Shown here one piece after another: positions 1 to 33,289 of a DNA stretch of 33,289 bases. Made by a program: the position numbers and the translations under genes. Below the pieces are notes generated by a model. It saw only the letters and a list, made by a program, of their open reading frames with translations. It ran no database searches and had not been told where the DNA came from. The stretch lies in the NCBI RefSeq assembly GCF_001589285.1, contig NZ_JEMA01001063.1, positions 1-33,289 on the forward strand, in the 5' to 3' direction. This stretch comes from Sorangium cellulosum. GTDB taxonomy: Bacteria > Myxococcota_A > Polyangia > Polyangiales > Polyangiaceae. Position 1 is the first letter of the stretch. Each line of letters begins with the position of its first letter.

Positions 1-1335
1 CTCGACGCCGCCGGCGCGCTGCCGCCGGGCCACCCTGAGGTCGCGCAGGAGCTGCCGTCCGGCCATCCGCCGGTAGGCGGCTCTGCCGCGGGAGGGGCCG
101 CGTCGCGGCGCGCCGCGGAGGAGCTCACAGGCCTGTTCGACGCGCCCGAAGACGCGGTCCAGGACGACACGGGGCTCCCGCCCGGCGTCCTTGTGCTCGC
201 GGTGCAGGACGCGGACGGCAAGCCTGTCCCTCGCGTCCCGGTCGACATCGACGTCCTTCAGAGCTCGGTGACGAAGGGCGACTCACGCGAGCGCGTCACG
301 AGGGAGACGGACGACGCGGGCGTTGTCCGGCTCGAGAACCTCACGATCGGCGCCGGCACGAGCTACGGCATCTCGGTCGCGCGCGAGGGCGCCACGTTCT
401 CGCTGCCGCATTTCGGGCTCGGCGCCGAGGCCGGAAAGCGCGCCGTGCTCCACGTCTACGAGGCCACGCCGGACGTGAGCAACCTGCTCGTCGGGACGCA
501 GGGCATCATCTACCTCCAGCTACGGCAGGACTCGATCTCGGTCGAGCAGCTATTCCAGGTCTACAACCTCGGCCGCGTCGCCTGGCTGCCCAACGAGACG
601 TTCGCCCTGCCGCCCGACTACAAGGCGTTCAGCAAGACGGACACCATGGACGACATGCGCCTCGAGGAGGCCAAGGGCACCGGCGTGGCGCTGCGCGGCA
701 CGGTGAGCCCTGGCCGGCACGAAGGGCAGTTCCGCTGGCAGGTCCCGTTCAACCGGGAGGAGCGCCAGACGATCCGCATCGAGCTGCCGCCGCGCATGGC
801 CCAGCTCCGGATCATGGCCGAGGCGTCGAAGTCCATGACGCTGAACGTCGCTGGCTTCCCGGCGGCGCAGCGCACCCAGAACCGGGACGGCAAGAAGATC
901 CTGATCACCGAGAAGCAGAGCTCCCGCGTCGAAGGCGGGTTGAGGACCGTCGAGATCACGCTCGCCGGGCTGCCGACGCCGGGCTGGGGCCGGTGGATCG
1001 CGCTGTTCCTGGCCGGCGCCACCGTGATCGGCGGGGCCGCGGTGAACCTGGTCCGGCGGCGCGACGACGAACGCGGGGCCGACGACGAGGAGCGGCGGGA
1101 GCTGCTCGAGGCGCGGGACGCGCTGCTCGACGAGTTCGTCGAGCTCGAGCGCGCCCGGAAGCGGGGCGACGTCGGCCCGAAGACCTACGAGCGCGTCCGG
1201 GGGGCGCTCCTCGACGCGCTCGCGCGCATCGTCGCCATGATCGAGGCGAGGCCGGCGCGCGGGAAGGCCGCTGGCTCGCGCAAGGCAGCCGGCGCGCCGC
1301 TCAAGGCGAACGCCGACCCGCCGCCGCCCCCCTGA
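1..1335 (+). CDS. Membrane-anchored protein with carboxypeptidase-regulatory-like domain, 5' end missing
   Basis: The frame is open from the first base of the window, so the true start lies upstream; an internal GTG at 193 is probably not the start. The visible 444 residues contain a beta-rich segment beginning near VLVLAVQDADGKPVPRVPV, which resembles the Ig-like carboxypeptidase-regulatory fold. A longer region without recognisable motifs follows, then one transmembrane segment (WIALFLAGATVIGGAAVNLV) and a charged C-terminal helix rich in Glu, Arg and Leu that probably forms a cytoplasmic coiled coil. A Lys/Ala/Pro tail ends in five prolines. The topology suggests an exported domain held by one membrane helix. 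The next gene starts one base after the stop, so the two are probably co-translated. The family resemblance is weak and no function is claimed. Confidence 0.75.
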   Translation, partial: LDAAGALPPGHPEVAQELPSGHPPVGGSAAGGAASRRAAEELTGLFDAPEDAVQDDTGLPPGVLVLAVQDADGKPVPRVPVDIDVLQSSVTKGDSRERVTRETDDAGVVRLENLTIGAGTSYGISVAREGATFSLPHFGLGAEAGKRAVLHVYEATPDVSNLLVGTQGIIYLQLRQDSISVEQLFQVYNLGRVAWLPNETFALPPDYKAFSKTDTMDDMRLEEAKGTGVALRGTVSPGRHEGQFRWQVPFNREERQTIRIELPPRMAQLRIMAEASKSMTLNVAGFPAAQRTQNRDGKKILITEKQSSRVEGGLRTVEITLAGLPTPGWGRWIALFLAGATVIGGAAVNLVRRRDDERGADDEERRELLEARDALLDEFVELERARKRGDVGPKTYERVRGALLDALARIVAMIEARPARGKAAGSRKAAGAPLKANADPPPPP

Positions 1336-1336
1336 G

Positions 1337-2248
1337 GTGGGCTCAGCGCCGATCCTCGGATCGATGCCTGGCTGGAACGTCGCTCTCCCGGCGGCCGCAG
1401 CCCTCCTGATGATCGCCGGCGTCGCCGTGCTCGCCCTCCAGCGCGGCGGTCCGCCGGCGCGCTGCGCTCCGGGGATGGTCGCGCTCGGCCCGCGCTGTTG
1501 CGGCGACGGCCAGCGCCTCGAGGCCGGCCGCTGCGCCGGCGCGCCGAGCCGCTGCGGCGCCGGCCTCACGCTCACTCCCGGCGGGTGCGTCGCGCCGGGC
1601 GCGAGCGTGCGCATCGCCGCCGGGACGCTGCGCCTCGGGCCGAGCGACTGGGAGGCGCAGGGCATCGTCGACGCGCACGCGCGCACGCGCGAGGTGTTCG
1701 TCCCGGCGTTCTCGCTCGACGCGTTCGAGGTCACCGAGCAGCGTTACGCGACCTGCGTGGACGCCGGCGCGTGCGTCCCGCTGCCGCTGCGCGGCGAGCC
1801 GGGCCTGCCCGTGACCGGGATCATCGTGGAAGAAGCCGCCCGTTTCTGCGCCTTCGCGGGCGGGGCGCTCCCCTCGCGGGATCAGCTCTCCTTCGCCGCC
1901 GCGGGGCCCTCTGGCCGGCGGTACCCATGGGGAGACACAGGCGCGGTCTGCCGGCGCGTCGCCTTCGGCTTGCGGGCGGGCCCGTGCGGATGGAACGCGA
2001 CGGGCCCGGAGCTCGCCGGCGCGCGCCCCGACGGCGCCGCCGTCCACGCGGCCGGGCGCCTGTTCGACCTGGCGGGCAACGTCGCCGAGTGGGCGGCCCC
2101 CGACCGGCCAGGGTCGGAGATGTCGGGAACTCACGGCGGATCGTGGGCTGACGGCGCCGCGGCGGCGCTCCGCACCTGGAACCGTCGGCTTCTCCCTGTG
2201 TCGACCCGAGCGCCGGATATCGGCTTCCGGTGCGCCTACGACCGTTGA
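1337..2248 (+). CDS. FGE/SUMF1-like domain protein, probably non-catalytic, membrane anchored
   Basis: The C-terminal two thirds match the formylglycine-generating-enzyme (SUMF1) fold: FSLDAFEVTEQRYATCVDAG, then LPSRDQL, the YPWGD turn, LAGNVAEW, the GGSW strand and a final IGFRCAYDR. The N-terminus has a hydrophobic segment (ALPAAAALLMIAGVAVLAL) acting as signal anchor, followed by a cysteine-rich linker with CCGDG and several single cysteines. True FGEs carry a cysteine pair after the GGSW strand that oxidises sulfatase cysteines. Here that stretch reads RTWNRRLLPV without cysteine, so the domain is more likely a binding or scaffold module, as is common for this fold in myxobacteria. The GTG at 1337 lies one base after the previous stop; an in-frame ATG at 1364 would remove nine residues and is equally acceptable. 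The substrate or partner is unknown. Confidence 0.8.
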   Translation: MGSAPILGSMPGWNVALPAAAALLMIAGVAVLALQRGGPPARCAPGMVALGPRCCGDGQRLEAGRCAGAPSRCGAGLTLTPGGCVAPGASVRIAAGTLRLGPSDWEAQGIVDAHARTREVFVPAFSLDAFEVTEQRYATCVDAGACVPLPLRGEPGLPVTGIIVEEAARFCAFAGGALPSRDQLSFAAAGPSGRRYPWGDTGAVCRRVAFGLRAGPCGWNATGPELAGARPDGAAVHAAGRLFDLAGNVAEWAAPDRPGSEMSGTHGGSWADGAAAALRTWNRRLLPVSTRAPDIGFRCAYDR

Positions 2249-2347
2249 CCTGGCGGCGCGCGGCGGGGGAGGGGACCGGACCTGACCGCAAAACACTCCG
2301 GAAACGCGCTCCGTCTGCTCCGGATTGGGTTACAGTCGCCCTTCCCA

Positions 2348-3589
2348 ATGACTGTCGCGCTTCTCTCGATCGGGACCGAGCTCACCCGCGGCGAGATCAT
2401 CAACACCAACGCGACCTGGCTCGCTGCCGAGCTCACCGCAGCGGGCTTCACGGTCAGCGAGTCCGTCACGGTCGACGATGACGTCGACCGCATCGCCGCC
2501 GCGGTCCGCCAGCTCGCGAGCGCTCACCGGCTGGTGATCGCCACCGGCGGCCTTGGCCCCACGACGGATGACCTCACGGCGCTGGCCGCCGCGCGCGCCA
2601 TGGGCACCGACCTCGTGCGGGACGAGAGCACGCTCCTCGCCGTCCGCCGCCGCGTCGAGAGCCGCGGCAAGACGATGAACGCGGGCCACGAGAAGCAGGC
2701 CGAGGTCCCGGCCGGGTCGGAGATCCTTCCGAACTCGTCCGGCACCGCGCCCGGCTTCGGCGTTCAGCTCGGCGAGTCCACGGTCTTCTTCCTCCCGGGC
2801 GTCCCGCGGGAGATGAAGAGCATGTTCGCGGATCAGGTCCTGCCGCGCGTGCGGCCGGCCGCGCCGAACAACACCTTCCAGGTGCGTCTCCGCACCTACG
2901 GTCTCCCCGAGTCTGCGCTGGGCGAGCTCCTGAAGGACGTCGAGGGCGCCTATCCCGGCATCACGCTCGGGTACCGCGTGCACTACCCCGAGGTCGACGT
3001 GAAGGTCCACGCCCGCGCCGCCACGCAGTCGATGGCGCACGAGCTGGCCTTGAGGGCGACGGCCGACGTCCGCGAGCGGCTCGGCACGGCCGTGTACGGG
3101 GAAGGGGGCGACGCCTTCCCCGAGATGGTCGGGCGCTCCGTGCGCGCTCGTGGCTGGCGGCTCGCCGTATCCGAGTCGTGCACGGGGGGGTTGATCTCTC
3201 ACCTGCTCACCAGCTACCCGGCGAGCGACTACCTGGTCGGCGCCGCGGTCACCTACGCGAACAGCGCCAAGACCCGGCTCCTCGGCGTCGCCGAGGACAC
3301 CCTGCGCGGCCACGGCGCGGTGTCCGCCGAGGTCGCCGCCGAGATGGCTCAAGGGGTCCGCCGCCTCTGCGAGGTCGACGTCGCCATCTCCGTCACGGGG
3401 ATCGCCGGCCCGACGGGCGGCACGGCGGCCAAGCCGGTCGGCCTTTGCTACTGGGCCGTCTCGCATCCCGGCGGCCTCGTCGTGCGCGATCGCATCTTCT
3501 CGGGGGATCGCGAGGAGGTCCAGCTCGGCGCTGCCTACGCCGTCCTGGACCTCCTCCGCCGCATCGCCGGCAACCTCCCCGAGCGCTGA
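2348..3589 (+). CDS. cinA: CinA-family protein (MoCF-like domain plus nicotinamide-nucleotide amidase)
   Basis: The 413-residue protein begins [20 protein letters not shown], the typical CinA start, which fixes the ATG. Residues 1-170 are the molybdopterin-binding-like domain, with [11 protein letters not shown] and [11 protein letters not shown]. Residues about 255-405 are the PncC amidase domain with the [14 protein letters not shown] active-site segment and [18 protein letters not shown]. PncC domains deamidate nicotinamide mononucleotide to nicotinate mononucleotide in pyridine-nucleotide salvage. The N-terminal domain of some CinA proteins hydrolyses ADP-ribose, so one protein can serve both NAD repair and recycling. 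Length is normal for full-length CinA. The gene stands alone after a 99-base gap and ends 22 bases from the convergent clpB stop. The competence link in the name comes from Gram-positive bacteria and nothing here supports it. Confidence 0.95.
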
Positions 3590-3611
3590 CCCGGGCGCGG
3601 GCTCACCCGCG

Positions 3612-6221
3612 TCAGTTCGGCGCTGAGCGCGAGAACGTCAGCCCCTCTCCCCCGCGGTCGATCCGCACCGTGTCTCCCTGCTTGAACTCGCCGCCGAGGA
3701 TCCGCTTCGCGAGCTCGTCCTCGATGCTCCGCTGGATGGCGCGCTTCAGCGGCCTGGCGCCGTACTGCAGATCCCACCCCTGCTCGATGAGGTAGCCCTT
3801 CGCCTCGGGCGAGATGGTGAACAGCAGCCCGCGCCGATCCAGGCGCTTTCGCAGGAGATCGAGCTGGATATCGACGATCTTCTCCATCTGCTCGCGCCCG
3901 AGCCGCCGGAACACGATGAGATCGTCGAGCCGATTCAAGAACTCCGGTCGGAAGTGCTTCCGCACCTCGTCGACGACGGCCCTCCTCACGAGCTCGGCCT
4001 TCTCTTCCGCCGGCAGGTTGGCGCGCTCCTCGATCGCCGCCGCCGCCGGCGTCCCGAGGTTCGATGTCAGGATGATGATCGTGTTCTTGAAATCGACCGT
4101 GTGCCCCTGCCCGTCGGTCAGGCGTCCATCGTCGAGCACCTGGAGCAGCGTATTCCAGATGTCCGGGTGGGCCTTCTCGATCTCATCGAACAGCACCACG
4201 CTGTACGGCCGCCGCCGCACCGGCTCCGTGAGCTGGCCGCCCTCCTCGTAGCCGACGTACCCGGGCGGCGCGCCGATCAGGCGGGCCACCGCGTGGCGCT
4301 CCCCGTACTCGCTCATATCGAGCCGCACCATGGCCCGCTCGTCGTCGAAGAGGATCTCGGCCAGCGCGCGCGCGAGCTCGGTCTTGCCGACGCCGGTCGG
4401 CCCGAGGAACAGGAACGATCCGATCGGCCGCCGCTCGTCGCCGAGGCCTGCGCGCGAGCGCCGGATGGCGTTCGACACCGCGCGGAGCGCGTCCTCCTGC
4501 CCGACGACGCGCCGTCGCAGCTCCTCCTCGAGGCGCAGGAGCTTCTGCATCTCGCTCTCGAGCATCTTGGACACGGGGATCCCGGTCCACTTCGACACGA
4601 CCGCCGCGATGTCCTCGTCGGTGACCTCCTCCTTCAGATAGCTCTGCTTCGTCTGCACCTGCGCGAGGGTGGCGTGGATCGACTCGAGCTTCTTCTCGAT
4701 CTCCGGGATCCTGCCGTAATGGATCTCCGCCGCGCGCCCGAGATCGCCGGCGCGCTTCAGGCGCTCTTCCTCGAGCTTGAGCTCCTCGATCTGCGGCTTG
4801 AGCTGCCGCAGCTCCGAGATGAGCTCCTTCTCGCGCATCCACTGCGCCCGCATCGCGTCGCGCTGCCCCTGCAGCTCGGCGATCTCGCGCCGCACCTCGT
4901 CGAGGCGCGCCTTGCTCGCCTTGTCGCTCTCGCGCTTGAGCGCCTGCTCCTCCATCTGCAGTTTGAGCAGGTCGCGCTCGACCTGGTCGATCGGCGTGGG
5001 CAGGCTGTCGATCTCCATGCGGATCTTCGACGCCGCCTCGTCGACGAGATCGATCGCCTTGTCGGGCAGGAACCGCTCGGTGATGTACCGGTTCGACAGC
5101 ACCGCTGACGCCACGAGCGCCGCGTCCTGGATGCGGATCCCGTGGTGGACCTCGTACTTCTCCTTGAGGCCCCGGAGGATGGCGATGGTGTCGTCGACGC
5201 TCGGCTGCGACACGAGCACCTGCTGGAACCGCCGCTCCAGCGCCGCGTCCTTCTCGATCCGCTTGCGGTACTCGTCGAGCGTGGTCGCGCCGATGCACCG
5301 CAGCTCGCCGCGCGCCAGCGCCGGCTTCAGCATGTTGGCCGCGTCCATCGCGCCCTCGGCCGCGCCCGCGCCCACGAGGGTGTGGAGCTCGTCGATGAAC
5401 AGGATGATGCGCCCGTTCGAGCCCTCGATCTCCTTGAGCACGGCCTTGAGCCGGTCCTCGAACTCGCCGCGGAACTTCGAGCCTGCGACCATGGCGGCGA
5501 GATCGAGCGCCGCGATCGTCTTGTCCTTGAGCGACTCGGGCACATCGCCCGCGACGATCCGGTGGGCGATGCCCTCGACGATGGCTGTCTTGCCGACGCC
5601 GGGCTCACCGATGAGCACCGGGTTGTTCTTGGTGCGGCGCGAGAGCACCTGGATCACGCGCCGGATCTCCTCGTCTCGGCCGATCACCGGATCGATCTTG
5701 CCCTGTCGAGCGAGCTTCGTGAGATCGCGCGTGTACTTCTCGAGCGCCTGGAACTTCCCCTCCGGGTCCCGATCGGTCACGCGCTGGTTCCCGCGCACGG
5801 CCGCGAGCGAGGCGAGGAGCTTGTCGTACGAGAGCCCCGCTCGCTCGAAGATCGACTGGATCTCCTTGTCTACCTTCGTCGCGGCGAGCAGGACGTGCTC
5901 TGTCGAGATGTAGTCGTCCTTGAGCGACTTCGCCTCGTCTTCGGCCTTTTGCAGGACCGCGAGCGAGCGCCGCGACAGGTTCGGCTCGGCGCCGCCGCTC
6001 ACGCGAGGATAGGTGTCGATCTTCGCCTCGAGGAGGCGCACCAACCCTGCCGGATCGGCGCCCGTCTTCTGCACCAGGGGAGCGCCGACGCCGCCGTCCT
6101 GGCCGACGATCGCCCGCACGAGGTGCTCGGGATAGAGTTCGGGGTTGCCCCGGCGGCTGCCGAAGTCGACAGCCTCTCGCAGGGCCTCTTGGGCCTTCGT
6201 CGTCATTCGCTCGATTCTCAT
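3612..6221 (-). CDS. clpB: ATP-dependent disaggregase ClpB (HSP104 family)
   Basis: The 869-residue product has full ClpB architecture: N-terminal Clp repeat domain ([18 protein letters not shown]), first AAA+ module with Walker A GEPGVGKT near residue 205 and Walker [11 protein letters not shown], the long coiled-coil M domain rich in Glu/Arg/Leu (about residues 410-530), and second AAA+ module with Walker A GPTGVGKT near residue 607 and Walker [13 protein letters not shown]. The GYVGYEEGG pore loop is present. ClpB is a cytoplasmic hexamer that works with DnaK to pull proteins out of aggregates. The M domain separates it from ClpA and ClpC, and there is no ClpP-binding tripeptide that I can see. 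The ATG at 6221 gives the usual ClpB N-terminus. A sigma-54-type promoter candidate lies just upstream, so regulation may differ from the sigma-32 control known in enterobacteria. Confidence 0.97.
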
Positions 6222-6269
6222 GGCACCCCGAAGCTAAGGCGCGTGCCCGCGCCAGCAAGGGCCCGACCA

Positions 6270-6286
6270 AGCAAGCGACTTGCCAG
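6270..6286 (-). promoter_or_regulatory. Sigma-54-type -24/-12 promoter candidate for clpB
   Basis: On the minus strand the site reads CTGGCAAGTCGCTTGCT. The sigma-54 consensus is YTGGCACGRNNNTTGCW, so TGGC and TTGC are both exact with the required 7-base spacing, and only two inner positions differ. It would start transcription near 6258, giving a leader of about 38 bases before the clpB ATG. Myxobacteria use many sigma-54 promoters with NtrC-type activators. No enhancer site was identified, and one such match could arise by chance. Confidence 0.5.
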
Positions 6287-6432
6287 AGATGCCAAACGAG
6301 CTCGACGGCTGATCGATGCAGCCTCGACGCCGCGTCAACCCCCCACCGCGCCTCGCGCGCCCGAGGGTCCGGCGGACCGACCCGCGAGCGCGGCGCGCCA
6401 TGCACCGCGGCGCTGCGCGCCGCGAGCGCAGA

Positions 6433-9348
<2,916 letters not shown>

Positions 9349-10497
9349 CTAGCTGAGCGCGCCGCCCTCGACGTGGAAATCACGGCGCTCCGAGGAAAGT
9401 ACGCCCGGCGTGACGATGAGGTCGCGCCGCGTGGTCGTCAGAAACACCTGGCCGCGCGCCATCCCGAGGAACAGGAACAGCGCGGCCGTGCGATCGGGGT
9501 CGAGCTCGCTCGATACATCGTCGAGCAGCAGAATCGGCTCTACGCCCCGGACGGACGCGATCGCGGCGGTCTCGGCGGCCTTGAGGGACAGCGTGAGGGC
9601 CCTGTGCTGTCCCTGGGAGGCGACAACGCGGGCAGGGTGCCCGTCGAGCTCGAGCAGCAGGTCGTCGCGGTGCGGACCGAACCCGGCGGTCGGCCGGTGG
9701 GCGTCGCGGCGCCGCTGCTCGCGCAGCGCCTCGCGCGCCTGCTCGGCGTCCCCGGAGCCGCCCGGCGCGTACCGCGCGGCCAGCCTCAGGTTCGGCGCCG
9801 CGATGCGCGCGAAGGCGTGCGTGAGCTCCGGCGCGAGCGCCTGGACGGCGGCCTCGCGGGCGCGGGTGAGCGCCGCCCCGTGGACGGCGCAGAGCTCCTC
9901 GAAGGCGTCGAGCTCCGAGCTCGCCTGCGCCGCCGCGCCGACGCCGCGGTGGAGCAGCTCGTGCCGCGCGCGGAGCGCCTGCGCGTAGCGGGCCCGGTGG
10001 TCGGCGCTCTGCGGGTCCATGAACAGCGCCAGCCGATCGAGCAGCGTGCGCCGCGCGCTCGCGGGCCCTGTCGACAGCGCGAGCTCCTCCGCGTGGAAGG
10101 CGACGACCGGCGATCGCGTCGCGAAGCTCGCGAGGCTCGGCGGCCGGTTCCCGTCGATCTTCACGACGCACCGCTTGTTCTCCACGGCGGCGGTCTGCTC
10201 GCGCGCGAGCGGCATCAGCGCGTCCCGGCGCTCGACGAACCGCGCCCGCGCGCTCGCGACCGAGGCGCCGTGGCGCACGAGCTCCGCGGCCCGGTGCGTG
10301 CGAAAGCTCCTGGAGGTGGCGGCGAAGTAGATCGCCTCGAGCAGGCTCGTCTTGCCCTGCCCGTTGTTGCCGGCGATCACGTTGAGGCGCGGCGCCGGCT
10401 CGACGTCCACGCGCCCGAGGTTGCGGAACTCGCGGATGTGGAGCCGCTCGAGGAGCAGGCTCGGGGTACGTCCCAGGAGCTCGTCGGGCGCGCTCAA
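9349..10497 (-). CDS. recF: DNA replication and repair protein RecF
   Basis: The 382-residue product is a RecF-type SMC-like ATPase: LHIREFRNLGRVDVEP at the N-terminus, Walker A AGNNGQGKTSLLEAIY, a Q-loop and coiled region, signature ASQGQHRALTLSLKAAE and Walker B PILLLDDVSSELD. RecF binds gapped DNA and helps RecO/RecR load RecA. No ATG or GTG fits the N-terminus in this frame. The best start is a TTG at 10497 that overlaps the dnaN TGA (TTGA), giving MSAPDELLGRTPSLLLERL, so translation is probably coupled to dnaN. Reading further upstream runs through dnaN in another frame and is not real. Order and strand match the conserved dnaN-recF-gyrB group. Confidence 0.92.
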   Translation of the reverse strand: MSAPDELLGRTPSLLLERLHIREFRNLGRVDVEPAPRLNVIAGNNGQGKTSLLEAIYFAATSRSFRTHRAAELVRHGASVASARARFVERRDALMPLAREQTAAVENKRCVVKIDGNRPPSLASFATRSPVVAFHAEELALSTGPASARRTLLDRLALFMDPQSADHRARYAQALRARHELLHRGVGAAAQASSELDAFEELCAVHGAALTRAREAAVQALAPELTHAFARIAAPNLRLAARYAPGGSGDAEQAREALREQRRRDAHRPTAGFGPHRDDLLLELDGHPARVVASQGQHRALTLSLKAAETAAIASVRGVEPILLLDDVSSELDPDRTAALFLFLGMARGQVFLTTTRRDLIVTPGVLSSERRDFHVEGGALS

Positions 10498-11624
10498 ATC
10501 CGCATCGGCATGACGACGGCGACGTAGCTCTGCTGGTTCGACTCGCTGCCGGGACGGAGCACGGCAGGATCGAGCTCGCCGGAGATGCCGAGGATGATCT
10601 CCTCGTCGTCGATGGCCGCGAGCACGTCGAGGAAGTACTTGGCGTTGAAGCCGATCGTGACCTCGGGCCCGCTGTAGTCGACCGACAGCTCGTCGAAGCC
10701 CGCGCCGGTGTCCGGGCTCTCGCTGGTGATGCGGAGCGTCCCCGGCGCGATCGACAGCTTCACGCCGCCGGTGCGGTCGTTCGCGGCGAGCGCGATGGCC
10801 TTGAGCGCCTCGGCGAACTGGACGCGCGGCGCGCGGACGGAGCGCTCGGTGACGGACGGGATGACCTGCTGGTAGGGCGGGAACTGCGCGTCGACGAGCT
10901 TCACCGAGAACTGCATCCCGGCGATGCTGAAGAAGGCGTTCGGCCCGCTCTGGGTGATGGCGACCATCGGCGTCTCCTTCTCGGCGCGCGCCTCCTCGGC
11001 GAGCCGGCGGAGCTCCGTGATCGCCTTGAGCGGGATGAGCATCGTCGCGGTGGCGGAGCTGCCGGAGACGGTCGCCTCCATCTTGGACAGGCGGTGGCCG
11101 TCGGTGGTCACCATCCGGACGCGATCGCCGGCCCACTCGAACAGGGCGCTGTTGACGTGGGCGCGCGTCTCGTCGGTGGAGATCGAGAAATGCGTCCGTG
11201 AGATCAGGAGCGCGAGCTGCTCGACGGGCAGCTCCAGCGAGGGCGCGTCGTGGGCCGGGACGGGGAGCTGCGGGAACTCCGAGCCGGGGAGCCCGGGGAG
11301 CGTGTAGCGCCGGGGCGATCCGACCGCCTTGAGCGACGTGTGAGCGCCCTCGGTGGTGGTGATCTGGATGGGGCCGTCGGGCATCGCTTTCACGCGCTCG
11401 AGCAGGTCCCTGGCCGGGATCGCGACAGAGCCGCCGGTCTTGATGTCCGCCTGCGTCTGGCCAGTGACCCCGAGGTACAGGTCGGTCGCGGCGACGCGGA
11501 CGGCGTTGCCGTCCGCGGCGAGCAGGACGTTGGCGAGCGCAGGCATGGCGCTCTTCTTGTCCGCCACGCCTTGGCAGCGCGCGACGAGGCGAAGCAGATC
11601 TTTCTTGGGGATCACAAGGTCCAT
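10494..11624 (-). CDS. dnaN: DNA polymerase III beta subunit (sliding clamp)
   Basis: The 376-residue protein has the three repeated clamp folds. The N-terminus is MDLVIPKKDLLRLVARCQGV, followed by LANVLLAADGNAVRVAATDLYLG, VRMVTTDGHRLSKME in the middle domain, and the C-terminal YVAVVMPMRI, equivalent to the classic MPMR(L/I) end. The clamp encircles DNA as a dimer and tethers polymerase III and other repair proteins. The ATG at 11624 is preceded by CGGAG at a good distance. Its stop overlaps the recF start. Upstream lies a gene-free, relatively AT-rich stretch; in many bacteria dnaA precedes dnaN, but here no dnaA is seen on either strand. Confidence 0.96.
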   Translation of the reverse strand: MDLVIPKKDLLRLVARCQGVADKKSAMPALANVLLAADGNAVRVAATDLYLGVTGQTQADIKTGGSVAIPARDLLERVKAMPDGPIQITTTEGAHTSLKAVGSPRRYTLPGLPGSEFPQLPVPAHDAPSLELPVEQLALLISRTHFSISTDETRAHVNSALFEWAGDRVRMVTTDGHRLSKMEATVSGSSATATMLIPLKAITELRRLAEEARAEKETPMVAITQSGPNAFFSIAGMQFSVKLVDAQFPPYQQVIPSVTERSVRAPRVQFAEALKAIALAANDRTGGVKLSIAPGTLRITSESPDTGAGFDELSVDYSGPEVTIGFNAKYFLDVLAAIDDEEIILGISGELDPAVLRPGSESNQQSYVAVVMPMRI

Positions 11625-12048
11625 GGCCGACTCCGGAGCGCACCCTTTAGCAGGGTTATCGTCCGGGCGTGGGTCGGAAATGAGCGCTCCGATAACCTTG
11701 CGCGACGCCTCTTCTTTCCATGAAATAGATAGATAAAGACAACGTCTTCGTCGTAGGCGCTGTGGAGGGCGGGGATAACTCGGAATGATTAATAATTTCG
11801 ATGGGTTAGAAGCGAACGCCCTGGGGTAAATGGACCGTCCTCAGGGGTAGGAGGAAAGGGGACAGCCGGAGGGCGGCTCGTCTCCCCCGCTTTGTCCCCA
11901 GGGTTGTCGAAGGGGTTATCCCCAAGATCCCCCTCGACGAATGAGGGAATGTAGAGCGAGCACAGCGATCGCGCCCTCGACCTCGTGCGCTGCGCGGTTC
12001 CGACCGGCACCTGGATGGAGTAGTGCAGAATGTACGGACTTGAGTTCG
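11625..12048. other. Candidate replication origin (oriC) region between dnaN and kinase gene
   Basis: The 424 bases carry no gene. Two AT-rich patches stand out from the very GC-rich surroundings: 11711-11742, and 11784-11798 (AATGATTAATAATTT, 14 of 15 A/T). Nonamers close to the DnaA box TTATCCACA occur as TTATCCCCA at 11916-11924, TTGTCCCCA at 11892-11900 and TTATCCCCG on the minus strand at 11770-11778. Looser TTATCG-type copies lie near 11656 (+) and 11688 (-). All share C for A at position 7. The position beside dnaN-recF-gyrB and 4 kb from two parS sites fits an origin. The promoter of dnaN must also lie here, so part of the AT-richness may simply be promoter sequence. No perfect DnaA box was found, which limits confidence. 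Confidence 0.4.
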
Positions 12049-13725
12049 GTGCGGTGCATCCACTGCGGTGACCACCACGACGTGGGGGGGGTCGTGTGTC
12101 CAGCGACCGGGCTCCTCATTGAGCCGAGCGGAGCTCCATCGTCGCGTGGGGGAGGGCGGGCAGGCGCCGCGGTTGTGGATTCCGTGCTGCGACCCGCCGC
12201 GCCGTCGGCCAGGTCGGCGTCTCCCTCCTGGAGGGGCGCTCCCTCCGCGGCCCCCCGCCTGGCGCCCCGCGGTGCCACGCGCCCTGAGCCAGGCGCCGGG
12301 GCCTCGCGATCGCCGTCCCCCTCCGGGGCGGACTTGCGGATGGCCGCGTGGTCCAGGGGCGACGGCGAGGGCGCGACGTCGCTCGGCCGCTCGCTCCTCG
12401 GCCACGTGATCGGCGACAAGTACGGGGTCACCGCGATCATCGGGGAGGGGGGTATGGGCGCCGTCTACGAGGCGGAGCACCTCCAGATCGGGCGGCTGGT
12501 CGCTGTCAAGGTGATGCATGCGCGGGAGACGCAGCAGCGCGAGGCCATCTCGAGGCTGGAGCACGAGGCGCGCGTCGCGGGGCGCATCGGTCACCCGAAC
12601 ATCTGTGAAGTGTACGACATCGGGCGACTTCCTGACGGCAGCCCCTACCTCGTGATGGAGCGCCTGCACGGGGAGACGCTGGCGCAGAGGATCGAGCGCT
12701 GCGGCGTGGTGCCGCCGGGCGAGCTCATCGACATCATGCTTCAGGTCCTCTCGGCCCTGGTGACAGCGCACGAGCGGGGGATCGTTCACCGCGACCTGAA
12801 GCCGGACAACATCTTTCTCTCGGAGCGCACCGGGATGCTGCCGGTCGCCAAGCTGCTGGATTTCGGCATATCCCAGGCTTCTGGCGTGGACGGGGCGGCG
12901 ATGGATCTGACCCGCACCGGCATGGTGATGGGCACGCCGTACTACATGGCGCCCGAGCAGGCTCGTGGGGACGTGGAGCTTGACCACCGGCTCGACCTGT
13001 GGGCTGTCGGCGTGATCCTCTACGAGGCGCTGACCGGTCAACGTCCATTCGTGGCGCGCAACTACAATGCGCTGCTCATCCAGATCCTCACGCTCTGGCA
13101 CCTCCCTGTGATGGAGCTCGACCCGTCGATTCCGCCCGCGTTGTCGAGGCTCGTGGATCGTGCCCTGGCGAAGGCGCGGGAGGACCGGTTCCAGAGCGCC
13201 CGCGAGTTCCAGGAGGCGCTGCGGCGGTTCAGGAGCCAGGTGCCGGTGCCGCAGCGGCGCCGGCCGGAACGCCTCGCCCTGAAGAGCATCGTCGAGGATC
13301 GGAACGACGATGGGACGATGATGTTTGCTCGGGTCGTGGGCGACAGCGGCGCGGGTGATCCTGGGCAGATCCTCGTCGCGAGCGGTCGCGTGCCGCCGGA
13401 GCCGGCGAGGCACGGACCCCGGACGTCGGCGGGAAAGGGGATCCAGCTACGCCACAGCGTGTGGTCGTCGCGAGCTCTCGAGGTGGCGACAGGCGGGGCC
13501 CCTGGTCGCCGGCGGAGCGAGCCCGCGCCGGAGCTTGTGGGCGGCCAGACCCGGGAGGATGAGGCGGAGGACCGGCCGACGATCCCGTCGCTGCATCCGT
13601 TCGTGCGGGGCGACGATCTGTCCGACGACGCCGAGGCGACGCTCGTTGATCCGACGCCGTTCCCGGAGGACATGAGCACGCTCATCTGGGATGAAGGTTG
13701 CGCGCGGGACGGCGACCAGGGCTGA
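12049..13725 (+). CDS. Soluble Ser/Thr protein kinase (Hanks type) with N-terminal Cys motif
   Basis: All main kinase motifs are present: glycine loop IIGEGGMGAVYEAEH, catalytic Lys in LVAVKVMH, HRDLKPDNIF, DFGISQA, activation segment GTPYYMAPEQ, and DLWAVGVILYEALTG. The kinase domain covers roughly residues 125-395. No transmembrane helix follows; the last 160 residues are a low-complexity tail, so it should act in the cytoplasm. I chose the GTG at 12049 because it gives MRCIHCGDHHDVGGVVCPATG, resembling the short zinc-ribbon-like start of many myxobacterial kinases (CxxC then CPxTG). An ATG at 12340 would delete this and start just before the kinase fold; the frame is open back to 11941. 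The substrate is unknown. The neighbouring dnaN and candidate origin may or may not be relevant. Confidence 0.88.
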   Translation: MRCIHCGDHHDVGGVVCPATGLLIEPSGAPSSRGGGRAGAAVVDSVLRPAAPSARSASPSWRGAPSAAPRLAPRGATRPEPGAGASRSPSPSGADLRMAAWSRGDGEGATSLGRSLLGHVIGDKYGVTAIIGEGGMGAVYEAEHLQIGRLVAVKVMHARETQQREAISRLEHEARVAGRIGHPNICEVYDIGRLPDGSPYLVMERLHGETLAQRIERCGVVPPGELIDIMLQVLSALVTAHERGIVHRDLKPDNIFLSERTGMLPVAKLLDFGISQASGVDGAAMDLTRTGMVMGTPYYMAPEQARGDVELDHRLDLWAVGVILYEALTGQRPFVARNYNALLIQILTLWHLPVMELDPSIPPALSRLVDRALAKAREDRFQSAREFQEALRRFRSQVPVPQRRRPERLALKSIVEDRNDDGTMMFARVVGDSGAGDPGQILVASGRVPPEPARHGPRTSAGKGIQLRHSVWSSRALEVATGGAPGRRRSEPAPELVGGQTREDEAEDRPTIPSLHPFVRGDDLSDDAEATLVDPTPFPEDMSTLIWDEGCARDGDQG

Positions 13726-13749
13726 AGCGGGCGTGAGCAGAGGAGCGAG

Positions 13750-14406
13750 GTGAGCGCTGTGGGTACGGTCGAGCGCGTCGTGGCGCGCGGCATCGTGAAG
13801 ACGTACGGGACGACGGCGGCGCTGCGCGGGGTGAACGCGACGATCGAGGCGAGGCAGTTGACGCTCATCGAGGGCGCGAACGGGTCTGGCAAGTCGACGC
13901 TGCTCGGGATCCTGGGCACGGTGGTTCGTCCCACCTCGGGCACGATCGTTTACGAGCCGTTCGGCGAGGACGCTGGGCTGGCCCGCGGCAGCATCGGCTG
14001 GCTCTCGCACGAGTCGCTGGCGTACCCGGATCTCTCCGGTCGGCAGAATGTGGAGCTGGCGGCCCGTTTCCATGGTCTCGATGCTCACGAGGCGTGGCGC
14101 TACGCGGAGGAGCGCTTCGAGCTGGGCAGCTTCGCGACGAGGCCGCTCCGCACGTGCTCGCGGGGCCAGCGACAGCGCATCGCGCTGGCGCGAGCGCTCG
14201 TGCACCATCCGTCGCTTGTGCTGCTGGACGAGCCCACCACCGGTCTGGACCGCTCCGGGGTGACGCGGCTCCTCGCCGTGGTCGACGCGGAGGTGGCACG
14301 AGGCGCTGCCGTGGTTGTCGTCTCGCATGAGCCGGAAGTGTTCCGGGGTCGAGCCGCTGCCCGTCTCATGCTCGAGCGGGGCCGCGTCGTCGCCGCGGCT
14401 TCCTGA
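13750..14406 (+). CDS. ABC transporter ATP-binding protein, CcmA-like
   Basis: The 218-residue ATPase has Walker A EGANGSGKSTLLGILG, a Q-loop region around IGWLSHES, signature CSRGQRQRIALARALVHHPS, Walker B LVLLDEPTTGLD and switch His in VVVVSHEPE. Short length and overall pattern resemble CcmA, the ATPase of heme-exporter and related multidrug-type systems. No membrane partner lies next to it: upstream is the kinase 24 bases away and downstream is a decayed IS21 element. Insertion of that element may have removed or separated a permease gene. The GTG at 13750 has AGGAG four bases upstream; a GTG at 13759 is a less likely alternative. The substrate cannot be assigned. Confidence 0.85.
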   Translation: MSAVGTVERVVARGIVKTYGTTAALRGVNATIEARQLTLIEGANGSGKSTLLGILGTVVRPTSGTIVYEPFGEDAGLARGSIGWLSHESLAYPDLSGRQNVELAARFHGLDAHEAWRYAEERFELGSFATRPLRTCSRGQRQRIALARALVHHPSLVLLDEPTTGLDRSGVTRLLAVVDAEVARGAAVVVVSHEPEVFRGRAAARLMLERGRVVAAAS

Positions 14407-14555
14407 ACCCCGGCCTGGGGAGACTCGGGTAGCTCCAGGGGTGGATGAGGAAAGCGGGGTACCTCCTCGCCGGTCGTCGCGTCGCCGAGGCGCCATTCTG
14501 GTCGGTCGAGATCCGCAATCACGACGGCGATCCGGCCAGCGCGCCCACAGGGGGC

Positions 14556-14772
14556 TGGTGGGATCGAGCCCGGCCTCACGTACGCGGTTATCGGTCGCGC
14601 TCGCGTCACGGCGCGCGACCTCGTCGGTGAGCAGCATGAGCAGCATCTCCTCGTGCCCCATCGACTGCTTCTCGGCGAGCAGGAGCCGCTCATGCAACGT
14701 CGCTGCGATGCGGCCGAGGCGCAGGCGCTTGAGCGCCGTGACGAGCGCAGGGTCGACTTCGCTCGAGCTCAT
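14556..14772 (-). pseudogene. istB: istB remnant, IS21 transposition helper, truncated
   Basis: From the ATG at 14772 the frame gives an IstB N-terminus: LKRLRLGRIAATLHERLLLA, then EEMLLMLLTDEVARRDA and a short piece ending near LDPTSPLWARW. After about 70 residues similarity stops, before the AAA+ ATPase core with its Walker motifs, so the protein cannot work as a helper ATPase. The open frame continues backwards through the ABC gene but that is a shadow. Intact IstB proteins are about 250 residues. Confidence 0.75.
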
Positions 14773-15490
14773 CACGCCTCCTCCTTCGTGGCGGCAGCCG
14801 CCAGCGTGCGCGTCGCGAAGTGCTCGGTGCTGCGCGCGAACCACGGCGTGGGGAGCGCAACCACCGTTCATCCGAGGGCGGTGACGCGGGCGCCTTCGCC
14901 GTCTCGAGCATACGCGCCACGCGCTGCACGTCGACGACATCGAACGCGAGCGCGCTCTGGCAGATCGCCTCGACGCGCCCGTTGCCGAACTTGCTGCACA
15001 GCCGCAAGAGCGCATTGACCAGCCGCTGCGACTCCAGGGAGCGGCACATCGCGTCAGTCCAGTGCGGCATGTCGAACGGCGCTTTCGGCGCCGGCTTCAT
15101 GGCGCTCCTCTCGCGCGCCTCGAACACCTCGCGCGGCACTTCGCGCGTCGTGCCGTGGACGCGCGCACCGGCGACGTCGCGACACCACCGCTCAGCGGAC
15201 GCGCGCGCCTCGTCGAGGCTGATGAACGACTCGCCGTCGAACCAGCTCTCTCGCACGTACGCGACATGATTCTCGACACGCGGCTTCTCTTTTGGCGACC
15301 TGACACGCGCGGCATCCACCAACAGCCCGCGCGTCCGCGCGTAGTCGAGGAACGCCGGCACGAGCACGGGGGCGAGCTCGTCGGCGCGTGGCACGATGGC
15401 CTTCTGTTGTCCGGGAGGATCACGCGCGCCATCGCGCCGAAGACCCTCCACGCCGCATCCGGGCCCGCGCACACCGCCGCAGATGCCACG
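14772..15490 (-). pseudogene. istA: istA remnant, IS21 transposase, two frameshifts and internal deletion
   Basis: Three pieces in three frames give IstA-like sequence. The first (about 15490-15410) ends AWRVFGAMARVILPDN. The second (about 15410-14870) runs KAIVPRADELAPVLVPAFL, then RVRSPKEKPRVENHVAYVRE and CQSALAFDVVDVQRVARML. The third (about 14865-14772) gives VVALPTPWFARSTEHFATRT and ends AAAATKEEA at a TGA overlapping istB. In the second piece PHWTDA runs directly into SLESQRLVNALLRL; intact relatives have on the order of 100 residues between these parts, so there is an in-frame deletion. The N-terminal helix-turn-helix and first DDE residues are absent. This is a dead transposase. Confidence 0.75.
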
Positions 15491-15548
15491 AGGCGCCGCC
15501 TCGTCGTCGCGGCGCACGAACCGGTGAGCCCACCGGGGAGGCCTGGAT

Positions 15549-15564
15549 AGTTTCACGTGAAACA
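15549..15564. promoter_or_regulatory. parS: parS centromere site (copy 1)
   Basis: AGTTTCACGTGAAACA matches the widely conserved ParB-binding parS palindrome TGTTTCACGTGAAACA at 15 of 16 positions; the inner 14 bases are a perfect palindrome. It lies in the gap between bioD and the IS21 remnant. ParB bound here would nucleate the partition complex that segregates origins. Confidence 0.88.
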
Positions 15565-15663
15565 GGGAGGGTCAGCCTCTCTGCCGCCGTCGTTGGCGCG
15601 CCGGCGAACGGAATCCAGAATCGCGCGCCGTGGCTGCGGTCGCTCTCCTCGCGAGACGAACTC

Positions 15664-16359
15664 TCAGAGTCCGAGGCGCGCCAGGGCGAGCTGCGCTGAG
15701 GCGAGCGAGGCCGGTGCCGTGGGAGCGGCGCGCGGCATCACGACGACGTTCGACGCGATGCCGAGCGACTCGAGCTCCCCAGCATTGGTGCCGGTCGATG
15801 CATCGGACGCCGCCGGCGGATTCAGCAGCACCAGGGCCGGCGGCAGGCCGGGGGCGAGCGCGCGCAGGGCCAGCAGGCAGCAGGCGACCTCGTGGAGGAT
15901 GCCGAGCCGGTCGAGGCCGACCAGCACCAGGGCATCCGGGTCAAGCGCGCGCACGAGATCGGCGTTCGTGAGGTTCGGTCCAAGCGGGGAGACGAGCGCC
16001 CCGGCGCTCTCGACGATCGCCACGGGAGCCGGTTGCCTGGCGACCCAGGCGGTCGCGACGTCCAGCGAGATCGCGAGCCCACACAGGCGCGCGGCCAGGT
16101 GAGGGGAGACGGGCTCGGCAAAGCGGTAGGGCGCGGCTTCCGGTCGGATCGAGCTGACGAGGGCGAGCTGCTCCGCGTCGGTCGTCGACGTGCCGTCCAC
16201 GCCCGACTCGATGGGCTTCAGGCCGCAGACCTGGGCACCGCGCGCTGCCAGCGCCGCGACCAGGGCGACAGACGCATGCGTCTTGCCCACGCCCGTCCCG
16301 GTGCCGACCACGGCGACCCGGACCTGCCCTGTTTCACGTGAAACAGGACGGCCCCTCAC
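15664..16359 (-). CDS. bioD: Dethiobiotin synthetase
   Basis: The product has the BioD P-loop VAVVGTGTGVGKTHASVALV, LKPIESGVDG (carbamate/substrate-binding Lys), SPHLAARL, and VESAGALVSPLG, the counterpart of the ExAGG motif. BioD closes the ureido ring of dethiobiotin from 7,8-diaminopelargonate, CO2 and ATP. The chosen start is a GTG at 16359 that overlaps the bioF stop (GTGA), giving 231 residues and a short N-terminal extension, MRGRPVSRETGQVRVAVV. An internal GTG at about 16302 would begin right at the P-loop strand (MVGTGTGVGKT). With the longer start the parS palindrome lies inside the gene and encodes VSRET. bioA and bioB are not in this window. Confidence 0.92.
   Translation of the reverse strand: MRGRPVSRETGQVRVAVVGTGTGVGKTHASVALVAALAARGAQVCGLKPIESGVDGTSTTDAEQLALVSSIRPEAAPYRFAEPVSPHLAARLCGLAISLDVATAWVARQPAPVAIVESAGALVSPLGPNLTNADLVRALDPDALVLVGLDRLGILHEVACCLLALRALAPGLPPALVLLNPPAASDASTGTNAGELESLGIASNVVVMPRAAPTAPASLASAQLALARLGL
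16330..16345. promoter_or_regulatory. parS: parS centromere site (copy 2, perfect)
   Basis: TGTTTCACGTGAAACA is a perfect 16/16 match to the bacterial parS consensus, and the palindrome continues two bases on each side (CC...GG). It lies just past the bioF stop and inside the bioD reading frame if bioD starts at 16359. It is 766 bases from copy 1 and about 4.3 kb from the candidate origin. Confidence 0.93.
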
Positions 16360-17522
16360 CGCATCGCCTCGCGGAACCCTGCGAGCGCGCGCTCGACGTC
16401 CGTTTCGGAGAGGGAAGCGCTCGACGTGATGCGGAGGCGCGACGTGCCCGCCGGAACCGTCGGCGGCCGGATCGCCTGGACCATGACGCCCTGCCGCGCG
16501 AGCCGCTGCGACATCTCCACAGCAACGCCAGGCGACTCCAGAACCCAGGGGAGGATGGGACCCGAGGACCCCGGGAGCAGCCGGGCTCCCAGCTCCCGCA
16601 GGCCAGAGCGGAGCCGATCGGTGACCCTCGCCAGGCGCGCCCGGCCTGCATCGTCCGCCGCGGCGCGGCGCACGCGATCGACGGTGGCGAGCGCCACCAT
16701 GGGGCTGATACCGGTCGAGAACACGAAGCTCCTGGCGCGATTCCACAGGTAGGTCCGCAGCGTCGAGGAGCCCGCCACGAACGCGCCGTGAAGGCCAAGG
16801 GACTTCCCGAGGGTGCCAACGAGGACGTCCGGGCGCACACCCGCCTCGGCGCACAGTCCCGCGCCGCTCGGTCCGGAGACGCCAAGGGCGTGCGCCTCGT
16901 CCACGATCAGCGCAGCGTCGTGACGGTCGCAGAGCTCACGAAGGCCGCGGAGATCGGGCGTATCGCCATCCATGCTGAAGAGCGACTCGGTGACGACCCA
17001 TCGGCGGCGAGCGCTCCCGGCGCGGGCGAGGGCGCCCTCGACCGCCGCCAGATCACCGTGGGGCACCACCTCGACGGTCGCCCTCGACAGACGGCATCCG
17101 TCGATGATCGACGCGTGGTTCAGCGCGTCCGAAACGATGACATCCCCGGGCCGGGCCAGCGCGGCCAGGGTACCGACGTTGGCCGCATACCCTGATGAGA
17201 ACAGGAGTGCCGCCTCCGTCCCGAGCCAGGCGGCCAGCGCGCGCTCGGCGATCAGGTGGGTCTCATGCGTCCCGCTCACCAGCCGCGACGCCCCGGCGCC
17301 GCTCGCAGCGTCGTCCGCTGGAAGCCAGGGGAGACGGGCGTACCCGAGGTAATCGTTGGAGCACAGCACCAGCATCCCGGCGGGAGCCGCGACCAAGGGT
17401 GGGGTGCGCAGCAGCCCGGCGCGGTTCAGCTCCGAGAGCTCGTCCTGGAGGTGGCGCAGGGCGCTCATGCCCTCGGGGGTGGGGCTGGGGATACGAACAA
17501 CGTCGTCCACGGGTGCAGGCAT
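16356..17522 (-). CDS. bioF: 8-amino-7-oxononanoate synthase
   Basis: This is a fold-type I PLP enzyme of the alpha-oxoamine synthase family that condenses pimeloyl-thioester with alanine in biotin synthesis. Motifs seen: SNDYLGYARLP, SGTHETHLIAERALAAWLG, LLFSSGYAANVG, SDALNHASIIDGCRLS, ESLFSMDGD, IVDEAHALGVSGPSGAG and the PLP-lysine segment GTLGKSLGLHGAFVAG. The ATG at 17522 follows GGAG at good spacing and gives 388 residues; a TTG at 17543 and an ATG at 17468 are alternatives, the latter closest to E. coli BioF. The 4-base overlap with bioD shows an operon. Glycine C-acetyltransferase (Kbl) and other synthases of the family are similar, but adjacency to bioD settles the assignment. Confidence 0.94.
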   Translation of the reverse strand: MPAPVDDVVRIPSPTPEGMSALRHLQDELSELNRAGLLRTPPLVAAPAGMLVLCSNDYLGYARLPWLPADDAASGAGASRLVSGTHETHLIAERALAAWLGTEAALLFSSGYAANVGTLAALARPGDVIVSDALNHASIIDGCRLSRATVEVVPHGDLAAVEGALARAGSARRRWVVTESLFSMDGDTPDLRGLRELCDRHDAALIVDEAHALGVSGPSGAGLCAEAGVRPDVLVGTLGKSLGLHGAFVAGSSTLRTYLWNRARSFVFSTGISPMVALATVDRVRRAAADDAGRARLARVTDRLRSGLRELGARLLPGSSGPILPWVLESPGVAVEMSQRLARQGVMVQAIRPPTVPAGTSRLRITSSASLSETDVERALAGFREAMR

Positions 17523-17585
17523 GGCATCTCCAGTCGGCAGCAAGGCGGGTCAGCACGGTCGCCCGGGAGCGGCGGGGACTCCAGC

Positions 17586-17915
17586 TCAGGGCGTGCTGTC
17601 GTTCGCTTCGCCGGACGATGGCGTCTCGGCGCCGGCGCCTAGCACCGCGTCCACCCGCTGGAGGATACGTCCAAACGCGTCCCGCGCCCGTCCTGCGATA
17701 GCGGACGCCCGGGTTCGCTCCTGCTCCAGATCGTGCGCGAGCGCGATGGCGGCCAGCAACATGGCTTGCGGTGTGACAGAGCGGCCGGCGGGCACGACGG
17801 TGGCGAGCTTCTGGTCGACGACAGCAGCGAGCCGCTGGAGCTCGTCATCGCTCGCGGACGTCACCACGCGGTAGGTTTGACCACCTACCCGTAGTTGTAC
17901 TGTGCGGCGCGCCAT
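17586..17915 (-). CDS. zapA: Cell division protein ZapA-like
   Basis: The 109-residue protein begins MARRTVQLRVGGQTYRVVTS, a typical ZapA first strand-turn-strand, followed by helix LQRLAAVVDQKLATVV, then QAMLLAAIALAHDLEQERTR and a coiled-coil-like C-terminal helix with a short acidic tail. ZapA binds FtsZ and bundles protofilaments at the division ring. Length is usual (about 100 residues). The ATG is supported by the family N-terminus. The gene lies 63 bases upstream of bioF on the same strand and could share its transcript. The 6S RNA gene that follows zapA in some proteobacteria is not recognisable here. Confidence 0.85.
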   Translation of the reverse strand: MARRTVQLRVGGQTYRVVTSASDDELQRLAAVVDQKLATVVPAGRSVTPQAMLLAAIALAHDLEQERTRASAIAGRARDAFGRILQRVDAVLGAGAETPSSGEANDSTP

Positions 17916-18026
17916 GGCCCCCGGACGCTACCATGAACCCCACCCGGCGCGCAGGGCGGCTGCATCGCACGAACGGAGCGACTCGCCATGATGCACCTGG
18001 ACCGCGGGCCCGGAAAACTCGTCTCC

Positions 18027-18057
18027 AGCGCGCTTCAACGGCGGTTTGAAGCGCGCT
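18027..18057. repeat. Perfect 12-bp inverted repeat between zapA and exported-protein gene
   Basis: Arms AGCGCGCTTCAA (18027-18038) and TTGAAGCGCGCT (18046-18057) are separated by 7 bases. It ends 31 bases before the ATG at 18089, in the divergent gap upstream of both genes. No T-run follows on either strand, so it is not a standard terminator; an operator or leader hairpin is possible. Confidence 0.8.
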
Positions 18058-18088
18058 CTCCAGCAGCGCCCTGTAGCATCGCACCACC

Positions 18089-18703
18089 ATGGCCACGGCG
18101 GTTCGCCCAGCACTCCCGGTTGCCGCGCTCCTGGGGATCGTCCTAGCGCACGGCACAGCCCGCGCCGAACCCCAGGCGAGCGTCGGTGTCACCCTGGGAG
18201 TCGCCGGCGCCGGCCTCGATCGGCACCTCTGGGACACCACCCTCTTCCACGCCGGCATGAGAGGAGACGTCCTGTTCGGCCGCGCCGCCAACGACGAGCT
18301 CGGCGTGGGGCCCTATGTCGAGCTGCTCACCCACGCCTTCGACGAGATCCAGCTCGGCGCCGGCATCTCCGCGCTCGCTCCGATTCTCGACGTGTTTCCG
18401 CTGGTCGTCTCGACCGGGCTGTACGGCCGATGGAGCGAGGACGCCGAGGGCCCGGAGCCCGGGGTCGCCGCCGCGCTCTTCTGGGGCGGACGCAGCTACA
18501 ACTTCCACTCCAGCTACTCGATGAGCACAGGGCTGCTCGCCCAGATGCGGATCGGGCTCGGCGCCTCGAAGGAGACCTCGATCGTCCTCGCGGCCCAGCT
18601 CGACGTCGCGCTGCTGGGCCTCCCGTTCGTCTATGCGATCAACGCCATCAAGGGACCGTCACCCGAAGCGGCCCCGGTGCGCCGAGCTGAAGCGGCGCCG
18701 TGA
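18089..18703 (+). CDS. Exported protein, possibly a small outer-membrane beta barrel
   Basis: The 204-residue protein starts with a clear Sec signal peptide (MATAVRPALPVAALLGIVLA, cleavage probably after GTARA). The mature part alternates polar and hydrophobic residues in strands rich in Gly and aromatics, such as VGPYVELLTHAFDEIQLGAG, VSTGLYGRWS, AALFWGGRSYNFHSSYS and LLAQMRIGLGA, the look of an outer-membrane barrel. The C-terminal tail is Pro/Ala-rich and does not end in the aromatic residue typical of BAM substrates, so the assignment is uncertain. I do not recognise a family. It converges on the lipoprotein gene after 29 bases. Confidence 0.7.
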   Translation: MATAVRPALPVAALLGIVLAHGTARAEPQASVGVTLGVAGAGLDRHLWDTTLFHAGMRGDVLFGRAANDELGVGPYVELLTHAFDEIQLGAGISALAPILDVFPLVVSTGLYGRWSEDAEGPEPGVAAALFWGGRSYNFHSSYSMSTGLLAQMRIGLGASKETSIVLAAQLDVALLGLPFVYAINAIKGPSPEAAPVRRAEAAP

Positions 18704-18732
18704 CGGCGCCCGATCCAGCTCCCCCGGACGTC

Positions 18733-19518
18733 TCAGAGCCCGAAGCTCGCGATGTGATTGGCGCAGGTCCGGCCCAGGTTGCGGCAGTCCTCGACGCCCC
18801 GGCTGCCGCCGCAGGTCCCCTCGATCTCCTCGAGGTCCTCACACTCCTCGATCGAGGCGCCCTCGCAGCAGTCCGGGGGGATCGTGTCGACACACCGGCT
18901 GCAGTTGAAGCACACCCGGACGGGGTAGGACCACTCGGCGGTCTCGACCTCCTGGCCGCCCAGCGTCCTGCCCCGGACGACGATCGTCGCCAGCACCTCG
19001 ACGTCGCGCCGGAGCTCCGCCGCCTGGACGCGCAGGTCGTCCATCGTGGCGCCGTCGATGAGGAGGACCTCGGTGCAGCTGTAGCCGGCGTTGCTGGACG
19101 TGCCGGGGTCGACCACGCCGTTGATCGGGACCACGTAGCCGTCGTTCACCGGGTTCCCCTCCATGTCGGAGAGACGGACCTCGGCCTCGTAGAGCTCGAC
19201 GCGCGAGGTCTCGGTGCGGAGCACATCCGAGTCGCCGCGCTGCACGATCTGGTTGCCGACGAGGAGCATCGCGCTGTGGCTGCCCACGTAGGCGGAGTCG
19301 ATCGCGTCCTGGAACCAGGCCGGCTCGGTCGGGCTGCAGCTCACGGTGCATTCCCCCGTCCTCTCCATGGCCAGGCGCTGGCGGATGAACAGGCTGCTCT
19401 CGTTGTCGGCGCAGGCGGACGCGAGCAGGCCACCCGACGCCGTGAGCAGCGCGAGCGCACACAACCTCGTCAAGAGGCCGGGCGATGCGTTCACGGACCC
19501 TTCTCCATCATCAGTCAT
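18733..19518 (-). CDS. Cysteine-rich lipoprotein of unknown function
   Basis: The ATG at 19518 follows GGAGG eight bases upstream and gives MTDDGEGSVNASPGLLTRL, then a hydrophobic stretch ending in the lipobox LLASAC, so the mature protein should be lipid-anchored. The frame is open upstream to 19611 but that region lacks a signal sequence. The 261-residue protein has a central beta-like domain and a C-terminal 70 residues with more than ten cysteines (CFNCSRC, CC, CEDLEE, CGG, CRNLGRTC), probably disulfide-bonded in the periplasm or at the cell surface. Cys-rich lipoproteins of this style are common in myxobacteria. No function can be assigned. Confidence 0.82.
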   Translation of the reverse strand: MTDDGEGSVNASPGLLTRLCALALLTASGGLLASACADNESSLFIRQRLAMERTGECTVSCSPTEPAWFQDAIDSAYVGSHSAMLLVGNQIVQRGDSDVLRTETSRVELYEAEVRLSDMEGNPVNDGYVVPINGVVDPGTSSNAGYSCTEVLLIDGATMDDLRVQAAELRRDVEVLATIVVRGRTLGGQEVETAEWSYPVRVCFNCSRCVDTIPPDCCEGASIEECEDLEEIEGTCGGSRGVEDCRNLGRTCANHIASFGL

Positions 19519-19747
19519 GGCAAACGCCTCCACCGCGGAAATGAGCATCAGCGGCGAACATTGAAAACCGCTGGCGCGAGTCGCCCCGCCCGTCGTGGAC
19601 GCGCGAGCCAACCCACGACCCGGTGAAAAGAGTAGCGGGTCCGCCCGCCGGGCGGCAAATTCGCGGGTGTCCGACCGGCGAGCGGCGTCACCGCGCCTCG
19701 CGGAATCACGCGTGAGCTCCCAGATACGCTACGATGCCGGCGGCGAG

Positions 19748-20086
19748 ATGAGCAAACCCGAGGAGAGCGGCGCCCCCCACGACTGGAGTCGCCTCGCGAT
19801 CCGCGCGCGGGGCGAAGAGGTCCGCATCTCGGTCCAGGTGCGCCCGAGGTCGTCGCGCTCGGCCATCGTCGGGGTGCGCGAGGGCGCGCTCGACGTGGCG
19901 CTGGCCGCGCCGCCCGTCGACGGCGCCGCCAACGCGGAGCTCGTCAAGCTGCTCGCGCGCGCGCTCGACGTGCGCCAGAGCGATGTCCAGATCGCCCTCG
20001 GCGCGAGCGGCAGGAGCAAGGTCGTCGCCGTCCGCGGGCTCAAGGAGACCGAGGCGCGAGAGCGGCTCGCCGGGGCGAAGCGATGA
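19748..20086 (+). CDS. YggU/DUF167-family protein
   Basis: The 112-residue protein contains the DUF167 core: RISVQVRPRSSRSAIVGV, ALDVALAAPPVDGAANAELV, KLLARALDV and IALGASGRSKVVAVRG. Structures of this small alpha/beta family are known but its role is not established. The ATG at 19748 starts just before the fold; earlier in-frame codons give Arg-rich sequence unlike the family. The stop overlaps the dapF start by 4 bases (ATGA), so the two are translationally linked. Confidence 0.88.
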   Translation: MSKPEESGAPHDWSRLAIRARGEEVRISVQVRPRSSRSAIVGVREGALDVALAAPPVDGAANAELVKLLARALDVRQSDVQIALGASGRSKVVAVRGLKETEARERLAGAKR

Positions 20087-20880
20087 AGGAAAACGTTGTC
20101 CGTTTCGAGAAGTGGGAAGGTCTTGGCAACGACTTCATCCTCGTCGAGGCGGCCCCGATGACCGCCGAGGCGGCGCGGCGCCTCTGCGATCGGCGGTTCG
20201 GTATCGGCGCCGACGGCGTGCTGGTCATCGATCGCGAGCGGCCGCGCATGCAGGTATGGAACGCCGACGGGAGCCGCCCCGAGATGTGCGGCAACGGCAT
20301 CCGCTGCGTCGCGGCCTACCTCGTCTCCCGGGGGACCCCCCAGAGGGCGCTCTCCATCGCGACCGACGCCGGCGACAAGCGCTGCGAGGTCACGCGGGCC
20401 GGCGACCGCTTCGACGTGCTCGTCGGCATGGGCCGCGCCCGCATGGGCGAGCCGCTCGTTGTCGCAGCGCTCGGCGCCGAGCACCGGTTCGCAACCGTGG
20501 ACGTCGGCAACCCGCACGCGGTGACGTTCGAACCGACAACGGAGGACGCGATCGACGAGCTCGGGCCGATCGTCGCGACGACGCCTGCAGGGGGCATCAA
20601 CGTCGAGTTCTGCCGCGTTCGGCCGGCCGAGCAGGGCGAGGCGGCGTGCATCGACGTCACCGTCTGGGAGCGCGGGGTCGGCCGCACGCTGGCGTGCGGC
20701 ACGGGCGCCTGCGCCGTGGCCGCGGCGGCGTGCGCGCAGGGTCGAGCGTCTTACGGAGCGCCCGTCCGCGTGGTGCTGCCCGGCGGCGCGCTGCGCATCA
20801 CCGTCGCCGCCGGGTCGCTGGAGCTGCTCATGCAGGGCCCGGCGCGCCGGGCGTTCTCGGGCGAGGTGGTGATCGCGTGA
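20083..20880 (+). CDS. dapF: Diaminopimelate epimerase
   Basis: The 265-residue enzyme converts LL- to meso-diaminopimelate for lysine and peptidoglycan synthesis, using two cysteines as acid and base. Both active-site segments are present: MCGNGIRC (Cys69 region, N-terminal half) and LACGTGACA (C-terminal half). FEKWEGLGNDFILVE, FGIGADGVL, WNADGS and VGNPHAVTF are also standard. Length is slightly below E. coli DapF (274). It overlaps the yggU-type gene upstream and the GTG of the signalling gene downstream, each by 4 bases, an unusually tight arrangement for a metabolic gene followed by a regulator. Confidence 0.96.
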   Translation: MKENVVRFEKWEGLGNDFILVEAAPMTAEAARRLCDRRFGIGADGVLVIDRERPRMQVWNADGSRPEMCGNGIRCVAAYLVSRGTPQRALSIATDAGDKRCEVTRAGDRFDVLVGMGRARMGEPLVVAALGAEHRFATVDVGNPHAVTFEPTTEDAIDELGPIVATTPAGGINVEFCRVRPAEQGEAACIDVTVWERGVGRTLACGTGACAVAAAACAQGRASYGAPVRVVLPGGALRITVAAGSLELLMQGPARRAFSGEVVIA

Positions 20881-22763
20881 CCACCTCGCTCGAGGGGGTC
20901 TGGAGTCCAAGCCGAGCGCCGGTGCACGAACCCTCGCTCAAGGTGCTGGCCGTCATCGCCGACGGGCCGACGCACACGCTGTTCTCGCGGGTCATCACGT
21001 CGGACGAGCTGATGCTCGCCGGCGACCTCGCGGAGGGGATCGCGCTGGCCGAGGCCGCCGCGCCGGACGTCGCGTTCATCGATGTCGGGCTCGGGGACGG
21101 GGCCGGGCTCGCCATGGTTCACCACCTGAAGGCGCTCGCGCCCGAGGCGACGGTGTTTGCGCTGGCGACCAAGGCCGAGCTCGAGGCGGGGGCGCACGCC
21201 GTCGCGCTCGGCGGTGCCGGGCTCTTCCTGCTGCCGCTCGGCGGCGACGAGGTGCTGAACGCTGTCGGCTCGGTGCGGCTGCGCTTCGCGGAGCGGGCGC
21301 TCCGGATCCAGCTCGAGCAGGAGTCGGCGCGCAGCGCGCGGGCGGCCGGGTGGATCGCCCGCGTCGCGGAGCTCGCCGACGCGCGCGACCGCAACGCAGC
21401 GGCTCAGCAGGTCGCCGAGGTGTTCGTCGAGGCGACCGGCGCGGCGGCGGCGGCCGTGTACCTGACCGTGGGGGAGCGGTCCAGCGAGCTGACCCGCGCG
21501 GCGATGACGGGGCCTCTCGATCGCGCGCCCGCCTACGGGACCGAGGCCGACATCCTCGACTTCGCCCGGCGCGAGCAGCTCGTTGTCGTCCCGCTCGCCC
21601 TCCGCAAGATGACCGCAGGCCACCTGCTGCTCCAGAAGGAGCCTGGCCGCAGCTCCGCGTTCCCGTCGGTCAGGCGCCCGGACAGCAGCGTCTCGACGTC
21701 GCGGCGCGCCCCGCTCCTCGACGGCCTCGTCAAGCTGCTCGCCACGCAGGCGACGACGGCGCTCGCCCTGCTCGGCGAGCGCGAGCGCTCCACCGGCGGC
21801 ACCGCGATGAAGGACCCGGCGACGAGCGCCTACTCGTTCGCCTACTACGTCGACGTCGCCGGCCGCGAGATCGACAAGGCGCGGCGGCACGGCCGTCGGT
21901 TCACCATCGCGACGATCGTCATCGAGCCCGACGCGGCCGCCGCCCAGGAGCGCCCCGGCGATCTCGCGTTCTGGAGGACCACGCCGCCGCCCCCGCCGAG
22001 CACGCTCAACCCCGGTCAGGTCGCCGAGCACCTGCTCCGCGCCGTGCGCGACACCGACATCCTGGCCCGCGTCGACGAGAACGAGTTCCACCTCCTCATG
22101 CCCGAGACGGCCGGGCTCGAGGCTCACGCCTGCCACCGCCGGATGCTCTCCCGCGTGGCCGGCAGCGAGAAGCGCGCGGGGTACCTGCCGAAGGGGCTGC
22201 TCGTCGGCCTCGCCACCTTCCCGCACGACGGCCAGAGCCTCGCGCAGCTCCTCCGCATCGCCCGCCAGCGCGCCGACGCCACCAGGTCGTCGATCGTCCA
22301 CCGCATCTCGCAGGACCGGCGCAGCATCGGCGAGATCTTCAGCCTGCTCGTGCGCGAAGCCCCGACCGCCGAGGGGCCGTTCGCGATCTCGGCGCCCCGC
22401 GCGCTCGACCTGTCGGCGTCCGACGCGGCGCTGCTCGCGACGTCGGTGGTCAGGAACGCGCTCCGCGGCGGCGCCGTGTTCATCCTTGTCGCTCACCACG
22501 ACGGGCTCAGCCTGGGAGCGCAGGTGCGGACGCTCCTCGGCACGCCGCGCGAGGACGTTGTGGTGCACGCCCTCGATCTCCGATCGTCGCCAGGTTGCGA
22601 CGACATCGAGGCGCTCTGCGTCCTGGCAGAGCACGGCGCGTATGCCCTGGTCGGTCGAAACCAGGGCGGGTTCGTGCGGGGTATTCACGCAGCTGATCCG
22701 CTGCTGGCGGATTTTCTCGCCGAGCGGCTCGGTCGCGCCGTCGGGCTGCGGGTCTTCGGCTGA
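20877..22763 (+). CDS. Pseudo-receiver / GAF-like / degenerate GGDEF signalling protein
   Basis: The GTG at 20877 overlaps the dapF stop (GTGA) and gives 628 residues. Residues about 20-135 look like a receiver: LKVLAVIADG at strand 1 lacks the acidic pair, AFIDVGLGDG keeps the aspartate, and LPLG replaces the Lys-Pro. Residues about 160-300 resemble a GAF-like sensor. Residues about 310-470 look like a GGDEF domain, with RDTDILARVDENEFHLLMPE where GGDEF would be, followed by GLATFPHDGQSLAQLLRIA. Loss of the two glycines makes diguanylate cyclase activity unlikely. The C-terminal 150 residues are unassigned (FAISAPRALDLSASDAAL onward). No membrane helix is seen. Input and output are unknown; the domain calls are by motif only. 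Confidence 0.75.
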   Translation: MTTSLEGVWSPSRAPVHEPSLKVLAVIADGPTHTLFSRVITSDELMLAGDLAEGIALAEAAAPDVAFIDVGLGDGAGLAMVHHLKALAPEATVFALATKAELEAGAHAVALGGAGLFLLPLGGDEVLNAVGSVRLRFAERALRIQLEQESARSARAAGWIARVAELADARDRNAAAQQVAEVFVEATGAAAAAVYLTVGERSSELTRAAMTGPLDRAPAYGTEADILDFARREQLVVVPLALRKMTAGHLLLQKEPGRSSAFPSVRRPDSSVSTSRRAPLLDGLVKLLATQATTALALLGERERSTGGTAMKDPATSAYSFAYYVDVAGREIDKARRHGRRFTIATIVIEPDAAAAQERPGDLAFWRTTPPPPPSTLNPGQVAEHLLRAVRDTDILARVDENEFHLLMPETAGLEAHACHRRMLSRVAGSEKRAGYLPKGLLVGLATFPHDGQSLAQLLRIARQRADATRSSIVHRISQDRRSIGEIFSLLVREAPTAEGPFAISAPRALDLSASDAALLATSVVRNALRGGAVFILVAHHDGLSLGAQVRTLLGTPREDVVVHALDLRSSPGCDDIEALCVLAEHGAYALVGRNQGGFVRGIHAADPLLADFLAERLGRAVGLRVFG

Positions 22764-22781
22764 TCGGAGGCGTGAACCCAA

Positions 22782-24404
22782 GTGTCTCGCAGGGTGCTGC
22801 TGGTTGACTCGGACGTGGACGCGCTCGGCGCGCTCGCGTCGGCGCTGCGGGCGCGCGGCCTCACGGTGGCGAACGCGAACGGCGCCTTCGAGGCCGTGGA
22901 GCAGGCGTTCAAGCGGCGACCGGACGTCGTGCTCGCCGCCAGGGCGATCGACGAGGACAGCGCGCTCGCGGACGCGTTCGCCGCCGTCCCCGACCTCGCC
23001 GACACGCCGATCCTGTTCCTTGTCGACGGCGCGGAGGGCGACCTCGGCCCCGACGACGTCCTGCGCGGGGACGTCGATCACATCGTCTCGCGCATCACCG
23101 AGGCCTCGCCGCGCGGCTCCAAGCCGACGGTGCTCCAGGAGACCCGCGGCGATCTCGAGCAGGTGCCGCTCGTCGATCTGCTCCAGCTCCTCGCGATGAA
23201 CCGGCGGAGCGGCGTCCTCGGGATCACCACGCCGGCCGGCGCAGGCGAGCTGCGGCTCTCGGCAGGGGAGGTGATCGACGCCGTCTACCGCCGCCTCGAA
23301 GGGGAGAAGGCGCTGTACCGGCTGCTCGGCGAGCGCGACGGGCAGTTCGCGTTCTCGCCCGGCGAGCCGACGAGCGTGCGCCGCATCATCGCGCCGACGT
23401 CGCGCCTCCTCATGGAGGCGCTCCGCCAGGTCGACGAGGTCCAGCGCCGGCGGAGCGAGCTCGCGCCGGCCGGCGAGGCCTACCTGGTGACCGAGCCGTC
23501 GAGCGACGAGCTCGACCTGTCCCCGCTCCAGGGCCACGAGGCCTTCGGCGCCGGCCCGGCGGCCGGCGACCTCGCCGCGGCGGACGATGCCGGCGCCCCG
23601 ACCTCGGTGCCCGACGTGACCGCCGCGCTGCTGCCCCCCGGCGCGGCCAGGGGATCGATGCCGCCGCCGCCGACGCTCCGGGCGGCGGAGCCGGCCGCGA
23701 GCATGCTCGAGGTGACGCGCTACCCGACGACGTCGCCCCCGGCGTCCCTCGGGGAGCCGGCGGAGCGCGCGGTCGTGGCCGAGAAGATCACGGCGCTGCT
23801 CCAGATGCCGCACAACCTCGATGAGCTGCTCGACGAGATCGCCGCGCCGGATCTCCTGATCCTCGAGGTCCTGATGGAGCTCACGGCGGCCGGGAAGATC
23901 CGCCGCATCTCGCTCGCCGACCTGACGACGCCGTTCGCGCCGCCGGAGCACTTCCCGGTGCTCCGGTCGCTGGTGACCCGCCTGGCCCGGCCAGGCTTCA
24001 CGCCGCCGCCCCACCTCGTCGTGGCCGCCAGCGCGCGCCGCATGACGACGCTCTCCCACGCGGTCCGCCGCATCGCGGACGCCGTCGTCCCGGCCGAGCC
24101 GCCGCCGCGCGCGCCGCTGCCGAGGCCGCTCGGGGTGATCCGGCTCGGCGACGGCGTCGAGCTCGCCCTGGTCGGCCTCCCGACGGACGAGGGCTTCGCC
24201 CCCACATGGCCGCTCGCCCTGCACGGCGCGGCCGCTGTCGTCCGGCTCGGCGACGCCGGGAAGGAAGCGCTGGCAGCCCACTGCGAGGCGCTGGAGCTCC
24301 TGCTGATCGACGCGGAGGCGATGATGGGTCCGCTCGATCTCGCGTCTCCCGGACAGATCGCGCTGCTGGTGCGCGCCGCGCTCGAGGCCGCCGCGGGCGT
24401 GTGA
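22782..24404 (+). CDS. Pseudo-receiver / DUF4388-type protein
   Basis: The GTG at 22782 lies 18 bases after the previous gene and about 11 bases after GGAGG. The N-terminus (RRVLLVDSDVDALGALAS) is a receiver fold with the acidic region kept, but the phospho-aspartate position reads VVLAARAID, so phosphorylation is unlikely. Residues about 117-225 match the DUF4388 (PatA-N-like) pattern: LEQVPLVDLLQLLAMNRRSG, GELRLSAGEVIDAVY, GEKALYRLLGERDGQFAF. A Pro/Ala linker follows, then a helical block (LDELLDEIAAPDLLILEVLM) resembling a winged helix. The last 100 residues include GVELALVGLPTDEGFAPTWP, faintly like the G3 region of small GTPases without a P-loop. The protein is cytoplasmic and probably works in the same pathway as its neighbour. 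Confidence 0.78.
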   Translation: MSRRVLLVDSDVDALGALASALRARGLTVANANGAFEAVEQAFKRRPDVVLAARAIDEDSALADAFAAVPDLADTPILFLVDGAEGDLGPDDVLRGDVDHIVSRITEASPRGSKPTVLQETRGDLEQVPLVDLLQLLAMNRRSGVLGITTPAGAGELRLSAGEVIDAVYRRLEGEKALYRLLGERDGQFAFSPGEPTSVRRIIAPTSRLLMEALRQVDEVQRRRSELAPAGEAYLVTEPSSDELDLSPLQGHEAFGAGPAAGDLAAADDAGAPTSVPDVTAALLPPGAARGSMPPPPTLRAAEPAASMLEVTRYPTTSPPASLGEPAERAVVAEKITALLQMPHNLDELLDEIAAPDLLILEVLMELTAAGKIRRISLADLTTPFAPPEHFPVLRSLVTRLARPGFTPPPHLVVAASARRMTTLSHAVRRIADAVVPAEPPPRAPLPRPLGVIRLGDGVELALVGLPTDEGFAPTWPLALHGAAAVVRLGDAGKEALAAHCEALELLLIDAEAMMGPLDLASPGQIALLVRAALEAAAGV

Positions 24405-24560
24405 CCCGCTGTCGCTTGCGCCAGATTGGAGCGAATTTTCCGGGTTTCTCGCACGAAAACCGGCGTTCCTGTCCGCCGCTTGCAGCGTTGCAGCGGCAGC
24501 TTTCTGCTATCGTCGCCACGCCACGCCTCGAGCAGTCCGGCGGGGAGAGGAGCGCACGTC

Positions 24561-25673
24561 GTGCTGATCGGAGTCCCCAAGGAGATCAAGACACGTGAGT
24601 ACCGCGTCGGCATGACGCCGGCGGGCGTCCGGGCCCTTGTCGGGCACGGGCACAAGGTCCTCGTGGAGTCCGGCGCCGGCGAAGGCAGCGGGATCTCCGA
24701 CGAGGCCTACGGGCGCGCGGGCGCCCTCATCGCGAGGTCGGCCGCGGAAGCGTGGAGCGCCGACATGGTCGTGAAGGTGAAGGAGCCGCTCCCCTCCGAG
24801 TACGGCCACTTCCGCCAGGGGCTCCTCCTCTATACCTACCTGCACCTGGCCGCCGAGCCCGATCTCACCAAGGAGCTCGCCAGGCGCGGCGTGACAGGCA
24901 TCGCGTACGAGACGATCCAGCACGAGGACGGCTCGCTGCCGCTGCTCCGGCCGATGAGCGAGGTGGCCGGCAGGATGGCGGTCCAGGTCGGGGCGTCGTG
25001 CCTCGAGAAGGAGCGCGGCGGCAAGGGCGTGCTCCTCGGCGGCGTGCCCGGGACGCGGCGCGGCCGCGTGGCGATCCTCGGCGGCGGCGTGGTCGGGCGC
25101 AACGCGGCGACCATCGCTGTCGGGATGGGCGCGCAGGTCACCGTGCTCGACGTCCGCGCCGAGACGATGAGCTACCTCGAGGACGTGTTCGGGGGCGCGA
25201 TCGAGACGCTCTACTCCAACGCGGAGAACATCGAGACGATGTGCGAGCGCGCGGATCTCGTGATCGGCGCGGTGCTCGTGCCGGGCGCCAAGGCGCCGCT
25301 GCTCGTGACCGAGGAGCTGATCCGCCACATGGAGAAGGGGACGGTCGTTGTCGACGTCGCCGTGGACCAGGGGGGCTGCATCGCGACGTGCCGCCCGACG
25401 ACCCATGACCACCCGACCTACGAGGTGCACGGGGTCGTGCACTACTGCGTCGCCAACATGCCCGGCGCTGTCTCGCACACGAGCACGTGGGCGCTCACGA
25501 ACACGACGATCGGCTACGCGGTGGCGATCGCCAACCAAGGCATCGTCGCTGCGGCGAAGGCCGATCGGGCGGTGGCCCTCGGCATCAACACCCACGGCGG
25601 GCACGTGACCTACGGCCCCGTCGCGGCGGCTCACCGGCTGGAGTACGTGCCGGTCGAACGCGCGCTCGGCTGA
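24561..25673 (+). CDS. ald: Alanine dehydrogenase
   Basis: The 370-residue protein matches NAD-dependent L-alanine dehydrogenase, which interconverts alanine and pyruvate plus ammonia. It starts [20 protein letters not shown], has catalytic Lys in [12 protein letters not shown], His in [12 protein letters not shown], the Rossmann motif [14 protein letters not shown], and [19 protein letters not shown] with the active-site Asp. [20 protein letters not shown] and [14 protein letters not shown] complete the family signature. The GTG at 24561 follows GAGGAG at good spacing and gives the canonical N-terminus; the open frame back to 24426 is not coding in style. In myxobacteria and sporulating bacteria Ald supports growth or development on alanine. 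The next gene starts 17 bases downstream. Confidence 0.95.
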
Positions 25674-25690
25674 GCCCGGAGCGCGACGAC

Positions 25691-26788
25691 GTGGCAGCCG
25701 GAAAGAGGAAGAAGATCGCGATCATCGGCGGCGACGGCATCGGTCCGTCCGTCACCGCGGAGGCGAAGCTCCTGCTCGAGCTCTACCAGGCTCGAGCGGG
25801 GCTGCCGATCGATCTCTGGGAGCTCGACCTCGGCGCGGACCGGTACCTGCGCGACGGGACGACGTTCCCGAACCAGATCCAGGTGGCGATCCAGCGCGAG
25901 TGCTCGGCGGTGCTCCTCGGCGCGCTGGGCGATCCGCGGGTGCCGAACCTCGAGCACGCGCGCGACATCCTGTTCGGGATGCGCTTCGGCTACGACCTCT
26001 ACGCGAACGTGAGGCCGGTCCGGGCGCTGTCGGACCGGCTCGTCCCGCTCAAGGGCCGGACGGCGAAGGACATCGACTTCGTCGTCTTCCGCGAGAACAC
26101 CGAGGGCATCTACGTCGGGGTCGGCGGGCAGTTCAAGCGGGGCACCGCGGACGAGGTCGCGATCAACGAGGACATCAACACGAGGAAGGGCGTCGAGCGG
26201 ATCATCCGCGCGGCGTTCGACTACGCGCGCGCGAACGGCCGGACGCGGGTCACGATGGCCGACAAGTCGAACGCGATGCGGCACGCGCACGAGCTGTGGC
26301 TGCGCGTCTTCCACGAGGTGCGGGCGCAGTACCCGGAGATCCAGTCGAACCACGTCTACGTGGACGCGCTGTGCCTGTACGTGATCCAGGATCCGTCGCA
26401 GTTCCAGGTGATCGTGACGAACAACCTGTTCGGCGACATCGTGACCGACCTCGGGGCGGCGCTGCAGGGCGGCCTCGGCATGGCCGCGAGCGCGAACGTG
26501 CACGCGTCCGATCCGGCGCGGGTGGCGCTGTTCGAGCCGGTGCACGGGTCGGCGCCGCCGCTCACCGGCAAGGACGTGGCGAACCCGTTCGCGGCGATGC
26601 TCACGGCGGGGCTGCTGCTCGCCCACCTCGGGTGGCCCGAGGAAGAGCGGCGCATCGAGCGCTGGGTCTCGCAGGCGCTCGATCATGGGATGTGCACGGT
26701 CGACGTCGGCGGCACGCTCGGAACGCGGGCCGCAGGGGCATGGGTCCGGGAGCAGATCGCCGCGGAGCTGGGGCCGGGATCGGGGTGA
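25691..26788 (+). CDS. Beta-decarboxylating dehydrogenase of the isocitrate/tartrate/isopropylmalate family
   Basis: The GTG at 25691 with GGAG nine bases upstream gives 365 residues. Family motifs: IAIIGGDGIGPSVTAEA, LLGALGDPRVP, GMRFGYDLYANVRPVRAL, FRENTEGIYVGVGG, DKSNAMRHAHELW, VDALCLYVIQDP and NNLFGDIVTDLGAALQGGLG, which binds substrate and metal. These enzymes oxidise and decarboxylate 2-hydroxy-3-carboxylates with NAD(P). RENTEG is more typical of isocitrate, homoisocitrate and tartrate dehydrogenases; classical LeuB has RELTGG. Such proteins are nevertheless often annotated as LeuB. No leuA, leuC or leuD is nearby. Coupling to ald suggests a role near pyruvate or amino-acid metabolism, but the substrate is open. 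Confidence 0.88.
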   Translation: MAAGKRKKIAIIGGDGIGPSVTAEAKLLLELYQARAGLPIDLWELDLGADRYLRDGTTFPNQIQVAIQRECSAVLLGALGDPRVPNLEHARDILFGMRFGYDLYANVRPVRALSDRLVPLKGRTAKDIDFVVFRENTEGIYVGVGGQFKRGTADEVAINEDINTRKGVERIIRAAFDYARANGRTRVTMADKSNAMRHAHELWLRVFHEVRAQYPEIQSNHVYVDALCLYVIQDPSQFQVIVTNNLFGDIVTDLGAALQGGLGMAASANVHASDPARVALFEPVHGSAPPLTGKDVANPFAAMLTAGLLLAHLGWPEEERRIERWVSQALDHGMCTVDVGGTLGTRAAGAWVREQIAAELGPGSG

Positions 26789-26828
26789 CCGACCGGGGTT
26801 GAGGCGACCGACCGGGGTTGAGGCGACC
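26787..26828. repeat. 19-bp tandem repeat at the end of the dehydrogenase gene
   Basis: GACCGACCGGGGTTGAGGC occurs at 26787-26805 and 26806-26824, followed by a 4-base partial copy. The first copy begins within the TGA stop. The preceding CGGGGTGA resembles the unit, suggesting expansion from the gene end. No function is evident. Confidence 0.85.
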
Positions 26829-26906
26829 CCGGGGTGGGGGCCGCCGGCGAGGGACCGATCGCCGAGAAGTTCGGGTGTCCGATCCTCCTGTGATACGGGA
26901 CCGCCA

Positions 26907-29900
26907 ATGGGCGTAGGATCGAGGGCGGTGGAGCACGCGGGACCGCGTAGCAATGCAGCTGGCGAAGCTCGGCACGAGCGGCTGGGCGGGGCGCGGGCCG
27001 AGTTCGTGGCGAACCTGGGTCGCCACGTGGCCGAGCTCCGCGCCATGGTCCGGCGGATCGAGGCAGACGACGATGCGCCGCGGCTCGTCGCGGAGCTGAA
27101 GCGGCGCCTGCACTCCCTCGGCGCCGGGGCGCGTCTCCTGCGCTTCGTGCGGGTGTCCGAGCGGCTCGCCGAAGGGGAGTCGCAGCTCGTCGCCGCGAAC
27201 GGGGCGCGACTGACCAGCGAGGCAGCGGCGGCCCTGCGGAAGGTGCTCGAGGAGCTGCCCGCGCTCGCCTGGGGGCAGTCGGCTGTCGGCGAGCACGCGC
27301 CGGCGCCGCGCGAGCAGGCGTCCGTGAGCCAGCCGATCGCGCGAAGCGCAGGAGCCCGGCAGGAAGCCGCGGACGCAGGCGGCGCGAAGGCCCAGGGCGC
27401 GACCTGGATCGCGGACGTGAGCAGCGGGCGCGCGCTGGCGCCCGAGCCGCTCACGATGGACGAGGACGAGGAGGCGAGCCCGCGCTCCTCCGGCCTGCGC
27501 AGCGCCAAGCCGGCCGAGCCGGCGGGGCACGCCAAGACGCCGGAGACCGCGGCGCTCGAGGCGCCGATCACGGCGCTCGTCGTGGGCGGCGCGCCGCTCG
27601 CCGAGGCGCTCGATCCGGGCGACGCCGACGTGGGGCCGTCGTTCGAGGTGGAGCGGACCGACGAGGTGGACACGGCCATCGATCTCGCGCGCGCGTTCGC
27701 GCCGGACGTGGTCCTGCTCGACGCGGACCTGCCGGGAGCGCGCGGGCTCGCGGAGGCGCTCGCCGGCGATCCGCTGACGGACCTGGTCCCGGTGGTCGCC
27801 GTCGGGCGCTTCGCGCGGCCGGAGGACGCGGCCCCTTACGTGGCGCTCGGCGCCGCGCGCGTGCTCGCGAAGCCCGCGTCGCCCGACGCGCTCCGCCGCG
27901 CCGCCGCAGAGGCCGCCGCGACCTGCGTGCGCTCTGACGACGCGCGCGCCGCGCGCGGGCCGCTCGGGGCGGTGAGCCTCGACGAGCTCGGGGCGCGCCT
28001 CGCAGAGGAGCTGCGCCGGGGCCTCTGCGACGCCGCAGAGCCGAGGAGCCGCGGGACGCACGTGGATCTCGGCGACGGGGCCGAGGTGCTCGCGGCGCTC
28101 TGGGGCGCTGTGGCGCGCATCCGCGACCTCGTGACGATCCGCTCGCAGGGCGGCGTGCGGTTCTCGCCGAACGGGCCGGAGGGCGCGCTGCCGCTCGCGC
28201 CGTGGATGAGCGCGCCGACCGCCGCCGAGGGCGAGCGCGCCCGGCAGCCCAGCGAGGTCCGCGCGAAGGCGCCTGCGCGCGGGGCCAGGGCGTTCGCCGC
28301 GGAGCCTGGCGTCACGGCGCTCGGCGCGATGGACATCGTGGTCGCGGACGACGATCCGGCGGTGACGTGGTTCCTCGCCGGCGTGCTCCGGGCCGCGGGG
28401 GCGACAGTGCACGAGGCGCACGACGGCGCGCGGGCGCTCGACCTCGCGCACCAGACGACGCCCGACCTGGTCGTGAGCGACGTGCTCATGCCGCGCCTCG
28501 ACGGCTTCGCGCTCTGCCGCGCCCTCAAGCGCGACGTGGCGCTGCGCGACGTGCCGGTCATCCTGCTGTCCTGGAAGGAGGACCTGCTCCAGCGCCTCCG
28601 CGAGCTCGGCGCCCAGGCCGACGGCTACCTCCGCAAGGAGGCGAGCGCCGCGGCGTTCGTGCAGCGGGTGCACGAGGTCCTCCGGGGCCGGAGGCGCGTG
28701 GCCGAGCGCATCGCGACGGGCGGCGAGGTGCGCGGGCGCCTCGACGGCATGACCACACGGACGCTGCTGTCGCTCTCCTGCGCGCACCGGCCCGACGCGC
28801 TCGTGTCGGTGCGCGACGCCGCGTTCCTGTACGAGGTGCTGATCAAGGACGGCCGCCCCGCAGGGGCGACGCGGACGGCGCAGGACGGGACGTTCCACCG
28901 CGGCCCCTCGGTGCTCGCGGCGCTTCTCGGCGTCGGCTCCGGCCGCTTCGCCGTGGCGCCGGCGCCGGAGAGCGAGCTCGCGGCGCCGCCGCGACCCGGG
29001 TTCGAAGGGACGCTCGCCGAGCAGCTCGTGCCCGCGATCGCCGCGGCCCGGGCCGCCCAGCGGCTGCTTCACGGGCCGCCGTTGATGCAGGTCGAGCGCG
29101 TCATCCTGGATCTGGAGGGGATGGGCGCGACCGCGGACGCGACGCCCGAGCCGGCGCGGTCGCTCCTGCGGGCGCTCGCGCGGGGGATCTCGCCGCGGTC
29201 GGTCATCACCTCGGGGGAGTTCGCCGCGAGCCTGGTCGAGGACGTGCTGAACGACGTCGCGGCGCGCGGCGGCGTGCGGCGCGTCATCGGCCGCGACGGG
29301 GACGACCTGCTCGCCCCCGCCGTGACGTACGAGGAGGAGACGCTCCGCGGCGTGCGGCGCGCGCCGGAGCGGGCTGCTCCGGCGGTCGCCCTGCCGCCTG
29401 AGCTCGGCGGCGATGCGGCGGTCGTTTCGTCGCGCGCGCCCTTCGAGCTCGCCGACGACCAGGTCACGGTGGTGCCCGGGTCGGTGGCGCCGATCTCTTC
29501 GATGTCGGCGCCCGGCTGGGAAGCGCCCATCTCGGTGGTGTCCATCTCGGCAGCGCCCGGCTCGGCGGCGCCGATCTCGGCGGCGTCCGCGCCCGGCTCG
29601 GCGGCGCCGATCTCTGTGGTGCCGTCGTCCGGCTCAGCGGCCTCCATCCCCGTGGTGTCGGTCGACGCGGAGGACGAGACGCTCGCGCTCGCGAGCGCGC
29701 GCACGATCGAGGCGAAGGCGCTGGCCAGCGCCCGCATCCCCCGGGAGTTCGCGGAGATCCAGGGCGATGTGCTGAGCGCGCGGGCGACGTGGACCACGCC
29801 GTCCGAGGCCGCGGCCCTGGCGAGCGTGACGCCGGCCGTGCCAGGCGTCGCGCCGGCGCCGCGCCGGCCAGGCGCCACGCTGCCGGTGCTCGAGTACCCG

Positions 29901-30650
29901 AAGCCTGAGCGGCTCGTGACGCTGGGGTCGCTCCGGCCCCCGCCCGTCGTCGAGGCGCCGCCTCCGGCGCCCGCGGCGCTCAAGACGCCCGCCCCGCCCG
30001 CTGCGCGGACCGCAGCGCCCGCGCCGGCGCCCGCCATCGACGAGTCTCCCACGCCCCGCCGGGTGCGCCGCCCGTCCGCCTACGTGCCCACGCAGCTCCC
30101 GCCGGCCCGCGACAACCGCATGACCATGTGGGTCCTCTTCGCGGTGGCGGCGTTCGTCTTCGCCGTGGGCGCACGGCTGTCGCGCGACCACGAGCTGCAG
30201 GGCGCCCCGCTGGCCGCCCCTCCGCCGAGCCCGCCCGCCACCGAGCCTGCTGCAGCCGGCACGCCCGGCGCCGCCGTCACGCCGGCCGTCGCCGTCGCGC
30301 CGGGTGCCGCCGTCGCGCCGGCCGTCGTCGATGCCGCGCCGACAGGGGTTGCCGCCGGGCCGGTCGGCGAGACAACGGCCAACCCCGCGCTCCCCGAGGA
30401 CCTGCCGCTCCCCGCCGGGCACAAGGTGCCCGAGGGGCACGGCATGCTCGAGGTGACCGCCGGATCGGGCGACACGCTCTTCGTGGACGGGCGGAAGGTA
30501 GGCACCGGCAGCGTCAAGCTGCCGCTCGCCCCGAAGGCCGGCGTCTACGAGATCCGGGCGAAGCTCCGCGACGAGGAGCGCGTGCGCTTCGCGCTCGTCA
30601 AGGCCGGCCGCCTCACCCGGCTCCGCATCGCGCCGCCGTGGCGCCGCTGA
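26907..30650 (+). CDS. Hpt-like / receiver / receiver / DUF4388-like / TM / PEGA protein
   Basis: The ATG at 26907 has GGGA about eight bases upstream and gives 1247 residues. Residues about 30-80 resemble an Hpt helix bundle with a His in KRRLHSLGAGARLLRF. A first receiver (about 212-315) keeps LLDADLPGARG and LAKPAS but lacks the acidic pair. The second (about 475-592) is complete: VVADDDPAV, VVSDVLMPRLDG, LLSWKED and LRKE. A DUF4388-like region (about 605-690) follows with TRTLLSLSCAHRPDALVSV. Residues about 858-918 repeat APIS-type motifs, then a Pro/Ala linker, one transmembrane helix near 1074-1093 (MWVLFAVAAFVFAVGA) and a periplasmic C-terminus with a PEGA-like strand set (TLFVDGRKVGTGSVKLPLAP). 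It could link cytoplasmic phosphotransfer to the envelope. The partner kinase is not in the window. Confidence 0.8.
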   Translation: MGVGSRAVEHAGPRSNAAGEARHERLGGARAEFVANLGRHVAELRAMVRRIEADDDAPRLVAELKRRLHSLGAGARLLRFVRVSERLAEGESQLVAANGARLTSEAAAALRKVLEELPALAWGQSAVGEHAPAPREQASVSQPIARSAGARQEAADAGGAKAQGATWIADVSSGRALAPEPLTMDEDEEASPRSSGLRSAKPAEPAGHAKTPETAALEAPITALVVGGAPLAEALDPGDADVGPSFEVERTDEVDTAIDLARAFAPDVVLLDADLPGARGLAEALAGDPLTDLVPVVAVGRFARPEDAAPYVALGAARVLAKPASPDALRRAAAEAAATCVRSDDARAARGPLGAVSLDELGARLAEELRRGLCDAAEPRSRGTHVDLGDGAEVLAALWGAVARIRDLVTIRSQGGVRFSPNGPEGALPLAPWMSAPTAAEGERARQPSEVRAKAPARGARAFAAEPGVTALGAMDIVVADDDPAVTWFLAGVLRAAGATVHEAHDGARALDLAHQTTPDLVVSDVLMPRLDGFALCRALKRDVALRDVPVILLSWKEDLLQRLRELGAQADGYLRKEASAAAFVQRVHEVLRGRRRVAERIATGGEVRGRLDGMTTRTLLSLSCAHRPDALVSVRDAAFLYEVLIKDGRPAGATRTAQDGTFHRGPSVLAALLGVGSGRFAVAPAPESELAAPPRPGFEGTLAEQLVPAIAAARAAQRLLHGPPLMQVERVILDLEGMGATADATPEPARSLLRALARGISPRSVITSGEFAASLVEDVLNDVAARGGVRRVIGRDGDDLLAPAVTYEEETLRGVRRAPERAAPAVALPPELGGDAAVVSSRAPFELADDQVTVVPGSVAPISSMSAPGWEAPISVVSISAAPGSAAPISAASAPGSAAPISVVPSSGSAASIPVVSVDAEDETLALASARTIEAKALASARIPREFAEIQGDVLSARATWTTPSEAAALASVTPAVPGVAPAPRRPGATLPVLEYPKPERLVTLGSLRPPPVVEAPPPAPAALKTPAPPAARTAAPAPAPAIDESPTPRRVRRPSAYVPTQLPPARDNRMTMWVLFAVAAFVFAVGARLSRDHELQGAPLAAPPPSPPATEPAAAGTPGAAVTPAVAVAPGAAVAPAVVDAAPTGVAAGPVGETTANPALPEDLPLPAGHKVPEGHGMLEVTAGSGDTLFVDGRKVGTGSVKLPLAPKAGVYEIRAKLRDEERVRFALVKAGRLTRLRIAPPWRR

Positions 30651-30696
30651 CCATCGCCCGACGCGCCGCCGTGGCGCCGCTGACCATCGCCCGACG
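30631..30696. repeat. 33-bp tandem duplication spanning the stop codon
   Basis: Two identical 33-base copies lie head to tail at 30631-30663 and 30664-30696, with a further partial copy (GCGCCGC). The first contains the last codons and the TGA of the preceding gene, so the duplication added a second stop-bearing copy 3' of the gene. Confidence 0.9.
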
Positions 30697-30780
30697 CGCC
30701 GCGCAGGCAGCCGAACCGCCCGCGCTCCCCTGCGCGCCCAGCCACGGGCAGGGAACGCCGGTCGTGATAGAGCACGCCCC

Positions 30781-33087
30781 GTGCGCGCCCGCGTGACCCG
30801 AACCCCCCACCCCTCTCCCGCGCTCGCGCTCCTCACCGCCGCGGCCGCGCTCCTCTCCGGCTGCACCGGGTGCGAGTCGTCCCCCCGCGACCTCCCGGCC
30901 GGCGCCGTCGTGGCGTCGGCCACCCCCACGGCGGCGCCGCTGCCCCCGGCGCGCGACCTCGTGCACCTCGTCGACGAGCTGCCGATCTGCGACCTCGAGC
31001 ACCGAGGCCTCCTGTTCGACACCGGCGCAGGCGCGCTCCTGGGCCGCTTCGCCTGGCAGGGGAGCGCGCCCACGGGCATCCGCGCCGTCGAGCACAACGG
31101 CTCCACCTGGGCGCGCATCTCGGAGCGGCAGATCAGGCTCACGTTCGTCCTGCCGTCCGCGAGCCCCATCTTCGTGTCCGCCCGCGCTGTCGGGCTCGCC
31201 TCCCGGTACGCCACCGTCTCCCTGGACGACCAGCTCCTCGGGACGCTCCGCTTCCAGCGCGACCAGCTCCGCATCGCCTCGACCTCGATCACCTCGCTCC
31301 CCGCCGACCCCGGCCTGCACACGCTCACCGTGCGGTTCTCCGGACGGCTGCGCGAGGGGGAGTCGTTCGCCGACGTCGACTGGGTCCGCGTCGGCATCCC
31401 CGACGAGGACCCGTCCACCTACGGCCCCCCGACCCTGCGCGACGTCGTCGCGCCCGCCGCCGCGCTGTCGGGCGTCCCGCACCGGTCGATCGCGCTGCGC
31501 GCCCCGGGCGCCGTCCGCTGCGCCTTCCGCCCCTCCAGGACGAGCCGCCTCCGCACCGCCGTCGGCGTGCTGGGCTCCGGTGAAGGGGACGCCGAGATCC
31601 GCATCCTGCGCGACGGCCAGGAGCCCATGGTGCTCCACCGCGTCCACGTCGAGGGCGGCGACAAGGCAACCTGGACCGACGTCGAGCTGCCGCTCGCGCC
31701 GTTCGCGGGCTCGCTCATCTCCCTCGAGCTCCGCGCCGCCGCCGCGACCCGCGGCGCGCGCGTCCTCTTCGGCGACCCCGTCCTCGCCGGATCGCCGGAG
31801 CCGCCGCCGTCCGTGCCCCCGGCGCGCGCCGTGGTGATCGTCGCCCTGAACGGGGTCGAGCGGCCCGATCTGCCCCCCTGGAGCGCTCGCCCGGAGCCGC
31901 GCCTCGCGGCGCTCTCCGACCTCGCCGCGTCCGCCACGACGTTCGACCACCACCGGGCGCCGAGCACGGTCGTGTCCTCCGTGATCGCGTCGCTGCTCAC
32001 CGGCCTGCCGCCGTCGGCGCATACAGTCACCGACACCGGGGCCCGCCTCCCCGCCCGCACGACGACCATCGGCGCCATCGCGAGCGACAGCAGCGTCCGG
32101 ACGGGGTTCTTCACCGGCGTCCCCACCACCTTCCGGGCGTTCGGCTTCGGGCCGGGCTGGTCCCGTGTCCTCGAGCACCCGCCGACGAGCGGCGAGCCCG
32201 CGACCACGCCCATCGACGCCGCCGCCGCCTGGATCAGCGAGACCGTCCGCCAGGACTCCTCGAACCGCCTGCTCGCGTTCGTCCACGCGCGCGGCGGCCA
32301 CCCGCCCTGGGAGGTCAGCCCGAAGGAGCTGAACGCCCTCAAGCCCGCCGACTACGCCGGCCCGATCGAGCCGCGCCGCGCCGCCCAGGTGCTGGCCAGG
32401 CTGCGGAACCGGCGCCGCGATGTCCTCAGCCCCGACGACAGGGACCGCATCCGCGACCTCTTCACCATCGCGCTCGCCGGCCAGGACCGCGCCCTCGGCA
32501 ACCTCATCGGGACCCTCAAGACCGCCGGCCTGTGGGACGAGACCCTCTTCATCGTGACCGGCGACCTCGCCAGCGGCCGCTCCGACGGCACGCTCTACGC
32601 CGAGGGCCTGGACCTCCAGGAGCCGGTCCTGGCGCTCCCGCTTTATGTCCACTTTCCCGGTGACCTTTACGCCGGCCAGCGCGTCTCTGCCCCGACCGAG
32701 ATCATCGACATCACGCGCACAGCGATCGCCTCCCTCGGCCTCTCGTTCGCCCGCAAACCGCTCGGGAAGGATCTGGCGGCCGTCGCCTCGGGCCTCGAGG
32801 GCGTCGAGCGAGAGCCCCAGATCGCCGGGCTCGGCGATCGTTACTCCACGCGTTGGGGCAACCTCGTGCTCTCGGGGCGGCTCGGCGTTCCCCCCTTTCT
32901 CTGCGACCTCGACGTGGACCCGACCTGCGCCTTCAACCGCCGCGACGTGATGCCGCTCGCCACCATGGCCCTCTTCCGGCGCACCGTCACGTTCGACCTG
33001 TCCGTTCGCGCGCCCGCGGCGCAGCGGGAGCCCGCCACGATCGACGCGGAGACGGCGGCCGTGCTCAACGTCTGGGGCGCGCAATGA
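30781..33087 (+). CDS. Lipoprotein with inactive-looking alkaline phosphatase/sulfatase domain
   Basis: The GTG at 30781 gives 768 residues with a signal peptide and lipobox (LLTAAAALLSGC). Residues about 40-340 are a beta-rich region without family assignment. Residues about 350-640 follow the alkaline-phosphatase/sulfatase superfamily: AVVIVALNGVERPDL, PSTVVSSVIASLLTGLPP, LLAFVHARGGHPPW and TLFIVTGDLASG. Active sulfatases have Asp in the first strand, a Cys or Ser nucleophile in CxPSR, and Asp-His in the last motif. Here they read Asn357, no CxPSR, and Asp595-Leu, so hydrolase activity is doubtful. The protein would sit in the periplasm or on the inner face of the outer membrane. A binding role is possible. 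The gene is not clearly linked to an operon. Confidence 0.82.
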   Translation: MRARVTRTPHPSPALALLTAAAALLSGCTGCESSPRDLPAGAVVASATPTAAPLPPARDLVHLVDELPICDLEHRGLLFDTGAGALLGRFAWQGSAPTGIRAVEHNGSTWARISERQIRLTFVLPSASPIFVSARAVGLASRYATVSLDDQLLGTLRFQRDQLRIASTSITSLPADPGLHTLTVRFSGRLREGESFADVDWVRVGIPDEDPSTYGPPTLRDVVAPAAALSGVPHRSIALRAPGAVRCAFRPSRTSRLRTAVGVLGSGEGDAEIRILRDGQEPMVLHRVHVEGGDKATWTDVELPLAPFAGSLISLELRAAAATRGARVLFGDPVLAGSPEPPPSVPPARAVVIVALNGVERPDLPPWSARPEPRLAALSDLAASATTFDHHRAPSTVVSSVIASLLTGLPPSAHTVTDTGARLPARTTTIGAIASDSSVRTGFFTGVPTTFRAFGFGPGWSRVLEHPPTSGEPATTPIDAAAAWISETVRQDSSNRLLAFVHARGGHPPWEVSPKELNALKPADYAGPIEPRRAAQVLARLRNRRRDVLSPDDRDRIRDLFTIALAGQDRALGNLIGTLKTAGLWDETLFIVTGDLASGRSDGTLYAEGLDLQEPVLALPLYVHFPGDLYAGQRVSAPTEIIDITRTAIASLGLSFARKPLGKDLAAVASGLEGVEREPQIAGLGDRYSTRWGNLVLSGRLGVPPFLCDLDVDPTCAFNRRDVMPLATMALFRRTVTFDLSVRAPAAQREPATIDAETAAVLNVWGAQ

Positions 33088-33261
33088 GGGCCCGGGACGC
33101 GCAATGAGGTCAGCGCGACGCGCGCCCGCGGCCGACGCCCGCGGCCGACGCGGCCAGCGCTCGCGAGGAGAGCCCGCTGACGGAGCCCGGGCGGCGCGCC
33201 GGCGCGAGCGAGGGCGTCCGCGACATCGCGCAGGCCGCGCGAGAGCGCGATCGCGCGACGT
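33088..33261. other. Gene-free GC-rich tail with short direct repeats
   Basis: I see no credible gene. A 12-base repeat CGCGCAATGAGG recurs within 30 bases across the end of the preceding gene, and GCCCGCGGCCGAC is doubled just after it. Confidence 0.55.
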
Positions 33262-33288
33262 CATGATGCCCCGCCGCGAGGCATCATG
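33262..33288. terminator. Perfect 9-bp hairpin at window end, possible terminator
   Basis: CATGATGCC and GGCATCATG form a 9-bp stem around a 9-base loop, 175 bases after the sulfatase-like gene. No T-run is visible before the window ends, so it may be a bidirectional terminator, an operator or an intergenic repeat. Confidence 0.4.
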
Positions 33289-33289
33289 C

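Follow-up and report, generated by a model that had tools for sequence, protein, structure and literature searches.

The window analysed here is a 33,289-base stretch that makes up the entire contig C1061 of a Sorangium cellulosum draft genome (11,858,831 bases in 1269 contigs; listed completeness 100, contamination 7.94). Proceeding from the biotin genes bioF and bioD, it contains in order the first of two short palindromes (site 1), an IS21-like transposase remnant, an ORF for an ABC-type ATPase, a kinase gene on the opposite strand and the dnaN-recF-gyrB cluster (Table 1). The last three genes are 91-96% identical and keep their order in So ce26, So ceGT47 and So0157-2, the three named Sorangium strains used for comparison, and the kinase gene is found beside the candidate origin in these strains and in one further relative, G036. 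To judge from the reading frames, bioD most likely starts with the GTG at 16359, overlapping the stop codon of bioF. By eye, the ORF at 13447-15015 on the minus strand, which overlaps the transposase remnant, appears to contain an IstB piece.

Table 1. Features of the window discussed in the text
Feature	Position	Strand	Remarks
gyrB	6433..8961	-	TIGR01059, 934 bits
recF (start approximate)	9349..10461	-	TIGR00611, 280.6 bits, residues 398-738 of ORF 9349-11643
dnaN	10494..11624	-	TIGR00663, 229.9 bits
Candidate oriC	11640..11930		Putative origin; AT peak, TTATC words, inverted pair
Ser/Thr protein kinase gene	11941-13725	+	Adjoins candidate origin
IS21-like IstA remnant	14690-15556	-	NF033546, 77.9 bits, below cut-off 160; abuts site 1, between dnaN and bioD
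parS site 1	15549..15564		AGTTTCACGTGAAACA, 1 mismatch to consensus; 14-bp perfect palindrome 15550-15563
bioD, dethiobiotin synthase	15664..16359	-	TIGR00347, 80.5 bits, just below cut-off 83.3; PF13500, 78.8 bits, above cut-off 27
parS site 2	16330..16345		TGTTTCACGTGAAACA, perfect; palindrome reaches 20 bp, 16328-16347
bioF, 8-amino-7-oxononanoate synthase	16356..17543	-	TIGR00858, 374 bits, below cut-off 426; PF00155

In the ParABS system, as outlined in a section of a review (PMC7333895), ParB is loaded at parS, from where it spreads, and ParA is what moves it. Site 2 agrees with the generic parS consensus TGTTTCACGTGAAACA at 16/16 positions and site 1 at 15/16, and the sites also fit the palindrome pattern tGTTTCACGTGAAACa. 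Within the window these are the only two matches to TGTTTCACGTGAAACA at ≤3 mismatches (the maximum over 100 shuffles being 0), and the same two are the only ones in the draft genome at ≤2 mismatches. Their common 14-bp core GTTTCACGTGAAAC (15550-15563 and 16331-16344) has no third copy in the 11.86 Mb, and GTTYCACGTGRAAC has no further exact match anywhere in the draft. Calculated from the window's own composition, the number of cores expected in 11.86 Mb ranges from 0.004 (single bases) to 0.011 (third-order Markov), against the two observed. An exact copy of the Myxococcus-type sequence GTTCCACGTGGAAC was absent from the genome; near-matches to it comprised two places with one mismatch (C442 and C499) and 78 at ≤2 mismatches, compared with 69 for the reversed control, and were set aside as chance-like.

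These results uphold most of what the preliminary description had read from the window. It reported two near-identical palindromes, one perfect and one at 15/16, 766 bases apart (from the end of site 1 to the start of site 2), and both the coordinates and the mismatch count are confirmed, as is its judgement that a double match by chance is very unlikely. An even spread of copies over the genome was not found, both lying at one locus, and its suggestion that more copies might lie outside the window finds no support in the draft, which holds no other exact core site. All three genes of the dnaN-recF-gyrB cluster, placed some 4 kb away, were verified, the start of dnaN being 3.9 kb from site 1. 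The statement that the sites flank bioD is loose: it applies to site 1, ~100 bases beyond the end of the gene (stop at 15664), but site 2 lies inside bioD, where it is read as VSRET at codons 6-10.

Among 59 genomes, the window's own counted, exact GTTYCACGTGRAAC is present in 44 and absent from 15; its reversed control gave three matches in total, one each in three genomes. Positions are known for 43 of the 44 (G053, without an exact GTTTCACGTGAAAC, was left out): 12 of these genomes have a single site and 31 have two or more, and in 30 of the latter all sites lie on one contig within 16.1 kb, the exception being G014, with two sites on two different contigs. The core GTTTCACGTGAAAC mostly occurs in 1-4 copies per genome, with 8 in G023. 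Where parS and dnaN could both be placed (26 genomes), they share a contig in 16 and not in 10. One site in G026 (C1053:6598-6611) is a hybrid, GTTCCACGTGAAAC, of which one half is Myxococcus-like and the other canonical.

The window's own genome has one TIGR00180 match and one PF02195 match above cut-off, both to the same gene on contig C254, and a ParA gene adjoins it. Two candidate CTP-binding motifs were recognised by eye in this ParB, GERRWRAAQ and ENVQRADLNPIE. The structure used for alignment was 6t1f, which we take to be Caulobacter ParB. Aligned to it, positions 173, 179, 184 and 201 (numbering of PMC7383237), which bear on specificity, are occupied by R, S, R and G; in the excerpted text of that paper R173 and G201 are described as absolutely conserved in ParB, and RXXG as parS-specific in contrast to the QKKR of Noc. 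The outer two residues are R and G, and parA is adjacent to parB, in all 30 of the best ParB loci, for which one best match was used per genome (G029 and G038 have further ParB-like matches above cut-off, and other genomes weaker ones). None of these 30 loci, each 3.3-3.6 kb long, contains a parS. Around the window genome's own parAB, 18 kb of sequence yielded three matches at ≤3 mismatches compared with 3.05 expected, that is, none beyond chance.

The parS sites and parB lie on different contigs in 23 of the 29 genomes with both placed, including that of the window, which gives no distance. The remaining six are single-contig genomes, three of them from one genus, and here parS and parB are 4.4-6.8 Mb apart; as a share of the circle, the distance of parB is 36-49% to parS and 3-13% to a dif-like site in all six. 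The usual (not obligatory) origin-proximal position of parAB is thus seen in none of the six single-contig relatives. The literature covered, mostly papers available without subscription, gave no account of a parS embedded in bioD, nor, for this order, of a parAB operon remote from parS.

In the same six genomes dnaN lies 3.9-32 kb from parS. The distance between dnaA and parS ranges over 0.72-1.44 Mb among the five members of the window's family; in G048, which belongs to another family, it is 0.11 Mb. In G037, G038 and G051, from other families, no more than ~3 kb separates dnaA from dnaN. The place of dnaN therefore looks ancestral, and this comparison of gene positions points to a departure of dnaA in the Sorangium family; the separation is a trait of that family and not of the whole order. 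Both dif-like sites and DnaA boxes were sought by pattern. The best dif-like match has one mismatch in five genomes and two in G048. A separation of 48-50% of the circle is found between it and parS in 6/6, and between it and dnaA in 1/6 (G048). Specifically, its distances from parS and dnaA are 49.5% and 40.9% in So ce26, 49.7% and 38.1% in So ceGT47, 48.6% and 41.6% in So0157-2, 48.0% and 45.6% in G036, 48.7% and 41.6% in G024 (exact length), and 48.9% and 50.0% in G048 (rounded length, error at most ~0.3). At ≤1 mismatch, 0.001-0.009 matches are expected per genome (four computed). At ≤3 mismatches there is no excess over the reversed control (G024 6 vs 8, G036 2 vs 2, G048 1 vs 1), and for this reason the dif claim rests on the single one-mismatch match in each of five genomes and the two-mismatch match in G048. 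Several near-dif words CGCATAAGGCCCGTTCTGTC are also scattered through So ce26, So ceGT47 and So0157-2, and may be part of a mobile element.

GC skew was measured in 20-kb samples from two genomes, G036 (40 samples) and So ceGT47 (60 uniform samples, then 80). The skew is weak, with a best-fit R2 of 0.25-0.44, and the genome of a further strain, So ce56, is described in a passage of PMC8538405 as being without the usual inversion. In G036 the best origin lies at 0.68 Mb (parS at 0.72) and the terminus at 6.32 Mb (dif-like site at 6.19); the log-likelihood gain of parS over dnaA is 4.7-4.8 on three measures, with none on gene orientation, and the block fit with unlimited arm length does almost as well at 0.38-9.91 Mb. 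With 60 samples of So ceGT47 the best origin is at 10.02 Mb (raw) or 9.63 Mb (intergenic); dnaA beats parS by 2.5 log units on raw skew and by 2.3 with gene orientation included, and parS beats dnaA by 5.0 on intergenic skew. In this sample the orientation-corrected GC3 skew fits almost equally well at 10.16, 10.91 and 0.2 Mb, and polar k-mers mostly flip at 9.97-10.16 Mb and are mixed at 10.35-10.91 Mb. With 80 samples the best origin falls at 10.02-10.14 Mb, 130-250 kb off parS (9.89 Mb), and parS is preferred over dnaA by 6.0 (raw), 7.3 (intergenic) and 14.9 and 8.6 (ranks). The 20 added samples, placed in and around the disputed interval, are what turned the raw measure, and that interval is therefore over-sampled. 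Raw skew in So ceGT47 is +0.0145 ± 0.0043 in the 20 samples beyond 9.99 Mb and +0.0116 ± 0.0067 in the 22 beyond 9.91 Mb, with +0.0212 and -0.0178 in the undisputed right and left arms. AT skew in this genome gave no signal beyond permutations. The fitted terminus of So ceGT47, at 4.00-4.34 Mb, encloses the dif-like site at 4.29 Mb, and the agreement of the skew termini with the dif-like sites is an independent check on the latter. Weak as it is, GC skew favours an origin near parS and dnaN in both genomes.

Immediately upstream of dnaN, the segment listed in Table 1 as candidate oriC includes the most AT-rich 150-base stretches of the window (0.50 compared with a mean of 0.28) and five of its six TTATC words. 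The inverted pair TTATCCCCG/TTATCCCCA, 146 bases apart, is shared by the strains So ce26, So ceGT47 and So0157-2; its counterpart in G036 consists of two copies of TTTTCCCCA with the same inverted arrangement, at a spacing of 156 bases. Two or more TTATCCCC words per 300 bases were seen only in the window and these three named strains, in ~2.5 Mb sampled, in which these loci were included by choice. The TTATCCCC pair accompanies an AT peak upstream of dnaN, and its words differ from consensus DnaA boxes; G024 has four box-like words within ~100 bases upstream of dnaN. In So ceGT47 (L194, 751-1461) the inverted TTATCCCC pair upstream of dnaN occurs three times, with a spacing of 278 bases. Searches for TTRTCCACA boxes gave 15 in So ceGT47 (control 11) and 14 in G036 (control 17), with no cluster of at least three and none at dnaN; a close pair is present at 11.195 Mb in G036. 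Replication most likely starts within a few kb of parS, with the AT-rich stretch upstream of dnaN as the candidate origin.

The exact consensus, the clustering of copies at one locus, a parS-type ParB encoded with ParA, and an ori-ter axis that passes through the locus in relatives together bear out the preliminary reading of this stretch as the chromosome partition region, and the palindromes are very probably the chromosome centromere of Sorangium. The retention of the palindrome at one bioD codon in seven genomes, described below, also counts in favour of this. On the evidence of sequence comparisons, we hold with considerable confidence that they are genuine chromosomal parS sites at the origin pole, that replication starts near dnaN and not at dnaA, and that parAB lies nearer the terminus in the relatives. 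Taken by themselves the sites are parS of the ordinary kind. What varies is the layout, meaning where origin, dnaA and parAB are placed, and we infer that the strain of the window shares this layout with its relatives.

An improbable alternative is that the parS sites are real and replication nonetheless starts at dnaA, which would put the centromere 0.7-1.4 Mb from the origin in this family. In its favour are one consensus box TTATCCACA a short way upstream of dnaA in both G000 and So ceGT47, a TTTTCCACA in G036 and the preference of the 60-sample raw skew of So ceGT47 for dnaA; however, it is parS, in 6/6 genomes, that has the dif-like site opposite it, compared with 1/6 for dnaA, and the skew of both G036 and the 80-sample So ceGT47 prefers parS. 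An origin at dnaA would also sit poorly with the situation in Pseudomonas aeruginosa, where, according to a passage of PMC5098823, parS must lie in a ~650-kb zone around oriC; the same passage relates that parS was moved 650 kb in Vibrio cholerae and 400 kb in Caulobacter crescentus, with no defect reported there.

It is far less probable still that the palindromes are operators at which a transcription factor controls the biotin genes and not centromeres. In favour of this, site 2 lies at the bioF-bioD junction, and 39 loci from 42 relatives with known site places, taken with ~1.5 kb on each side of the first site as far as the contig permitted, include bioF or bioD in 26 cases; the other 13 show no bio gene, six of them being shortened by a contig end. 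Yet the sites occupy several different places in bioD or bioF coding sequence, or lie beside other genes. In seven genomes, namely that of the window, four of the same genus (So ce26, G003, So ceGT47 and So0157-2) and two from other genera of the family (G034 and G036), the palindrome stands at bioD codon 6 in the same frame with varying flanking codons; in seven other genera it is within bioD near residue 66-80 in a different frame (FHVK), and in four genomes within bioF near residue 71-78. In the window, the codons of site 2 include five successive ones ending in A or T, in a gene whose remaining codons have a GC3 of 0.88. The exact ParB consensus, the presence of a parS-type ParB in 30/30 genomes searched and the lack of other copies in the genome speak against an operator. 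A BioF search of the genome contigs returned 80 loci, of which five were used (L210-L214), and one of these, L214, is without parS. In G013 (L040, ~1501) the bioF frame appears to stop at a TGA within parS itself.

It is scarcely credible that the locus came with an integrated plasmid or island and served its partition. The transposase remnant abutting site 1 and the absence of parAB nearby might be taken to point that way, but the neighbours are core genes of conserved identity and order, synteny reaches in part beyond the genus, the same kind of locus occurs in other families of the order, and only one ParB match was obtained in the genome.

As a refinement of the parS reading and not an alternative to it, site 1 might be the relic of a tandem duplication of bioD, with its embedded parS, that subsequently decayed; the chances of this appear to us evenly balanced. 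So0157-2 has a broken second bioD (L210, 12020-12713; 80.2% over 723 bases) with a second parS at its start, and So ceGT47 a partial second bioD (86.7% over 248 bases) with one parS. The site spacing is similar in the window (781 bases), So ce26 (783) and So0157-2 (832), which by itself is weak evidence, and no bioD remnant was detected past site 1 in the window or So ce26.

If the locus is the origin pole, as we propose, replication would begin within a few kb of parS, at the AT-rich stretch upstream of dnaN; ParB made from the distant parAB operon would load on the two parS sites, and ParA would then separate the duplicated region after replication. Such a split layout of parS and parAB can work because proteins diffuse. 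We also lean towards the broader view that a centromere and origin at dnaN/bioFD with parAB in the terminus half is a stable arrangement of the order to which Sorangium belongs, with dnaA displaced as well in the Sorangium family and parS maintained within the frames of biotin enzymes. The parS sites would provide an independent marker of the origin for some of the largest bacterial chromosomes, in which dnaA misleads. The records of So ce26, So ceGT47 and So0157-2 have the start of dnaA at base 58, and an analysis treating their base 1 as the origin would be in error by ~1.3-1.4 Mb. Whether parAB needs to be close to its centromere could be put to a natural test in this layout. If the layout is as proposed, replicating cells would have a lower dosage of parAB relative to parS and the supply of ParAB would be tied to late replication.

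The nearest known system in a myxobacterium is that of Myxococcus xanthus, with which the present one shares ParA and ParB encoded side by side and a parS-type ParB. Among solved structures, 7bnk, 7o0n and 7bnr are the best relatives of this ParB; we take them to be from M. xanthus. The two systems differ in that Sorangium and its relatives have few copies of GTTTCACGTGAAAC, with megabases between parAB and parS in the single-contig relatives, whereas M. xanthus, according to the relevant passages of PMC3899335 and PMC3778016, has a single parS-parAB locus 30-35 kb from ori, in which 22-24 parS of consensus TGTTCCACGTGGAACG lie upstream of parA. The generic bacterial parS is matched in its sequence and in forming one genomic cluster; unlike it, the sites described here are linked to dnaN-recF-gyrB and not to parAB, and in many relatives lie inside bioD or bioF coding sequence. 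Finally, an origin beside dnaN and far from dnaA is consistent with the prediction for So ce56, in which an algorithm placed oriC beside dnaN and nearly 2 Mb from dnaA (Gao and Zhang 2008, as summarised in PMC8538405); the present analysis extends this to other strains and genera, and adds parS, dif and parAB, which do not figure in that summary.
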